Of a stretch of 64,000 nucleotides of DNA, positions 1-64,000 are shown piece by piece. The first letter of the stretch is position 1. Each line of letters starts with the position of its first letter. Source of the DNA: Mesorhizobium sp. B2-7-2 (GTDB lineage Bacteria; Pseudomonadota; Alphaproteobacteria; Rhizobiales; Rhizobiaceae); contig NZ_VFTZ01000004.1 in the NCBI RefSeq assembly GCF_006440775.1, forward strand, positions 62,001-126,000, in the 5' to 3' direction. The translations under genes were made by a program, and so were the position numbers. The notes beneath the pieces were generated by a model. It did not search any database. It had not been told where the DNA came from and saw nothing but the letters and a program-made list of their open reading frames with translations.

Positions 1-2546
1 CGGCGGGCCGCGGCGATGAAATCGGACTTCGCGGCATCGCCCTCGTTGCGCTTGACCGGCTGGCCGCCGCGCTCGTCGCGCACGCGTTTCATGATGGCGT
101 TGAGGTCCGGCGCGCCGGAACCGGGCTCCAACGGCCGGTTGGCGGCCTTGGGGTCGAGCGGCTCGTCGATGTCGACGCTTGGCACGTCGGCAACTTGCGC
201 CGAACCCGCCAGCGGCATTGTATCCGCATCCTTCTTGCCTTTGAAGGCGCGCGCCAGGCCACCGAACATCGATCTCTTGCGGCCCGCCGTCTCGCTCTTG
301 TCGCCAATCGCATCCGGTCCGAGCGCCGCCATGGCCGCTGCGGCCGCGGCCTCGGCCGGCGTGCGCGGCGCGTCTGACTCATCGCGCATGATCGCCGCCG
401 CGCGGCCTTCGAGACCGGCCATGTCTCCCGTGAGCGGCAGCGGCTGGTCGATGTCCATCGAAGGCGCGTCCTGCACCGCGATCTTGCCGCCGCGGCCGCC
501 GCGCTTGCCGGCCGGCTGCGGATCGACCAGTTCGCTGACCGCTTCGCTGGTCTCGTCCGATTCGAGCGAGCCGAGCCTGTCGACGATCTTGAGCAGCGTA
601 TCGTGGATCGCCTCGAATGTGCGCGAGTTGCGCTCGTCGGAGCGGCGGGTGAGCGCTTCGAGCGTCTTCAGGTCCTGGGCGAGGCCGGCAACGGCGGTCG
701 CGTTGCTCTGAGCCGTGCTGGACGTCGAGTCGGCAAGCGATCTGACGGCGCTCTCGGCCGCCTCGCGCGCCACGGTCAGGATGGAATCGCGCGTGCCCGC
801 CAGCGACTTCTCGATCTCGTTGAGGCGCGGGCTGATGTCCTCGAATTCGGGCAGCGGCGTGCCGGGCTTGGAAAGATGCGCCGACAGGCCGGCGACCTGC
901 GCCTCCAGGCTGCGGATCAGCGCCGGATCGATGCCCGCGACCTGCTGCGCGGACGATTCCAGCCGGCTGGAAATATCCTCGAGCCGGCTCTCCAGCCCGC
1001 GGATCGCCATGTCGTTGGCGGGATCCGGCGTGCGTGTCTCGATGCGCTTGGCCAAAGCGGTGAAGCGGGCGTCGATCACCTCCATGATGCCGGCGCTCTC
1101 GTCCTGGCGCATGCGCTGATCGAGCCTGTCGGCGACCTCGTCCAGCCGACGCTCGAGATCGCGAAACAGGATATTGCCCTGTTCCATCGCATCGCCCTGG
1201 CGGCGCTCGATTAGCATCGACAGCGCCTCGAAGCGCTGTTCCAGGCCTTGGAAGATATGATCGGCGTCGGGCATGGCCTGCGCGCGGTCCATCTTGTCGG
1301 TGATCAAGGCGATCTGCTTGCCGAGCCGCTCCATGGCCTGCTCGGGCACGTCCGCCCTGCCGGCCAACTGGTCCACACGGCTGCTGAGAAGATTGAGGTG
1401 ATCGATGACTTCCGCGCCGGGCCGCGACTGAGCGACCTCTTCGATCTGCACTGCCAGGGAGGCGATGCGCTTCTCGATCCGGCCGAAGGTCTCGGGGTCG
1501 AAGGCATTGGCCTGCGCGGCTACCGTCGAGGCGACGATGGCGCGGGAAATCTCGTCCAGCCGCTCGTCGATCATGGCCAGCGTCTCGCCGCCGCGCATGG
1601 TCTGCTGGCCGGCGAAACGGTCGACCGCTCCGGCAAGCGTGCGCACCTTTTCCTCCAGCGAGCGCAGCGAAAGCGATTCCGGCAGGTTGTTGACGGCGCT
1701 GCTGATCTGTTCGAGCCGGTCGGTCAGCACCGAAAGACTCGGGCCTTCCGCTCGCTTGCGCTGATCGGCGTCGACGCGGTCTTCGAAGGCGCTCCAGCGG
1801 CGGTCGAAATCGTCCCAGCGACGGTCGACCTTCTGCACGCTTTCCTCGCGTGCCAGCGTGTCCAGCGCGCCCTTCACCTGTTCCAGTTCCAGCCGCAGCA
1901 GGTTGACGCTGCGGTCGTCGCTCTTTTCGGCCAGTGTCTGGATGGCGCCCGAAAGCCGCTCGAATTCGAGGCCGAGCTCGGCGCTGCTCTTATCCGGCAG
2001 GCCGTTGGCGCCGCGCTGCATAGCGCGGTCGATGTCCTGGCGAAACGCCTCGAATTCGCGCTGCAGGCCGGCGGTCATCTGGTGGCGCAATTCCTCGCGC
2101 AGCCCGCGCAATTCGACGGCGATCTTGCCGACCATGGCGACGCTGTCTTCCTGGCCGCGCACCCGGTCGATGTCACGCGCGATCGCCTGATAGCCCTGGT
2201 CGAAGGCGGGCGCGGCGGGCGCCGGATTTTGTGGCGCACGCGGTTGCAGCCGCTGATTCTGTGAGCCAGGATTCTGCGCCGCCGGGTTTTGCGGCGGCCG
2301 GTCCAGGGGTCTTTGCGCGGCATAGGTGTCTTCGTACCAGCGCGGCTGGCCGTAAGGCTGCGTGCTTGGATAACGTGGCTCGACCGGCGGCCGCCGCAGG
2401 TCGGGGCGATCGGGCATGTCGGCGCGCGTGCGGTCCAGCCGCTGCTCCAGCGTTTCGAGCGAGCGGTTCAGTTCTTCGAGCGAGGCGTGCGGCCGGCGTT
2501 GCCTGCCGGCGTTGAGTGTATCGAGATAGGACCGCTTGCTGTTCAT
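1..2546 (-). CDS. podJ: PodJ-like polar localization factor, N-terminal part (C-terminus outside window)
   Basis: The minus-strand frame is open from ATG at 2546 to the window edge (848 codons). It starts MNSKRSYLDTLNAGRQRR and continues into a Pro/Arg-rich stretch and then a very long Leu/Glu/Arg/Ala-rich region of coiled-coil character. At the cut end it reads EGDAAKSDFIAAARR, which in rhizobial PodJ-type proteins comes shortly before the transmembrane segment; SEL1 repeats and a peptidoglycan-binding domain would be expected beyond the edge. PodJ organises the old or new pole and contributes to polar growth and development in alphaproteobacteria. The numerous opposite-strand open frames here are shadows of its high-GC codon pattern. 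The family assignment is from memory of the N-terminal signature; the visible part contains no catalytic domain. Confidence 0.8.
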   Translation of the reverse strand, partial: MNSKRSYLDTLNAGRQRRPHASLEELNRSLETLEQRLDRTRADMPDRPDLRRPPVEPRYPSTQPYGQPRWYEDTYAAQRPLDRPPQNPAAQNPGSQNQRLQPRAPQNPAPAAPAFDQGYQAIARDIDRVRGQEDSVAMVGKIAVELRGLREELRHQMTAGLQREFEAFRQDIDRAMQRGANGLPDKSSAELGLEFERLSGAIQTLAEKSDDRSVNLLRLELEQVKGALDTLAREESVQKVDRRWDDFDRRWSAFEDRVDADQRKRAEGPSLSVLTDRLEQISSAVNNLPESLSLRSLEEKVRTLAGAVDRFAGQQTMRGGETLAMIDERLDEISRAIVASTVAAQANAFDPETFGRIEKRIASLAVQIEEVAQSRPGAEVIDHLNLLSSRVDQLAGRADVPEQAMERLGKQIALITDKMDRAQAMPDADHIFQGLEQRFEALSMLIERRQGDAMEQGNILFRDLERRLDEVADRLDQRMRQDESAGIMEVIDARFTALAKRIETRTPDPANDMAIRGLESRLEDISSRLESSAQQVAGIDPALIRSLEAQVAGLSAHLSKPGTPLPEFEDISPRLNEIEKSLAGTRDSILTVAREAAESAVRSLADSTSSTAQSNATAVAGLAQDLKTLEALTRRSDERNSRTFEAIHDTLLKIVDRLGSLESDETSEAVSELVDPQPAGKRGGRGGKIAVQDAPSMDIDQPLPLTGDMAGLEGRAAAIMRDESDAPRTPAEAAAAAAMAALGPDAIGDKSETAGRKRSMFGGLARAFKGKKDADTMPLAGSAQVADVPSVDIDEPLDPKAANRPLEPGSGAPDLNAIMKRVRDERGGQPVKRNEGDAAKSDFIAAAR

Positions 2547-2739
2547 CGATGCGCCCGTGTTCAGAATGGCCGGCCGGAGGCCGGTCTCCCATTAGCCTGC
2601 CGGGAACGAAGCGAGCCGAGCGGTTTTGCTGCGGAGGAAGACGGGCTTCCCGGGTTTTCACCCACGCTTCGAAAACCGTGAAAAATTCTCTACAGGATAA
2701 ACACGGGTGACCGACATGCGCACATTTCGCCCAACGTGG

Positions 2740-2754
2740 TAAACAAGGCGTTAA
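2740..2754 (-). promoter_or_regulatory. CtrA-like box upstream of podJ
   Basis: On the minus strand the segment reads TTAACGCCTTGTTTA, that is TTAA-N7-TTTA, one base from the CtrA consensus TTAA-N7-TTAA. It lies about 195 bp upstream of the podJ ATG. Cell-cycle control of podJ by CtrA/GcrA is known in Caulobacter; its use here is inference. The rest of 2547-2996 shows no gene. Confidence 0.3.
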
Positions 2755-2858
2755 CCAAGCTTAAGAAGCCGCGCATAATCGTGAGCCGCCTGGCGGGTGC
2801 GGCATAAAGCTCCGTTTCGACAACGCCCTTGCGTCACCCTGCGGCTGACGATATAGAA

Positions 2859-2874
2859 TTGACGTAAACGTAAA
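2859..2874 (+). promoter_or_regulatory. Putative MerR autoregulatory operator
   Basis: The site reads TTGACGTAAACGTAAA and lies about 120 bp upstream of the MerR gene. It matches each half of the perfect palindrome in front of the acyl-CoA dehydrogenase operon (4175-4196) at 13 of 16 positions. A TATAGAAT stretch just before it could be a -10 element. The pairing of regulator and site is inferred from shared motif and position. Confidence 0.5.
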
Positions 2875-2996
2875 AGGTGCGAAGCCGTGCCTCTTGCGAT
2901 TGACTTGTTGCAACCACGATTGGAAGCACGCCCCCGCTTCCACTCAGGCGACGCTTGGTCCGCGACCGCGACGCCACCAGGGGAAAGCCAGTGACC

Positions 2997-3458
2997 ATGA
3001 AACTTGTTTCGCCCGGCGAAGCCGCGGCCAATACCAATGACATCCCGGTCGAAGCCGGCGAGGAATTCGTCCGCATCGGCGAGATGGCCAAGAAATACGG
3101 TGTGACGCTGCGCACGCTGCGTTTTTATGAAGACAAGGGCCTGCTCAATCCGCATCGCGACGGCTCGACCCGTCTCTATACGCGCCGCGACAAGGCTCGC
3201 CTGAAGCTGATCCTGCTCGGCCGCAAGGTCGGGTTCTCGCTGCGCGACGTCAAGCAGATGATGGATCTCTACGATCCGACCGGTACCAACACCAGGCAGT
3301 TGCGGCTGGCCCTCGACAAGTCGGAGAAGCAACTCGCCCGCCTGCAGAAGCAGCGCGCGCTGATCGACGACGCGATCAACGAGCTCAGCGCCTCGATGAC
3401 ACAGGTGCGCCACATGCTGACTGAGCGCACCGCGCCGCAGGCCAGCGCCGCCGGCTGA
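2997..3458 (+). CDS. MerR-family transcriptional regulator of acyl-CoA catabolism
   Basis: This 153-residue protein carries a MerR winged-helix domain: FVRIGEMAKKYGVTLRTLRF followed by YEDKGLLNPHRDG at about residues 22-55. A C-terminal dimerisation helix rich in Lys/Gln/Arg covers roughly residues 95-140. No metal-binding cysteine set is seen, which argues for a LiuR-like rather than a metal-sensing member. ATG at 2997 is preferred because GGGGAAAG lies 9 nt upstream; an in-frame GTG at 2991 and a TTG at 2955 are possible. It shares an operator motif with the acyl-CoA dehydrogenase operon starting at 4290, so it probably controls that operon and itself. Confidence 0.85.
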   Translation: MKLVSPGEAAANTNDIPVEAGEEFVRIGEMAKKYGVTLRTLRFYEDKGLLNPHRDGSTRLYTRRDKARLKLILLGRKVGFSLRDVKQMMDLYDPTGTNTRQLRLALDKSEKQLARLQKQRALIDDAINELSASMTQVRHMLTERTAPQASAAG

Positions 3459-3480
3459 TCGCGCGAGCATTCAATCTCCC

Positions 3481-3516
3481 AAAAAAGCCGCGTGGCTGTT
3501 GCCACGCGGCTTTTTT
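3481..3516. terminator. Bidirectional intrinsic terminator
   Basis: An A6 run, a perfect GCCGCGTGGC/GCCACGCGGC stem with a TGTT loop, and a T6 run form a symmetrical rho-independent terminator. It sits between the convergent MerR gene (ends 3458) and the hypothetical gene ending at 3528. Confidence 0.93.
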
Positions 3517-3527
3517 CTTGGGCTTGC

Positions 3528-4079
3528 TCAGGACAGCTGCTGCACCGTTGACGCTTTGATGCGCAAGCCGGTCGTGCCGGCGCGTTCAAGAATTGCAAGC
3601 AGGCTCCAGAATGCGTCCGGCGAGGCTGTCCCAAAATCCACGGTCAGTTCCCTCGGCCGAACCCAGAGCGAATGGATGATGTTTCCAAGCTCCGCATCGT
3701 CCCGGTGACGATCATCGTCCGGATCGAACCAATGCTGGAACCATGTATCCAGCTCATCGTGCGGGGGAGACGCGAGCGTGTGACGGATCACGACATCGTT
3801 CCACTGGAGCTGCTCCACCAACAGCTCCGCACTCCCAATCCGGCCTGAAAACGGCTCGAACCTCACAATGTCGGGCTGAAGCTCGACGGGTTCGATCTGT
3901 CCGTCGTTCTTGATGAAGTCGATGCAGCAGAGCTGCCGAAACAGCTCGTCCTGATCGGCGAGCTGGAACTTGACCTCCGCCGTTCCGCGGGAGCAACTTT
4001 GCTGCTGTTCCTTCACGAATGACCGGAACTGGTCCAGATAATGAGTCTGGATGGTGATGATGAATGCGGCTGGGTTCAT
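3528..4079 (-). CDS. Hypothetical protein, no recognised family
   Basis: A minus-strand frame of about 183 residues from ATG 4079 (MNPAAFIITIQTHYLDQ). Upstream in-frame starts at 4100 (ATG) and 4151 (TTG) exist and none has a convincing ribosome binding site. The protein is acidic, without signal peptide, membrane segment or cysteine motif; it has a DPDDDRHRDD stretch near residue 135 and otherwise looks like a small soluble alpha/beta protein. It ends against a terminator shared with MerR and starts back-to-back with the acyl-CoA dehydrogenase operon across the MerR-type operator. I do not recognise the family and assign no function. Coding is supported by a coherent frame filling the space between two clear transcription units. 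Confidence 0.6.
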   Translation of the reverse strand: MNPAAFIITIQTHYLDQFRSFVKEQQQSCSRGTAEVKFQLADQDELFRQLCCIDFIKNDGQIEPVELQPDIVRFEPFSGRIGSAELLVEQLQWNDVVIRHTLASPPHDELDTWFQHWFDPDDDRHRDDAELGNIIHSLWVRPRELTVDFGTASPDAFWSLLAILERAGTTGLRIKASTVQQLS

Positions 4080-4174
4080 TATGGGAAACTGCCCTGCCAT
4101 GGAAATGCGGGCAAGGAGAGTTTGACGAAAATTTCTCCCTGCGCTCACCAAAATTTTTTGCGGCCGCGACCAAG

Positions 4175-4196
4175 TTGACGTTTACGCAAACGTCAA
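4175..4196 (+). promoter_or_regulatory. Perfect palindromic MerR-type operator before the acyl-CoA operon
   Basis: The arms TTGACGTTT and AAACGTCAA are perfect reverse complements separated by ACGC. The site lies about 95 bp upstream of the ATG at 4290. The TTGACGTnnACG core recurs upstream of the MerR gene (2859-2874). Confidence 0.7.
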
Positions 4197-4289
4197 TATT
4201 TGTTATCGGGACATCGATATTGGCCCGGCCTCCCATCCAGGATGCGGATGGGACTTGCCGGTCGGCCAGGACCATGGGCGGAGGAAGGC

Positions 4290-6086
4290 ATGACGATCTA
4301 CAGGGCGCCGATCCAGGACACGCTGTTCGTGCTCAACGATGTGCTGGGCTATCAGCGCTATTCCAATCTTCCGGGCTTCTCGGATGCGACGCCGGACGTG
4401 CTCGAGGCGATCCTTGCCGAGGGCGCCAAGCTGGCCGAAAACGTCATGCATCCGCTGAACCGCGTCGGCGACATGGAAGGCTGCGTGCGCCATGACGACG
4501 GCTCGGTAACGACGCCGAAGGGCTTCAAGGAGGCCTACGACCAGTATCGAGAAGGCGGCTGGATGGGGCTTGCGGCACCCGTCGAGTTCGGCGGCCAAGG
4601 CCTGCCCTACACGGTGCACCAGGCTGTTTCCGAATATATGGTTTCCGCCAACATGGCGCTGATGATGTATCCCGGCCTGACGCAAGGCGCGATCGCGGCC
4701 ATCGTCACCCACGGCACCGACGAGCAGAAGGCGACATGGCTGCCCAGGCTGATCGAAGGCACCTGGACCGGCACCATGAACCTGACCGAGCCGCATTGCG
4801 GCACCGACCTTGGCCTGCTGCGCACCAAGGCCGCTCCCAATGGCGACGGCAGCTACAGAATCTCCGGCCAGAAGATCTTCATCTCAGCCGGCGAGCACGA
4901 CATGGCGAACAACATCGTCCACCTAGTGCTTGCCCGCGCCGAGGGCGCGCCGGATGGCGTCAAGGGCATCTCGCTGTTCATCGTGCCGAAGTTCAAGCTC
5001 GATGCCTCGGGCAATCCCGGTGAGAGGAACACCGTCTCCTGCGGCTCGATCGAGGAGAAGATGGGCATCCACGGCAACTCGACCTGCGTCATGAATTATG
5101 ACGAGGCGGAGGGCACGCTGCTCGGCGAATTGAACGGCGGCTTGAAGGCCATGTTCACGATGATGAACGAGGCCCGCCTCGGCGTCGGCCTGCAGGGGCT
5201 TTCGGTCTCCGAGATCGCCTACCAGAACGCCGTCTCCTACGCCAAGGACCGCCTGCAGGGCCGCTCGCTGTCGGGCGTCAAGGCGCCGGACAAGAAGGCT
5301 GACCCGATCATCGTCCATCCCGACATCCGCCGCTCGCTGATGACCATGAAGGCCTTCAACGAGGCTGGCCGCGCGCTGGCGCTGTGGACGGCGATCAAGT
5401 CCGACGTCGCGCATCGCTCCGGCGACGACAAGGACCGCCAGGCGGCCGACGACTACACCGGCCTGATGACCCCGGTGGTCAAGGGCGTGCTCACCGACAA
5501 GGGTTTCGACCACGCGGTCATGGCGCAGCAGGTGTTCGGCGGCCACGGCTACATCGAAGAACACGGCATGAGCCAATTCGTGCGCGACGCCCGCATCGCC
5601 ATGATCTATGAAGGCGCCAACGGCATCCAGGCGCTCGACCTCGTCGGTCGCAAGCTGGCGCAGAATGGCGGTCGCGCCGTGCAGGCCTTCTTCAAGGAAG
5701 TCGGCGAGTTTTGCGAGGAAAACCGCGCCGACGAGAAGATGGCGCCCTTCACCAAGGCGCTGAAGAAGGGCCTCAACGACCTGCAGGCGGCCACCATGTG
5801 GCTGGTGCAGAACGCCATGGCCAAGCCCGACAATGCCGGTGCGGCCTCGAGCGACTACATGCATCTCTTCGGCCTGGTGGCGCTGGGCTACATGTGGGCG
5901 CAGATGGCGAAGTCCGCTGAGGCGAAGCTCGCGGACGGCGCCAACGGCGCTGGCGCGTTCTATGACGCCAAGCTCACGACCGCGCGCTTCTTCATGGAGC
6001 GCGTCATGCCGGAAACGGCGGCGCGTCTCGCCCGCATATCGAGTGGCGCGGACACGCTGATGGCGCTGCCGGCGGAAGCGTTCTAG
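4290..6086 (+). CDS. Acyl-CoA dehydrogenase, large (DmdC/FadE-like) form
   Basis: A 598-residue flavoprotein of the long acyl-CoA dehydrogenase subfamily that includes 3-methylmercaptopropionyl-CoA dehydrogenase. It starts [17 protein letters not shown] after GGAGGAAGGC. The N-terminal acyl-CoA dehydrogenase domain, the beta-barrel middle domain ([13 protein letters not shown] at about residue 160) and the helical C-terminal domain are all present, followed by a C-terminal extension typical of this subfamily. The motif [14 protein letters not shown] carries the expected catalytic Glu. It oxidises an acyl-CoA to the trans-2-enoyl-CoA and feeds electrons to ETF. It is the first gene of a run with a second dehydrogenase, thiolase and FadJ. 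The substrate (fatty acid, branched or methylthio acyl-CoA) cannot be told from sequence. Confidence 0.9.
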
Positions 6087-6138
6087 GTTTGGCGGACCGG
6101 CACCGCCGGCCCACAAGTGCCGGAACGCGGAGGAAATC

Positions 6139-7311
6139 GTGGCGACAAATCCAGCCGAAATTCTTGGTCTTCCCAAGCCCGCCTGGGCGGCGGACGAGGT
6201 CGGCATGCTCTACGACATGGCATGCCGCTTCATGGCCGAAGAGATCGCGCCGCGTTACGACGAGTTCGAGAAGAACGAGATGTTCGACCGCGAGAGCTGG
6301 CTGAAGGCGGGAGCGGCCGGCTTGCTCTGCGCTTCCATGCCGGAGCAATACGGCGGCTCGGGCGGCACCTTCGCGCATGAGAGCGCCATCATCGAGGCGA
6401 TCGGCCATGTCGGCGTCGACGGCTTCGGCATCGGCCTGCACAATTCGATCGTAGCACCCTACATCCTGCATTACGGTTCCGAAGAGCAGAAACAGAAATG
6501 GTTGCCCAAGCTCGCGACCGGCGAGCTGATCGGCGCCATCGCGATGACGGAGCCCGGCGCCGGCTCCGACCTGCAGGGCGTCAAGTCCCGCGCCGAGAGG
6601 GACGGCAACCATTACAAGATCAGCGGCTCGAAAACCTTCATCACCAATGGCCAGCTCGCCAATCTGATCATCGTCGTCACCAAGACAGATCCGGACAAGG
6701 GCGCCAAGGGCACCTCGTTGATCGTCGTCGAGACCGAGGAGGTCGAGGGCTTCGAGCGCGGCCGCAACCTCGACAAGATCGGGCTGAAGTCGAACGACAC
6801 GTCCGAGCTGTTCTTCAACGACGTGCGCGTGCCGACCTCAAACCTGCTGGGCCACGAGGAAGGCAAGGGCTTCGTCCAGCTGATGCAGCAATTGCCGCAA
6901 GAGCGGCTGCAGATCGGCACCGGGGCGATCGCCATGATCGAGCGGGCGCTGGCGCTGACCATCGACTACGTCAAGGAACGCAGGGCCTTCGGCAAGGCGG
7001 TCATCGATTTCCAGAACACCCAGTTCAAGCTGGCCGAATTGAAGACCGAGGCCACGATCGGCCGCGTCTTCTACAATGACTGCGTCGCCCGCCATATCGA
7101 TGGCGGTCTCGACCCGGTGACCGCCTCGATGGCCAAATACTGGCTCAGCGATCTGCAGGGCAAAGTCGTCGACGAATGCCTTCAACTGCACGGCGGCTAT
7201 GGCTACATGAATGAATATCCGATCGCCCGCATGTACCGCGACGCCCGCGTCCAGCGCATCTACGGCGGCACCAACGAAATCATGAAATTGCTGATCGGGC
7301 GCTCTCTCTGA
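6139..7311 (+). CDS. Acyl-CoA dehydrogenase, LCAD-like
   Basis: A 390-residue acyl-CoA dehydrogenase of ordinary length. GTG at 6139 is preceded by GCGGAGGAAATC. Family signatures are AMTEPGAGSDLQG, GLKSNDTSELFFNDVRVP and the C-terminal QLHGGYGYMNEYPIAR. The last motif is YGGTNEIMK, so the catalytic base is not in the SCAD position. Instead LPQERL at about residue 253 matches the helix-G Glu used by long-chain and isovaleryl-CoA dehydrogenases. It is probably cotranscribed with the preceding dehydrogenase (52 nt gap). Two dehydrogenases with different active-site geometry suggest that the operon handles more than one acyl-CoA. Confidence 0.92.
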   Translation: MATNPAEILGLPKPAWAADEVGMLYDMACRFMAEEIAPRYDEFEKNEMFDRESWLKAGAAGLLCASMPEQYGGSGGTFAHESAIIEAIGHVGVDGFGIGLHNSIVAPYILHYGSEEQKQKWLPKLATGELIGAIAMTEPGAGSDLQGVKSRAERDGNHYKISGSKTFITNGQLANLIIVVTKTDPDKGAKGTSLIVVETEEVEGFERGRNLDKIGLKSNDTSELFFNDVRVPTSNLLGHEEGKGFVQLMQQLPQERLQIGTGAIAMIERALALTIDYVKERRAFGKAVIDFQNTQFKLAELKTEATIGRVFYNDCVARHIDGGLDPVTASMAKYWLSDLQGKVVDECLQLHGGYGYMNEYPIARMYRDARVQRIYGGTNEIMKLLIGRSL

Positions 7312-7344
7312 GCGCGGCGGCCGGCAAAGCCAAGGAGCACGAAA

Positions 7345-8553
7345 ATGACTGAGGCTTACGTCTATGACGCCGTGCGCACGCCGCGCGGCAAGGGCAAGAA
7401 GGATGGCTCGCTGCACGAGGTGCCGGCGGTCAGGCTTGCCGCCAGGACGCTCGAGGCGCTGCGCGACCGCAACGGACTCGACACCGGCAATGTCGACGAC
7501 ATCATCTTCGGCTGTGTCGATCCGGTCGGCGAGGCGGGCTCCGTCATTCCGCGCGCCGCCGCCTTCGAGGCCGGCTACGCGACCTCGGCGCCCGGCATGC
7601 AGATATCGCGCTTCTGCGCCTCTGGTCTCGACGCCATCAATTTCGGCGCCGCCAAGATCGCGCAAGGGGCGGATGAGATCGTCATTGCCGGCGGCGTCGA
7701 ATCCATGTCGCGCGTCGGCATGGGCATGTCGGGCGGCGCCTGGTTCATGGACCCCTCCGTCGGCCTGCCCGGCTGGTTCGTGCCGCAGGGCATCTCGGCC
7801 GACCTGATCGCCACCAAATACGGTTTTTCCCGCGACGACGTCGATGCCTACGCCGTCGAGAGCCAGAAGCGCGCCGCCAAGGCCTGGGGCGAGGGCTGTT
7901 TCAAGAATTCGGTGATCCCGATCAAGGACCAGAACGGTCTCACCATCCTCGACCATGACGAGCACATGCGGCCCACGACCGACATGCAGTCGCTGGCCTC
8001 GCTCAATCCGTCCTTCGTCATGCCCGGCGAGATGGGCGGCTTCGACGCGGTCGCCGTGCAGAAGCATCCCGAGGTAGAGGAGGTCAACCACGTCCACCAT
8101 GCCGGCAATTCCTCGGGCATCGTCGACGGCGCCGCCGCCGTGCTGCTCGGTTCCAAGAAGGCCGGCAAGGCGATGGGACTGAAGCCACGCGCGCGCATCC
8201 GCGCCTTCGCCAATATCGGCTCGGAACCGGTGCTGATGCTGACCGGTCCGGTCGATGTCACCGAGAAGCTCCTGAAGCGCGCCAAGATGAAGCAGTCGGA
8301 CATCGACCTGTTCGAGCTCAACGAGGCCTTCGCCTCGGTCGTGCTGCGCTACATGCAGGCCTTCGACATTCCGCACGACCAGATCAACGTCAATGGCGGG
8401 GCGATCGCCATGGGCCATCCGCTCGGCGCCACCGGCGCCATGATCCTGGGCACGGTGCTGGACGAACTGGAGCGCCGCGACCTGAACACCGCGCTGGTCA
8501 CGCTCTGCATCGGCGCCGGCATGGGCACCGCAACCATCATCGAACGCGTCTGA
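7345..8553 (+). CDS. Acetyl-CoA C-acyltransferase (thiolase)
   Basis: A 402-residue thiolase. The nucleophilic cysteine lies in [12 protein letters not shown] (about residue 92), the catalytic histidine in [15 protein letters not shown] (about 352) and the second cysteine in CIGAGMGTA near the C-terminus. It cleaves 3-ketoacyl-CoA with CoA to acetyl-CoA and a shortened acyl-CoA. The ATG follows AAGGAGCACGAAA. It lies 33 nt after the dehydrogenase and 12 nt before the FadJ-type gene, forming the usual thiolase/multifunctional-enzyme pair of beta-oxidation. A FadA-type function fits best. Confidence 0.93.
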
Positions 8554-8565
8554 GGGAGAGAGACT

Positions 8566-10785
8566 ATGAGCTACACCAACTTCACCCTCGACGTGGACGC
8601 CGACGGCATTGCGCTGATCACCTGGGACATGCCGGACCGCTCGATGAACGTCTTCACCGAGGAAGTGATGCGCGAGCTGAACGCCATCGTCGATCATGTG
8701 GCCGGCGATGCCGCCCTCAAGGGCGCGGTCATCACCTCGGGCAAGGACAGCTTCTCCGGCGGCGCCGACATCGCCATGCTGCAGAAGATGCTGGCGACCT
8801 TTGCCGTCGACAAGGAGAATGACCTCGAGAAGGCGACCAAGGCGCTGTTCGACAATGCCGGCTACATGACCGGCCTGTTCCGCAAGATCGAGACTTGCGG
8901 CAAGCCGTTTGTGTCGGCGATCAACGGCACCTGCATGGGCGGCGCTTTCGAGATGTCGCTCGCCTGCCACGGCCGCGTCGCCGCCGATTCCGACAAGGTG
9001 AAGATGGCCCTGCCCGAGGTGAAGATCGGCATCTTCCCGGGTGCCGGCGGCACCCAGCGCGTGCCGCGGCTGACCGACCAGCAGCAGGCGCTGCAGATGC
9101 TGACCACCGGGCAGAACCTGACGCCGCAAAAGGCGAAGGCGATGGGCCTGATCCACGAGATGGCCGAGCCTTCGAAACTGGTCGAGACCGCCAAAGCGAT
9201 GATCCGGAACGGCCTGAAGCCTGTCGCGCCCTGGGACGAGAAGGGTTTCAAGCTGCCGGGCGGTCCGATCTATTCGGCGGCCGGCGCCAATCTCTGGCCA
9301 CCGGCGATCGCCATCCTGCGTCGCGAAACCTACGGCAATTATCCTGCCGCGGCCGCGATCCTGAAATGCGTCTATGAAGGCCTGCTGGTGCCGTTCGACA
9401 CGGCGCTCAGGATCGAGCAGCGCTATTTCACCGAGATCATGCAGTCGAAGGAAGCGGCGGCGATGATCCGCTCGCTGTTCCTGTCGCTGCAGGAACTGAA
9501 CAAGGGCGCGCGCCGCCCGGCCGGCGTGCCGGAGACCAAGTTCAAGAAGATCGGCATCCTCGGCGCCGGCTTCATGGGCGCCGGCATCGCCTATGTCACC
9601 GCACGAGCCGGCATTCCGGTTGTGCTGCTCGACCGCGATCTGCCGTCGGCCGAGAAGGGCAAGGCGCATTCCGACAGCCTGATGGCCGATCAGGTCAAGA
9701 AGGGCCGCGCCAAACCCGAAGACAAGGACAAGCTCCTGTCGCTGATCACGCCGACGGCGGACTATGCCGACCTTGCCGGCTGCGATCTCGTCGTGGAAGC
9801 GGTCTTCGAGGATTCGAGCGTCAAGAAGGAAGCCACGGAGAAGGCCGAAGCCGCGCTGAAGTCATCGGCCGTCTTCGCTTCCAACACCTCCACCATACCG
9901 ATAACTGCGCTGGCGAAGAATTCGGCGCGGCCGAAGAACTTCATCGGCATCCACTTCTTCTCGCCGGTCGACAAGATGATGCTGGTCGAGATCATCCTCG
10001 GCAAGAAGACGGGCGACAAGGCCTTGGCCGTCGCCTTCGACTTCGTGCGCGCCATCAAGAAGACGCCGATCGTCGTCAACGACACGCGCGGCTTCTACGT
10101 GAACCGCTGCGTGCTGCGCTACATGTCGGAAGCCTATAAGATGCTGATCGAAGGCATCCCGGCGCCGATGATCGAGAACGCCGCCAAGGCTGCCGGCATG
10201 CCGGTCGGCCCGCTCGCTTTGACTGACGAGACGGCCGTCGACCTTGCCCAGAAGATCATGAAGCAGACCATCAGGGATCTGGGCGAGAAGGCCGTCGATC
10301 CCGGGCAGATGGCGCTGATCAACACCATGGTCGATGCGCATGGCCGCTTCGGCCGTAAGAACGGCAAGGGTTTCTACGACTATCCGGCAAAGCCCGCGAA
10401 GAAGAAGCTGTGGCCTGGCCTGAAGGATCTCTATCCGCAGCTGAAGCCCGAAAAGGTCGACTATGAGGAGCTGAAGCAGCGCCTCTTGGTCACCATCGCG
10501 CTGGAAGCGGCCCGGGTGATGGAAGAGGGCATCGTCACCGATCCACGCGAGGCGGACGTCGGCTCGATCCTCGCCTTCGGCTTCGCGCCCTTCACCGGTG
10601 GCGCGCTGTCCTACATCGACGGCATCGGCGCCAAGCGTTTCGTCAAGATCGCCAAGGGGCTGCAGAAGAAATATGGCGCCGAGTTCAAGGCGCCAAAACT
10701 CCTGCTCGACATGGCCGAGAAGGGCGAGACCTTCTACCAGCGCTTCGACCCCTATCAGAAGGGTGAGGTCAGAGAGGCGGCCTGA
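8566..10785 (+). CDS. FadJ/FadB-type bifunctional enoyl-CoA hydratase / 3-hydroxyacyl-CoA dehydrogenase
   Basis: A 739-residue fusion. The N-terminal crotonase domain (residues about 1-190) has the oxyanion-hole stretch [11 protein letters not shown] and the motifs [10 protein letters not shown] and [17 protein letters not shown]; both catalytic glutamate positions are Glu. The 3-hydroxyacyl-CoA dehydrogenase part begins near residue 325 with the NAD-binding motif [16 protein letters not shown] and contains the [11 protein letters not shown] signature. A helical C-terminal domain follows. It hydrates trans-2-enoyl-CoA and oxidises the L-3-hydroxyacyl-CoA. GGGAGAGAG precedes the ATG. It completes the beta-oxidation cycle with its three upstream neighbours. 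Confidence 0.94.
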
Positions 10786-10794
10786 CGAACCAGC

Positions 10795-11438
10795 ATGTTT
10801 GTCTGGGGGCGAATGGCCCGCACCATGGCCACGGCGTCGAGCCGTGGCCCTTATCGGGTCGGCGAGGAAAGCCGGCTGGCTTTTCGCTGCCTGCCGACCG
10901 ACATCGACTTCAATCTGCATCTGAACAACGCCCGCTACATGATGCTGGCCGATCTTGCGCATGACCCCGAAAATCGGAATCGATTTTCGGAAAGGATCAT
11001 GCGCCACTCCGAAGTGCTACAGCGTTCTTTGCGCGTCCAATAGGACGCGCGGCGCTGTAGGCGCATCGACATTTCCTACGCATCGGGTTGATCGCGCTGG
11101 CGCGCAGGAATGGCTGGGCGCCGATGATCGGCGGACTGCAGGTCGCCTATGTGCGCGAGATCAGGCTGTGGCGCCGCTTCGAGGTGGTCTCGTCAATCGA
11201 GACCTGGGAAGGCACGTCCGTCATCGGCAGGCATCGTTTCGTCCTGGATGGCGGCGAGACCGCGGCGATGATCCTGACCGCCGGCGGCGTCTATGACCGC
11301 GGCGGCCGCCGCTTCCTCGACATCGACGCGGTCGTCGCGGCGCTCGGCCACGTCGCCAGTCCACGCCCGTCGACCGAAGCCGAGCGGGCCTTCATGGTGT
11401 CGCACCGGAATTTGCGCGAACAGGGTAAGGCGGCCTGA
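10795..11438 (+). pseudogene. Thioesterase (4HBT-like), interrupted by a palindromic repeat and frameshifted
   Basis: The first part (10795-10956) encodes the N-terminus of a hot-dog thioesterase (LPTDIDFNLHLNNARYMML, with the DxxxHxNNxxY signature) and stops at the position expected to continue with GRIDIF. The remainder (11062-11438) encodes the rest of the fold (WAPMIGGLQVAYVREIRLWR, GRHRFVLD). Between them sits about 105 bp of palindromic repeat that brings an in-frame TAG at 11041. Just after it one T appears to be missing in ATTTCC, moving the downstream part to another frame. The gene was the last member of the beta-oxidation operon and is now probably inactive; a sequencing error could explain the single-base shift but not the insert. 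Confidence 0.8.
10957..11060 (+). repeat. Composite palindromic repeat (family A) inserted in a coding gene
   Basis: Two hairpins make up the element. 10957-11004 has outer arms GCGCATGA/TCATGCGC and an inner perfect CCGAAAATCG/CGATTTTCGG stem. 11017-11060 has arms CTACAGCG/CGCTGTAG around GCGCGTCC-AATA-GGACGCGC. The sequence after the insert restarts with GCGCAT, the same as its left end. A degenerate inverted copy lies at 21626-21730. No transposase is encoded. Confidence 0.88.
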
Positions 11439-11450
11439 TCGCGCTTCGGC

Positions 11451-13100
11451 TCAGACCGCCCTGCCGAGCAGAAAATCGGCCACCTCGTCCGAAAAGACCA
11501 TCAACTCTTCGTCGAACGCGACGACGGTCCGCCTGCCTTGCGGATCCGGCCGCCCGGCCGGCATTCCGTGCGCCACAAGCGCCTCTGCGCAACCAACCCA
11601 GTCGCCGCCGGGTTCAGGCTCGTTGACCGACGCCCAGCCGAGCGTCCCACGCACATCGCCGCCGAAGCCATGCCGTTCTTTCCATTCCGCGCCGTGTTCG
11701 AGCAGGAAGCGGGTAAGGTCGGCATCGCCGCGAAAGACGGCATGGTTCAGCGCCGAGGCGTCCCAGTCGCCGCCGCGCCGGGCGATCGGCCAGCCGAGCC
11801 TGACCATCGCCTTCACCGCGTCGCGGCAGCCCTGTGCGGCGAGTTCGGGCAAGAGCCGCAATTGCTGGTCGGACAGCAAATCCGGCAGGTCGGGCCGCCG
11901 GGCCTTGATTGTCCGCGCCGCCGTCTCGTCACCGGTCGCGCAGGCGGCGATGAATTGCTCGTCGTCCAGAAGTGGACCTTCGTCACCTGATTGCCGCAGC
12001 AGCGCGGCGACATCCGGCAAGCCGAAGCGCAGCGCAAGCTGATAGGCGCTTAGGCCTTCGGGTGTCCGCGCCGACGGGTCGGCGCCGGCCGCGAGCAGCG
12101 CTTCGATATGCGCCGGCGAACGGCGGCGCCGGATCGCCCACAGAAGCGGCCTGCCCCAATCGGAGGTCGGCTGGCTGCCGGCCGGCTCGTTGGGGTTGGC
12201 ATCCGGCGCGGCAAGCAGCAGGTTCAACGCCTCCAGGCTATCGAGGTCCAGAACGCGGTAAAGCGCGTTCGAACCCGTGACGCGGGCGCCGGCCTCAAGC
12301 AGAAGCCGCGTGCAGGCGGGGTTCTCGAGCGAGTGGTAGAGCGACTCCCCGTCATTCGGATTGGCGCCCGCGTCGAGCAACAGCTTCGTCATCTCCGGAT
12401 CGTGGTTCTGGCCGGCCGCGCCGTACAGCGCCGAGAGCTTATATTTATCCGAAGGCTTCTCCAGCGAGGCCGGCGGCCAACGGCTGCCGGTCGCCTGATT
12501 AGGATCGGCGCCGGCCGCGATGAACAATCTCGCGGCGGCGTGAAGCGCGTCGCGAAAGCGTGGCATCCGCACCAGGCTCGAATGGGTCACGGCCACCAGC
12601 GGCGGCAGGTTCAGCGGGCCGCCAGGGCGGTTGACCCAGCCGGCGTCCCGCTTCATCGCCTCCCGCAGGACTGCTTCGTCGCCAACCGCGCAGGCCAGAT
12701 ATGCGTCGCCCCGTGTGAGGCCGGGATGTTCCTCGACCATGTGTGCTGCGGCCGCCGGGCTCGCGCGGTCGGTGCTGCCGCTGATGTCCCCGGCATAGAC
12801 CAGTCCAGCCCAATTACGGAACGAGGAGGCGCTGTCGGCGCCATAGGCACGCTGCGCGGCGACGAAGCTGCCGAGGTCGCGCCAGGATGGGAAGCCATAT
12901 TCGCGCGCCAGGCACGACTGGGCGTCATGCAGGCGAAGGCCGAGCGCGGCGATTGCCGGATCATCCTTGCCCAGCGCCAAAGGCAAGCTTTCGCGAAAGC
13001 GGGCGAGCGCGTCCGGCTCACCGCGACGGTAGGCCGCGAGCAGGTCCTTGGCCTGTTTCTTCAACAGGTCGAGATTGGGACGGTTGGGGAGTTGGTTCAT
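11451..13100 (-). CDS. Ankyrin-repeat protein
   Basis: A 549-residue minus-strand protein. ATG at 13100 is chosen over upstream starts because GGAGG lies 6 nt before it. The N-terminus (NLDLLKKQAKDLLAAYRRGE) is a conserved leader found in bacterial ankyrin proteins. It is followed by many ankyrin-type units, for example TKLLLDAGANPNDGESLYHS near residue 245, ALLAAGADPSARTPEG near 345 and LTRFLLEHGAEWKE near 480. No signal peptide or enzyme domain is seen. Ankyrin stacks mediate protein binding; the partner is unknown. The gene is convergent with the broken thioesterase and divergent from the S24 regulator. Confidence 0.85.
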   Translation of the reverse strand: MNQLPNRPNLDLLKKQAKDLLAAYRRGEPDALARFRESLPLALGKDDPAIAALGLRLHDAQSCLAREYGFPSWRDLGSFVAAQRAYGADSASSFRNWAGLVYAGDISGSTDRASPAAAAHMVEEHPGLTRGDAYLACAVGDEAVLREAMKRDAGWVNRPGGPLNLPPLVAVTHSSLVRMPRFRDALHAAARLFIAAGADPNQATGSRWPPASLEKPSDKYKLSALYGAAGQNHDPEMTKLLLDAGANPNDGESLYHSLENPACTRLLLEAGARVTGSNALYRVLDLDSLEALNLLLAAPDANPNEPAGSQPTSDWGRPLLWAIRRRRSPAHIEALLAAGADPSARTPEGLSAYQLALRFGLPDVAALLRQSGDEGPLLDDEQFIAACATGDETAARTIKARRPDLPDLLSDQQLRLLPELAAQGCRDAVKAMVRLGWPIARRGGDWDASALNHAVFRGDADLTRFLLEHGAEWKERHGFGGDVRGTLGWASVNEPEPGGDWVGCAEALVAHGMPAGRPDPQGRRTVVAFDEELMVFSDEVADFLLGRAV

Positions 13101-13398
13101 GAAAACCTCCGTGCGTTCTTCGCCGAAGGTCCGCAAATCCGGCTGCACAAAGGTTTGGCTGTCAGCTCATTGAAGCAAGTGGGTTCAACCCTTCCCGCGG
13201 ACCCGGAGGCGGCTTGCACCGCAGGTCGACCATAAATTGATCCGGCCGCCGGGGTCAATCGGACGCCCGATATCCACCTTGCCCGTTTGCGCGACAGCGT
13301 ATCACTTTCCATCCCGGTCCACCGCTACCGGTGGACAATGGTGTGGTCGCGCGCTAGACAGGCTTGAGGCATTTTTTCCTGTTTGAAGGAGAGCGCGC

Positions 13399-14040
13399 GT
13401 GCTCTCACACGACCGCGTATGGGCCGCCATCGACGCTCTCGCCGAGCGCTATTCGCTCTCGGCTTCCGGTCTAGCCCGGCGCGCGGGTCTCGATTCGACG
13501 GCCTTCAACAAGTCGAAGCGCCTGTCGTCCGACGGCAGGCCGCGCTGGCCCTCGACGGAATCGCTGGCCAAGATCATCGAGGCCACCGGCGCGTCGCTCG
13601 AGGAATTCACCGGACTGGTCGAAGGGCGCGGCGGCGTCTCCATAGCCCAACAGCGCAGCGCCGTCCCGTTGCTTGGTTTTGCCCAGGCCGGCGCGGGAGG
13701 CTTCTTCGACGATGCCGGCTATCCGGCGGGACAGGGCTGGGATCTGGTCGAGCTGCCGGCGCGGGCGACCGAGACGTCCTATGCGCTGCAGGTGCAGGGC
13801 GATTCCATGTTGCCGCTCTACCGCAATGGCGATGTGCTGATCGTCGAACCGGGCGCGCCGACGCGCAAGGGCGACCGTGTCGTCGTCAAGACCACCGCCG
13901 GCGAGGTGATGGCCAAGGTGCTCGATCGGCAAACGGTGAAATCGATCGTGCTGGTTTCGCTCAACCCCGCTCACCCGGACCGCGACATCCCGACGCGCGA
14001 CATCGAATGGGTGGCGCGCATCGTCTGGGCGAGCCAGTAG
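13399..14040 (+). CDS. Helix-turn-helix regulator with LexA-like S24 peptidase domain
   Basis: A 213-residue protein with GTG start at 13399 after AAGGAGAG. The N-terminal part (residues about 1-75) is a lambda-repressor-like HTH (SASGLARRAGLDSTAFNKSK). The C-terminal part is a LexA/CI S24 domain: the putative nucleophile Ser lies in QVQGDSMLPLYRNGD (about residue 135) and the general-base Lys in KGDRVVVKT (about 162). Such proteins repress genes and may self-cleave under DNA damage. The isolated chromosomal setting and lack of phage genes suggest a host regulator. Whether an Ala-Gly cleavage site is used is uncertain; AQAGAGG around residues 95-101 is a candidate. Confidence 0.88.
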   Translation: MLSHDRVWAAIDALAERYSLSASGLARRAGLDSTAFNKSKRLSSDGRPRWPSTESLAKIIEATGASLEEFTGLVEGRGGVSIAQQRSAVPLLGFAQAGAGGFFDDAGYPAGQGWDLVELPARATETSYALQVQGDSMLPLYRNGDVLIVEPGAPTRKGDRVVVKTTAGEVMAKVLDRQTVKSIVLVSLNPAHPDRDIPTRDIEWVARIVWASQ

Positions 14041-14049
14041 GCCAGGCTT

Positions 14050-14916
14050 ATGCGGCTTCTTCAGACAGCCCTGGCGGTTCTGGCAATTCCCGTGATGGCG
14101 GCGCTCGTCGTAACCGGCGGGCGCGCAATCAAAGGCAGTGAGAGCACGATCACGGTGGACCGGATCGATCCGGATGCGCTTGCAGATCCGAGCTCTGAGT
14201 CGCAGCCGGACGAGCCCGCCACTGCGGCCATTCCCGCGCCGGCCGCTCCGCAGCCACCGAAGCCCGCCGCTCATTCGAGGGCTATCGATCCCGACGTCGT
14301 GGCGCCGCCCGCTCTCTCGGATAGCGAACTCGAACGGGTGGAACCGCGTGCGCCGCTCAGCGATCTGGCGCTGGCCGGGCCACCCAAGCCGCCCAAAACG
14401 AAGATGCCAGGCGATTGGAACGGCACAAAATTGTTCCAGCCGGTCGCCACCGCCGCCGGGCTCATCGAGTCGAAGGGCTACGCGGTCGCCGTGTCCGGCG
14501 TGGACGTCGTCAAGGCCGACGAAACCTGTAGCGACGCGGGCAAGAGCTGGGCCTGCGGCACGCGCGCCAGAACAGCCTTCCGCGCCTTCCTGCGTGGCCG
14601 CGCGGTCGCCTGCACGGTGCCGCCGGACGGCGGTCGCGACATCATTACCGCCGAATGCCATATCGGCAATCAGGACATAGGCCAGTGGCTGGTCGAGAAT
14701 GGCTGGGCGCGCGCGGCGCAAGGCGGTCCCTATGTCGAGGCCGGGAACAAGGCCCGCGCCGCAAAGAAGGGTATTTTCGGCCCGGTGCCAAAGCTTGACG
14801 GTCTGCCGGCGCTGCCGGCCGCGTCAGGGCCGGCGCCGGTGGCGCCGGATTCGATCCTGCCGGCCGATGGCGGCGCCGTTACGCCGCCAGTTGACCAGCT
14901 AGCGCCCGCTCAATGA
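14050..14916 (+). CDS. Exported SNase-like (thermonuclease-fold) protein
   Basis: A 288-residue protein beginning with a hydrophobic signal or anchor segment ([19 protein letters not shown]). A long Pro/Ala-rich linker to about residue 125 follows, then an SNase-like OB-fold with [18 protein letters not shown] and [20 protein letters not shown]. The canonical D-x-PE catalytic stretch of staphylococcal nuclease is not evident ([13 protein letters not shown] instead), so nuclease activity is doubtful. A Pro/Ala-rich tail ends the protein. It starts 9 nt after the S24 regulator and may be cotranscribed with it. Its 3' end overlaps the convergent lysK by 38 bp. Confidence 0.72.
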
Positions 14917-16528
14917 GCGCGCGCGTCTCGGCGATACCGTAAAGCGCCGCGAAGGAACCGAAGCGCGGTCCGCGCTCCTGGCCGATCAGCACCTGGTAGA
15001 TCATCTGGAAGAAAGCGACCGACACGCCGGGTCCGCCTTCCGGGCTCTGCTTGGAATGATCCTGGTAGCGCTCGATCTTGCGCGCGACATTGAGCGCGGC
15101 ATTCTGGATCGCCTCGCCGTCGGCGCCCTGCGGCAGCGCACCGAGCGCGTCGGAAAGCTTGGCCAGCGCCTCGCGCTCCACCTCGTCGGCGGCGCGGTAG
15201 ACCTTGGTAGGCTTCACGAAGTCGTCGAAATAGCGGATCGCGTAGCCGGTCAGCCGGTCGAGCTCCGGATGCGTCTTCGGCGTCACGCCCGGTGCATGCC
15301 GCGAGATGAAGCCCCACAGCACCGCCTTGTCATGCGCGTTGGAGGCGCTGACCAGGTTGAGCAGCAGCGCGAAGGGCACCGGCAGGTCGATGGCCGGCGG
15401 GTTGCCGTCATGCATGTGCCAGACCGGATTGCCGAGCCGCTCCTTCCAGTCCTGGCGCGGATAGGCGCCAAGAAAAGCGTAGTACTCGTCGACAGCCTTC
15501 GGGATGACGTCGAAATAGAGCTTCTTCGCCTGCCGCGGCCGCTGGTACATGTAGAGGCCGAGGCTCTCCGTCGGTGCGTAGGTCAGCCATTCGTCGATGG
15601 TCAGGCCGTTGCCCTTCGACTTCGAGATCTTCTGGCCTTCCTCGTCGAGGAACAGCTCGTAGACGAAATGCTCCGGCGCGCGCCCGCCGAGGATGTTGCA
15701 GATGCGGTCATAGATCACCGCATTGGTCTGGTGGTCCTTGCCGAACATCTCGAAATCGACGCCGAGCGCCGCCCAGCGCATGCCGAAATCCGGCTTCCAC
15801 TGCAGCTTCACATGGCCGCTGGTGACAGGCAGGGTCGTCTCGGTGCCTTCGTCGTCGAAGGTGACGGTGCCGGCCTTGGCGTCGACATTTATCATCGGCA
15901 CGTAGAGCACGCGGCCGCTCTTCGGCGAGATTGGCAGGAACGGGCTGTAGGTCGCCTGGCGCTCCGGCCCGAGCGTCGGCAGCATCACGCCCATGATCTC
16001 GTCATAGCGTTCGGCGGCGCGCCGCAGCACCTCGTCGAAACGGCCGGCCTTGTAGTACTGCGTTGCGCTGGCGAATTCGTAGTCGAAGCCGAACGTGTCG
16101 AGGAACCGGCACAGCATCGCATTGTTGTGGTCGGCGAAGCTCGCATAGTCGCCGCCGAACGGATTGGGCACCGAGGTAAGCGGCATATGCAGATAGGGCT
16201 CAAGCGCGGCGCGGTCCGGCATGCTCTCCGGGATCTTGCGCATACCGTCCATGTCGTCGGAGAAGCACAGAAGCTTGGTCTTGATCTTGTCTTGCGTCAG
16301 CACGCGGAAGGCATGCCGCACCATGGTCGTGCGCGCCACCTCGCCGAAGGTGCCGATATGCGGCAAGCCGGACGGGCCATAGCCGGTCTCGAACAGGACG
16401 GTCTCGGGAAAGTCCTTGCCCTTGTAGCGGGCGATGACTTTCTTCGCTTCCTCGAACGGCCAGGCCTTGCTCTCGGCCGCTGCGGCAAGCATCTCGGGAG
16501 TGAGATCGATGATGTTTGATCCCGTCAT
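14879..16528 (-). CDS. lysK: Lysine--tRNA ligase, class I
   Basis: A 549-residue class I lysyl-tRNA synthetase, the archaeal-type enzyme normal in alphaproteobacteria. The HIGH-like motif is [13 protein letters not shown] at about residue 53 and the KMSKS motif is [10 protein letters not shown] at about 300. It charges tRNA-Lys in the cytoplasm. ATG at 16528 gives [14 protein letters not shown]. The 3' end overlaps the convergent SNase-like gene, so the two messages share complementary ends. Confidence 0.95.
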
Positions 16529-16677
16529 GTCAAAGTTCCAGTCATGGCCGTCTTCGCGGTGGATAAGGATTTGTCGACCGGTCTCTAGGCGTGACAGGCT
16601 GGAGCGTCAACGATTTGCGGCGGTTTTCCTTGCGACGCCACGATAGCGCTCTTACGTTCGAGGCCCATTCATGCAGT

Positions 16678-16722
16678 GCATGTCACCCAAAAGTGTGTCA
16701 CGGTTTTGGAGAGATGACATGC
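16678..16722. repeat. Palindromic intergenic repeat (family D)
   Basis: Arms GCATGTC and GACATGC enclose CCAAAA and TTTTGG arms with a short asymmetrical centre. The shape and sequence resemble a dispersed rhizobial intergenic palindrome (from memory). It lies between divergent lysK and the TerB-like gene, immediately before the latter's translation signals. Confidence 0.7.
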
Positions 16723-16741
16723 GCGCCTTTAGGAGTTTTGA

Positions 16742-17155
16742 ATGCCTTCATTGACGCCGCACGAAGCCCTGATCCACCTGATGGTCATCACATCGGCCTC
16801 CGATCGCGATATGACGGATGTCGAGCTGGCACGGATCGGCGACGTCGTCCGCTCCTGGCCGGTGTTCGTCGACTTCAACCAGGACAGGCTGGTTGCAGTG
16901 GCACAGGCGTGTCAGAAGGCGCTGCATGAGAAGGACGGGCTGGAAGGCGTGCTGGCGCGCGTCGCCGAGGCGCTGCCGGAGCGGCTGCGCGACACCGCTT
17001 ATGCGGCTGCTTTCGAGGTTGCCGCCGTCGATCTCGAAATGCGCATGGAGGAAGTGCGCGTCCTGCAGCTCATCCGCCTCAAGCTCGACCTCGACACGCT
17101 GACCGTCGCCGCGATCGCCCGCGCGGCGAAGGCGCGCTTGCGCACGCTGACGTGA
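16742..17155 (+). CDS. TerB-family (tellurite resistance TerB-like) protein
   Basis: A 137-residue, mostly helical soluble protein: MPSLTPHEALIHLMVITSAS, then DRDMTDVELARIGDVV and, near residue 100, FEVAAVDLEMRMEEVRVLQ. This acidic helical arrangement matches the TerB/DjlA-like fold, in which conserved Asp and Glu residues may bind metal. The ATG follows TAGGAGTTTTGA. No other ter genes are present, so a tellurite role should not be assumed from the family name. The gene stands alone and a family B repeat follows directly. Confidence 0.78.
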   Translation: MPSLTPHEALIHLMVITSASDRDMTDVELARIGDVVRSWPVFVDFNQDRLVAVAQACQKALHEKDGLEGVLARVAEALPERLRDTAYAAAFEVAAVDLEMRMEEVRVLQLIRLKLDLDTLTVAAIARAAKARLRTLT

Positions 17156-17156
17156 A

Positions 17157-17222
17157 GCAATCCAGGAAAAGTCTGAGCGGTTAGGCTCGGCGACTTCGCC
17201 GCAGCCTTCTGTTCGGAATTGC
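17157..17222. repeat. Palindromic intergenic repeat (family B), copy 1
   Basis: The element begins GCAATCCAGGAAAAG and ends CGGAATTGC, with the core GAGCGGTTAGGCTCGGCG. The same ends and core recur at 30075-30141, and a shorter version at 31365-31408. It fills the gap between the convergent TerB-like gene and the solute-binding protein gene. Confidence 0.8.
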
Positions 17223-17233
17223 TGGATAACCGG

Positions 17234-18082
17234 CTAGAAAAAACTCACCGGGAAATAGCGCAGGTAGAACTCGGCGAAGGTGCCTTTGATCGAGATTTCC
17301 TGCAGCGCGTAGTCGAAGGCGGCGGCAAGCGCAGTGTCGTTCTTGCGGGTGGCGATCGCCATGCCCGAGCCCAGATATTCCGGCGCCAGATACGGACCGC
17401 CGGCGAAGCGGCAGCAGCCGGCTGCGTCCGAGCCGCCCAGCCAGAAAGCAAAGCGCATGCCATCGCCGAAAGCGGCGTCGACCTTGCCGGCCTTGAGGTC
17501 GGCATAGAGGTCTTCCGGTGTGTCGAAGGTCACCACCTGCACGGTGTTGAAATAGCCGCGCAGCATTTTCTCATGCGCCGAGCCGGCGACGACGCCGACC
17601 CGCTTGCTGCGCAGCTTGTCGAGGATCGGCTCGGCGAAGGCCTTCGCCTTGGGCATGATGAAGCGCGCCGGGAATTGCATGTAGGAGCGCGAGAAGGCGT
17701 ATTTCTCGCGGCTGTCCGGCGTCGCGGCGATGCCGGCGATGATCGCCTCGCCTTCGCCTTTCTGCAGAGCATCGTCCAGTTCGTTCCACGGCAAAGCCTG
17801 GACCTGGCATTTTTCGGCGACGCCCAGTTCCACGCAGATCGCCCGCGCCAGATCGATGTGGAAACCCGACAGGCGGCCGGCGCCGTCGAGGAAGTTGAAG
17901 GGCGGAAAATCAGTGGTGGTGAGGAATCTGAGCCGCGGCAGCGCGGAGAGATCGGGTTTCGGCAGCCGCTCCTTGGCGTCCCACAATACCGGCACCTGCG
18001 GCTCGGCCGCCTGAGTCGGTCCGGCAAGGGGCAGCGCGCCGGTCAGTGCGGACATCAGGGCCAGAAATATCCACCGCAACAT
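17234..18082 (-). CDS. Periplasmic amino-acid-type solute-binding protein
   Basis: A 282-residue protein with a cleavable signal peptide ending at LAGPTQAAE. The mature part is a type II periplasmic binding protein (SBP family 3): LRFLTTTDFPPFNFLDGAG, LSGFHIDLARAICVELGV and, near residue 215, AGKVDAAFGDG. It should bind a small polar solute such as an amino acid in the periplasm. No permease or ATPase gene is adjacent, so it is an orphan binding protein, perhaps a sensor or a partner of a distant transporter. Confidence 0.85.
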   Translation of the reverse strand: MLRWIFLALMSALTGALPLAGPTQAAEPQVPVLWDAKERLPKPDLSALPRLRFLTTTDFPPFNFLDGAGRLSGFHIDLARAICVELGVAEKCQVQALPWNELDDALQKGEGEAIIAGIAATPDSREKYAFSRSYMQFPARFIMPKAKAFAEPILDKLRSKRVGVVAGSAHEKMLRGYFNTVQVVTFDTPEDLYADLKAGKVDAAFGDGMRFAFWLGGSDAAGCCRFAGGPYLAPEYLGSGMAIATRKNDTALAAAFDYALQEISIKGTFAEFYLRYFPVSFF

Positions 18083-18296
18083 CGATAAGGCTCCGCCCAG
18101 ACAGCTCTCTTGGCTTTTCGTATGAAAAGGGGGGCAGGCACAACGGTTTTTGATTTCAAGCAGCCAAATTAAGCGTATGCTTTAGCACGTTTGCAAGTGA
18201 CCTTGCGTGCCGGAAGGGGGAAGCTGCCGGTTTTGCTGAGGAGATTGCGACGCGGGGGTTGATGGCGAAGGGGGGTTCGGGCATCTACCGTCGGTA

Positions 18297-19064
18297 ATGA
18301 AAAAGCAGAAGCAACATGGGGTAGATGTTGCGATGGGCCTGTTCGACAGAACTCTGGAATACATAGACCAGTTGCAGCATGCTGGCACCGCGGCCGCGGT
18401 CTGCGAGAGGCTGCTCGGCATCACCTCGAGCTTCGGCCTAACCGCCTTGATGGCGGGAACCGTGCCGCAGCCGGGCACGCCGCGCGGCCGCCAGAAACAG
18501 CACGTGATGCTTTGCGATTGGCCCGGCGATTGGCTTGAGCGCTATGTGGCGCGTAACTATGTCGACCACGACCCGGTCGTCAGCCACATGAAGCAGCTTC
18601 AGGCGCCGTTCCAATGGCGGGACGCTTCCAAGACCGCCCTGATCGACAAGAACAGCGACGAAGTCATGGGCGACGCCCGCGAGTTCAAGCTGCGCGACGG
18701 CCTGGCGTTTCCGCTGGTCACGCTCGACGGCCAGATCGTCATGGTCTCGCTGGGCGGCGAATCCGTTGAATTGTCGGATGCGGAATTCGGAATGGTATCG
18801 CTCGCGTCGACCTATGCGATAGGCCGCGCCATGCAACTGCACACCAAGGCCGACAACGTCATCGATCACATAGAATTGACGGCGCGTGAGCGGGAGTGCC
18901 TGCAATGGGCCGCCGTCGGCAAGTCCGAATGGGAGATCTCGCAAATCCTCGGCATCTCGGAACACACTTCCGAGAAACACCTTCTTAACGCCAAGAGCAA
19001 ACTCGGCGCAGCCAACCGGGTGCAGGCAGTCGCGGAGGCGATTAGGCGCGGCTATATTAGCTAG
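18297..19064 (+). CDS. LuxR-family acyl-homoserine-lactone receptor/regulator
   Basis: A 255-residue LuxR-type protein. The N-terminal autoinducer-binding domain keeps the ligand-pocket signature (YVARNYVDHDPVV followed by FQW). The C-terminal HTH is LTARERECLQWAAVGKSEWE through ANRVQAVAEAIRRGYIS. It should bind an acyl-homoserine lactone and control the synthase gene 98 bp downstream. ATG 18297 has no good ribosome binding site; ATG 18333 (MGLFDRTLEYIDQL) is an equally plausible start and matches the usual N-terminus better. The 214 bp upstream of 18297 contain no gene; a TACCG-T-CGGTA palindrome touches the first ATG. Confidence 0.9.
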   Translation: MKKQKQHGVDVAMGLFDRTLEYIDQLQHAGTAAAVCERLLGITSSFGLTALMAGTVPQPGTPRGRQKQHVMLCDWPGDWLERYVARNYVDHDPVVSHMKQLQAPFQWRDASKTALIDKNSDEVMGDAREFKLRDGLAFPLVTLDGQIVMVSLGGESVELSDAEFGMVSLASTYAIGRAMQLHTKADNVIDHIELTARERECLQWAAVGKSEWEISQILGISEHTSEKHLLNAKSKLGAANRVQAVAEAIRRGYIS

Positions 19065-19081
19065 GTCGGCCGTGCCGACCT
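19063..19081. promoter_or_regulatory. Perfect palindrome between luxR and luxI (operator or hairpin)
   Basis: AGGTCGGC-CGT-GCCGACCT starts inside the luxR stop codon and lies about 80 bp before the luxI ATG. It could be a lux-type operator or an RNA hairpin; no T-run follows, so a simple intrinsic terminator is unlikely. Confidence 0.4.
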
Positions 19082-19162
19082 GGAAATTCTTGCCTGCGCA
19101 TTCGCGTAATATTTTAAGGGACATCACGGCCGTATCTTCCTCTTAAGCCCAGGAGACGGCTA

Positions 19163-19801
19163 ATGCTTTTTGCCCTTACCACTCAGGAACTCATGGAACG
19201 CCCCGACCTTTGGGAGGCGGTCCATCGCTTGCGCTACAAGATCTTCGTCGAGGAGATGGGTTGGACCGATCTCGCCCGTCCGGACCAGCTCGAGATCGAC
19301 CAGTTCGATCATGACGAGGCCGAACACCACCTCGTCATCCGCAACGGCGAACTGGCTGGTTACCAGCGCATGCTGCCGACCACACGGCCGCATCTTCTGA
19401 CGGACGTTCTGTCGGATCTCTGCGAAGGACCGTCCCCCTCGGGGCCGAATGTCTGGGAACTGACCCGCTACGCGGTGGCTCCGGGTTTTCGCGATGGCAA
19501 ACGCGGCGTCTCGACCGTCGGCACCGAGCTGATCGCCGGCTTCGTAGAATGGGGCCTGAAGCGCAACGTCAACCAGGTCATCATCGAGTTCGAGCCGATG
19601 TGGGTGCTGCGCGCCCTGCAACTGCACTTCCTGGCGACGCCGCTCGGTTACCAGCGCACCTATGGCAACCAGCAGGTCGTGGCGACGCTGCTCACCTTCA
19701 CCGAGCATACGCTCGATGTCGTGCGGGCCCGCCGCAACCACCACCTGCCGGTGCTGAACCGGGGTTATCCCGGTCTGCTCGGCCTCAAGCAGGCTTCGTG
19801 A
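19163..19801 (+). CDS. LuxI-family acyl-homoserine-lactone synthase
   Basis: A 212-residue autoinducer synthase. The invariant residues of the family are visible: Arg and Phe in LRYKIFVEEMGW, the acidic cluster EIDQFDHDEAEHH, and the ELTRYAV motif. It joins S-adenosylmethionine to an acyl-ACP or acyl-CoA. AGGAGACGGCTA precedes the ATG. The stop codon overlaps the ATG of an upstream start of the crotonase gene (TGATGG), so the two are translationally coupled. LuxI genes coupled to a crotonase gene are known in Mesorhizobium, where I recall the crotonase being needed for an unsaturated acyl signal; I cannot verify that here. Confidence 0.93.
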   Translation: MLFALTTQELMERPDLWEAVHRLRYKIFVEEMGWTDLARPDQLEIDQFDHDEAEHHLVIRNGELAGYQRMLPTTRPHLLTDVLSDLCEGPSPSGPNVWELTRYAVAPGFRDGKRGVSTVGTELIAGFVEWGLKRNVNQVIIEFEPMWVLRALQLHFLATPLGYQRTYGNQQVVATLLTFTEHTLDVVRARRNHHLPVLNRGYPGLLGLKQAS

Positions 19802-19812
19802 TGGAGGCGGTC

Positions 19813-20562
19813 ATGAGTTTCCATCCCGAACCGGAACTGCGCGGCCATACGCTGGTCGTCACCGTGTCCTCGCATGACGGCCGGCCAGTGCTCGACAGAC
19901 ACGCCTATGCGAGCCTTGCCAGGACCTTGCGCGATGCGGCGGTCAACGACGAGGTCCGCGTCGTCATGCTGCGCGGCCTTGCCGGCTGCTTCTGCCTTGG
20001 CGGCGACTTCTCGGAGTTCCTCGACGCCACCAAGCACCGAGAGTTGATCGCCGCCGTCACCGACATGTTCCGCATGTTGGCGACCTTCCCCAAGCCGGTC
20101 CTTGCCTGCGTCGACGGCGATGCTGTCGGCGTCGGCTGCACCATCCTGTTCCATTGCGACATGGTGATCGCTTCCAGGGGCAGCACCTTCAGGGTGCCGT
20201 TCGTCGATTTCGGCCTGGTGCCGGACGCGGCGACCAGCATTTTGGCGCCCCAGAAGCTCGGCTATGCCGGTGCGTTCCGCTTCTTCTGCCTGGGCGATAC
20301 GTTGGGCGTCGAGGACGCCAAGGCACTGGGCCTGGTCGGCGAGATCGTGACGCAAGGCAGCGCCGAGGAAGTAACGCTGGCAAGGGCCAAACAGCTGGCC
20401 AAGAAGCCTGTTGCGGCATTGCTGCAGACGCGCAGCCTGCTCAAGGGAGATACGGATGTGTTGTGCGACCGCATCGACCACGAGATCACGCTGTTCCAGC
20501 AGGCGCTTCAGGATGACACCACGCTGAAGCGGCTGCAGCGGATTGCTCGCCTGGCCGCCTGA
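19813..20562 (+). CDS. Crotonase-family protein coupled to luxI (isomerase-like, no hydratase glutamates)
   Basis: A 249-residue crotonase-fold protein. ATG 19813 follows GGAGG by 5 nt; ATG 19801 overlapping the luxI stop is the alternative. The oxyanion-hole region reads GCFCLGGDFSEFLDA. The two hydratase glutamates are absent: the GGGCE position reads GVGCT and the PE position reads PF in VPFVDFGLVPDAATS. The latter resembles PECI/PaaG-type enoyl-CoA isomerases, with Asp in VPD as a candidate acid/base. It probably shifts or sets a double bond in the acyl chain used by the adjacent LuxI. The reaction is inference. Confidence 0.85.
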   Translation: MSFHPEPELRGHTLVVTVSSHDGRPVLDRHAYASLARTLRDAAVNDEVRVVMLRGLAGCFCLGGDFSEFLDATKHRELIAAVTDMFRMLATFPKPVLACVDGDAVGVGCTILFHCDMVIASRGSTFRVPFVDFGLVPDAATSILAPQKLGYAGAFRFFCLGDTLGVEDAKALGLVGEIVTQGSAEEVTLARAKQLAKKPVAALLQTRSLLKGDTDVLCDRIDHEITLFQQALQDDTTLKRLQRIARLAA

Positions 20563-20580
20563 GCGCCCGGCATGAAACCC

Positions 20581-20614
20581 CAGCGCCGCGCAAGCCGAAA
20601 GGCGCGCGGCGCTG
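20581..20614. repeat. Hairpin repeat after the quorum-sensing operon (related to family A)
   Basis: CAGCGCCGCGC and GCGCGGCGCTG form a perfect 11-bp stem. On the minus strand it resembles the second hairpin of family A. It may also stop or protect the luxR-luxI-crotonase transcript, although no T-run follows. Confidence 0.65.
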
Positions 20615-20681
20615 TAACTCGTCCGGAACCGCGTTACCACGCGGGTAGGGCAGGCCAGCGGTTCCAGACGAAGAACAACAA

Positions 20682-21587
20682 CTAGTCTTTCACGAATTCC
20701 GGCCCCTCGCCGATGATCTTCTTGTCGGGTTTGCCGACGGCGTCGAGGTCCCTTCCGTCATAGGGCAGGGAAAGCAGGATACGCTGGATCACCGCGAGCC
20801 GGGCGCGTCGCTTGTCATTGGCCCGCACGACGATCCAGGGCGAGAACTCCTTATGCGTGCGCTCGATCATCTGGTCGCGCGCCCTGGTGTAGTCGTCCCA
20901 TTTGCTGACGCCGGCAATGTCGATCGGCGAGAACTTCCAGTTCTTCAGCGGCGACCAGCGGCGGTCATGGAACCGTTCGAGCTGCGTTTCGCGGCCGATA
21001 TTCAGCCAGAATTTGAAGAAATGGATGCCTTCGTTGCAGATCATCCGCTCGAAATGCGGCGTCTCGTCCAGGAATTTCTCGTGCTGCTCCGGCGTGCAGA
21101 ACCCCATGACCGGCTCGACGCCGGCGCGGTTGTACCAGGAGCGGTCGAAGGTGACGAACTCGCCCGAAGTCGGGAAATGGTCGGCATAGCGCTGGTAATA
21201 CCATTGCCCCGCCTCGGTCGGCGTCGGCTTGGGCAGCGCGACGTTGCGGGCCGTGCGCGGGTTCATATATTGCCGCAGCACGAAGATCGTGCCCCCCTTG
21301 CCGGCCGCGTCTCTGCCCTCGAAAAGCGCCATCACCCGCTTGCCGGTGGCCTGCAGCCAGGCCTGCGCCTTGACCAGTTCGATCTGCAGCCCTTCGAGCT
21401 CCTTTTCGTAGTCCTCGCTTTTCATCTTCTTGTCGTAAGGATAACCGCCGGCGGTAAGCTTGTTGTCCTCGATCCAGTCAGGCAGCACCGGATTGTCGAT
21501 GTCGAACGCTCGCTCCTTGCCGCCGATCTTGATCTTGATCGGTGCCGTGGCGGGCACCGCTTCAGCCGTTTCCTTGGCATTTTTCAT
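20682..21587 (-). CDS. ppk2: Polyphosphate kinase 2 (PPK2)
   Basis: A 301-residue PPK2-family enzyme. Walker A is [13 protein letters not shown] at about residue 90, with the lid and Walker B region [20 protein letters not shown] near 150 and the [15 protein letters not shown] motif characteristic of the family near 210. It moves phosphate between polyphosphate and nucleotides in the cytoplasm. Its neighbours phoR and phoU on the other side of a repeat suggest a local phosphate cluster. Convergent with the quorum-sensing operon. Confidence 0.93.
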
Positions 21588-21625
21588 CCGGACGAACCTT
21601 TCCAGTTTGCGGACTCATGCTATGG

Positions 21626-21730
21626 AGCCTGTGCAGCGCAGCGCGCACTCGGACGCAAAGACGCTGCAGCATTTTGATCTTGCGCATGAACCTTCGCGAA
21701 AATCGATCCTGATTTCCAGGGTCCCATGCG
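21626..21730 (-). repeat. Degenerate copy of composite repeat family A
   Basis: Read on the minus strand, the segment contains ATCGATTTTCGCGAAGG, TTCATGCGC, TGCTGCAGCGTCTTTGCG and GCGCTGCGCTGCACAGG in the same order as the element inside the thioesterase gene. The match is clear but imperfect. It fills the gap between ppk2 and phoR. Confidence 0.75.
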
Positions 21731-21789
21731 TCAGGCCGGTCCAGCGAGCCGGCTGACCGGTCGAACGGGATGCGGGGTGGCGCGGGCCT

Positions 21790-23055
21790 ATGGCAGAGAC
21801 GGGCGCGGGACAAGACAACAAGGGGCGAGCCTTGACGGGGCGGCTGGCGCGCAACCGCTGGCTGCTTGGCGCGGGCGTTCTCGCGATCCTTGCCGTTTAT
21901 TTTTTCGCCGGCGCATCCGCCTATGTGCTCGTGCTGGCCCTGGCCGTGCTGGCGGCCGCGGCGATGCTGCCCGCAGATGCCGAACGTGAGCCGGCCGATG
22001 CGGGGGCAGCGATCGAGGCCAGCGGGCTGCAGAGGCTCTCCGGCGAATATCTGGCCGCCGCGGTCGCCGACCCGCTGATCATCTTCGACCATTCCGCCAC
22101 CATCGTTCACGCCAATGCCGCCGCCTTCGCCGCCTTCGGCGGACTGGCGCCCGGTATGTCGCTGTCGCTCAAGTTCCGCGCCCCGGAGATGCAGGCGCTG
22201 CTCGACGGCATCCTTGCCGGAGAAGTCGCTTCCGATGCGGTCGACTACACCGAAAAGCTGCCGGTGGAACGCACATATCGGGTCAGCGCGTCCACGGTCG
22301 GCCATGCCACCGGCCTTTACGTGCTGGTGTTTAAGGATCAAAGCGAGACGCGCCGCATCGACCGCATGCGGGCCGATTTCATTGCCAATGCCAGCCATGA
22401 GTTGCGCACGCCGCTCGCATCGATCGCCGGCTTCATCGAGACGCTGCGCGGGCCGGCCCGCAACGATCCGGCGGCGCGCGACCAGTTCCTGCAGATCATG
22501 CAGAACCAGACCGGCCGCATGGCCCGCCTGATCGACGATCTGCTCTCGCTGTCGCGGTTGGAGATGAAGCCCTATCTGGGTCCCGGCACCGAGGTCGATC
22601 TTCGCCAGACGATCGACAGCGTCATCGATTCTCTCGGGCCGCTGGCCGGTGAGAACGGCGTCGTCATCGAGCGGGAGTTCGCCAACGCGCCGCTTGTCGT
22701 TCCCGGCGATCGCGACGAACTATTCCAAGTTTTCGAGAATCTCCTGGAGAACGCCTGCAAATACGGCCAGTCAGGCGGGCGTGTCACCGTATCGATCGCC
22801 GGCGGCGAGGATGGCCAGCAGCCGGGCTTCGACGTCACGATAAGGGATTATGGTCCGGGCATTGCCGAAGAACACATCCCGCGCATCACCGAGCGCTTCT
22901 ACCGCGTCGATGTCGAAAACAGCCGCGCCCAGAAAGGCACCGGGCTTGGCCTTTCGATCGTCAAGCATATATTGACCCGTCACAACGCAAGATTGTCGAT
23001 CAAGTCGGAAGTCGGCAAGGGCGCGGCGTTCACGGTTCATTTGCCGGCTCGCTGA
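21790..23055 (+). CDS. phoR: Phosphate-regulon-type sensor histidine kinase
   Basis: A 421-residue membrane histidine kinase. Hydrophobic segments at about residues 25-60 are followed by a PAS-like domain (LIIFDHSATIVHANAAAFAA). The HisKA H-box is NASHELRTPLASIAGFIETL near residue 205. The ATPase domain has an N-box (ENLLENACKYGQSGG) and a G-box (GTGLGLSIVKHIL). Architecture and the adjacent phoU identify it as PhoR, which phosphorylates PhoB under phosphate limitation. Unusually pstSCAB does not lie between phoR and phoU, and phoB is not in the window. Confidence 0.85.
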   Translation: MAETGAGQDNKGRALTGRLARNRWLLGAGVLAILAVYFFAGASAYVLVLALAVLAAAAMLPADAEREPADAGAAIEASGLQRLSGEYLAAAVADPLIIFDHSATIVHANAAAFAAFGGLAPGMSLSLKFRAPEMQALLDGILAGEVASDAVDYTEKLPVERTYRVSASTVGHATGLYVLVFKDQSETRRIDRMRADFIANASHELRTPLASIAGFIETLRGPARNDPAARDQFLQIMQNQTGRMARLIDDLLSLSRLEMKPYLGPGTEVDLRQTIDSVIDSLGPLAGENGVVIEREFANAPLVVPGDRDELFQVFENLLENACKYGQSGGRVTVSIAGGEDGQQPGFDVTIRDYGPGIAEEHIPRITERFYRVDVENSRAQKGTGLGLSIVKHILTRHNARLSIKSEVGKGAAFTVHLPAR

Positions 23056-23163
23056 TCGTATATCGGTTACCAACCGGGATTTTCTTCTTTCTGTCATGCG
23101 GTTCACGTATCAGCGACGGATTGAGGGAACGCACCAGCCGGCACAAACCGGGAAGGCATATCC

Positions 23164-23886
23164 ATGCAGTCCGTTCATATCGCCAGTGCCTATGATGAAG
23201 AGCTGAAGTTCCTGTCGAAGCGCATCGCCGCGATGGGCGGCCATGCCGAGCGCATGGTCGAACAGGCGGTCGCGGCCCTGGTAAATGTCGACCATGGCCT
23301 CGCGCAGAAGGTCATCCAGGACGATCTCGTCCTTGACGAAGGACAGCGCGAGGTCGACGACAAGGCCATCATCATAATCGCCAGGCGCCAGCCGATGGCG
23401 ACGGATCTTCGCGAGATCGTCGGCGCGATCCGTATCTCGGCCGATATTGAGCGTGTTGGCGACTTGGGCAAGAACGTCGCCAAGCGCGTGGCCTCGGTGG
23501 ACGGCCGCCAGCCGAATAGCCTTTTCCGCGGTATCGAGGCGCTTGCCAATCTGGCGCTGACGCAGCTCAAGGAAGTGCTCGACGTCTACGCCTCGCGCTC
23601 GGTCGAGAGGATTGGCCTCGTGCGCGACCGGGACGACCAGATCGACGCCATGTACACCTCGCTGTTCCGCGAGCTCTTGACCTACATGATGGAAGATCCG
23701 CGCAACATCACACCCTGCACGCATCTTCTGTTCTGCGCCAAGAACATCGAGCGCATCGGCGACCACGCGACCAATATCGCCGAGACGATCTATTACATCG
23801 TCACAGGCGACCAGATGCCGACCGACCGGCCGAAGGGCGACAGGACCGACAAGGTCGTGCTTTCCGGCACGGTGCCGGCTAAGTGA
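23164..23886 (+). CDS. phoU: Phosphate signalling protein PhoU
   Basis: A 240-residue PhoU with two repeated three-helix domains. The metal-binding E/DxxxD-type motifs appear in MATDLREIVGAIRISADIER and CAKNIERIGDHATNIAETIY. It links the Pst transporter to PhoR and dampens the phosphate-starvation response. The ATG follows GGGAAGGCATATCC. The 108-bp gap from phoR contains CTGTCAT at 23091-23097, one half of a Pho box without a convincing second half. Confidence 0.93.
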   Translation: MQSVHIASAYDEELKFLSKRIAAMGGHAERMVEQAVAALVNVDHGLAQKVIQDDLVLDEGQREVDDKAIIIIARRQPMATDLREIVGAIRISADIERVGDLGKNVAKRVASVDGRQPNSLFRGIEALANLALTQLKEVLDVYASRSVERIGLVRDRDDQIDAMYTSLFRELLTYMMEDPRNITPCTHLLFCAKNIERIGDHATNIAETIYYIVTGDQMPTDRPKGDRTDKVVLSGTVPAK

Positions 23887-23972
23887 ACCGCCGCCTCTCG
23901 AATGGCTTCCTGATTTAGGATAAGCTCCTCCAGGGACAGCGATTTTGTCAGTCGCGTCTCGGGAGGTTTGCG

Positions 23973-24977
23973 ATGGAACAAGTTCGAAACCTGACCCCGG
24001 CCCCAACGTCGGGCATCATTGCATCCAGCGTCTATTCGGGCGGCAAGCGCATCGCCGACATCGCCATCGAACAGGCCGGCGAATGGGCGGCAAAACCCGG
24101 CCATGTCGTCTGGATCGGCCTGCTCGAGCCCGATCGCAACCTGTTGCTCCGGGTGCAGGCGCAATTCCACCTGCATGATTTGGCGATCGAGGATGCCGAG
24201 CATCCGCATGCGCGCCCCAAGATCGAGCAATATGGCGACGCCCTCTTCATCGTTGCCCGCACCGCGCAATTGATCGATGGCCGTGTCACTTTCGGCGAGA
24301 CGCATCTGTTCGTCGGCGCCGGCTACATCGTCAGCGTCCGGCACGGCCCGTCGACCTCTTACGCCGCCGTGCGCCAGCACTGGGAGAGCTGCCCGCATTC
24401 GCTCGCCAAAGGCGAGGATTTCGTCCTCTACGCCATTCTCGATTTCATCGTCGACAACTACATGCCGGTGCTGGAGCAGATCGAGGACGAGGTCGAGGCG
24501 ATTGAGGACAAGGTGCTTCTGAAGCCGATGACCGGTTCCGATATCGAGCGGCTTTACATGCTGCGCCGCGATCTGCTGCGGCTGCGCAATGCGGCGCTGC
24601 CGCTGGTCGAGGTCTGCCGTCGGCTGACCAGCGCCGACCTGCCACAGATACATGCCGCCATGCATCCGCTGTTTCGCGACGTGACCGACCACATCCGCAC
24701 CGTGCAGGAAAAGATCGACTCCCTGCGCGAGGTTCTGGCCTTCGCCTTCGAAGCCAGTCTGCTGGTCGGGCAGAGCCAGGAAACCGCAATATCCAAGAAG
24801 CTCGCCTCATGGGCCGCCATCCTGGCGGTGCCCACGGCCTTCGCCGGCATCTACGGCATGAACTTCTCCGACATGCCGGAACTGAAGATGGAATACGGAT
24901 ATCCGGCCGTCTTGGTGGCGATCGCGCTCATCTGCGCGTTCCTGTACTGGCGGTTCAAGAAGAATGGATGGCTGTGA
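23973..24977 (+). CDS. corA: CorA-family magnesium/cobalt transporter
   Basis: A 334-residue CorA protein: a cytoplasmic alpha/beta domain, a long helical stalk (residues about 150-270) and two C-terminal transmembrane helices. The selectivity motif YGMNF follows the first helix (WAAILAVPTAFAGIYGMNF). It carries divalent cations such as Mg2+ through a pentameric channel. GGGAGGTTTGCG precedes the ATG at 23973. It follows phoU by 86 nt, which may or may not mean cotranscription. Confidence 0.93.
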   Translation: MEQVRNLTPAPTSGIIASSVYSGGKRIADIAIEQAGEWAAKPGHVVWIGLLEPDRNLLLRVQAQFHLHDLAIEDAEHPHARPKIEQYGDALFIVARTAQLIDGRVTFGETHLFVGAGYIVSVRHGPSTSYAAVRQHWESCPHSLAKGEDFVLYAILDFIVDNYMPVLEQIEDEVEAIEDKVLLKPMTGSDIERLYMLRRDLLRLRNAALPLVEVCRRLTSADLPQIHAAMHPLFRDVTDHIRTVQEKIDSLREVLAFAFEASLLVGQSQETAISKKLASWAAILAVPTAFAGIYGMNFSDMPELKMEYGYPAVLVAIALICAFLYWRFKKNGWL

Positions 24978-24979
24978 AG

Positions 24980-25120
24980 GGAGGGAGTAGGGGAGTAGGG
25001 AGCGAGTAGCGAATAGGGAGTAGCGAGTAGGGGAAATAAGTTGCCCTTTTCGCGAAACTCAATCCAGTTCTATTCGCTATTCGCTATTCGCTATTCGCTA
25101 TTCGCTATTCGCTATTCGCT
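24980..25120. repeat. Heptamer tandem repeats (TATTCGC)n with inverted degenerate partner
   Basis: 25071-25120 is seven perfect TATTCGC units plus one T. About 40 nt earlier, 24980-25032 carries degenerate units such as GGGAGTA, GCGAGTA and GCGAATA, the last being the reverse complement of the perfect unit. The final T is the first base of the gcrA stop on the minus strand. Unit number is likely to vary by slippage. Confidence 0.9.
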
Positions 25121-25638
25121 CAGCGCGCCCTGCGCCGCTCCCCGGCCGGCTGGAACGCCACCCGGGAATGATACTTGCAATAGGGTCCCGTTTCGGCGGC
25201 GTCGTTGCCGCAGAAGTTGAAGTCTTCCGACAGCGGATCGCCGTTCGGCCATTTGCAGGTGCGTTCGGTCAGCTCGACGAGCTGCAGATGCCGCGAGATC
25301 GGCACGACCACGTTCTCGACCGGTCGGATATAGTGGCGGGCGACGGGCTCGGCGTCGAACTGCACCTGCAGCGCGGTGGCGCCGATGGTGGTGGTCACGT
25401 GACGCGTGGCACTTGCGGCGCGGGTCACCGATTTCTGCATCGAGGCGCCTTGCGTCGCCTTCTTCTGGCGCGCCGGAGCGGCCGTTGCGCGGCCGCGGCC
25501 CGACAGCTTCAGGCGATGCACCTTGCCGATGACGGCGTTGCGGCTCACCCCGCCGAGCTGTGCGGCGATCTGGCTGGCGCTCAGACCCTCCGACCACAAT
25601 TTCCTGAGAAGTTCGACTCGCTCGTCAGTCCAGTTCAT
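25120..25638 (-). CDS. gcrA: Cell-cycle regulator GcrA
   Basis: A 172-residue GcrA. The N-terminal HTH (MNWTDERVELLRKLWSEGLS, then GGVSRNAVIGKVHRLKLSGR) is the family signature. A basic linker leads to a C-terminal domain with the Cys/His arrangement CKWPNGDP, FCGN and YCKYHSR. GcrA binds sigma70 and activates promoters with methylated GANTC sites. ATG 25638 is preferred to a longer frame because it gives the canonical N-terminus. The stop codon overlaps the end of the TATTCGC repeat array, so repeat slippage could not alter the protein but could affect the 3' end of its mRNA. Confidence 0.93.
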   Translation of the reverse strand: MNWTDERVELLRKLWSEGLSASQIAAQLGGVSRNAVIGKVHRLKLSGRGRATAAPARQKKATQGASMQKSVTRAASATRHVTTTIGATALQVQFDAEPVARHYIRPVENVVVPISRHLQLVELTERTCKWPNGDPLSEDFNFCGNDAAETGPYCKYHSRVAFQPAGERRRAR

Positions 25639-25774
25639 GAGACCGCGCTCCTGCTGAGGCGTGCGGCAGTCAGAATCCTTTCCCGCCCCCGGCTCTCGCC
25701 GGGCAAACAACACCACATATACCGGGTGATTAGGTCCGCCGCACGAAATCTAGTTATTTCTCGACTACAAATAC

Positions 25775-25970
25775 CTTATGCGCTGACTCGGTGACAAGAG
25801 TCCCCAGGGCAACATGATTCGGTTTTTTCGGTTTTCCCCAACTTGCCGGCCTACTTATGAGCCGGCGTGGCGTCAGGGGCTTGCCACGCGCTTCTGCGTG
25901 ACGTTTTCGTTGACTTCATGGCCGAAAACCATGATAAGCCGCAAAGGCCGCCGCATTGGCGGCTTTTTTG
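25775..25970 (+). promoter_or_regulatory. Structured leader or small RNA upstream of argD, with intrinsic terminator
   Basis: The gap between gcrA and argD contains consecutive stems: GCCGGC/GCCGGC (25845-25850 with 25861-25866), GCGTGGC/GCCACGC (25865-25871 with 25883-25889), CACGC/GCGTG (25885-25889 with 25896-25900), TCATGG/CCATGA (25916-25921 with 25929-25934) and the terminator below. The second and third stems compete for the same bases. This looks like an attenuator, riboswitch or independent sRNA. No known class was recognised. The 5' boundary is approximate. Confidence 0.5.
25947..25969 (+). terminator. Intrinsic terminator 27 bp before argD
   Basis: GCCGCC-GCATT-GGCGGC followed by T6. 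It points toward argD and so ends either a small RNA or a leader transcript. Confidence 0.85.
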
Positions 25971-25995
25971 ATTTCCGGTTCCGGAGACGCATATA

Positions 25996-27195
25996 ATGAG
26001 CGGTTCGGCGCTTTACGAGACCTTTGCTCGCGCACCCCTGGCTTTCGACCGCGGGGAGGGGACCTGGCTGGTCACCGACAAGGGCGAGCGATATCTCGAC
26101 TTCGCGGGCGGCATTGCGGTGAATTCGCTGGGCCACGGCCATCCGCATCTGGTCGCGGCGCTCACCGAGCAGGCTGCCAAGCTGTGGCACGTCTCCAACC
26201 TCTATGAGATCCCGGAACAGCGCCGGCTGGGCGAGCGGCTGACTGAGGCGACCTTTGCAGACAAGGTGTTCTTCACCAATTCCGGTGCCGAGGCGCTGGA
26301 ATGCGCCATCAAGACGGCCAGGCGCTATCAATTCGTCAAGGGCCGTCCCGAGCGTTTCCGCATCATCACCTTCGAGGGTGCCTTTCACGGCCGCACGCTG
26401 GCGACGATCGCCGCCGGCGGCCAGTACAAATATCTCGAAGGCTTCGGCCCGAAGGTCGAGGGATTCGACCAGGTGGCTTTCGACGACATCGACGCCGCTG
26501 AAAAGGCGATCACGCCGGAGACCGCGGCGATCCTGATCGAGCCGGTTCAAGGCGAGGGCGGCATACGCCCGGTGCCGACGCAATCGCTGAAGCGGTTGCG
26601 GCAACTCTGCGACAAGCACGGCCTGCTTTTGATCTTCGACGAGGTCCAGTGCGGCATCGGTCGCACCGGCAAGCTGTTCGCGCATGAATGGTCAGGCGTC
26701 ACGCCCGATCTGATGGCGATCGCCAAGGGCATCGGCGGCGGCTTCCCGATGGGCGCCTGCCTTGCCACCGACGAGGCGGCGACCGGCATGACGGCCGGCG
26801 TGCACGGCACCACCTTCGGCGGCAATCCGCTCGCGATGGCCGTCGGCAACGCCGTGCTCGACGTGGTGCTGGCCGACGGCTTCCTTGAGGACGTGCAGCG
26901 CAAGGCGCTGCTTCTGAAGCAGGGCCTTGCGGCGGTGGCCGATGAATTCCCCGACGTCATCGAGGGCATCAGGGGAACCGGCCTTATGCTCGGCCTGAAA
27001 TGCGCCATGCCCAACGCCAAGGTGAACATGGCGCTGCGCGACCAGCACCTGCTTGCCGTGCCGGCGGGCGATAACGTCATCCGCCTCCTGCCGCCGCTCA
27101 CCGTCACCGACGAGGAGATCGGCGAGGCGCTGGAGCGCATTCGCGGCGGCGCCAAGCGCCTGACCGACGCGATTGCCGCCGAAGCCGCCAAATAA
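25996..27195 (+). CDS. argD: Acetylornithine transaminase
   Basis: A 399-residue class III aminotransferase. [20 protein letters not shown] and [20 protein letters not shown] are family motifs, and the PLP lysine lies in [15 protein letters not shown] at about residue 247. It converts N-acetylglutamate semialdehyde to N-acetylornithine, and often succinyl-diaminopimelate in lysine synthesis. It is followed 16 nt later by argF, making an arginine-biosynthesis operon. The structured leader with a terminator immediately upstream suggests premature-termination control. Confidence 0.95.
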
Positions 27196-27211
27196 TTTCT
27201 GGAACCTGCCG

Positions 27212-28123
27212 ATGAGTGTTCGCCACTTCACCGATCTGTCCGCCGTTTCCGCGGGCGACCTGCGCATCATGCTTGACGACGCGGTGGCGCGAAAGACCAG
27301 GCTCAAGGCGGGTGAGCGTTCAAAACCGCTCGATGGCAAGGTGCTGGCCATGATCTTCGATAAGCCGTCGACGCGCACGCGCGTGTCCTTCGATGTCGGC
27401 ATGCGCCAGCTCGGCGGCGAGACCATCATGCTGACCGGCACCGAGATGCAGCTCGGCCGTTCGGAGACGATCGCCGACACGGCGAAAGTGCTGTCGCGCT
27501 ATGTCGACGCCATCATGATCCGCACCACCTCGCACGACCGGCTGCTGGAGCTCACCGAGAACGCCACCGTTCCGGTCATCAACGGGCTGACCGACGACAC
27601 GCATCCCTGCCAGCTCATGGCCGACATCATGACCTTTGAGGAGCATCGCGGTCCGGTGTCCGGCAAGACTTTCGCCTGGACCGGCGACGGCAACAATGTG
27701 CTGCATTCGCTCCTGGAGGCCTCGGCGCGCTTTAGCTTCAACCTCAATGTCGCGGTGCCGGAAGGCAGCGAGCCTTTCGAGAAATATGTCGACTGGTCGA
27801 AGGCCAATGGCGGCAAGGTTCGGTTTTCCAGGTCCGCCGAGGAAGCCGTCGACAAGGCCGACTGCGTCGTCACCGACAGCTGGGTCTCCATGGGCCAGGA
27901 GCATCGCGCCCGCGGCCACAACGTCTTCCTGCCCTATCAGGTCAATGCGGCGCTGATGGCAAAGGCCAAGCCCGATGCATTGTTCATGCACTGCCTGCCG
28001 GCGCATCGCGGCGAGGAGGTCACCGATGAGGTGATCGACGGGCCGCATTCGGTGGTCTTCGACGAGGCCGAGAACCGGCTGCACGCCCAGAAGGCTGTGC
28101 TGGCCTGGTGTCTGGGCGCGTGA
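27212..28123 (+). CDS. argF: Ornithine carbamoyltransferase
   Basis: A 303-residue enzyme with the carbamoyl-phosphate motif [16 protein letters not shown] (about residue 50), the HPCQLMAD motif and the ornithine loop [11 protein letters not shown] (about 270). It makes citrulline from ornithine and carbamoyl phosphate. ATG 27212 ([17 protein letters not shown]) lies 16 nt after argD; an in-frame ATG 13 codons earlier overlaps argD and is less likely. Confidence 0.95.
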
Positions 28124-28271
28124 GAAGGGCTGGACCTGACCGCTTCCGGCCCGATCGGGCTCAACTTGATCTGGGGACATGTGATGCCTATTTGCGGGCC
28201 ATCACGTAAATTGAACGCGCTTCGACGCATGCGGCTCACCGGGCGGCATGGCTGCGCCCCGGAGTATTGTC

Positions 28272-29276
28272 ATGTTGGAAACCCAGACCTTGGCTGAGCA
28301 TAAACCCCAACTCGGTGAATTCGGCTTCGCCGGCGACGATCATGTCGTGCCTTATGAGGTCGCGCCGCTCGATGTGCGCGGCCGCACCGTGCAGCTCGGG
28401 CCGATGCTCGACGCTATTCTGAGCCGCCACGATTACCCTGAGCCCGTCGCCCGCCTGCTGGCGGAAGCCTGCGTGCTCACCGTGCTGCTCGGCACCTCGT
28501 TGAAGTTCGAAGGCAAGTTCATCCTGCAGACCCGCACCGACGGTCCGGTCGACATGCTGGTGGCCGATTTCACCACGCCGCATGCGCTGCGCGCCTATGC
28601 GCGCTTCGATGCCGACCGGCTGCAGGCGCTGACCGCCGCCGGCGAGACCTCGCAGCAGACGCTGCTCGGCGACGGCGTCTTGGCCTTGACGATCGACCAG
28701 GGCCCGCATACGCAGCGCTACCAAGGCATCGTCCAGCTCGACGGCACCTCGCTCGAGGACGCCGCGCGCACCTATTTCCGGCAGTCGGAGCAGATCCCGA
28801 CCGATATCAAGATGTCGGTCGCCAAGCTGGTCACGCGCGGCCCGGCCGGCGCGCGCGAGCAGTGGCGCGCCGGCGGCATCCTGGCGCAATTCCTGCCGCA
28901 ATCGCCGGAGCGCATGCGCGTTCCCGATATTTCCGGCGGCGACGGCGATCCGCGTGACGTCGCGGACCAGCCGGCCGACAATTCCTGGCAGGAGTTGCTG
29001 GCGCTGCTCGGCACGATCGAGCCGACCGAGTTGATCGACCCGACGGTGGGCGCCGAGCGATTGCTCTACCGGCTGTTCCACGAACACGGCGTGCGCGTTT
29101 TCCGCGGCGTCCCTGTCGCCGACCAGTGCTCCTGCTCGCGCGACAAGATCCGCGGCATTCTCGAAGGCTTTTCGGCTGAGGAGATCAAGGAATCGACCGA
29201 AGAGGGCGGCATCCATGTCGCCTGCGAGTTCTGCTCGACCCAATACGACTTCGACCCGGATGAATTCGCGAAGTAA
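28272..29276 (+). CDS. hslO: Redox-regulated chaperone Hsp33
   Basis: A 334-residue Hsp33. The C-terminal redox switch is present as CSCSRDK and CEFC, four cysteines that bind zinc when reduced. The N-terminal substrate-binding domain is intact. It prevents aggregation of unfolded proteins under oxidative stress. GGAG lies upstream of ATG 28272. It follows argF by 148 bp, a gap without other features, in the same orientation. Confidence 0.94.
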   Translation: MLETQTLAEHKPQLGEFGFAGDDHVVPYEVAPLDVRGRTVQLGPMLDAILSRHDYPEPVARLLAEACVLTVLLGTSLKFEGKFILQTRTDGPVDMLVADFTTPHALRAYARFDADRLQALTAAGETSQQTLLGDGVLALTIDQGPHTQRYQGIVQLDGTSLEDAARTYFRQSEQIPTDIKMSVAKLVTRGPAGAREQWRAGGILAQFLPQSPERMRVPDISGGDGDPRDVADQPADNSWQELLALLGTIEPTELIDPTVGAERLLYRLFHEHGVRVFRGVPVADQCSCSRDKIRGILEGFSAEEIKESTEEGGIHVACEFCSTQYDFDPDEFAK

Positions 29277-29283
29277 GCGCTCT

Positions 29284-29465
29284 TCCTTCTCCCCGTTCCA
29301 CGGGGAGAAGGTGCCCAAAGGGCGGATGAGGGGCGGCGCCAACGTTGGCCGTGATAGCGTCCGCCGTGAGAGCCGCTGTCGTCAGCCTCAACGAAAATCT
29401 TAGAAGCCCGGCGCTGCCCCTCATTGCCCTGCCGGGCATTTCTCCCCGTAAAACGGGGAGAAAGA
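29284..29465. repeat. RIME-like intergenic mosaic repeat (family C)
   Basis: Both ends are hairpins of the CTCCCCG/CGGGGAG type (29289-29308 and 29452-29460 region). The left half continues GGCGGATGAGGGGCGGCGCC and the right half mirrors it with GCGCTGCCCCTCAT. The whole is about 180 bp, does not encode a protein, and resembles Rhizobium-specific intergenic mosaic elements. It lies between convergent hslO and apaG. Confidence 0.85.
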
Positions 29466-29480
29466 GGCTGTCGCCGACGC

Positions 29481-29873
29481 CTAATTCACCGTGCGCCTTG
29501 TCCCCGGCATATCGAGCGAGAAAGCCGGAATGGCGATATCAAACGTCTCGCCGCGGCCGTTGCGCATCGTGTAGTGGCCGACCATGATGCCTGATGGCGT
29601 CGAGAGCGGGCAGCCCGAGGTGTACTGGTAGCTGTCGCCGGGATTGAGTTCCGGCTGGTCGCCGACGACGCCGGCGCCGCGCACCTCCTCGACCCGGCCC
29701 TGGCCGTCGGTGATGTGCCAGTAGCGCGACACAAGCTGCACGAACTCATCGGAGCGGTTGTCGATCGTCACCTGATAGCCCCAGACATAGCGGTTCTCGG
29801 ACGGATCGGAGCGGTCCTCCAGATAGAAGGGCCTGACCAGCACTTCGATGTTGCGCGTCACTGCGCGATACAT
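29481..29873 (-). CDS. apaG: ApaG protein
   Basis: A 130-residue FN3-like beta-sandwich protein: [20 protein letters not shown], then [20 protein letters not shown] and [19 protein letters not shown]. ApaG is linked to Co2+ resistance and diadenosine tetraphosphate levels, but its biochemical activity is not settled. ATG 29873 is chosen because it matches the family N-terminus and is preceded by CGGAG; the upstream open frame to 30014 is not conserved-looking. Confidence 0.9.
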
Positions 29874-30074
29874 GGGCCACTCCGGTTGCCGCCGCGGAAC
29901 ATATGTCACGCTCCGCTCTTGATAAACGCAGCGCCGACCATCCTGCCAGCCTTGAAAGTGCAGGTGCCGAAAAACAATGTCATTTAGGTGACACATGACA
30001 ATGTTGGTGTGCACAAACCGCGCCGGGCGACTCGGACGCTCTGTAACAGTTGAAACGGTCGCGTGCGGCCTAAA

Positions 30075-30141
30075 GCAATTCCAGGAAAAGCGCGAGCGGT
30101 TAGGCTCGGCGCCTTCGCCGTAGCCTTCCGTCCGGAATCGC
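30075..30141. repeat. Palindromic intergenic repeat (family B), copy 2
   Basis: Begins GCAATTCCAGGAAAAG, has the core GAGCGGTTAGGCTCGGCG and ends CCGGAATCGC. It matches the copy at 17157-17222 closely. It lies 20 bp before the glycosyltransferase start, so it may be in the 5' leader. Confidence 0.82.
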
Positions 30142-30160
30142 GTGAAAACAAGGAGATGGA

Positions 30161-31363
30161 GTGGGTCGCCGTTTGCGTGAAACGGTGAAACTCTCTATCG
30201 GGAGTGACCAGATCTCGATGGAACTGACTATCGCAGCCGGCCTGGCTTCGTCAGCGCTTCTTTCCTTCAATCTCGCCAGCATCCTGCTCGCCTCGTCGCG
30301 GCTGAAGCGGCGGCATGTCATCGCGCCGCCCCCCAGCGCGCGGCCACCGGTCTCCTTCATCGTGCCGTCGCGTGGCGTCGAGCCGTTCACGCCGGAGACC
30401 TTGCAGCGCGCCTTCTCGCTCGATTGGCCGCGCTACGAGCTGATCTTCTGCGTCGCGCATGCCGAAGACCCGGTGGTCAAGCTGATCGACGCTGCGATCG
30501 CGCGCCACCCCAAAATTCCTGCGCGGCTGCTGATCGGCGACGATCGCGTCAGCGCCAATCCCAAGCTCAACAACTGCGTCAAGGGTTGGCAGGCGGCGCG
30601 GCACGATTGGGTGATCCTCGCCGATTCCAACGTGCTGATGCCGAGAGACTATGTCCAGCACCTGATGGCGGCATGGCGGCCGGATACCGGCCTCGTCTGC
30701 TCGACGCCTATCGGCTCGCGGCCGGACGGGTTTTGGGCCGAGGTCGAATGCGCCTTCCTCAACACGCTGCAGGCGCGCTGGCAGTATGCCGGGGAGGCGC
30801 TTGGCCTTGGCTTCGCCCAGGGCAAGAGCATGCTGTGGAACAAGCCGATGCTCGACGCCAATGGCGGCATCCAGGCCTTGGCCGCCGAGATCGCCGAGGA
30901 CGCCGCGGCCACCAAGCTGGTCAACGGCTTGGGGCTCAAGGTCAACCTCGTCGCCTCGCCATTCGAGCAGCCGCTTGGACTGCGCAGCTTCGCCGAGATC
31001 TGGTCGCGCCAGGCGCGCTGGGCGCGGCTGCGCCGCGTCACGTTCCCGCTGTTCTTCGCGCCGGAGATCCTGACGGGTGCCGCGATGCCGCTGCTGCTGG
31101 CGCTGACCGCCGCGGCAAGCGCCGGCGTCAGTCTGCCTACGACGGCCTTGGGCGTGCTGGCGATCGCCTACCTGCCGGAATGGCTGCTGGCCTTTGCGAA
31201 GGGCTGGTACCTGTCGCCGCGCAGCGTCACCGCGATGATCGTGCGCGATGCCCTGCTGCCGGCCATCTGGGCGCGCGCCTGGTTCGGCGGCGCCGTCGAA
31301 TGGCGCGGCAACGCCATGACCATCCGCACCAAGGCGATGACCGAGCTGGAGGAGCTCGCCTAG
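30161..31363 (+). CDS. GT21-type lipid glycosyltransferase (ceramide glucosyltransferase-like / Pgt-like)
   Basis: A 400-residue membrane glycosyltransferase. A transmembrane segment near residues 20-45 precedes the GT2/GT21 catalytic domain: [16 protein letters not shown], then ILADSNVLM (D-x-N), ED in IAEDAAATK, and [10 protein letters not shown] (QxxRW-like). C-terminal hydrophobic segments follow. Mesorhizobium and Agrobacterium have a processive GT21 enzyme (Pgt) that makes glycosyl-diacylglycerols under phosphate limitation, and this gene is a good candidate. GTG 30161 follows AGGAGATGGA; ATG 30218 is an alternative without a good binding site. Family B repeats flank the gene on both sides. 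Confidence 0.82.
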
Positions 31364-31364
31364 A

Positions 31365-31408
31365 GCAATTCCAGGAAAAGTGTGAAACGGTTTTCCGTCC
31401 GGAATTGC
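31365..31408. repeat. Palindromic intergenic repeat (family B), short copy 3
   Basis: GCAATTCCAGGAAAA pairs with TTTTCC...GGAATTGC. It lacks the GGTTAGGCTCGGC core of the two longer copies. It begins 2 bp after the glycosyltransferase stop and could act as a bidirectional 3' end with metZ. Confidence 0.82.
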
Positions 31409-31437
31409 GGCTCTGGAAGGCTCCGGCCGCGGCGTTC

Positions 31438-32637
31438 TCAGCCTTCTATTTTTGCTGCCTTCAGCGCCTGTTCGACGTCTTCCAGCAGATCGTCGGTGTC
31501 CTCCAGGCCAACGGAGAGCCTCAGCGTGCCTGGCCCGATGCCGAGTTCGGCGCGGGCCTCGTCGCTCAGGTTCTTGTGTGTCGTCGTCGCCGGATGGGTG
31601 ATCAGGCTCTTGGCGTCACCGAGATTGTTCGAGATCAGCACGATGTCGAGCGCGTTCTGGAAGGCAAAGGCCGCCTGCTTGCCGCCCTTGACGTCGAGGC
31701 AGATCAGCGTCGAGCCTCCCGACATCTGCTTCTTGACGATATCCGCTTGCGGATGATCGGCGCGACCCGGATAGATGACACGGGCGATCTCCGGTCGGCC
31801 GGCAAGGAAGTCGGCGATCTTGCCGGCGCTCTCGGTCTGCTGGCGCACGCGCAGCGGCAGCGTCTCCAGGCCTTTGAGCAGCGTCCAGGCGTTGAAGGGC
31901 GACAGGCTGGGACCGGTGTGGCGGAAATAGTCGTGCAGGTTCTCGTCGATCCACTTCTTGTCCGACAGGATGACGCCGCCGAGGCAGCGGCCCTGGCCGT
32001 CTATGTGCTTGGTCGCCGAATAGACGACGATATGGGCGCCGAGCAGCAAGGGCTTCTGCTGCAGCGGCGTGGCGAAGACATTGTCGACGATCAGCCTGGC
32101 GCCGATCGAATTGGCGAGCTTGGCGACCGCGGCGATATCGACCACCTCCAGCGTCGGGTTGGTCGGGCTTTCCAGGAAGAACAGCTTGGTGTTCGGCCTT
32201 ATCGCCTTTTCCCAATTGGCGATGTCGGTGCCGTCGACCAGCGTCGCCTCGATGCCGTAGCGCGGCGCCAGCGTCTCGACCACCCAGCGACAGGAACCGA
32301 ACAGGGCGCGCGCCGCGACGATATGATCTCCGGCCTTGGCGCTGCAGAGCAGCGCGGCGGTTACCGCGGCCATGCCGGAAGCGGTGGCGCGGGCATCCTC
32401 GGCGCCTTCCAGCGCGCACATGCGCTTTTCGAACATGTCGACGGTCGGGTTGGCGTAGCGCGAATAGATGAAGCCCGGCTCTTCGCCCTTGAAGCGGGCT
32501 TCCGCCGCTTGCGCCGTCTCGTAGACATAGCCTTGGGTGAGATACATCGCCTCCGATGTCTCGCCGAAGCCGGAACGCAACGTTCCGCCATGCACGAGTG
32601 CCGTCTGAGGTTTCCAGTTGCGCTTCTTGGTGCTCAT
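31438..32637 (-). CDS. metZ: O-succinylhomoserine sulfhydrylase
   Basis: A 399-residue Cys/Met-metabolism PLP enzyme. The PLP lysine is in VVYSATKHIDGQGR at about residue 208 and the FIYSRYANPTV motif lies near the N-terminus. MetZ makes homocysteine from O-succinylhomoserine and sulfide. ATG 32637 is chosen because the upstream GTG at 32655 sits directly against the T-run of the terminator. A SAM-II riboswitch precedes the gene, consistent with repression by S-adenosylmethionine. Confidence 0.93.
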   Translation of the reverse strand: MSTKKRNWKPQTALVHGGTLRSGFGETSEAMYLTQGYVYETAQAAEARFKGEEPGFIYSRYANPTVDMFEKRMCALEGAEDARATASGMAAVTAALLCSAKAGDHIVAARALFGSCRWVVETLAPRYGIEATLVDGTDIANWEKAIRPNTKLFFLESPTNPTLEVVDIAAVAKLANSIGARLIVDNVFATPLQQKPLLLGAHIVVYSATKHIDGQGRCLGGVILSDKKWIDENLHDYFRHTGPSLSPFNAWTLLKGLETLPLRVRQQTESAGKIADFLAGRPEIARVIYPGRADHPQADIVKKQMSGGSTLICLDVKGGKQAAFAFQNALDIVLISNNLGDAKSLITHPATTTHKNLSDEARAELGIGPGTLRLSVGLEDTDDLLEDVEQALKAAKIEG

Positions 32638-32655
32638 AGCCCTGCTTTCAGACAC

Positions 32656-32685
32656 AAAAAAACCGGCCGCGAAGTCGCAACCGGT
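32656..32685 (-). terminator. Riboswitch-linked intrinsic terminator before metZ
   Basis: On the minus strand ACCGGTTGCG-ACTT-CGCGGCCGGT forms a stem of about ten pairs (two G-T wobbles) followed by a T7 run. It lies between the SAM-II aptamer and the metZ ATG and is the likely expression platform. Confidence 0.8.
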
Positions 32686-32710
32686 CCATATAGCCTTGCG
32701 GCTCGACGGT

Positions 32711-32766
32711 CCTTTAGCGACTTGTTTAACGTGGCTGCAAGCCGACCGGCCAAATCACCACGGGAT
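32711..32766 (-). promoter_or_regulatory. SAM-II riboswitch
   Basis: Read on the minus strand the segment contains, in order, CGTGGTGATTTG, GGCTTGCAGCCACGTTAAA and GTCGCTAAAGG. This is the SAM-II consensus: P1 pairs CGTGG with CCACG, and the TTAAA and GCTAAA parts form the pseudoknot. It lies about 75 nt upstream of metZ, its usual gene in Hyphomicrobiales. Binding of S-adenosylmethionine would lower metZ expression. Confidence 0.92.
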
Positions 32767-32887
32767 AACGACCCTTTAGACCCGCGCCGCGCTTGCGTCA
32801 ATTGCCGGCTTCATTAAGAGGTTTGTACCAGCCGGGCGGCAAGAGCCTGCTTAGATCCTAGCCCGGCCTTGTGAACGGAGCCAGCCT

Positions 32888-33982
32888 TTGCGGCAAACAG
32901 GCATTCTTCCGGATCAGGACATCGCAGCGCTGTTCGAGGCGAAGGCGCTGAAGTCGCCGCGCGCGCTGGACGCCGACCAGATCCAGCCGGCCAGCCTCGA
33001 TCTCAGGCTCGGCGACAAAGCGTTTCGCGTGCGTGCCTCGTTCCTGCCGGGTCCGGATCATCGGGTCGTCGACAAGCTCGAGCGGCTGAAGCTGCACGAG
33101 ATCAGCCTTGCCGAGGGCGCGGTGCTGGAAACCGGCTGCGTCTATATCGTGCCGCTGCTCGAGAGCCTGGCGCTGCCGGCGAACGTATCCGCCTCGGCCA
33201 ATCCGAAGAGCTCGACCGGCCGCCTCGACATCTTCACACGCGTCATGACCGATCGTGGCCACGAGTTCGACAAGATCGCCGCCGGCTATCGCGGGCCGCT
33301 CTATCTCGAAGTCAGCCCGCGCACCTTCCCGATCGTCGTGCGCGCCGGCTCGCGGCTGTCGCAGATCCGCTTCCGCACCGGCAACGCGGTGCTCTCGGAA
33401 AGCGAGCTGCGCGACCTTCACCGCGCCGAGATGCTGGTCGCCACCGAGCCGCCCAATATTTCAGGCGGCGGCATCGCGCTCTCCATCGATCTTGACGGCG
33501 ACAAGGACGGCCTCGTCGGCTACCGCGGCAAGCACCACACCGGCCTGGTCGACGTCGACAAGCGTGCCGCGCAGGATGTCGTCGATTTCTGGGAGCCGAT
33601 CTACAAGAGCGGCGCCGGCGAACTGGTGCTCGATCCGGACGAATTCTATATCCTGGTCAGCCGAGAAGCTGTGCATGTGCCGCCGCTCTATGCCGCCGAG
33701 ATGACACCCTTCGATCCGCTGGTCGGCGAGTTCCGCGTCCATTATGCCGGCTTCTTCGATCCGGGCTTCGGCCACTCCGCCGCCGGCGGCAGCGGCAGCC
33801 GCGCCGTGCTCGAAGTGCGCAGCCACGAGGTGCCTTTTATCCTCGACCACGGCCAGATCGTCGGCCGTCTCGTCTACGAGCATATGCTGAAGCGCCCGCA
33901 GGCGCTTTACGGCACCGAACTCGGCTCGAACTATCAGGCGCAGGGCCTGAAGCTCTCCAAGCATTTTCGCGCAGCGCGCTGA
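32888..33982 (+). CDS. dcd: 2'-deoxycytidine 5'-triphosphate deaminase (long alphaproteobacterial form)
   Basis: A 364-residue protein, about twice the length of E. coli Dcd, consistent with the duplicated alphaproteobacterial form. The trimeric dUTPase/Dcd motif occurs as QIQPASLDLRLGDKAFRV and SANPKSSTGRLDIFTRVM; a second Dcd-like half contains DPLVGEFRVHYAGFFDPGFG. It converts dCTP to dUTP for thymidylate synthesis. The start is TTG at 32888 with GGAG about 9 nt upstream; no good ATG exists nearby. Divergent from metZ. Confidence 0.88.
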   Translation: MRQTGILPDQDIAALFEAKALKSPRALDADQIQPASLDLRLGDKAFRVRASFLPGPDHRVVDKLERLKLHEISLAEGAVLETGCVYIVPLLESLALPANVSASANPKSSTGRLDIFTRVMTDRGHEFDKIAAGYRGPLYLEVSPRTFPIVVRAGSRLSQIRFRTGNAVLSESELRDLHRAEMLVATEPPNISGGGIALSIDLDGDKDGLVGYRGKHHTGLVDVDKRAAQDVVDFWEPIYKSGAGELVLDPDEFYILVSREAVHVPPLYAAEMTPFDPLVGEFRVHYAGFFDPGFGHSAAGGSGSRAVLEVRSHEVPFILDHGQIVGRLVYEHMLKRPQALYGTELGSNYQAQGLKLSKHFRAAR

Positions 33983-33989
33983 AGCTGCT

Positions 33990-34012
33990 GATCTCCCCCT
34001 CGTGGGGAGATC
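33990..34012. terminator. Hairpin between convergent dcd and gguC
   Basis: GATCTCCCC and GGGGAGATC form a perfect 9-bp stem in the 38-bp gap between the two stop codons. There is no T-run, so it may act as a transcript-end stabiliser rather than a strong terminator. Confidence 0.5.
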
Positions 34013-34020
34013 ACCCTACC

Positions 34021-35013
34021 TCACAGCGCCTTCACCGCCACCTTGACCGGCTTTTCGATCTCCAGCGGATTGCGCAGCGGCAGGCCGAAATCCTGCGCCT
34101 CGATTTCGAAAGTATCGCCAGCCTCGGTCCTGATACCATCGGCGAAGGACAATGTCGCGGTGCCGAACATATGCACATGCACATCGCCCGGCTGGCGGAA
34201 GGCCGAATATTTGAAATGGTGGTGCTCGAGATTGGCGATGGTGTGCGACATGTTCGCTTCGCCCGACAGGAACGGCTTTTCCCAGAGCAGCTTGCCGTCG
34301 CGCCAGATGCGCGATGCGCCGCGGATGTCGGCCGGCAGGTCGCCGATCAGGATTTCGGGGCCAAACGAGGCGTTGCGCAGCTTGGAATGGGCGAGGAACA
34401 GATAGTTCACCCGCTCGGTCACGTGATCGGAAAACTCGTTCGACAGCGTGAAGCCGACGCGGAACGGCGCGCCGTCATCGCCGATGACATAGATGCCCGC
34501 GATCTCCGGCTCCTCGCCGCCGTCCTGCGCGAAGGCAGGCGACATCAGGGGAGCGCCGGGGGCCACCGCCATCGTGCCGTTGCCCTTGTAGAACCATTCC
34601 GGCTGCACGCCGACCTGTCCCTTGGCGGGCTTGCCGCCTTCGAGCCCCATGCGGAACATCTTCATAGAATCGGTGAGCTGTTCTTCGCCGTCACTGAGCT
34701 TCTTGTGCATGGAATCGCGCGTCGCCGCGGAACCGAGATGCGTCAGCCCCGTGCCGGTGAGATGCAGATGCGCGGGATCCGGATGGTTGATCGGCGAGAC
34801 CAGCCTGCCCCTCTTGTAGGCGGCGTCGAGATCGACCGTCTCGCCATAGCCCTTGCGCTCGATCAATGCTTCGAGGCCCGTGCCCGTCCGCGCGGCCTCC
34901 ATCGCCAGCGAATAGACGCTGCGCGCGCCGTTGATGACCCTGGTCTTGCCGCCGCCATTGCGGGCGACGACGCGGATCGTCTCGGCGTCGTCGAGAATCT
35001 GGGAGATCAGCAT
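34021..35013 (-). CDS. gguC: GguC, fumarylacetoacetate-hydrolase-family (AraD1-like) protein
   Basis: A 330-residue protein of the FAH superfamily: AGIYVIGDDGAPFRVGF, then TLSNEFSDHVTERVNYLFLA and, near residue 245, FLSGEANMSHTIANLEHHHF. Members annotated AraD1 are thought to dehydrate 2-keto-3-deoxy sugar acids such as L-KDA in oxidative arabinose or galactose use. ATG 35013 follows GAGAGAGGG. It is the last gene of chvE-gguA-gguB-gguC; a 202-bp gap with a GGCGCGG/CCGCGCC hairpin (35068-35087) separates it from gguB, so it may have its own level of expression. Confidence 0.88.
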   Translation of the reverse strand: MLISQILDDAETIRVVARNGGGKTRVINGARSVYSLAMEAARTGTGLEALIERKGYGETVDLDAAYKRGRLVSPINHPDPAHLHLTGTGLTHLGSAATRDSMHKKLSDGEEQLTDSMKMFRMGLEGGKPAKGQVGVQPEWFYKGNGTMAVAPGAPLMSPAFAQDGGEEPEIAGIYVIGDDGAPFRVGFTLSNEFSDHVTERVNYLFLAHSKLRNASFGPEILIGDLPADIRGASRIWRDGKLLWEKPFLSGEANMSHTIANLEHHHFKYSAFRQPGDVHVHMFGTATLSFADGIRTEAGDTFEIEAQDFGLPLRNPLEIEKPVKVAVKAL

Positions 35014-35215
35014 GTTTGAACCCTCTCTCATCTGCCTGGCTGCCCGCGGGCAAACCTTGACCGGCGCGGCGCGGAGAAATCCGCGCCACGGTTGAAATTC
35101 TTCGTCCGGATTGCGCTCGCGAGCCCGGTCCTTGCCTGGACTTCTTGGTGCCGACGGGTTGCCGGCAGCTTCGCGATCTGAAACCCGTATGCCTTCTTAA
35201 GTCCGCTTCAGGTCT

Positions 35216-36511
35216 TCAGGCCTTGTTCTTGTTGTAGACGTCGAAGATGACGGCGCCGAGCAGCACCAGGCCTTTCACCACCTGCTGCCAGTCGACATTG
35301 ACGCCCATGATCGACATGCCGTTGTTCATCACGCCCATGATGAAGCCGCCGACGACGGCGCCGATCACCTGTCCGACGCCGCCCATTGCCGAGGCGCCGC
35401 CGATGAAGACGGCCGCAATGACGTCGAGCTCGCTGCCGAGACCCGCCGCCGGCACGGCCTGGCCGAGGCGCGCCGCGATGATCAGGCCGCCCAGTGCCGA
35501 CAGCACGCCCATATTGATGAAGACCATCAGGGTCAGCCTTTCGGTGTTGATGCCCGAAAGCTGTGCGGCCTTGGCGTTGCCGCCCATGGCGTAGATGCGG
35601 CGGCCGATGGTCATGCGCTTGGTGACGAAGACGAACAGTGAGATCAGCACGCCCATCACCAGCAGCACGACCGGCAGGCCCCTGTAGCTGGCGAACTGGA
35701 AGACCAGGAACAGCGCCAGCGCGCCGCCAACCAGCGTCTTGACGACGAACAGCGGGAAGGGCTCCGCCTCATAGCCATGCCGCTCGCGCTTGCGCCGCGT
35801 CCTGAAGCCGAAATAGGCGTAGGCGAGCACCGCGACGAGGCCGAGCACGACCGTCGTCATATGCAGCGTCAGTCCGCTGCCGACGATCGTCTTGCCGGCG
35901 GCATTGACCGTCGGCGGGACCAGCGTCAGCGGGCCGATCACATCCGGGATGAAGCCGGAGCTCAGCGCCTTGAAGCTGTCGGGCAACGGGCCGACCGAGG
36001 AGCCGCCCCCGAGCAGCGCCTGGCAGATGCCGCGGAAGATCAGCATGCCCGCCAATGTCACGATGAAGCTCGGTATCTTGTGATAGGCGATCCAGTAGCC
36101 TTGCGCCGCGCCGATCAGGGCGCCGACGAACAGGCAGACGATCGAGACCACCAGCGGATTCGAGAATATCCCGAGCGGCCAGATCACCATCATCATCGCC
36201 GCCAGCGCGCCGATGAAGCCGGCGACCGAGCCGACGCTGAGGTCGATATAGCCGGAGACGATCACCAGGAGCATGCCGAGCGCCATCACGATGATGAACG
36301 AGTTCTGCTGCACCAGGTTGCTGAGATTCACCGGTTTGAACAGCGTTCCCGACGTCGTGTACTGGAAGAACAGCATGATGACGATCAGCGCGATGATCAG
36401 GCCGTATTCGCGCAGGTTCGTCGTCAGCGCCGAGACGGCGACGCGCGGGCCCTGCTGCTTGACGTCCTCGGCGAGGCCGCTTTGCGGCGCGGGAGCGCTT
36501 TCTGTGCTCAT
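35216..36511 (-). CDS. gguB: Sugar ABC transporter permease GguB
   Basis: A 431-residue inner-membrane permease of the ribose/xylose family. Many hydrophobic segments are visible, and signature stretches include [20 protein letters not shown] and [19 protein letters not shown]. It is longer than RbsC-type permeases, like XylH. Its start overlaps the gguA stop by 4 bp (ATGA), so translation is coupled. It forms the channel for sugars delivered by ChvE. Confidence 0.93.
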
Positions 36512-38040
36512 GATGTTTTTCCTTCTCCGCGAACGATGGCGCGCATGATTTTTTCCTGGCTTGCGTCGCTTGCAGCCATTTCGCCGACTATACGCCCTTC
36601 GTTCATCACATAGATACGGTCGGAGATACCGAGCAGCTCGGGCATTTCCGACGAGATGACGATGATCGCTTTGCCCTCGGCGGCAAGGCGCGCGATGATC
36701 GTATAGATTTCGTACTTCGCGCCGACGTCAATGCCGCGGGTCGGCTCGTCGAGGATCAAAACCTCCGGATCGGCGAACAGCCATTTCGACAGCACGACCT
36801 TCTGCTGGTTGCCGCCCGAGAGGTTGCCGGTCAGCTGGTAGACGCTGGAGGCGCGGATGTTGGTCTTCTTGCGGTAGTCGTTGGCGACGCTCATCTCGCG
36901 CATGTCGTCGATGACGCCGCGGCTGGAAACGCCGGACAGGTTGGCCAAGGTCACGTTGTGCTTGATGTGGTCGATCAGATTGAGGCCGTAGGTCTTGCGG
37001 TCCTCGGTGACATAGGCGATGCCGCTTGCCACCGCCTTGCTCACTGATGAGAGGTCGATAGGCTTGCCACGCAGCGACACCTCTCCGGTGATGTGCCGGC
37101 CGTAGGAGCGCCCGAAAAGGCTCATCGCGAATTCGGTCCGGCCGGCGCCCATCAGACCGGCGATGCCGACAACTTCGCCCCTGCGCACATTGAGGTTGAT
37201 GTTCTTGATCACCTGCCGGTCGGCATGGATCGGGTGGTAGACCGACCAGTCCTTCACCTCGAAGATGACGTCGCCGATCTTCGGCTCGCGCGGCGGGTAG
37301 CGGTCGTCGAGCGAGCGGCCGACCATCGAGGTGATGATGCGGTCTTCCGAGATGTCCTTCCTCGGCAAGGTCTCGATGGTGCGTCCGTCGCGGATCACCG
37401 TCACCTTGTCGGCGACGCGGTTCACCTCGTTGAGCTTGTGCGAGATCAGGATCGAGGTCATGCCCTGGCGCTTGAACTCGAGCAGAAGGTCGAGCAGCGC
37501 CTGGCTGTCCTTCTCGCTGAGCGAGGCCGTCGGCTCGTCGAGGATCAGGAGCTTTACTTCCTTGCTCAGCGCCTTGGCGATCTCGACCAGCTGCTGCTTG
37601 CCGACGCCGATATTGGTGATGAGCGTCTTGGGGTCTTCCTTGAGCCCGACCTTCTTCAGCAGGGCGCCGGTACGCGTCTCGTTGGCGTCCCAGTCGATGA
37701 CGCCGTAGGTGGCGTGCTCGTTGCCCAAGAAGATGTTTTCCGCGATCGACAGCATCGGCACCAGGGCAAGCTCCTGGTGGATGATGACGATACCGATATG
37801 CTCGCTGTCGTGAATGCCTTTGAAATTGCATTCCTGGCCGCGGAAGATGATCTGGCCCTCATAGGTGCCGGACGGATAGACGCCCGACAGCACCTTCATC
37901 AGTGTCGACTTGCCGGCGCCGTTCTCGCCGACGACGGCGTGGATCTCACCTTCCTCGACGCTGAGATTGACGTTCGACAACGCCTTCACGCCGGGGAACG
38001 TCTTGGTGATGTCGCGCATCTCCAAAATCGTCGAGGCCAT
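36508..38040 (-). CDS. gguA: Sugar ABC transporter ATP-binding protein GguA
   Basis: A 510-residue double ATPase of the carbohydrate-uptake CUT2 family. The first half has Walker [17 protein letters not shown] and Walker [12 protein letters not shown]. The second half lacks a clean Walker A ([16 protein letters not shown]) but has the signature [15 protein letters not shown] and Walker [15 protein letters not shown]. This asymmetry is usual for the family. It powers uptake of galactose, glucose, arabinose and xylose with GguB and ChvE. Confidence 0.94.
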
Positions 38041-38180
38041 CAGGATCTGCTCCCTGGCGCAGGCCTTCCACTCGCGGAAAGCGTCTTGCGCGAAATCAAC
38101 ATGCCGCAGTTTCGCTCATGCCGTGGCGGCATATGGCGCTGCGGTAGCCGGCAAAAACAATACCGGGGTCGCTTGCGAAC

Positions 38181-38211
38181 AAAAAGGGGCCCTGCGTGAC
38201 GCAGGACCCCT
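38181..38211 (-). terminator. Intrinsic terminator/attenuator between chvE and gguA
   Basis: On the minus strand GGGGTCCTGCG-TCA-CGCAGGGCCCC is followed by T5, starting 16 nt after the chvE stop. Such a site lets the binding protein be made in excess over the ATPase and permease. Confidence 0.88.
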
Positions 38212-38226
38212 TCCTTTGAGACCGGA

Positions 38227-39297
38227 TTACTTCAGGTCTTCAGCCTTGATGTAGCCGGAGTCGACAACCAGTTCCTTGTAGTTCGACTTGTCGACCTCAT
38301 GCGGCGTCAACAGGATCGAGGGAACGACCTTGACGTCGTTGTTGTAGGTCTTGGTGTCGAGGCCGTCCGGCTTGCCGCCGGAGAGCACCTTGTCGACCAG
38401 CTGCACGGTGGCCTTGGCCAGCTCGCGGGTGTCCTTGAACACGGTCGAGTACTGCTCGCCCGAGATGATCAGCTTGACCGAGGCGGTCTCGGCGTCCTGG
38501 CCGGTCACGATCGGCCAAGGCTGGGCTTCCGTGCCGTAGCCGACGGCGCGCAGCGAGGCGGTGATGCCGCGCGACAGGCCGTCATAGGGAGACAGAACGC
38601 CGTCGACGCGGCTGCCGTCCGAGTAGTTGGCCGAGAGCAGGTTGTCCATGCGCGCCTGGGCGGTGGCGGCGAGCCAGCGCAAGGTGCCGACCTTGTCCAT
38701 GCCCATCTGGCCGGACTTGATCTTGATCGAGCCGTCGTCGATCAGCGGCTGCAGGACGGACATAGCGCCGTTGTAGAAGAAGAAGGCGTTGTTGTCGTCC
38801 GGCGAGCCGCCGAACAGCTCCACGTTCCACGGCTTGGTGTTCGGGAAGCGCTCCTTGAGGCCCTTGACCAGCGAGTTCGCCTGGATCACGCCGACGCCGA
38901 AATTGTCGAAGGTGGTGTAGTAGTCGACATTCGGGGTCTTCTTGATCAGGCGGTCATATGCGATGGTGACGACGCCGGCATCATTGGCCTTCTGCAGCGC
39001 GTCGGCCATGGTGGTGCCGTCGATCGAAGCGATGATCAGCGCCTTCGGGCCTTTGGTGATTTCGTTTTCCAGCTGGCTGAGCTGGTTCGGGATGTCGTCC
39101 TGCGCATATTGCAGGTCGACGGTGTAGCCGAGCGCTTCGAGCTGGGACTTGACGGCGTCGCCGTCGTTGATCCAGCGCTGCGAGGTCTTAGTCGGCATCA
39201 GCACGCCGACGAGACCCTTGTCGGCGGCGTGCGCCGAATAGGTCGTGGCGGCAATGCCAAGGGCCGCGATGGCGGCCAGCGTCTTGATGATCTTCAC
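38227..39297 (-). CDS. chvE: ChvE-type periplasmic sugar-binding protein
   Basis: A 356-residue exported binding protein. The signal peptide is [20 protein letters not shown] followed by [15 protein letters not shown]. The mature part is a type I periplasmic binding protein of the xylose/galactose class ([20 protein letters not shown], then [18 protein letters not shown] and VTGQDAE). ChvE delivers monosaccharides to GguAB, and in Agrobacterium it also presents them to the VirA kinase; no vir genes are seen here. GTG 39297 follows AGGGAGAG. Regulation by the divergent LysR gene is expected. Confidence 0.93.
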
Positions 39298-39494
39298 GAT
39301 TACTCTCCCTGGTTGATGGACGCGACACCTCGGGGCTTCGCGGGCCGCGCAGTCGAACAGGTGCGCTGGCGCGCCACTGTCGGCTTTATCGATCTCCGGT
39401 ATCCTCCCAATCGGCCCCGCGGCGCAGTTTCAATCGATACGATTTCGCTCGTCGCCGACCCCTGCGCATCGGAACGCGCGGAGGGTGGGTCGCT

Positions 39495-39510
39495 TTGACA
39501 TAACTGTCAA
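39495..39510. promoter_or_regulatory. Palindromic operator between chvE and the LysR regulator
   Basis: TTGACATAACTGTCAA is a perfect inverted repeat (6-bp arms, TAAC spacer) about 80 bp before the regulator ATG. The left arm also fits a -35 hexamer, and TATATC at 39531 is a possible -10 for the regulator at long spacing. Binding by the LysR protein is inference. Confidence 0.45.
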
Positions 39511-39591
39511 ATGCGATCTTTGCTTGTTGCTATATCGAGACTGGTATGGCTTAAGCGATCGAATAGAAACCCGCACAGGAGACCGAAAACC

Positions 39592-40581
39592 ATGGCGGCG
39601 TTGCGCGATCCCGATGCGATTTCAGGTGGTTACGAGAAATTGCCGGGAGATGGCGAGACGTTGCTGCGCAGCGGCCTCAGTCTCCGCCACATGCGCATGA
39701 TTGCCGCCTTGGACGATCACGGGCGGGTGAGCGCCGCCGCCCAGGTCATGAACATCTCCCAGCCGGCCGCCTCGCGCATGATCGCCGAGATGGAAGCGGT
39801 GCTCGACGTGAAGTTGTGCGAGCGGCTGCCGCGCGGCGTGACGCTGACCCCTTACGGCCAGGCGCTCGCCCGGCGCGCCCGCTCCATCCTGCTGGAGATG
39901 CGGGAGGTCGATCGTGAGATTTCCGAGCTCAAGTCCGGCAAGGGCGGCTCCGTATTCCTCGGCGCCGTGACGGCGCCCGCGATCGAGCTGGCCGTGCCGG
40001 CGATCCGCGAGATCCGCCGCATCTATCCGCGCATCGAGATCACCATGCAGGTCGAGACCTCGAACGTGCTCGCCCGCGAGCTGATCGCCTCGCGCCACGA
40101 CTTCATCATCGCCCGCATCCCGGACGATCTCAATCCGCGGCTCTTCGAATCGCGTGTCATCGGGGTCGAGAAGGCCTGCCTCATCGTGCGCCGCGGCCAC
40201 CCGCTGGCGAGCGGCAGGACGGTGCGGCTGGAAGACACCGCGGCCTATGACTGGGTGTTCCAGTCCGGCGGCTCGCCGCTGCGCCAGGCGATGGAAAGCA
40301 ACTTCTTGAACCGCGACATTCCGCTGCCCGACCGCATCCTCAACACCTCTTCGCTGCTGCTCACCTTGGTGATGGTAGCGCAGTCCGACGCCATCGCGCC
40401 GGTCTCGATCCAGGTCGCCAAGTTCATCCAGGGCGGCGATGGGCTGGCCGGCGCCATCGATGTCGTGCAGACCGAGTTCGACATCGAGGTCCGGCCTTAC
40501 AGCCTGATCACGGTCAGGAACCGCGCGCTCTCGCCCGCCGCCAAGATGCTGCACGACTTCATTTTGCGCGAGGTGGGCTAA
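39592..40581 (+). CDS. gbpR: LysR-family regulator, GbpR-like
   Basis: A 329-residue LysR-type regulator divergent from chvE. The HTH lies at about residues 32-85 (LRHMRMIAALDDHGRVSAAA, QVMNISQPAASRMIAEMEAV). The effector domain follows (IYPRIEITMQVETSNVLARE, LIVRRGHPLASG). The position and family match GbpR, which controls chvE in response to sugars. ATG 39592 has AGGAG about 10 nt upstream. The symbol rests mainly on synteny. Confidence 0.85.
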   Translation: MAALRDPDAISGGYEKLPGDGETLLRSGLSLRHMRMIAALDDHGRVSAAAQVMNISQPAASRMIAEMEAVLDVKLCERLPRGVTLTPYGQALARRARSILLEMREVDREISELKSGKGGSVFLGAVTAPAIELAVPAIREIRRIYPRIEITMQVETSNVLARELIASRHDFIIARIPDDLNPRLFESRVIGVEKACLIVRRGHPLASGRTVRLEDTAAYDWVFQSGGSPLRQAMESNFLNRDIPLPDRILNTSSLLLTLVMVAQSDAIAPVSIQVAKFIQGGDGLAGAIDVVQTEFDIEVRPYSLITVRNRALSPAAKMLHDFILREVG

Positions 40582-40683
40582 TGGAACGAGAATGCTACTT
40601 GCACGTTCAAACCGATCGGCCGCTCCCTGAAGCCCGTTACGGGTGAGGAAGGGCTGCCGTGCCCAACAGCTCGGGAGGTTTTT

Positions 40684-41019
40684 ATGGAACGTCGGTTGTT
40701 TCTCACCGGAATGCTTGGCATTGCGGGGGCGGCAGCGCTTGCAAGCCTGGTCGGACCCAGCAAGGCCGTTGCCGGCATCCCCAAAGGCAACGGAATTCTG
40801 GATGAATTGGACAAGCCGGATCCGGCCATCTACGAGGAGGATGACCAGGCCGATCTGCTGCAGCCAGCCCAGTACTACCGCCGTCGGTATTACCGTGATC
40901 GGTACTACCGCCGCCGCCGGCGCCACGTTTGGAGAAGGGTCTGCCGGCGCTACTGGCGCCATGGCCGGCGCCATGTCCGCTGCTGGCGCCGCCGCGTCTG
41001 GATCGGCTTCCGGCTCTAG
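40684..41019 (+). CDS. Small exported Arg/Tyr/Trp-rich protein (protamine-like)
   Basis: A 111-residue protein. MERRLFLTGMLGIAGAAALA is a signal sequence with a twin arginine, and the Ala-rich stretch ends near AVAGI. A short acidic middle (DELDKPDPAIYEEDDQADLL) is followed by a tail of about 49 residues containing 22 arginines with Tyr, Trp, His and two Cys. Similar rhizobial proteins have been labelled protamine-like on composition only. GGGAGG lies 8 nt before the ATG. Possible roles are binding of anionic envelope polymers or nucleic acid, but nothing shows which. Confidence 0.75.
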   Translation: MERRLFLTGMLGIAGAAALASLVGPSKAVAGIPKGNGILDELDKPDPAIYEEDDQADLLQPAQYYRRRYYRDRYYRRRRRHVWRRVCRRYWRHGRRHVRCWRRRVWIGFRL

Positions 41020-41168
41020 CGTCGCCAATCCAACGCTCCTCCGGATGGGTCTTGCGCCGCAGCGCAAGACCCCACGCTGGGAGTTAGCCCAAGGCCTCAG
41101 ATGCTGCCGGCTCCGCTTTGCGACGGGTCTCGGCTTTGCCCGATCAGCAGGAGGTACAAACAGACGCG

Positions 41169-41912
41169 TTAGTAAATCTTGCTCGGTCGTCTGATAGCCT
41201 TGTTGATCATTCGGCTGAGCGTCATGGGGTATTTCCGCTGCATGAAGTGCTCATAGGCCTCCACCCATTTGCCATGCCGCTCGGGAGCAATCTGCGACGG
41301 TGGCCTCTCCTCAACGAAAAGTGACGCGATCTTCTGGAGGCGGGAATGAAACGCGTGCAGATCTACCCCCGAAAGCTTTGGCTTGCGAGCCACTACGGCG
41401 CTGTCACGCCAAAAGTTTTCAGGGTTTGCGGCTGCAATCTTGTCGGTCTCAAAGTAGCTTTCCACTAGTTCCATGCCGGTCATGGAGCAAAGAGCGCCCC
41501 ACGAATCCGGATAGAACCGCCAGCAGTCATACGGGTATCGGTGCACGTGGCCTGCCCCCGGCGCGATGATGAGCGCCAGACCGCCTGGCTTCGTCACGCG
41601 CGCGATTTCTGCGAATGTGACCCAAAAGAACGGGTTGTGCTCAAAGGTAGATGCCGACAGGCAAAGATCGAAAGAGCAATCTGCGATTTCGGACCAGACG
41701 AAGGTGTTCGCCGGAACGATGTCCACGTTGTTGCCCGGCTCGATATCGAGGCCAGTGTAAGCAAACCTGGGATGGGGGAATAGCGGCCGATAAGTATTTT
41801 GGGCATCGTAGGATTTTGAGCCGATTTCCAGCACGCGCACGCCAGTTTGAGCGAACTCGTCTCCATAGGTTTGCAAAAATATCTCGGCTTTTACGAATGA
41901 CGTCTCGTGCAT
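41169..41912 (-). CDS. Class I SAM-dependent methyltransferase
   Basis: A 247-residue methyltransferase of the Methyltransf_11/23 type: VRVLEIGSKSYD is motif I, DIVPANTF and FDLCLSASTFEHN are motifs II-III, and KPGGLALIIAPG is motif post-III. The substrate is unknown. Its base composition looks lower in GC than the flanking genes. It is read toward the same side as the glycosyltransferase 81 bp upstream, so the two may modify the same glycan. No strong ribosome binding site is visible. Confidence 0.82.
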   Translation of the reverse strand: MHETSFVKAEIFLQTYGDEFAQTGVRVLEIGSKSYDAQNTYRPLFPHPRFAYTGLDIEPGNNVDIVPANTFVWSEIADCSFDLCLSASTFEHNPFFWVTFAEIARVTKPGGLALIIAPGAGHVHRYPYDCWRFYPDSWGALCSMTGMELVESYFETDKIAAANPENFWRDSAVVARKPKLSGVDLHAFHSRLQKIASLFVEERPPSQIAPERHGKWVEAYEHFMQRKYPMTLSRMINKAIRRPSKIY

Positions 41913-41993
41913 TGAAATCTGACCCGCGTTGATTGGTCGATAACGTGACCTGATCGACCAGTACAGTTCCCCTGACCACCTGGAGCAGCCGAA

Positions 41994-42779
41994 TTATGCG
42001 GGGAGTGCCATCAAGGTATCCAGGATGCTGCGTCGCTTGAGCTCAAGCAACTGCTGACGGCGCGCTGGCGCCATGTCAATGTCGGTCGTGAAGCGGCTTT
42101 CATGAAGCCAGCTGTCAATTCGCTCGAAAAGCGCCTCGTCCATCGCTACGCTGGCAGCGACCGCGATCCGTTCATAGTCGGCGGCACACAGATCTTCATT
42201 GCTGAGTGCCCGGTACAGACAGTGCCAATTCAGCCCCCCGGTATCGAACCCGTCGAGCCAATCCCTGCCGAAGTTGAGCCGATCTGTCGGCAATCGACCT
42301 AAGTTGAAAAAAGCAAAGCCTGGCCACAGGTACCAGCGCTCATCTGGCGTTTTTCGAACCAATCCCGCGACGGCGGCTCGATCCAGCATGCGGAAAGGGT
42401 TTGTCATTGCCGTGGGGAAAATGTCGTGATCCAGAAAACCGACCATGGAAGGCCGGTTCGCGAGAACGATGTTCCTCCAGGCCCAATTCAGGGCATAGCC
42501 GTGCGATTTGCCCCCGTCCTGCTCTCGACTTGTCCAGGGGTTGGCCGGCGCTGCCACAAAAGCAACACCGGCCGCTGCACAGATGTCGCGAATGGCGTCC
42601 CTTGCGGCCGGGTTGGTTGAGTTGTCGGCAACAACCTGGAGTGCCTCGGGCACATTTCGCGCGATCAACTTGGTCTGCCACTCGATCACCTGGTGGTCGT
42701 TGAAGCTGATCGTAATCAGGACGTTTCGGCCATGGATGCGAGGAAGCGGCACTGGGCCCGCGTGCCTGGCCAGCGCCAT
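41994..42779 (-). CDS. Glycosyltransferase-like protein (GT-A fold)
   Basis: A protein of about 261 residues from ATG 42779; an in-frame start at 42878 would add 33 residues. It reads HGRNVLITISFNDHQVIEWQ and, near residue 115, VGFLDHDIFPT, where DHD is in the position of the metal-binding DxD of GT-A enzymes. The region WYLWPGFAFFNLGRLP resembles acceptor-side segments of glycan transferases. Substrate unknown. It lies just downstream of tRNA-Gly in the same direction and with the methyltransferase gene forms a short, lower-GC pair. Confidence 0.65.
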   Translation of the reverse strand: MALARHAGPVPLPRIHGRNVLITISFNDHQVIEWQTKLIARNVPEALQVVADNSTNPAARDAIRDICAAAGVAFVAAPANPWTSREQDGGKSHGYALNWAWRNIVLANRPSMVGFLDHDIFPTAMTNPFRMLDRAAVAGLVRKTPDERWYLWPGFAFFNLGRLPTDRLNFGRDWLDGFDTGGLNWHCLYRALSNEDLCAADYERIAVAASVAMDEALFERIDSWLHESRFTTDIDMAPARRQQLLELKRRSILDTLMALPA

Positions 42780-42949
42780 GCGCTCTCGAATTTGGTAGCG
42801 GGCATGATTCTTGCGGTCGACCAACGGTCGACATCTGAACCATTCGCGGACATTATATTTCGACAGGGCGCGCGGCATGCTTCGCTTTTTATACTTCCGC
42901 GCAACAACCGCAAGCTGCTCCCAAGCGGCTCAGAATTATCGCCGCAAGC

Positions 42950-43023
42950 TGGAGCGGGTAGCGGGAATCGAACCCGCGCGTTCAGCTTGGGAAGCTGACA
43001 AGCTACCATTACATCATACCCGC
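42950..43023 (-). tRNA. tRNA-Gly (CCC)
   Basis: The minus strand folds as a cloverleaf: acceptor arms GCGGGTA and TACCCGC, anticodon stem TCAGC/GCTGA with loop TTCCCAA giving anticodon CCC, and T arm CGGGTTCGATTCCCG. The 3' CCA is encoded. It lies between a sensor kinase gene and the glycosyltransferase. Confidence 0.93.
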
Positions 43024-43101
43024 GTCGGCGACCTCGTTAACATGAGGCCCGGGCTGCAAGCAATCGGCAAAGCAGTCCTGATGCCTCTGCGCGACGGGCG
43101 A

Positions 43102-44535
43102 TCAACACCTTGATGCCGGCAGTTCGACACGCACCCGCGCACCCCGCCCTGAACCGTCCAGGATCCTGACCGTGCCGCCATGCAGCTCGGCGATCTGGCG
43201 GGCGAGGTTGAGCCCGAGGCCGGCACCGCGCGACTGCGGCTGCAGGCGGTAGAAGGGCTGGAACACATTCTCCCGCTCTGCCGCGGGAATGCCCGGACCT
43301 TCGTCGCGCACCTCGATGCCGCCGCTTTCGTCGATCGCGACAGTGATGATGCCGGAGCCGCCGCCATGGTCGATGGCGTTGCGCACCAGATTCGCCAGGG
43401 CGCGCTCGATCTGCGAGCCGTTCACCTCGACATGGATCTCGCCGGCCGGCGGCTCGAAGGCAAGGTCGTAGCCGGCCTCTATCGCCAGCGGCGCAAGGTC
43501 GGCGGCGACCCGGCGGCCGAGCTCGGTCAGGTTGACAATCCGACGCTCGTCGCCCGGGCGCTCCAGCATCTGATGGTCGAGCAATTGCTGGGCCAGGTGC
43601 GACAGTCTCTCGATATCCTGCAGCAGGCGTTCGCTCTGCGGTTCCTTGGTCAGGAGCTCGGCTCGCGTACGCAGGATGGCGATCGGCGTGCGCAATTCAT
43701 GCGCGGCATCGGTCAGGAAGCGGTTGTGCTGGTCGTAGCCATGGGCCAGGCGCGCCAGCGTCTGGTTGAAGGCCTGGACCAGCGGCGCGATCTCCTGCGG
43801 CACGCGCTGCACAGACAACTGCATGCCGCGTGTGTTGATGTCGATGCGGGCGGCCTGATCTGCCGTGTCGACCAGGCCGGCGAAGGATCTGCGCACCACG
43901 GCGGGCGTCGTCACCAGCGTGGTCAGCCCCATGACCAGGATGATCGGCAGGACCAGGATCAGGACGATCAGCGACAGCGCCGGCAAAGCGCGCTGCCAGT
44001 TGCGGCTGCCGTCGGGATTGCGCGCGACGTCCACGTTCGCCGAGATGTTCACTTCCAGCCCGTCGGTCTGTTCCCGCGACGAGCGCGTCGCGGTGATGAT
44101 CTGCACCGGCCCCGCCTTGGTCGTAATGTTCTCGACATAGGCTTCGGGCCGCAGATCATCGCGATTGAGGTTGAGGGTGGCACGCTCGACCGAGTCCAGC
44201 AGAAGGCCGGGTGTGCCGGCATAGATATCCGGCACGGCGCCGGAGCGGATGCTCTGCCCGGTCTTGTCGCGGATAACATACCAGACATGCGGAAAGCTCT
44301 CGCGGAATTGCTCGAGTTCTGCCGTCTCGCGCACCACCAGCCGGCCGTTCGCGTCGCGGTCGACGGCACCCTTCAGCGCCGCGACGGCGGCCTCATTGTC
44401 GACCAGCGGCGTCGGGTTGGCGATCCAGAGCGCCGCGGCGCAGAGCGCGATGAAGATGGCCAGCATAGCTGCCTGCAGCAGGATCAGCCGCCGCACCAGC
44501 ACCCATTGCAGCGAACGTGGCCGCCGCTGCCTCAC
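43102..44535 (-). CDS. Two-component sensor histidine kinase
   Basis: A 477-residue membrane kinase. The first transmembrane helix is ILLQAAMLAIFIALCAAALW, followed by a periplasmic domain to about residue 185 and a second helix (LSLIVLILVLPIILVMGLTT). Then a HAMP-like linker leads to the H-box FLTDAAHELRTPIAILRTRA and an ATPase domain (N-box LVRNAIDHGGG, G-box GAGLGLNLARQIA). It overlaps its response-regulator gene by 4 bp. The order (regulator then kinase) and size fit the TctE/QseC group. The signal is unknown. Confidence 0.9.
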   Translation of the reverse strand: MRQRRPRSLQWVLVRRLILLQAAMLAIFIALCAAALWIANPTPLVDNEAAVAALKGAVDRDANGRLVVRETAELEQFRESFPHVWYVIRDKTGQSIRSGAVPDIYAGTPGLLLDSVERATLNLNRDDLRPEAYVENITTKAGPVQIITATRSSREQTDGLEVNISANVDVARNPDGSRNWQRALPALSLIVLILVLPIILVMGLTTLVTTPAVVRRSFAGLVDTADQAARIDINTRGMQLSVQRVPQEIAPLVQAFNQTLARLAHGYDQHNRFLTDAAHELRTPIAILRTRAELLTKEPQSERLLQDIERLSHLAQQLLDHQMLERPGDERRIVNLTELGRRVAADLAPLAIEAGYDLAFEPPAGEIHVEVNGSQIERALANLVRNAIDHGGGSGIITVAIDESGGIEVRDEGPGIPAAERENVFQPFYRLQPQSRGAGLGLNLARQIAELHGGTVRILDGSGRGARVRVELPASRC

Positions 44536-45206
44536 GGCAAGGCCCTGAGCAGATAGCCGATATTGCGGATGGCGCGGATCTCCACGCCAGCGGTGACGTC
44601 TTCCAGCTTGCGGCGCAGCCTGGAGATATGCGCGTCGAGGGCATTTGAACCGATCTCGTCATCCAGCGCGTAGACCGCCTCCTCCAAAGCCCGGCGCATG
44701 ATCGCCCGGCCCGGTCGCCTGATCAGCGTTTCCAGCACCAGGCGTTCGCGCCGGGGCAATTCGAGCGCCTTGTCGTCCACCAGCGCCTCGCGATCGCGGA
44801 AGTCGTAAGCGAGGCGGCCGACCTCGATACGCTCGGCGCGCAAGGTGAATTGCCGCCGGTGCAGCGCACGCAGCCGCGCCACCAGTTCCTCGGTGGCGAA
44901 GGGCTTCACCATATAGTCGTCGGCGCCGGCATTCAGCCCGGCGACGCGGTCGTCGATGCCGGCCATGGCGGTCAGCGCGATCACCGGCGTGTCGACATTC
45001 ATGGCGCGCAGGCGCGGGATGAAGTCGAGGCCCTCGCCATCGGGCAGGCGGCGGTCGAGCACGATCGCGTCGTGCGTCCCGATCTTCGCCATGATCTCGG
45101 CATCCGCCAGCGTCGCGGTCCGGTCGACGACGAAATCCTGCCGCTCCAGCGCGGTCTTCAGCACCGACGCCATTTCCGGCTCGTCCTCGATCAGCAGGAT
45201 ACGCAT
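44532..45206 (-). CDS. OmpR-family response regulator
   Basis: A 224-residue regulator. The receiver domain begins MRILLIEDEPEMASVL, with the phosphoacceptor Asp in AIVLDRRLPDGEGLD and the Lys in DYMVKPF. The winged-helix DNA-binding domain follows (RRERLVLETLIRRPGRAIMR, then SNALDAHISRLRRKLE). It is coupled to the kinase gene just downstream on the same strand. Targets are unknown; the lipoprotein and outer-membrane genes on its upstream side are candidates only by position. Confidence 0.93.
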   Translation of the reverse strand: MRILLIEDEPEMASVLKTALERQDFVVDRTATLADAEIMAKIGTHDAIVLDRRLPDGEGLDFIPRLRAMNVDTPVIALTAMAGIDDRVAGLNAGADDYMVKPFATEELVARLRALHRRQFTLRAERIEVGRLAYDFRDREALVDDKALELPRRERLVLETLIRRPGRAIMRRALEEAVYALDDEIGSNALDAHISRLRRKLEDVTAGVEIRAIRNIGYLLRALP

Positions 45207-45307
45207 TCTTCAATCTCCGCCGCTGGAGCAGCGTGCAGCCGTCCTGGTCGGCCCGGTAAAGCTTCGGCCGCTACGCGGCAAGAGCCAGTCCGCCGCTTGT
45301 GATGGTC

Positions 45308-45697
45308 TCATTCGCATTCCAACTTCGGCTTGCGGAAATTGGTGATGAACCAGCGACCGCCGGACGAACGGGCGTAGAATGTGTAGAAACACTCCTGGCG
45401 CTCGACATAGCCGGGCGTTTCGGTCACCTCATATTCGCTGCCGTGCTTGGTGCGGCGCACCTCGCCGCTCGATGAGCCGGAGACCGCATTGGTGGAGATC
45501 TTGCGCCACTGATAGGCGCGCTCGCCCTGGCCGAGTTCGATGACCGCGGTCGGCGGGCCGTAGTCGAGGACGACGGATTCGAGAGGCTGTCCGACATAGT
45601 TCTTCATGACGTCGGAAGCGCAGGCGGACAGGCAGACAAGCGCCGCCGCAAACAAGCTTTTCAGGGCCAGCTTGCGGCCCCTGGTTGATATGAACAT
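45308..45697 (-). CDS. Putative lipoprotein
   Basis: A 129-residue protein from ATG 45697. A signal sequence ends in the lipobox LSAC (SLFAAALVCLSACASDVMKN). The mature part reads YVGQPLESVVLDYGPPTAVI and later YVERQECFYTFYARSSGGRW, a small beta-rich domain. It should sit in the outer or inner membrane. A longer frame to 45844 lacks a signal and is not favoured. No specific function can be given. Confidence 0.78.
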   Translation of the reverse strand: MFISTRGRKLALKSLFAAALVCLSACASDVMKNYVGQPLESVVLDYGPPTAVIELGQGERAYQWRKISTNAVSGSSSGEVRRTKHGSEYEVTETPGYVERQECFYTFYARSSGGRWFITNFRKPKLECE

Positions 45698-45852
45698 GGT
45701 CCGATTCCCTGGGATAGGCCTTTGCCAGCTAGGCCGTGAAAATTGCATCGACATTACGCGGACGCGCATCAAGGCGGAGAAAGGCAGTTTCCCGCGGTGG
45801 AGATCGGCGGGGCCGGGCCGCCACGGAAAACTGCTCTCCGGCATTCCAGGCG

Positions 45853-46467
45853 CTAGAAGCGGTAGTTGATGCCGGCCTTCAGTTCCTGGCTGCCTATACT
45901 TGTCTTCGCTTTACCGATCGCTGATCTCGTTTCCACATCGGGCGTGCGGATATAGTCATATTCGACCTTGGCGGAGAGGCCGCCGGCAAAGGCTTGCTCG
46001 ACGCCTGCACCCACCAGATAGCCGAGCTTGCGGCTGTCGGTGTCGCGCACGCCGCCTGCCTTGTCGAATGTGGTCATGGCGACACCGGCGGTGCCGAAAA
46101 CCAGCGTCTGGTCGAAGGCGAGACCGGCCTTGGCCTTCGCGGCGGCGCGCCATTTCTCCTTGATCTTGCCGCCTTGGACATTGTGTTCGGCGCCGCCGAG
46201 ATAGGAACCTTCGAGCTCGGCGCCGAACACGGCCGGGCCCGACTGGATGTTATAGCCGGCCTGCACGCCGCCGCTCCAGCCATTCCGGCCGGCGAACGGA
46301 TTTGGCATCTTGGTGAAGGCCGTTCCGCCATGGACACCGACATAGGCGCCGCTCCATTGAAAGGCGGGCGGATCGTTGTAGGCGGGCGAGAGGTCGGCGG
46401 CCATTGCCGTCGCGCTGAGACAGGCGGCAAAAGCCGCGGTAAGGGCGATTTTGGTTCGATAAGACAC
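45853..46467 (-). CDS. Outer-membrane beta-barrel protein (Omp25/31-like)
   Basis: A 204-residue protein. GTG 46467 follows TTGGAGTGGAAC. The signal peptide ALTAAFAACLSATAMAADLS is followed by WSGAYVGVHGGTAF, repeated amphipathic strands (VQAGYNIQSGPAVFGAELEG) and a C-terminal aromatic strand ending GINYRF, typical of outer-membrane insertion. This is the small Omp25/Omp31-type barrel of Hyphomicrobiales. The 385-bp region up to 46852 holds no gene; it contains a CCGCAAGG/CCTTGCGG hairpin (46584-46605) and an AT-rich stretch near 46690-46750. Confidence 0.85.
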   Translation of the reverse strand: MSYRTKIALTAAFAACLSATAMAADLSPAYNDPPAFQWSGAYVGVHGGTAFTKMPNPFAGRNGWSGGVQAGYNIQSGPAVFGAELEGSYLGGAEHNVQGGKIKEKWRAAAKAKAGLAFDQTLVFGTAGVAMTTFDKAGGVRDTDSRKLGYLVGAGVEQAFAGGLSAKVEYDYIRTPDVETRSAIGKAKTSIGSQELKAGINYRF

Positions 46468-46852
46468 GTTCCACTCCAAACGCATATGCGCAGGGCAACA
46501 CCATGCGCGGATTGACCTGTGAAGCCGGCTCCTGGGATGGCCGCTCCGGTTCGCTTGTCTCTCGCGGGCAAAATAAAGCCGTGCCGCAAGGCAGGCGCCT
46601 TGCGGTCCGAACTTCCGTTGCGACACATTGCTCGAAAGACCGGCCCTATCTGTCAGGCGAAAATTGCAGGCACATTGCGCGGACCGGCAAAATGAAGATT
46701 TTTCTATTTGTTTTCAGCAATTTGCAGCGTTTCTGTTTACGCAAAATTAGGGTTTCGAGGCGGTGCAGGTCGGCAGCCGGGCCGCTTGATGGCGGACAAG
46801 CGAATGCGTATTTCTGGGCCACGCCGCCGAATCGGGCGACTCGAACCGGAGA

Positions 46853-47122
46853 ATGGCCTTGTCCGCACTGACGCGCTTTCTTGGCGACACGCCGCTCAGG
46901 GTGTTCCTGAAGCTGCTCGTGGTCTCCTTCCTCGTCGGCCTCGTCATGCATGCCTTCGGCTGGTCGCCGATGGACGTCTTCTACGGCATCCGCCAGTTCT
47001 TCGTCGATTTGTGGAATCTCGGCTTCCACGCCATCGACCGCTTCCTGGGCTATATCCTGCTCGGCGCCGCGATCGTCGTGCCGGTGTTCGTGCTGCTCAG
47101 GATCGCCAGCTACAGGAAGTAG
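46853..47122 (+). CDS. Small membrane protein (DUF6460-like)
   Basis: An 89-residue protein with two transmembrane helices: LKLLVVSFLVGLVMHAFGW at about residues 19-37 and LGYILLGAAIVVPVFVLLRI at about 64-83. The segment between reads SPMDVFYGIRQFFVDLWNLG. This matches a small conserved alphaproteobacterial family of unknown function. ACCGGAGA precedes the ATG. It is convergent with the histone-deacetylase-family gene, 12 bp apart. Confidence 0.78.
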   Translation: MALSALTRFLGDTPLRVFLKLLVVSFLVGLVMHAFGWSPMDVFYGIRQFFVDLWNLGFHAIDRFLGYILLGAAIVVPVFVLLRIASYRK

Positions 47123-47134
47123 CCCAGCGCGGCC

Positions 47135-48037
47135 TCACGCATATCGCGACGCCACCTCGAACAGGATGGCGTGGCGCGCGGCCAGCGCCGGCACGTCGGT
47201 CGAGTAGCCGCCGCCGATGACGCCGCACAGCGGCGCGCCCTGTCTGCGGAAATGGCCGATAACCATGTCCTCGCGGGCGCCGAGACCGTCGTCGGTGAGC
47301 GCCAGCCGGCCGAGCCTGTCCTGCGCATGGACATCCACGCCCGCATTGTAGAAGACGATGTCCCAATGCCTCTGCCCGGATAGGACCGGCAGGATGGCGG
47401 CGAGTCGTTCGAGATAGGCGCCGTCGCCGGTGCCGTCCGGCAAGGCCACGTCGAGGTCGGACGCGATCTTGCGCGCCGGGTAGTTGCGCTCGCCATGCAT
47501 GGAAAAGGTGAAGGCGCGAGGCTCATCCTTGAGAATGTCGGCCGTGCCGTCGCCCTGATGCACGTCGAGATCGACGACCAGGACGTTTTCGACGACGCCT
47601 TCCGCCAGCAGCGCCAGCGAGGCGACGGCGACATCGTTGAAGGTGCAGAAGCCGGCGCCGTGCGCGCGCCTGGCATGATGGCTGCCGCCGGCGGCGTTGC
47701 AGGCAATGCCGTATTTCAGCGCCAGCCTGGCGGCCAGCACCGTACCCGCGGTGGCGAGCTGCGCCCGCAATGACACGCGCGGGCCGATCGGAAAGCCGAT
47801 CTCGCGCTCTATTTTCGCCGGCACCTGGCAGGCGATCGCCTGGTCGACATAGTCGGCGGCGTGCGCCAGCTTCAGCAGTGCAGCCGGTGGCGGTTCCGGC
47901 AGCGAAAGCGCGCCGGGCACGGCTAGACCGCGTAAGCGCAAGGCCTCCATCAGCAGCGGATATTTGCTCATCGGAAAGCGATGGTTGACGGCGAAGCCTG
48001 CGTCATAGTCGGGGTGATGGACGATCTGCAGCGGCAT
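47135..48037 (-). CDS. Histone deacetylase-family (acetylpolyamine/acetoin-type) hydrolase
   Basis: A 300-residue zinc amidohydrolase. The family signature is AGGSHHARRAHGAGFCTFND (tandem His at about residue 130) and the zinc ligands lie in VVDLDVHQGDGTAD, with a further Asp in NAGVDVHAQD. Bacterial members deacetylate acetylpolyamines or small amides. ATG 48037 (MPLQIVHHPDYDAGF) is preferred to an upstream in-frame start at 48064. It is divergent from the MATE transporter; a shared substrate is possible but unproven. Confidence 0.88.
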   Translation of the reverse strand: MPLQIVHHPDYDAGFAVNHRFPMSKYPLLMEALRLRGLAVPGALSLPEPPPAALLKLAHAADYVDQAIACQVPAKIEREIGFPIGPRVSLRAQLATAGTVLAARLALKYGIACNAAGGSHHARRAHGAGFCTFNDVAVASLALLAEGVVENVLVVDLDVHQGDGTADILKDEPRAFTFSMHGERNYPARKIASDLDVALPDGTGDGAYLERLAAILPVLSGQRHWDIVFYNAGVDVHAQDRLGRLALTDDGLGAREDMVIGHFRRQGAPLCGVIGGGYSTDVPALAARHAILFEVASRYA

Positions 48038-48161
48038 GAATTGGGGGCTGCGCCAGGTTTGCAATTCGGTTGGCAGTCCGGCGGATATGGTTGCGTGATG
48101 CCGGCAAACTGGGGCACATCGGGTCCTCGATCAAGCCGCAATCGGACAGGCAGCAATTCCC

Positions 48162-49496
48162 TTGGACGCGACTCAAGCCAACGCCAGGTCTTTCGTCGTC
48201 ACCAACCGCTCAGTGCTGGCGATCGCGGTGCCGATGACGCTTGCCTATCTGACGACGCCGCTGCTCGGCATCGTCGATACCGCGGTGGTCGGCCAGTTCG
48301 GCGATGCTGCCCTGCTCGGCGGCCTCGCGGCGGGCTCGCTGGTGTTCGACGTCGTCTTCACCACCTTCAACTTCCTGCGTTCGGGCACCACCGGCCTCGT
48401 CGCCCAGGCCTTCGGGCGCGGCGATGCGCTGGAGGAGCAGGCGGTGCTGTGGCGCGCCGTGCTGATCGCGGTCGTCGCGGGCGTCATCCTTGCCGCCCTT
48501 GCGCCGCTCTTTGCCGTCGCCGGCCAATGGTTCATGGGCGCCGAGCCGCGTGTCAGCGAAGCGATGTCGGTGTATATCCGCATCAGGCTGCTGGCAGCGC
48601 CCTTCTCGCTGATCAACTACGCCATACTGGGCTACGTGCTGGGGCGAGGCGAAGGCGGTCTCGGGCTGATGCTGCAGGCGGTGCTCAACGGCATCAACAT
48701 CGCGCTCTGCTTCCTGCTCGGCCTCGAGCTCGGCTGGGGCGTTGCCGGCGTCGCCTGGGCGACGGTCACCGGCGAGTTCCTGGCCATGCTGCTCGGCCTT
48801 GCCATCGTGCTCGCCCGCTTTCGCAAGCTGGAACGGCCGTCGCGCCGCCGCATCCTCGACCTGCCGGCCTACCGGCGCATGCTGTCGCTCAACCGCGACA
48901 TCATGATCCGCTCCTTCTCGCTGCTTGCCGCCTTCGCGCTGTTCACCAGGCAGGGCGCACAGTTCGGCACGGTGACGCTCGCCGCCAACGCCGTGCTGAT
49001 GAACTTCTTCCTCATCGCCGGCTATTTCCTCGACGGTTTCGCCACCGCCGCCGAGCAGCTCGCCGGCCGCGCCATCGGCGCGCATGCGCCTGCCCCATTC
49101 CGGCAGGCGGTACGGCTGACGCTGATCTGGGGCTTTGGCCTCGCCGGTATCGCCACGCTCATCCTGCTGACCGCCGGCGCCAGTCTGGTGGCGCTGGTGA
49201 CGACCTCGATGGATGTTCGCGCGGTCGCCGACACCTATCTTCCCTGGGCGGCCTTCACGGCGCTGAGCGGCGTGCTGGCCTTCCAGATGGACGGCGTCTT
49301 CATCGGCGCCACCTGGTCGCGCGACATGCGCAACATGATGCTGTTGTCGTTCCTCGCCTTCAGCGCTGCGCTCATCACTCTGGCGCCGGCCTTCGGCAAC
49401 AGCGGCCTGTGGGCATCGCTGCATGTTTTCCTGCTGGTGAGGGGGCTGAGCTTGCTGACGGTCCTGCGGCTGAGAATGCGAACGGCGTTCAGCTGA
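48162..49496 (+). CDS. MATE-family efflux transporter
   Basis: A 444-residue inner-membrane protein with about twelve hydrophobic segments, in two homologous halves. The start of the first half reads AIAVPMTLAYLTTPLLGIVD, a DinF-subfamily signature (PLLGIVDTAVVG). It should export cationic or organic compounds in exchange for Na+ or H+. The start is TTG 48162; ATG 48234 would truncate the first helix. Its 3' end overlaps the convergent pyrD by 8 bp. Confidence 0.9.
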   Translation: MDATQANARSFVVTNRSVLAIAVPMTLAYLTTPLLGIVDTAVVGQFGDAALLGGLAAGSLVFDVVFTTFNFLRSGTTGLVAQAFGRGDALEEQAVLWRAVLIAVVAGVILAALAPLFAVAGQWFMGAEPRVSEAMSVYIRIRLLAAPFSLINYAILGYVLGRGEGGLGLMLQAVLNGINIALCFLLGLELGWGVAGVAWATVTGEFLAMLLGLAIVLARFRKLERPSRRRILDLPAYRRMLSLNRDIMIRSFSLLAAFALFTRQGAQFGTVTLAANAVLMNFFLIAGYFLDGFATAAEQLAGRAIGAHAPAPFRQAVRLTLIWGFGLAGIATLILLTAGASLVALVTTSMDVRAVADTYLPWAAFTALSGVLAFQMDGVFIGATWSRDMRNMMLLSFLAFSAALITLAPAFGNSGLWASLHVFLLVRGLSLLTVLRLRMRTAFS

Positions 49497-50580
49497 TCGG
49501 TTTTGAACCCCAGCGCTCGCAAGCCGAGTCGCGCAGGTCGCTGATCGAGCCAAGCCGCTCGCGTTCCACGAACCGCGCCATGCCGGCAATGATGCGCCCC
49601 GGCAGTGCCGGCCCGGCATAGATCATGCCGGTGTAGAGCTGGACGAGATCCGCGCCGGCGCGGATCTTCTCCAGCGCCGTTTCGGTGGAGTCGACGCCGC
49701 CCACGCCGATAAGGGCCATGTTGGGCCCGAGCAATTTGCGCATCCGGGCCAGAACCGCGGTCGAACGCTCGAACAGCGGTTTCCCTGAAAGACCGCCGGT
49801 TTCATTCGCCACGCCGCCGCTTCGCAATCCTGGCCGCGCCAGCGTCGTGTTGGAGACGATGACGCCGTCGATCTTCTTCTCGACGACTTCGGCGGCGATG
49901 TCTTCCAGTTCCGCCTCGACGAGGTCCGGCGCGATCTTGAGGAAAATCGGCGGCTGCGCGGGGGCGGCGGCACGCGCTTCCATCACACGTGACAACAGCT
50001 CGCCGAGCTGCTCGCGCGCTTGCATGTTGCGCAGGCCCGGCGTGTTGGGCGAGGAGATGTTGACCGTCAGATAACTCGCATGGGGCGCGAAGCGGGCGAC
50101 GCCGCGCTCATAGTCGGCGATGCGATCGGTGCTGTCCTTGTTGGCGCCGATGTTGACGCCGACGATGCCCGGCCGGCCCTTGCGCGCGGCAAGACGCTTT
50201 TCGGCGGCCGCGTGGCCTTCATTGTTGAAGCCCAGCCGGTTGATCACCGCCTCGTCCGCGGTCAGCCGGAAGATGCGCGGCTTCGGATTGCCGGCTTGCG
50301 GCAGCGGCGTGATGGTGCCGACCTCGGCAAAGCCGAAGCCAAGCCCAAGCAGCGCGTCCGGCACTTCGGCGTTCTTGTCGTAGCCGGCGGCCATGCCGAG
50401 CGGGTTGGGGAAGTCGAGGCCGCAAAGGCTAACCTTCAGCCGTGCGTCATGCGTCGGGCGCCGCGGCGCCGTCGCGCCGACCGGCAGCCCGCAGCGCAGC
50501 GCCGCGATCGACAGGCCATGCGCGGTTTCCGGATCGAAGGAGAAAAGCAGCTTCTGGCCGATCCGGTCGAGCACGCTCAT
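49489..50580 (-). CDS. pyrD: Dihydroorotate dehydrogenase (quinone), class 2
   Basis: A 363-residue class 2 enzyme. The N-terminal helical membrane-associating segment (LDRIGQKLLFSFDPETAHGL) distinguishes it from class 1. FMN-site motifs are GMAAGYDKNAE, NRLGFNNEG, and NISSPNTPGLR with the catalytic Ser. GVGGVDSTE and YTGMIYAGP lie near the C-terminus. It oxidises dihydroorotate to orotate in pyrimidine synthesis and passes electrons to quinone. Its start overlaps the stop of the DUF952 gene by 4 bp. Confidence 0.95.
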   Translation of the reverse strand: MSVLDRIGQKLLFSFDPETAHGLSIAALRCGLPVGATAPRRPTHDARLKVSLCGLDFPNPLGMAAGYDKNAEVPDALLGLGFGFAEVGTITPLPQAGNPKPRIFRLTADEAVINRLGFNNEGHAAAEKRLAARKGRPGIVGVNIGANKDSTDRIADYERGVARFAPHASYLTVNISSPNTPGLRNMQAREQLGELLSRVMEARAAAPAQPPIFLKIAPDLVEAELEDIAAEVVEKKIDGVIVSNTTLARPGLRSGGVANETGGLSGKPLFERSTAVLARMRKLLGPNMALIGVGGVDSTETALEKIRAGADLVQLYTGMIYAGPALPGRIIAGMARFVERERLGSISDLRDSACERWGSKPIS

Positions 50581-50924
50581 TCGCCCTCCAGCGCCGGGAA
50601 CTTGTGGCCGCCCGCGCCGAGCGGCAACGGCTTTACCCAGAGAACCGCATCGAGGTCGAGCTCGGCATAGAGATGCGGGAACAGGGCGCCACCGCGCGAG
50701 ACCTCGTATTTCAGCGCATCACCCAGCCTTGCCGCGTCGATCGCGATCAGCAGCAGGTCCGTCTGCCCGGCGAAATGCTTGGCCGCCGTCTCGCGAACCT
50801 GGCCGGCGGTGGAGAGATGGATGAAGCCGTCGGCGATGTCGATCGGCGCACCGGTGAAGCGCCCGTTCTTCTCGGCTTCGCGCCACAGCGCCTCGGGCGC
50901 GATCTTGTAGATAATCTGAGACAT
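50577..50924 (-). CDS. DUF952-family protein
   Basis: A 115-residue protein: MSQIIYKIAPEALWREAEKN, then DGFIHLSTAGQVRETAAKHF and, near residue 85, GALFPHLYAELDLDAV. This is the DUF952 pattern, with conserved FIHLS and FPHLY. The function is unknown; it commonly precedes pyrD in Hyphomicrobiales, as here, with a 4-bp overlap. ATG 50924 is chosen from the family N-terminus; the frame extends further upstream without signals. Confidence 0.88.
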   Translation of the reverse strand: MSQIIYKIAPEALWREAEKNGRFTGAPIDIADGFIHLSTAGQVRETAAKHFAGQTDLLLIAIDAARLGDALKYEVSRGGALFPHLYAELDLDAVLWVKPLPLGAGGHKFPALEGE

Positions 50925-51036
50925 TGTCGCGCTATAGTCCGAACCGAAGGTGCGGGGAAGGCTCGAAGCTCGACTCTTCCCCATTTCCGGCGCAAACCTG
51001 TGATAGCCCGCCTTCACTGGCTCATGGAGGAACAAC

Positions 51037-51468
51037 ATGCGTCTGCAGCACATCGTGATCCCCGCGGCGCTTTGCTCGCTGGTTGCCGCATCCGCCTATT
51101 CCGAGGAAACCGACCACTACCGTTTGGAGAAATCGGCCAACGGCTATGTCCGCATGGACACAAGGACCGGCGCCATGTCTGTCTGCGAGGAGCGCTCGGG
51201 CCAGCTCGTCTGCAAGATGGCCGCCGACGAGCGGGCCGCCTACCAGGACGAGATCGACCGGCTGGACAATTCGGTCAAGGCGCTCGACGCGCGTGTCGCC
51301 AAGCTCGAGAATTCGTTGTCCGCCCGGCTGGAATCGCAACTGCCCAGCGAAGAGGATTTCAACAAGACAATGGGCTACATGGAGCGCTTCTTCCGGACCT
51401 TCAAGGACATCGTCAAGGACCTGGACAAGGAAGACGGCGACGGCAAGCTGAACCAGCAGAAGACCTGA
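51037..51468 (+). CDS. Exported coiled-coil protein of unknown function
   Basis: A 143-residue protein with a signal peptide (VIPAALCSLVAASAYSEE). The mature part has a short domain with two Cys (VCEERSGQLVCKM), then a heptad-like coiled coil (EIDRLDNSVKALDARVAKLE) and an acidic/basic tail (MERFFRTFKDIVKDLDKEDG). It probably acts in the periplasm. GGAGGAAC precedes the ATG. No family was recognised. Confidence 0.78.
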   Translation: MRLQHIVIPAALCSLVAASAYSEETDHYRLEKSANGYVRMDTRTGAMSVCEERSGQLVCKMAADERAAYQDEIDRLDNSVKALDARVAKLENSLSARLESQLPSEEDFNKTMGYMERFFRTFKDIVKDLDKEDGDGKLNQQKT

Positions 51469-51568
51469 TTGCAGAGCCGCCCTGGGGAAAACCCCACGCG
51501 CGGCCTTTGTCGCTTGAAAACGCGCCGCGTCGCCGCATAATCATTCCGGTCCCCGCAAGAAGCACACA

Positions 51569-52255
51569 ATGATGATGGGATCGGGGGAGGAATATTTGCC
51601 GTCGGGCCACACTTTCGTCATTGCCGACGACCATCCGCTTTTTCGCGGCGCGCTGAAGGAGGCGCTTGCCGGCATCGGCGATGTTGCCGCCATCCACGAG
51701 GCCGGCGATTTCGAAAGCGCCAAAGCGCTGGTGCTTGCCAACGAAGATATCGATATGGTGCTGCTCGACCTGTCGATGCCGGGCGCCAGCGGCCTCTCCG
51801 GCCTGATCTCGCTGCGCGGCATCCATCCGGCGGTGCCGCTGGTGGTGGTATCGGCGCATGACGATCCCGTCACCATCCGCCGCGCGCTCGATCTCGGCGC
51901 TTCCGGCTTCATTTCCAAATCAGCCAGCATGGACGAGATCCGCGGCGCCGTGCAGGCGGTGCTTGCCGGCGACATTGCCGCGCCGGCCGGCATTGAGCTG
52001 GGCGTCGAGCGCGACCCTGAAATCTCCGACCTGATCAAGCGCCTGCAGGCGCTGACGCCGCAGCAGACGCGGGTGCTCGGCATGCTGGCGGAGGGCCTGC
52101 TCAACAAGCAGATCGCCTATGAGCTCGGCGTCTCCGAGGCCACCATCAAGGCGCATGTCTCGGCCATCCTGCAGAAGCTCGGCGTCGACAGCCGCACCCA
52201 GGCGGTCATCCAGCTGTCGAAGATCGGCGGCGACCCGCTGCAGCCGGTCGGCTGA
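51569..52255 (+). CDS. NarL/LuxR-type response regulator, ErdR/CrbR-like
   Basis: A 228-residue regulator. The receiver contains FVIADDHPLFRGALKEAL, the phosphoacceptor in MVLLDLSMPGASGLSGLI and GFISKSASMDEI. The HTH is LTPQQTRVLGMLAEGLLNKQ followed by IAYELGVSEATIKAHVSAIL. The combination of GASGLSGLISLRG and NKQIAYELG closely resembles ErdR/CrbR, which responds to the symporter-type kinase CrbS/MxtR and activates acetyl-CoA synthetase. A kinase of that architecture lies at 57627-61109. The pairing is inference. Three ATG codons stand in tandem near the start. Confidence 0.85.
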   Translation: MMMGSGEEYLPSGHTFVIADDHPLFRGALKEALAGIGDVAAIHEAGDFESAKALVLANEDIDMVLLDLSMPGASGLSGLISLRGIHPAVPLVVVSAHDDPVTIRRALDLGASGFISKSASMDEIRGAVQAVLAGDIAAPAGIELGVERDPEISDLIKRLQALTPQQTRVLGMLAEGLLNKQIAYELGVSEATIKAHVSAILQKLGVDSRTQAVIQLSKIGGDPLQPVG

Positions 52256-52267
52256 CCAGCATCCGGT

Positions 52268-53779
52268 TCAGTCCGGGCGCTGAACCGCCTCCTGCCGCGC
52301 CGGTCGTGCCTTGAAGATGGCAAAGCCGATTGCCGCCATGACCCAGACGCCGATACCGCCATAGAGCATCACCCAGCCAAAGCCGTGCGCCAGCGCGTCA
52401 TGCGCGACCTTGTCCGGCAATCCCGGCACTGGATTGCCGGCCGCGATCGCCTCGGCGAATAAATAGAGCCTTGCGTTATCGAGATCGGGCAGCGCTGCCA
52501 TGAGATGCGCGAGCGCGCCGCTCGCCAGGATAAAACCCATCACGGCGATGTTCACGGCAAGCGAGATCATGCGCGCGCTCATGTCTATGCCGGATGCCAT
52601 CCCGACGCGATCACGCGAAACCGAGCCGGTGGTGGTGTTGGTCACCGGCGTGTTGGTGATGCCGAGGCCAATGCCCGCGATCAGGCAGCCGGGCAGCATG
52701 GTCAGCCAGTTGGCGTGAGCCGCGGCGCTGCCCCACCTCATCAGGAGGAAGCCAATGCCGATGATCGCGAGCCCTGCCGGAATGATGACGCCGGGCCGGT
52801 AGCGCAGCGACAGCCGCTCTGCCAAAGGCGGCATCACCAGCGTCGGCAGCGTGTAGGCGAGCAAGGCAAGGCCGGTGGCGACGCTGTCGAGGCCCAATCC
52901 GGCATGGAACCAGATCGGCAGATAGATCATGAACGGCCAGTAGCTGATGTTCATTGCCGCCGAGCCGACGATCGCGCCGGAAAACGGGCGGATACGAAAG
53001 ACCGAAAAGTCGAACATCGGCCGCTTGCTGATCCTTTCGGCGATAAAGAACGCCACGAAGCTTGCGATCGACAGGCCAAGGATCGCCAGGGCGGCCAGGC
53101 TGGCGAAGCCAAGCTCCGGTCCTTGCGTGATATAGAAGACGAGGCAGAAGACGGCAGGCGACAAGGTCAGGATGCCGGCGAGATCCAACCTGCCTGCTTG
53201 CGGGTCCTTCGATTCATGGACGCCGGTGAGCGCAAGCGCGAATGCGACGATCGCGACCGCCACGTGGATGAGGAACACCCACTGCCAGCTCGACACGGCG
53301 ACGATGCCGCCACCGACGATCGGGCCGAAGCCGAGGCCGATGCCGAAGATGACGCCCCACCAGCCCCAGGCCACGGCGCGCTCTCGGCCTTCCTGGAATT
53401 CATGCGACAGCACAGCGAGCTGGCAGATCAGCATCGCGCCGCCGCTCAACCCCTGCAGGAAGCGCGCGACGATCAAAGTCGAGACATTGCCGGCCAGACC
53501 GCAGATCAGCGAGGTGAGACCGAAGGCGGCGATCGAGACCAGGAAGACGCGCTTGCGTCCATAGCGATCGGCCAAGGTGCCGACCGCCATCAGCACCGTG
53601 GTGACGGCGATGGTATAGGCGTTCATCACCCATTGCAGTTGCTTGAAGTCCGCGTCGAGCACCTGTTCCAGCGTCGGCAGAACGGTTGGGACGCTCGATA
53701 TTTCCAGCCCGAACATCAGGCAGGCAAGACATGCGGCAAACAGAACGACGATGCCCCGGCGGGTGAGGACAGGTGCCAT
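52268..53779 (-). CDS. MFS transporter, DHA2 (14-helix) type
   Basis: A 503-residue transporter with about fourteen hydrophobic segments. Signatures include LIVARFLQGLSGGAMLICQL (motif C-like) and ADRYGRKRVFL (motif A). It should export drugs or metabolites by proton exchange. ATG 53779 follows AGAGGTCTGACC; a longer frame lacks a good start. The divergent LysR gene at 53922 probably regulates it. Confidence 0.88.
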   Translation of the reverse strand: MAPVLTRRGIVVLFAACLACLMFGLEISSVPTVLPTLEQVLDADFKQLQWVMNAYTIAVTTVLMAVGTLADRYGRKRVFLVSIAAFGLTSLICGLAGNVSTLIVARFLQGLSGGAMLICQLAVLSHEFQEGRERAVAWGWWGVIFGIGLGFGPIVGGGIVAVSSWQWVFLIHVAVAIVAFALALTGVHESKDPQAGRLDLAGILTLSPAVFCLVFYITQGPELGFASLAALAILGLSIASFVAFFIAERISKRPMFDFSVFRIRPFSGAIVGSAAMNISYWPFMIYLPIWFHAGLGLDSVATGLALLAYTLPTLVMPPLAERLSLRYRPGVIIPAGLAIIGIGFLLMRWGSAAAHANWLTMLPGCLIAGIGLGITNTPVTNTTTGSVSRDRVGMASGIDMSARMISLAVNIAVMGFILASGALAHLMAALPDLDNARLYLFAEAIAAGNPVPGLPDKVAHDALAHGFGWVMLYGGIGVWVMAAIGFAIFKARPARQEAVQRPD

Positions 53780-53921
53780 GGTCAGACCTCTTGAGTTTCT
53801 TGGGCAGGGCGCAACCGGATGGCCGTTCGCCGCTGCGCGGTCAACCCAAGTTAGCGCAGGCTTGATCATTTTAAAATTACATGGTTGGATATTTCAGTGA
53901 CAACAAAATGGGATAGCTGAC

Positions 53922-54824
53922 ATGACGCTGGACGTAGATGCGGTGAAAGCCTTCGTCGCCGTCGCCGACTTGCGCAGCTTCACGCGCGCCGCCGAGGCTC
54001 TCGGCAGCACGCAAGGCGCGATCAGCGTCAAGCTGAAGCGGCTGGAGGATCGGATCGGCGAAAAATTGATTGAGCGAACGCCGAGGCTGGTGCGGCTGTC
54101 GACGCGCGGCACTGTGTTCCTGGAGCCCGCGCGCGAGCTGCTTGCCGCGCATGACCGCGCCGTCGCCAGCCTCACCGCCGTCCGCCGTCATTTCCGGCTG
54201 GGGATCGCCACCCATGTCGGCGGCGCCGAAGTGCCGACCCTGCTGGCGCGGCTCAATGCCCATGATCCGGCTTTGACCATCGAGGTGCGGCTCGACGATA
54301 CGCGCGACCTGCTCGCCGCCTTCGATCGCGGCGAGCTCGACGCTGCGATCGTGCGTCGCGAGGATGACCGCCGCGACGGCGAGGTGCTGGCGCCGGAGCA
54401 ATTCGGCTGGTACGCGACACCGGATTTCGTCTACCGCGCCGGCGAGCCGCTGCGGCTTGCCGCCTCCTCGCCGTCCTGCAGCATCCGCGACATCGTCACC
54501 GGTGCGCTCGACGCGGTCGGCATCCCGTGGACGCAGGTTTTCCTGGGCTGCGGGTCCTTTGCGGTTGCGGAAGCCGTTTCGGCCGGCCTTGCCACGGCGG
54601 TTTTCTCCTGTCGGCTCGCCCCGCCGGGCACGATCGAGGTCAGCCGCAAATTCGGCTTGCCGCCGCTGCCGGCGACCCAAATCCTGCTGCTTTCCACGCT
54701 CTCCGATCCGCAATCGCGCGAGGCGCTGCGCACCCTTGCCATGGCATTTCGCGAGCACCGTCCAGCGGCCAATGGCGCGAGGCCTCGGTTCCGCAATTCG
54801 CAAATGGCCGACAGCTCCATCTGA
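53922..54824 (+). CDS. LysR-family transcriptional regulator
   Basis: A 300-residue LysR protein. The HTH is MTLDVDAVKAFVAVADLRSF and RAAEALGSTQGAISVKLKRL. The effector domain runs from about residue 90 (FRLGIATHVGGAEVPTLLAR). It is divergent from the DHA2 exporter, 142 bp apart, and so probably controls that gene. The ATG follows a weak site. Confidence 0.9.
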   Translation: MTLDVDAVKAFVAVADLRSFTRAAEALGSTQGAISVKLKRLEDRIGEKLIERTPRLVRLSTRGTVFLEPARELLAAHDRAVASLTAVRRHFRLGIATHVGGAEVPTLLARLNAHDPALTIEVRLDDTRDLLAAFDRGELDAAIVRREDDRRDGEVLAPEQFGWYATPDFVYRAGEPLRLAASSPSCSIRDIVTGALDAVGIPWTQVFLGCGSFAVAEAVSAGLATAVFSCRLAPPGTIEVSRKFGLPPLPATQILLLSTLSDPQSREALRTLAMAFREHRPAANGARPRFRNSQMADSSI

Positions 54825-54864
54825 AGCTGGCGGCCGATGCGGTCTTGGCCGCAGCGCTGAAGGC

Positions 54865-56118
54865 TCAGCGATAGTTTTCGACGGCCGAGCCGGGCATCGC
54901 ATCGTCGTCGGCGGTGTCCGCGGAGTTTCGCGCCCGCCCGATCGCGGCGCCGAGGCCCAGCGAGGCGATCGCCACCAGTGGAATGCCGGCGATCCAGGGC
55001 AGGCGCGGCGCGAGCGCATAGAGCGCCGTGCCGACCGACGGTCCGAGCGAGTCCTTGAGGTCGACCGCCACAGACGAGGCGGCCATATAGGAAGCGCGTC
55101 GCGACGATGGTGCGAGCGCGTTGACGGCGGTCGGCACGAGCGGCCCGACCAGCATCTGTCCCACCGAGCAGAAGCTGACTGCGACGACCAGCGAAAGTAT
55201 CGCCGGCGAGGTCGCCAGCAGGGCAAAGGCGGCGATGGTCGAGATGCCGGCGCCGGCTGCCAGCCAAAGTGCCGATCGCGTCTCGGCAAAGCGGCTGACC
55301 AGCATCTGCAAACCGACCGTCAGAGCGGCCGCATAGGCAAACAGCGCGCCGACACCGGACGGGGTGAGCGTGCCGGCATCCTGCGCATAGAGCGGGATGA
55401 CCGCTTCGATCCAGTTGCCGGAAATCTCGAACAGCATGACCCAGGCAAGCAGCTTTGCCAGGCGGCCGTCGCGGAAGGCCGGCAGCAGCGCCGACAGGCC
55501 TTCCTCTTCCTCCGTTTCCCCATGGTCGGCTGCGGCATGGCCGCGCGTCTCGGCGAATGCGGCAAGCATGACGATGCCGCCGAAAAGCAGCATACCGCCG
55601 CCAGCCAGGAACACGCTGCCGAGCGAAACGAGCGCCAGCAGCGCGCCGCAGGCCGGGCCGAGGATCTGTCCAGCGCTTGAGCTGACTCGGGCCATGCCGA
55701 ACCAGCGCGGATGCGCCGAAGGCCCCGTCACATCGGCGATTGCCGTGAGGATGGTCGGGTGAAGCACCGACTCGCATATGCCTGTCAAAAGCAGCACGGC
55801 CGCGGTGGCGGCGACGCCATGGGCGAAGAACAGCGCGACGAAGCCGCAGCCGACGCCGAGCGACGACAGGACCAGCACCGGCCGCCGGCCGATCCGGTCG
55901 GCGATGCCGCCGATCAGCGGCGCGGCGATCAATTCGCCGCCGGCATAGCAGGCAAACAAAAGGCCGATCGCGCCGATCGGGATATTCGCCTCGCGGCTCG
56001 CCCAAAGCGGAAAGAAAGGCACCAGCGCGCCGTCGGCGAAACCGGCACAGAAGAACAGGAAAAGGCCGAGCAAGGCCGGGCGCGGCAGCCCGCGCCAGAA
56101 CGATGGGAGGAGGGTCAT
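54865..56118 (-). CDS. MFS transporter, 12-helix type
   Basis: A 417-residue transporter. PALLGLFLFFCAGFADGALV forms the first helix, and the motif A loop is GGIADRIGRRPVL. About twelve hydrophobic segments are visible. The substrate is unknown; it resembles sugar- or drug-efflux members. AGGTGACTC precedes the ATG. A TTGACGTAAACG half-site of the MerR type lies about 60 bp upstream (56178-56189). Confidence 0.87.
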   Translation of the reverse strand: MTLLPSFWRGLPRPALLGLFLFFCAGFADGALVPFFPLWASREANIPIGAIGLLFACYAGGELIAAPLIGGIADRIGRRPVLVLSSLGVGCGFVALFFAHGVAATAAVLLLTGICESVLHPTILTAIADVTGPSAHPRWFGMARVSSSAGQILGPACGALLALVSLGSVFLAGGGMLLFGGIVMLAAFAETRGHAAADHGETEEEEGLSALLPAFRDGRLAKLLAWVMLFEISGNWIEAVIPLYAQDAGTLTPSGVGALFAYAAALTVGLQMLVSRFAETRSALWLAAGAGISTIAAFALLATSPAILSLVVAVSFCSVGQMLVGPLVPTAVNALAPSSRRASYMAASSVAVDLKDSLGPSVGTALYALAPRLPWIAGIPLVAIASLGLGAAIGRARNSADTADDDAMPGSAVENYR

Positions 56119-56234
56119 GAGTCACCTACGCGTCAAAGGCCGAAGGCCGGAGCCAGAAGGCCGGGATTGCGCGTTGGTTGACGTAAACGCCTACGGCTGC
56201 CTCAGAAGCAGCATGAGGTAGTTTCGAGCAGGCC

Positions 56235-56891
56235 TTAGCTGAGCCGCATCGACAGCTCCACGTCGTCGCCGAACGGCGTCGACATATAGCCGCCGGCCGG
56301 CCCGCGCACCCGCTCCAGATAGTCGGGCGAGAAGTCGGCATTGTCGGCGATGACCAGCGCGCCCGGCCTGAGCCGGCTCTCGACCAGGCTCAATATCTCC
56401 GGATAGAGCGCCTTGGCGCCGTCGAGCAGCAGGAGGTCTATCCGGTCGGGCAGGTCGGTGGCGAGCGTTTCCAGCGCGTCGCCCTCGCGGATCTCGACCA
56501 GATCGATGAGGCCGCCTTCCGTCAGATTGGCCTTGGCCCGGGTTACCTTCGACGGCTCGAATTCCGTCGTGATCAGCCGGCCGCCGCCATTGTCGCGCAG
56601 CGCCGCGGCAAGGTAGAGCGTCGAGATACCGAACGAGGTGCCGAATTCGACGATGATGCGCGCGCCGGTGCTGCGCGCCAGCATGTAGAGCAGCGTGCCC
56701 GTCTCCGGCGAGACCGCGAGCCAAAGGTCCTTCATGCTGCCGTAGAACTGGCGATACTCGGTCTTGCTGTGAAGCAGGCGCGTCCGTTCCTCGCGCGAGT
56801 ACCGTGCGATCGCCGGGCTGGTCGCCGCGTCGGCTTCCTTGAACAGGCGGGCGAGGAGCGGTGCCAAAGGGGTTGCGGTCAAGGTGGTCAT
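56235..56891 (-). CDS. O-methyltransferase-like SAM methyltransferase
   Basis: A 218-residue class I methyltransferase of the catechol-O-methyltransferase-like group: RIIVEFGTSFGISTLYLAAA is motif I, GRLITTEFEPSKV motif II, and IDLLLLDGAKALYPEILSLV the Asp-containing motif. The substrate is unknown. GCCGGAGACAGCC precedes the ATG. It is divergent from a TetR regulator 83 bp away, which probably represses it. Confidence 0.87.
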   Translation of the reverse strand: MTTLTATPLAPLLARLFKEADAATSPAIARYSREERTRLLHSKTEYRQFYGSMKDLWLAVSPETGTLLYMLARSTGARIIVEFGTSFGISTLYLAAALRDNGGGRLITTEFEPSKVTRAKANLTEGGLIDLVEIREGDALETLATDLPDRIDLLLLDGAKALYPEILSLVESRLRPGALVIADNADFSPDYLERVRGPAGGYMSTPFGDDVELSMRLS

Positions 56892-56974
56892 GGCTGTCTC
56901 CGGCGGGGTTCTTGTGTCGCTTCAAAAATACGAATAATCCTTCAGGTTTCCAATTCGCATTTCGGCGCGCGACC

Positions 56975-57610
56975 ATGATCCAACGCCCAAGCCCTTCAAT
57001 TTCCACCCGAAAACAGCCAAAACAGGCGCGCGCCACGGAACTGGTCGCGGCGATTCTGCAGGCGGCTACTCAGGTTTTGGCTGTTGAAGGCGCCCAGCGT
57101 TTCACCACCACGCGCGTCGCCGAAAGGGCGGGCGTCAGCGTCGGCTCGCTCTACCAATATTTCCCGAACAAGGCGGCGCTGCTGTTCAGGCTGCAGAGCG
57201 ACGAGTGGCGCCAGACGACAGAGCTTTTGTGTGGCATTCTCGAAAACGCCGAATTATCGCCCATCGAACGGATAAGGACGCTGGTTCATGCCTTCATCCG
57301 CTCCGAATGCGAGGAGGCGGCGGTGCGGGGCGCGCTGAACGACGCCGCGCCGCTCTATCGGGATGCGCCGGAGGCTGAGGAGGCGAGGGCGGCGGCGAGC
57401 CGGACCGTCGAGACCTTCATGCGCGAGACGCTTCCTGACGCGCCGGATACCGGCCGCGCCCTGGCCGGCAAGTTGATCATCAAGACGCTGAGCGCCGCGG
57501 GAGCGGATTTCTCGGAAAGGGAGCGAACGGCCGATGAGATCGAAGCCTATTCCGATGCGCTCGCCGACATGTTCTGCGCCTATCTCCGAAGCCTCGGGCA
57601 TCGCGGCTGA
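56975..57610 (+). CDS. TetR-family transcriptional regulator
   Basis: A 211-residue regulator. The N-terminal HTH reads RFTTTRVAERAGVSVGSLYQ followed by YFPNKAALLFRL. The C-terminal ligand domain contains LVHAFIRSECEEAAVRGALN. ATG 56975 gives the standard length; a frame open to 56861 is a shadow of the divergent methyltransferase promoter region. An imperfect inverted repeat (ATACGAAT with ATTCGCAT) in the shared promoter is a candidate operator. Confidence 0.88.
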   Translation: MIQRPSPSISTRKQPKQARATELVAAILQAATQVLAVEGAQRFTTTRVAERAGVSVGSLYQYFPNKAALLFRLQSDEWRQTTELLCGILENAELSPIERIRTLVHAFIRSECEEAAVRGALNDAAPLYRDAPEAEEARAAASRTVETFMRETLPDAPDTGRALAGKLIIKTLSAAGADFSERERTADEIEAYSDALADMFCAYLRSLGHRG

Positions 57611-57626
57611 TAGCAGTGCTTTGTCT

Positions 57627-60600
57627 CTATTCGGCGGCCGGCGCCAGTGGCCTGACGCGCGCCATCATCGAGCGCAGCACGGCCGGCTTCAGCGGCTTGT
57701 TGACGACCGGAATGTCGAGCCGGCCGGCAGCCGCGCGCACCTCGCTGGAACGGTCGGCGGTGACCAGCACGCAGGGCAGGTCCTGCCCGTAGGCGGCGCG
57801 CAGCGTGGCGACCGCATCGAGCCCGGTGCCGCCGTCGAGATGATAGTCTGCCAGCACGAGGTCCGGCTTCGGCGCGCCGGGCTTCAGGAGATCGCCTGAT
57901 CCCGAAGCCGTCTCGACGCGGCATCCCCAGCCTTCGAGCAGCAGCCGCATGCCGTCGAGGATGCGCGCGTCATTGTCGATGCACAGCACATTGAGCCCGG
58001 CAAGCGTCGAGGCGGAGCGGGCTGGCGCCTTGCCAGCCTCGCGCGGCGGCGCGGCGACCGCCGCGACCGGCAAGATCACGGAAAAGCGCGTGCCCTTGCC
58101 GGGGTTGGAGTAGATGCGGATCTCGAGCCGCAGCACCCTGGCGATGCGGTCGACGATCGAAAGGCCAAGGCCGAGCCCCTCGGCCTCGCGCGCGCCCTCG
58201 TCCAGGCGCGTGAACTCGTGGAAGACGGTGCTGAGCTTGTCGCCGGCAATGCCGATGCCGGTGTCGATCACCTGGATCTCCGCCAGCTCGCCGCGTCGCC
58301 GCACCCCAACCAGAATGCGGCCCTGGCGCGTGTATTTGATGGCGTTGGAAACGAGATTCTGGATCAACCGGCGCAACAGGTTCCGGTCGGTCATGACGCC
58401 GAGCGAGGATGGGATAATCGTGAGTTCGAGCTTCTTTTCAGCGGCAAGCGGGCGAAAATCGTTGCCGATCTGACCGAGCAGTCCGCCCAGGTTGAAAGCG
58501 GTGTTGTCCGGCTTCATCGCGCCGGCATCGAGCCGCGAGATATCGAGCACCGCGCCGAGGATGGTCTCGACCGATTCCAGCGAGGATTCGATGTTGACGG
58601 CGGCCTTCCCGGCCGGTCCCTTGCCCGCCTTCTCGATCAACGACGAGCAATAGAGGCGGGCGGCGTTGAGCGGCTGCAGGATGTCATGGCCGGCGGCGGC
58701 GAGGAAGCGCGTCTTGCCGAGGTTGGCTTCCTCGGCAAGCATCTGCGCCTGCGCCAGCTCCTCGTTGACGCGGGTGAGTTCGATGGTGCGGGTCTTGACC
58801 CGTTGCTCCAGCGATTCATTGGCCCGCTTCAGCGCCAGGTCCTGCTCGACGCGGCCGGAAATGTCGGCATAGGTGGCGACGATGCCGCCGTCGGGCATCG
58901 GGTTGGAGCGCAGCTCCAGGATGCGGCCGCTGGTCTTCAGCTCCATCTGCCATGGACCGGCGAAACTGGTCAGCCGGTTGAGCATCGTCACGCGCTGGTC
59001 GGCCGGGATGTCGCCGCGCTCGGCGAGATGGCGAAGGATCCGGTCGAGCGAGACGCCGACCTGGCCCATCTCGTCCGGCAGGTCGAACAGCAATCGGTAT
59101 TGCCGGTTCCAGCAGATCAGCCGGAAGTCGCGATCGAAGACGGTGATACCTTGCTCCATCTGGTCGAGCGCGATCTGCAAAAGGTCGCGATTGTGCTGCA
59201 GCGCCTCGGTGGCGTCATCGAGCAGCTTGAAGGCATCCTTGGAATCGCGATCGTTGCGGCGGAAAAGCAGCGACAGGATCAGCCGCGCCGAGGAAGAGCC
59301 GACGGCGCTCGCTAGCAATTGCTCAGAGAAACGGATGACATCCATGCTGGCCTGTTCGGTGCCGTGCAGGGAGACTTTCGCGTCCCTCTCGAAGGATTGG
59401 AACGAGCGCTCCGTGCGCTCGACGCCGAGATAGCGCGAAATCGTATCCTTCAGGTCGTTGACGGTGACGGCGGTGCGGAAGCGGCGCAGGCTAGGCATCG
59501 GGCCGGCCTCGCGCGGCACGAAGATCGCCGCCTGGATGCGCTCCAGCGGCACGGACGCTCGGGAGAGGGAGCCGAGAACGAAAAACAGCGCATTGACCGA
59601 GAGGCTCCACAGCACGCCATGGTTCAGCGGCTCGCCGACGGTGCCGAACAGTGCCTGCGGCCGCAGCGCCTCGAAACCGAACAGGCCGTGGACGACGATA
59701 TCGGATTCGGGGCCGAGTGAAGGGAGGAGCAGCGTGTAACCCCAGACGGCGATGCCGGCGACCATGCCGAGGGCTGCGCCCCGCCCGTTGGCGCGGCGCC
59801 AGATCAGCCCGCCGACCAGCGCCGGCGCGAATTGGGCAATCGCGGCAAACGACATCAGGCCGATCGATGACAGCCGCGCGCTATTGGTGCTCTCGCGATA
59901 ATAGAGGAAGGCGATGAACAGCATGATGAAGATCGAGGCGCGGCGCACATTGAGGATCAGCGTCGACCAGTCCTCGTTCTCCGAAGAACTCGTCTTGAGC
60001 ACGCGGCGCACGAACAGCGGGATGACGAGATCGTTGGAGATCATGATCGACAGCGCGACGCTCTCGACGATCACCATCGCGGTCGCCGCCGACAGGCCGC
60101 CGACGAAGGCGGCCATGGCCAGCACATCATGGCCGCTGAACAGCGGCAGCGACAAGACATAGAGGTCGCTGCTGGTCTTGTCGCCGACCAGCGACAGGCC
60201 GGCAAAGGCGATCGGCAGCACGAAGAGGTTGATGGCCACGAGATAGAGCGGGAACACCCAGGTCGCGGTGCGCAGCTCCGCCTCGCTGCGGTTCTCGACG
60301 ATGGTGACGTAAAACTGCCGCGGCAGCATCAGCACGGCAAATCCGCTCAAGCCGGTCAGCACCAGCCAGGTGGCCAGCGAGGTGCTGTAGCTCATCGCCT
60401 GGCGCACCTGGCTGTTTCCGGCAAGCCTGGCGAACATGTCGCCGGGCCCGCCGAAGATTAGGAACATCACCATCAGGCCGATGGCAAGAAAGGCGGCGAG
60501 CTTGACCACGGTCTCGACCGCGACAGCCAGAACCAACCCGTCCTGATGTTCCGTGGCGTCGGCATGGCGTGTGCCGAACAGCACCGCGAACAGCGCCAGC

Positions 60601-61109
60601 AACATCGCCACCACCAGCGAGATATCGCTGACGAACGGATCGAAAGAGGGCGGCGAGCCCGTATAGTGCTCGACCATCAGGCTGACGGAACCCGAGATCG
60701 CCTTGAGCTGCAGCGCGATATAGGGCACCGCGCCGATGGTTGCGATCAACGTCGCGATCGCCGCGACGGTGAAGCTCTTGCCGTAGCGGGCGCCGAGGAA
60801 GTCCGCTATCGAGGTGATCTTCTCGCTTTTGGCCAGCCGGATCATGCGGTTGAGCAGCGGGAAGCCGAACACAAAGACCAGCACCGGACCGGTATAGATG
60901 CCGAGGAATTCGAGGCCGCGCTCGGAGGACAGGCCGACCGAGCCGAAGAAAGTCCAGGAAGTGCAGTAGATGGCGAGGCTGAGCGCGTAGATGAAGGGTC
61001 GCGCCCGACCGAGCCCGGCTGCCACCGAGCGCCGGTCGCCGACGCTGGCGATGGCGAAAAGCAGCGTCACATAGGCGATCGCGATGATGACGACGAACCA
61101 GCCTTGCAC
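57627..61109 (-). CDS. Symporter-type hybrid sensor histidine kinase (CrbS/MxtR-like)
   Basis: A protein of about 1160 residues. The N-terminal half is a sodium:solute symporter domain with about twelve or more hydrophobic segments (GWFVVIIAIAYVTLLFAIAS, IADFLGARYGKSFTVAAIAT). A PAS-like region (GITVFDRDFRLICWNRQYRL) and a coiled coil follow, then the H-box FLAAAGHDILQPLNAARLYC, an ATPase domain (G-box GLGLGLSIVDRIARVL) and a C-terminal receiver (LVLADYHLDGGTGLD). The design matches CrbS/MxtR kinases that respond to short-chain carboxylates. GTG 61109 follows GGGAGG by 11 nt; ATG 61142 or 61184 are alternatives. The likely partner is the regulator at 51569-52255. Confidence 0.87.
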   Translation of the reverse strand: MQGWFVVIIAIAYVTLLFAIASVGDRRSVAAGLGRARPFIYALSLAIYCTSWTFFGSVGLSSERGLEFLGIYTGPVLVFVFGFPLLNRMIRLAKSEKITSIADFLGARYGKSFTVAAIATLIATIGAVPYIALQLKAISGSVSLMVEHYTGSPPSFDPFVSDISLVVAMLLALFAVLFGTRHADATEHQDGLVLAVAVETVVKLAAFLAIGLMVMFLIFGGPGDMFARLAGNSQVRQAMSYSTSLATWLVLTGLSGFAVLMLPRQFYVTIVENRSEAELRTATWVFPLYLVAINLFVLPIAFAGLSLVGDKTSSDLYVLSLPLFSGHDVLAMAAFVGGLSAATAMVIVESVALSIMISNDLVIPLFVRRVLKTSSSENEDWSTLILNVRRASIFIMLFIAFLYYRESTNSARLSSIGLMSFAAIAQFAPALVGGLIWRRANGRGAALGMVAGIAVWGYTLLLPSLGPESDIVVHGLFGFEALRPQALFGTVGEPLNHGVLWSLSVNALFFVLGSLSRASVPLERIQAAIFVPREAGPMPSLRRFRTAVTVNDLKDTISRYLGVERTERSFQSFERDAKVSLHGTEQASMDVIRFSEQLLASAVGSSSARLILSLLFRRNDRDSKDAFKLLDDATEALQHNRDLLQIALDQMEQGITVFDRDFRLICWNRQYRLLFDLPDEMGQVGVSLDRILRHLAERGDIPADQRVTMLNRLTSFAGPWQMELKTSGRILELRSNPMPDGGIVATYADISGRVEQDLALKRANESLEQRVKTRTIELTRVNEELAQAQMLAEEANLGKTRFLAAAGHDILQPLNAARLYCSSLIEKAGKGPAGKAAVNIESSLESVETILGAVLDISRLDAGAMKPDNTAFNLGGLLGQIGNDFRPLAAEKKLELTIIPSSLGVMTDRNLLRRLIQNLVSNAIKYTRQGRILVGVRRRGELAEIQVIDTGIGIAGDKLSTVFHEFTRLDEGAREAEGLGLGLSIVDRIARVLRLEIRIYSNPGKGTRFSVILPVAAVAAPPREAGKAPARSASTLAGLNVLCIDNDARILDGMRLLLEGWGCRVETASGSGDLLKPGAPKPDLVLADYHLDGGTGLDAVATLRAAYGQDLPCVLVTADRSSEVRAAAGRLDIPVVNKPLKPAVLRSMMARVRPLAPAAE

Positions 61110-61345
61110 GGTCCGCACTTCCTCCCTGGCCGGTTTCCTCATCCGGTCGTTAAGACGCAACCACAGCTTGGAGCCCAAGTCCATCGCGGCTTTTGGCGCA
61201 TATGCGGCTGGCGAGGCAGGTAAGCACAAACCGGTGTCTTCACCCTTTTTCCGGTTTTTCAACCGGGGGTTTTTGTTATTGTGGCTTCGGATCGGTGCCG
61301 GAGAGCCGGGGCGGCAGCACGGCCGGTCATGGCAAGGAGGGCCGA

Positions 61346-61768
61346 ATGCTGAAAGAATTCCAGGAATTCATTTCCAAGGGCAATGTGATGGACTTGGCCG
61401 TCGGCGTCATCATCGGCGCCGCCTTCGGCAAGATCGTCGACTCGCTCGTCAACGACATCATCATGCCGATCATCGGCGCGATTTTCGGCGGGCTGGACTT
61501 CAACAACTACTTCTTCGGGTTGTCATCGAACGTCCATTCGGCCACGCTGGCCGATGCCAAGAAAGAAGGCGCCGTCTTCGCCTATGGCAGCTTCATCACG
61601 GTCGTGTTGAACTTCCTGATTCTTGCCTTCATCATCTTCCTGATGGTCAAGGCGGTGAACAATCTGCGCAGACGGCTGGAGCGCGAGAAGCCGGCTGCTG
61701 CCGCGGCACCGCCGCCCGCCGACGTACAGTTGCTGACCGAAATCCGCGACCTGCTGGCGAAAAGGTAA
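61346..61768 (+). CDS. mscL: Large-conductance mechanosensitive channel MscL
   Basis: A 140-residue channel. [20 protein letters not shown] is the N-terminal amphipathic helix and start of TM1 ([20 protein letters not shown]). TM2 is [20 protein letters not shown], and a charged/Ala-Pro C-terminal bundle helix ends ...[12 protein letters not shown]. It opens under membrane tension to release solutes in hypo-osmotic shock. AAGGAGGG precedes the ATG. Confidence 0.96.
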
Positions 61769-61794
61769 CTCCTCAAACAGCGCCCTGGACCAAG

Positions 61795-61822
61795 ACCCCG
61801 GCCGCTTGCGGCCGGGGTTTTC
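61795..61822 (+). terminator. Intrinsic terminator of mscL
   Basis: ACCCCGGCCG-CTTG-CGGCCGGGGT followed by a T-run, 27 bp after the mscL stop. Confidence 0.92.
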
Positions 61823-61879
61823 TGTTTGCGGCTGTCGTAAAAGAGGCTAGCAGTCGCGAAAAACCGGACGGATTCTTGC

Positions 61880-63046
61880 ATGACCCTGATCGAGACCTTG
61901 CGCGCCGAAGCCCGTGCGGCGCCCGAAAGCGGCATCGTCGCTGTCGTCAATCATGGCCGCCTGCGCGAAGGCCTGATCCCGCTCTGGGCCGGCGAGGGCG
62001 ATCTGCCCACGCCTTCCTTCATCAGCGATGCCGCCGCCAAGGGGCTGGCCGATGGCGAGACGTTCTACACCTGGCAGAAAGGCATTCCCGAGCTCAGGCA
62101 GGCGCTCGCCCGCTACTACGCCAGGCATTTTGGCAAGACCTTCGCCGAGGAGGAGTTCATCGTCACCGGATCCGGCATGCACGCCATCCAACTGGCCATC
62201 GATGCTATCGCCGGCAGCGGCGATGAAGTGATCTATCTCTCGCCGGCCTGGCCGAATTTCGCCGCGGCCGCCGGCGTGGCGGGCGCCGTGCCGGTGCCGG
62301 TCACCCTCGACCAGTCCGGCAATGGCTGGTCCTGCGATGTCGACAAGATCGCCTCCGCGATCACGCCGCGCACGAAGCTTCTGTTCATCAACACGCCGTC
62401 CAACCCGACCGGCTGGACCGCCGACAGGCAGACCCTCCAGACGATCCTCGATCTCGCCCGCCAAAAGGGCCTGTGGATCATTGCCGACGAGATCTATTCG
62501 CTGTTCCACTACGGCCATGGCCGCGCGCCGTCCTTCCTCGACGTCGCCACGCCCGACGACCGTATCCTGTTCGTCAACAGTTTCTCCAAGAACTGGGCGA
62601 TGACCGGCTGGCGTGTCGGCTGGATCAAGACCCATCCCGCCCTGCAGCAGGTGTTCGAAAACCTGATTCAGTACTCGACCTCGGGCGTCGCCCAGTTCAT
62701 GCAGCGCGGCGCGGTCGCTGCCCTCGACGAGGGCGACGGCTTCATCGCCGGACAAGTGGAGCGTGCACGCGCCGCTCGCGACCTCGTTTGTGGCATACTC
62801 GGCGCGACCGGCAAGGCGCGTTTCACCGTGCCGCAGGGCGCGTTCTATCTGTTCTTCAGGGTCGACGGGATCACCGATTCCCGAGCCGCCGCCTTCGACA
62901 TCGTCGACAATGCCAATGTCGGCCTGGCGCCTGGCACCGCCTTCGGCCCCGGCGGCGAGGCTTTTCTCAGACTATGCTTCCACCGCCGCCTCGATCAGCT
63001 CGAGGAAGCGGCGCATCGCCTGGAGAGGTGGATGAAAGCCCTGTGA
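61880..63046 (+). CDS. Class I/II pyridoxal-phosphate aminotransferase
   Basis: A 388-residue fold-type I aminotransferase. The substrate-binding loop is LWAGEGDLPTPSFI, FINTPSNPTGW is the cofactor motif, IIADEIYSLFHYG contains the Asp and Tyr that hold PLP, and the Schiff-base Lys lies in NSFSKNWAMTGWRVGW. The C-terminal Arg in FLRLCFHRRLD is as expected for carboxylate binding. It probably acts on an aromatic, branched or aspartate-type amino acid; the exact substrate cannot be told. It follows the mscL terminator, so it has its own promoter. Confidence 0.9.
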   Translation: MTLIETLRAEARAAPESGIVAVVNHGRLREGLIPLWAGEGDLPTPSFISDAAAKGLADGETFYTWQKGIPELRQALARYYARHFGKTFAEEEFIVTGSGMHAIQLAIDAIAGSGDEVIYLSPAWPNFAAAAGVAGAVPVPVTLDQSGNGWSCDVDKIASAITPRTKLLFINTPSNPTGWTADRQTLQTILDLARQKGLWIIADEIYSLFHYGHGRAPSFLDVATPDDRILFVNSFSKNWAMTGWRVGWIKTHPALQQVFENLIQYSTSGVAQFMQRGAVAALDEGDGFIAGQVERARAARDLVCGILGATGKARFTVPQGAFYLFFRVDGITDSRAAAFDIVDNANVGLAPGTAFGPGGEAFLRLCFHRRLDQLEEAAHRLERWMKAL

Positions 63047-63050
63047 GAAA

Positions 63051-63066
63051 GGCGGCTTCAGCCGCC
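63051..63066. terminator. Hairpin between convergent aminotransferase and hemA
   Basis: GGCGGC-TTCA-GCCGCC spans the hemA stop codon (63058-63060). No T-run follows on either strand, so it is at most a weak terminator. Confidence 0.4.
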
Positions 63067-64000
63067 TGACTTCGGCACCAGCAGCGGAATGATCCGGTCG
63101 CTTTTGGCGACGGCGGGCCTGCCGGAGCTGGCATAGGGAATGCCCAGCGCATCCCAGGTCTCGACCAGCGCATCCTGCAAGTGGGCGATCAGCGCGTCCG
63201 AATGGAACGGCGTCGGCGTGATGCGCAGCCGCTCGGTGCCGCGCGGCACCGTCGGATAGTTGATCGGCTGGATGTAGATGCCGTGCACGCCAAGCAGCCG
63301 GTCGCTCGCCATCTTGCAAAGCTCGGGATCGCCGACCAGCACCGGCACGATATGGGTGGCCGTTTCCATCACCGGCAGCCCGGCCGCGGCAAGCACCTGC
63401 TTGGTGCGCGCCGCCTGGCGCTGCTGCGCGTCGCGTTCTGCCTGCGAACGCTTGAGATGCCGGATCGAAGTGGTGGCGGCCGCGGCGATCGCCGGCGGCA
63501 GCGCGGTGGTGAAGATGAAGCCCGGCGCATAGGAGCGCACCGCGTCGATGACGGCGCTGGTGCCGGCGATGTAGCCGCCAAGCGTGCCGAACGCCTTGGC
63601 CAGCGTGCCCTCGATGATGTCGATGCGGTCGGCCAGGCCTTCGCGCTCGGTGATGCCGCCGCCGCGCGGCCCGTACATGCCGACAGCATGGACCTCGTCG
63701 ATATAGGTCATGGCATTGTAGCGCTCGGCGAGCTCCACGATCTCTCTGATCGGCGCGATGTCGCCGTCCATTGAATAGACGCTTTCGAAGACGATCAGCT
63801 TGGCGCGTTCGCGCCCCGCGGCCTGCAGCAGGCTCTCCAGATGCGCCACGTCGTTGTGGCGAAAAATCTTCTTTTCCGCGCCCGAGCGGCGCACGCCCTC
63901 GATCATCGAGGCATGGTTGAGCTCGTCCGAGATGATCAGGCAGTTGGGCAGAAGCCTGGCGATGGTCGAGATCGAGGCCTCGTTGGAGACGAAGCCGGAG
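63058..64000 (-). CDS. hemA: 5-aminolevulinate synthase, C-terminal part (N-terminus outside window)
   Basis: The minus-strand frame is open from the window edge to TGA at 63058 (314 codons). It starts inside the enzyme at [12 protein letters not shown] and contains [25 protein letters not shown] and the PLP lysine in [17 protein letters not shown]. The C-terminal part includes [14 protein letters not shown] and [24 protein letters not shown] condenses glycine with succinyl-CoA, the C4 route of heme synthesis typical of alphaproteobacteria. About the first 90-100 residues lie beyond the edge. Confidence 0.95.

Follow-up and report, generated by a model that had tools for sequence, protein, structure and literature searches.

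What a crotonase-fold protein contributes to a quorum-sensing signal is the question raised by this locus of Mesorhizobium sp. B2-7-2. Within the window, the whole 64,000-nucleotide stretch of DNA that was analysed, domain and open reading frame inspection places a luxR, a luxI and a crotonase gene adjacent and co-directional on the + strand between 18297 and 20562, as the original prediction had described (Table 1). The trio correspond, as orthologs, to the R1-I1-crotonase circuit already described for M. japonicum, mlr5637-mlr5639 (Suo et al., 2023; PMC10470506); the operon is therefore not new, and a LuxI-linked crotonase is indeed known in Mesorhizobium, as the original prediction had stated. 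The signal of that circuit is N-[(2E,4E)-2,4-dodecadienoyl]-homoserine lactone (2E,4E-C12:2-HSL) and it is crotonase-dependent: deletion of the crotonase gene in MAFF 303099 leaves little signal, and the low level persists in a labelling test with signal added to keep luxI on (PMC10470506). The same compound also occurs in M. loti NZP 2213, with a second strain reported as well. It had earlier escaped detection by methods that rely on the 102 fragment. How the crotonase contributes was posed as a question by the circuit's authors, who did not settle its role in 2023 (PMC10470506). By orthology, we predict 2E,4E-C12:2-HSL as the signal of the present strain.

Organization of the locus and start of the crotonase gene

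From 18333, luxR measures 732 bp, the size stated for R1 of MAFF 303099, and the inverted repeat upstream of luxI lies at the same offset as the R1 box of M. japonicum (PMC10470506). The repeat is degenerate here, the core TACGTGATCACGTA being perfect in 4 of the 37 aligned loci (L029, L033, L034 and L036). On sequence grounds LuxI is of the acyl-CoA kind; the best solved relatives of its family profile are BjaI (5w8a) and a 4-coumaroyl-HSL synthase (6wn0), and of the Trp pair of the indole platform W147 is retained while the other position is Met146.

An in-frame ATG at 19801 indeed shares a base with the luxI stop (TGA, 19799-19801), as had been predicted, and a similar overlap exists in two other Mesorhizobium loci (L021 and L022). 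A second in-frame ATG, at 19813, follows a GGAGG. Among the eight junctions displayed from outside the genus, six show, where the sequences align, an ATG preceded by purine-rich sequence, L026 has GTG and L024 is ambiguous; their gap to luxI is 38-125 bases, and therefore the stop/ATG overlap is not conserved there. The GGAGG and the relatives favour 19813 as the probable start of the crotonase, 19801 being less likely, so that the overlapping ATG is probably not a start codon.

Table 1. Features of the luxR-luxI-crotonase locus, in window coordinates.
Feature	Position	Strand	Basis or remark
luxR-type receptor, R1/mlr5637 ortholog	18333..19064	+	Autoind_bind PF03472 and GerE PF00196; alternative in-frame start 18297
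lux-box-like inverted repeat	19093..19110	.	centre 19101.5, 61.5 bp before luxI ATG; 37 upstream regions aligned
luxI-type AHL synthase, acyl-CoA kind (by sequence), I1/mlr5638 ortholog	19163..19801	+	PF00765, E 5e-16
LuxI Phe143 codon	19589..19591	+	Phe in 79/79 crotonase-linked LuxIs; Val in two crotonase-remnant genomes
LuxI Ala151 codon	19613..19615	+	Ala in 79/79 crotonase-linked LuxIs; Thr in two crotonase-remnant genomes
GGAGG, likely ribosome-binding site of crotonase	19803..19807	+	sequence; start regions of relatives
crotonase-fold protein, predicted acyl-CoA double-bond isomerase, mlr5639 ortholog, 249 aa	19813..20562	+	ECH_1 PF00378, E 2e-33; alternative in-frame ATG 19801
crotonase Asp103 codon	20119..20121	+	acidic in 79/79 Asp-type, 0/10 Glu-type linked, 0/14 unlinked
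crotonase Thr110 codon, place of first hydratase Glu	20140..20142	+	alignment with E. coli PaaF
crotonase Phe130 codon, place of second hydratase Glu	20200..20202	+	alignment with E. coli PaaF
crotonase Asp138 codon, predicted proton-shuttling acid (PaaG Asp136 position)	20224..20226	+	alignments; PMC7497051 for the PaaG residue role

Active site and fold of the crotonase

Both hydratase glutamates are absent, exactly as the prediction had quoted: E. coli PaaF, a reference that carries the pair (GGGCE and PE), aligns to Thr110 (GVGCT) and Phe130 (PF) of the crotonase. Since unlinked relatives likewise have neither glutamate, this absence alone is no special mark of the present operon. The segment VPFVDFGLVPD, also quoted correctly and called PECI/PaaG-like, does hold a single acid at the ECI2/PaaG position, and by alignment the label 'PECI-like' fits the position of that acid and not its residue. 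The residue is Asp, which PaaG has too, while the solved chains nearest in sequence (4nek, 6lvo and 3fdu) have Glu. In E. coli PaaG the position aligned with Asp138 is Asp, and this in turn corresponds to residue 136 of the T. thermophilus enzyme (3hrx). A review ascribes one catalytic glutamate to PaaG (PMC4498308), contrary to the Asp that E. coli PaaG has at the aligned place. The PaaG Asp reportedly carries a proton from C2 to C4 or back while the enolate is held in the oxyanion hole (PMC7497051; also PMC9493321); it is not described there as moving protons to C6, an observation that counts against the isomerase route set out below.

Asp103 is a candidate second acid only. Dienoyl-CoA isomerase reportedly needs an Asp and a Glu, a finding attributed to Modis in 1998; Asp138 would fit the Asp of ECH1, and Phe130 would occupy the place where the ECH1-type Glu is expected, which also counts against that route.

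The structure model called for by the original prediction, made with AlphaFold2 (mean pLDDT 91.9), has enoyl-CoA isomerases among its nearest solved relatives. The best match is 3fdu (Z 32.5), and the other top rows include the CDY domain 2fw2 (32.3), BoECI 6lvo (32.0) and human PECI 2f6q (31.8). As modelled, these top rows, which include isomerases and CDY domains, are tied and their ranking does not decide the function of the crotonase, so we dropped it as an arbiter. The tie with CDY domains counts against the isomerase route, as does the level standing of hydratase-named entries, which start at Z 29.8, with mitochondrial enoyl-CoA isomerase at 29.5.

Phylogeny of the LuxI-linked crotonases and covariation with LuxI

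Among 89 distinct LuxI-linked crotonases (proteins of at least 200 aa with E <=1e-20, counted without L098, L157, L158 and L188), position 138 is Asp in 79 and Glu in 10, none of the latter from Mesorhizobium; Glu is also the residue at 138 in 14/14 unlinked relatives. Asp138, Thr110 and Phe130 are invariant in the 79 Asp-type enzymes. In two trees, both carrying long-branch warnings, the linked enzymes form one clade (support 100/96 in the first and 95/81 in the second) and the Asp-type enzymes a clade inside it (100/99 in both). The alignment was made without the second copy in the window and without 15 crotonases, namely L098 and 14 duplicate loci; 13 further near-identical ones were removed from the first tree, the Asp type was thinned to 18/79 in the second, and one set of relatives consisted of the best 80 of 140. 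A single change explains the Asp/Glu split in the second tree, which was built without column 138, and the acid at 103 is confined to the Asp branch among the compared linked and unlinked enzymes. Of the phylogeny proposed by the prediction, one clade of linked enzymes emerged and a grouping with PaaG did not: we rejected PaaG membership, E. coli PaaG falling outside the 48-row clade (99/98) that unites the linked crotonases with the closest unlinked ones. A PaaG-like crotonase (L098) that lies about 5 kb from a luxI on the other strand, with 28% identity, was taken as chance and dropped.

Across 119 Mesorhizobium genomes, luxI and crotonase occur together in 104, luxI with a crotonase remnant in two, neither in 13 and the crotonase alone in none, so that the pairing exceeds chance. 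The remnants belong to one lineage, that of M. caraganae, whose two genomes share the changes at LuxI positions 143 and 151 (Table 1); L158 and L188, both from M. caraganae and on contigs of equal length, were taken as a single locus in reaching this count of two genomes. Two LuxIs with no crotonase found nearby, L092 and L164, retain F143 and A151, an observation that counts against the isomerase route; L164, with no crotonase downstream, is not among the 79 compared crotonase-linked LuxIs. The LuxI tree leaves out one identical and three near-identical rows and does not include many near-identical loci of the genus. When a crotonase was sought elsewhere in genomes with crotonase-less luxI loci, the best match in G592 and G615 was of the unlinked type (51-56% to unlinked), and G722 gave no match at E 1e-20.

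A proposed route to the doubly unsaturated chain

We consider it fairly probable that the crotonase is an isomerase which turns 2,5- or 3,5-dodecadienoyl-CoA, derived from cis-vaccenate β-oxidation, into 2E,4E-dodecadienoyl-CoA for LuxI, within an autoinducing circuit. LuxR would sense the signal and act at the box before luxI, as shown in M. japonicum and expected here by orthology, and LuxI and the crotonase, presumably from one transcript, would make it. Three rounds of β-oxidation would take cis-vaccenate (18:1 omega-7) to 5Z-dodecenoyl-CoA, and dehydrogenation would give 2E,5Z-dodecadienoyl-CoA. The crotonase would then act as a single-acid double-bond isomerase and not as a hydratase: Asp138 would shuttle the proton, the thioester enolate would be held in an oxyanion hole, and the inner double bond would become conjugated, either directly (C4 to C6) or via the 3,5-diene. 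LuxI would join the resulting 2E,4E-dodecadienoyl-CoA to S-adenosylmethionine. The list of major fatty acids of M. onobrychidis is headed by C18:1 omega-7c (PMC9603459); fabA is present. About 10% of oleate ends as 3,5-dienoyl-CoA in E. coli, where dienoyl-CoA isomerase is lacking (PMC9329746). As a query for a dienoyl-CoA reductase that might compete for the product, the first 612 residues of E. coli FadH found relatives of 32% at best. The prediction that the crotonase sets a double bond in the acyl chain of an unsaturated AHL thus holds for the product, given the crotonase-dependent doubly unsaturated AHL of the published ortholog, and for the chemistry we infer isomerization, a reading that the sequence comparisons support. 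Among the matches listed in the open-access literature, we found no assay of the crotonase.

There is a small chance that we are dealing with a delta3-delta2 enoyl-CoA isomerase of the ordinary kind, making one shift only (for example 2,5 to 3,5), another enzyme completing the 2,4-diene. Such isomerases are among the top structure matches and the acid at the Asp138 place serves C2/C4 shuttling in PaaG (PMC7497051); however, Asp138 and the acid at 103 separate this branch from the Glu-type enzymes, and the genome already holds a Glu-type relative, own_L142. Formation of the 2,4-diene by dehydration of a hydroxy-enoyl-CoA (3-hydroxy-4-enoyl or 5-hydroxy-2-enoyl) has a precedent in DspI, which belongs to a different signal pathway and is a crotonase proposed to dehydrate 3-hydroxyacyl-CoA, yet DspI relies on two glutamates (PMC5834635), and we hold a hydratase or dehydratase function improbable because both are replaced in 79/79 Asp-type enzymes. 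A role outside double-bond chemistry, in which the protein passes on or shields the acyl-CoA, or clears away competing ones (a scaffold or hydrolase), would suit the diverse reactions of crotonase-fold proteins and the CDY tie, and it is improbable given the invariant residues, which suggest a constrained active site.

On the favoured isomerase route, the replacement of Glu by Asp at 138 and the acid at 103 would be the signature of the branch to which the known 2E,4E producers belong, and for the linked enzymes of Glu type a different signal is predicted. More tentatively, the LuxI-linked crotonases may be a distinct group that programs AHL chains: a Glu-type isomerase would have become coupled to an acyl-CoA LuxI in Hyphomicrobiales, one Glu-to-Asp change and a second acid would have given the Asp branch a 2,5-to-2,4 (or 3,5-to-2,4) dienoyl-CoA isomerase, and the Glu-type circuits (Hansschlegelia, Methylopila, Pinisolibacter and Martelella) and the M. 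caraganae remnant lineage would each use a different AHL, with LuxI re-tuned. The question of 2023 thereby turns into precise tests, with one predicted catalytic residue and a predicted substrate from a major membrane fatty acid; further test cases are a sister group for which a different signal is predicted, and a lineage that in nature has lost the enzyme and changed its LuxI. If true, a one-residue change in a β-oxidation-type isomerase can accompany a private signal in root-nodule symbionts.

Compared through its published description, the M. japonicum circuit shares with the present locus gene order, direction, a box centred 61.5 bp before luxI, an acyl-CoA-type LuxI and an adjoining crotonase, and differs in the luxI-crotonase gap, 8 bp in MAFF 303099 (PMC10470506) and 11 bp here if the start is 19813. 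PaaG (1,2-epoxyphenylacetyl-CoA isomerase) of E. coli and T. thermophilus has the Asp at the aligned place and no hydratase glutamates, but in the tree it does not join the linked crotonases and their closest unlinked relatives, and its substrate is different. With the delta3-delta2 isomerases of the ECI2/PECI and BoECI kind, compared residue by residue through BoECI 6lvo, the crotonase shares the fold, and 6lvo carries PF where hydratases have PE, with an acid at the place that aligns with Asp138; unlike them, the crotonase has Asp for Glu, an extra acid at 103 and linkage to LuxI. DspI, taken from its published description, is likewise a crotonase for which a role in forming the unsaturated chain of a quorum-sensing signal has been proposed, whereas its product is a fatty-acid signal and not an AHL (PMC5834635), and its two glutamates contrast with Thr110 and Phe130 here.

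The luxR–luxI–crotonase operon and its distribution

The operon is real, well conserved and already published. It lies in a 6.37-Mb genome, assigned to Mesorhizobium because two named records of that genus (loci L216 and L219) show 99–100% identity to its luxI and crotonase. The original prediction had the luxI stop overlapping an ATG of the crotonase frame; the TGA does overlap the ATG at 19801, but a GGAGG precedes the ATG at 19813, from which we count crotonase residues, and at the eight junctions inspected outside the genus the overlap is not kept. Of 37 aligned loci, 4 have a perfect core of the lux-box-like repeat (TACGTGATCACGTA); the window's core is degenerate.

Features of the operon (window positions)
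Feature	Position	Strand	Remark
luxR	18333-19064	+	alternative start 18297
lux-box-like inverted repeat	19093-19110		centre 61.5 bp before the luxI ATG
luxI	19163-19801	+	
crotonase gene	19813-20562	+	alternative start 19801

A second inverted repeat (19063-19081), AGGTCGG-CCGTG-CCGACCT, starts within the luxR stop codon; in an alignment inspected by eye, both arms are exact in 15/19 genus rows and 0/18 other rows. Elsewhere, the source genome (G000) has two more luxI-type genes, G000:C4:16247-16771 (L001) and G000:C1:184618-185142 (L002), with no match to the window's crotonase within the fetched 3.5-kb loci. About 10 kb from the operon, window 8602-9207 encodes a crotonase domain inside a 743-aa open frame (own_L145), which clusters with a second long open frame, own_L141, probably FadB-like going by its length.

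Among 119 genus genomes, luxI occurs in 106 (E 1e-70 or better) and the crotonase in 104 (E 6e-132 or better); the matches ranked below these are a paralog of ~35–40% identity. Both genes are present in 104 genomes and neither in 13; the crotonase alone is found in none, and luxI without an intact crotonase in two (G008 and G082), each with a crotonase remnant. The G082 remnant (L158) comprises N-terminal and C-terminal pieces in different frames, that of G008 (L157) just a C-terminal piece, detected by tblastn, and their break points differ. LuxI relatives (E 1e-25 or better) occur in 36/297 family, 40/397 order and 4/385 class genomes, sets that overlap and include the genus itself. Outside Mesorhizobium, the named genera that carry luxI and a linked crotonase include Aquibium, Martelella, Hansschlegelia, Pinisolibacter and the already reported Nitratireductor and Methylopila (PMC10470506). 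Pinisolibacter aquiterrae has a near-identical luxI pair on separate contigs (L164 and L166, also L089 and L090), a downstream crotonase being found for one copy.

Active site and phylogeny of the linked crotonases

The crotonase had been predicted to be an isomerase, a reading supported at the level of sequence and no further. Alignment with E. coli PaaF places Thr110 and Phe130 at the hydratase-glutamate positions, and every enzyme compared (79 Asp-type, 10 Glu-type, 14 unlinked) has both residues. These types are named for residue 138, the last of the VPFVDFGLVPD segment (residues 128–138), which is Asp in 79 and Glu in 10 of the 89 distinct linked crotonases and Glu in 14/14 unlinked close relatives compared. 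In the alignment Asp138 pairs with an Asp of E. coli PaaG, which in turn corresponds to residue 136 of the T. thermophilus enzyme (counted in chain 3hrx). Asp136 is described as carrying a proton between C2 and C4, the enolate being held in the oxyanion hole (PMC7497051), and D136 is also named in a second review (PMC9493321); a third gives PaaG one catalytic glutamate (PMC4498308), which the E. coli PaaG sequence does not fit at the aligned place. Among solved structures, 4nek, 6lvo and 3fdu are the best sequence matches, and each carries Glu at position 138.

The top structure matches of an AlphaFold2 model (25 sequences, mean pLDDT 91.9) are all tied (3fdu, Z 32.5; CDY, 32.3; OdaA, 32.1; BoECI, 32.0; human PECI, 31.8) and entries named hydratase start at Z 29.8, with mitochondrial enoyl-CoA isomerase at 29.5; the predicted fold therefore agrees with an isomerase without proving one.

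In two trees, both carrying long-branch warnings, the linked crotonases form a single clade (support 100/96 and 95/81) that contains the Asp-type clade (100/99 in both); support for the Glu-type linked group is 88/74 and 97/88. A single change accounts for the Asp/Glu split on the second tree, which was built without column 138. Glu-type linked enzymes are ~31–44% identical to the window's crotonase, varying by alignment. Position 103 is acidic in 79/79 Asp-type enzymes (Asp 78, Glu 1), 0/10 Glu-type linked and 0/14 unlinked, and the Asp branch has fixed differences at 28, 31, 79, 92, 109, 113, 141 and 231. A LuxI tree built by a quick method groups 34 crotonase-linked rows with three unlinked among them (support 85).

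LuxI in the lineage that lost the crotonase

Comparison of the window's LuxI and 78 named loci, all crotonase-linked, shows F143 and A151 invariant in 79/79, and Met146 in 72 Asp-type rows; both remnant genomes have Val143, Val146 and Thr151. One of them departs from otherwise invariant LuxI columns 5 times and the other 8 times; in a leave-one-out control of the Asp-type rows no row has more than 3 departures, and 62/72 have zero. Because their LuxIs share these changes and are identical at 197/212 residues, the remnant genomes represent one lineage, not two independent cases. Residues 146–147 align with the two Trp of the BjaI 'indole platform', the described basis of its acyl-CoA preference (PMC8188788), and the pattern fits a re-tuning of LuxI alongside crotonase loss. 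Against strict coupling, however, F143 and A151 are retained in L092, with no crotonase found within ~7 kb, and in the second Pinisolibacter copy (L164), where the 4 kb downstream show none. Across 39 invariant LuxR columns in 74 intact rows, G42A is the one change common to L157 and L158 (M. caraganae), Gly42 being present in 74/74 intact loci.

Signal synthesis and the M. japonicum circuit

Suo et al. (2023, PMC10470506) published the circuit as mlr5637–mlr5639 of M. japonicum MAFF 303099 and report R1-I1 in ~90% of close to 500 Mesorhizobium genomes as well as in two further genera. The circuit's LuxI makes N-[(2E,4E)-2,4-dodecadienoyl]-homoserine lactone (2E,4E-C12:2-HSL), to which LuxR responds, and normal amounts need the crotonase: after deletion of its gene little signal remains in bioassay or in a labelling test with signal supplied to hold luxI on, and a plasmid copy complements the mutant (PMC10470506). 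Suo et al. leave the crotonase's contribution open, and a word search of the whole main text returned no isomerase, beta-oxidation, vaccenic, aspartate or active site (PMC10470506).

As for where the acyl carbons would come from, C18:1 omega-7c heads the list of major fatty acids given for M. onobrychidis, 'similar to other Mesorhizobium spp.' (PMC9603459), and fabA was found in the genome. By pathway arithmetic, three beta-oxidation rounds would leave a C12 chain with its double bond at 5, and an isomerase that accepts the 2,5- or 3,5-diene would yield the 2E,4E chain. In E. coli, for lack of a dienoyl-CoA isomerase, some 10% of oleate is left as a 3,5-dienoyl-CoA (PMC9329746). The weakest step is the presumed proton delivery to C6 by a single Asp, perhaps with Asp103.

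No second paper on this crotonase was among the matches listed, whose scope was open access with few subscription papers or preprints. Three findings put the crotonase question into testable form: the split between Asp and Glu at 138, the acidic residue 103 and the lineage that lost the crotonase. They appear neither among those matches nor in the consulted parts of PMC10470506. For the window's operon we establish orthology to the M. japonicum circuit, the residue pattern and the co-occurrence, and infer the carbon-chain origin of the signal; the M. japonicum R1 box has the same offset before luxI as the window's inverted repeat (PMC10470506).
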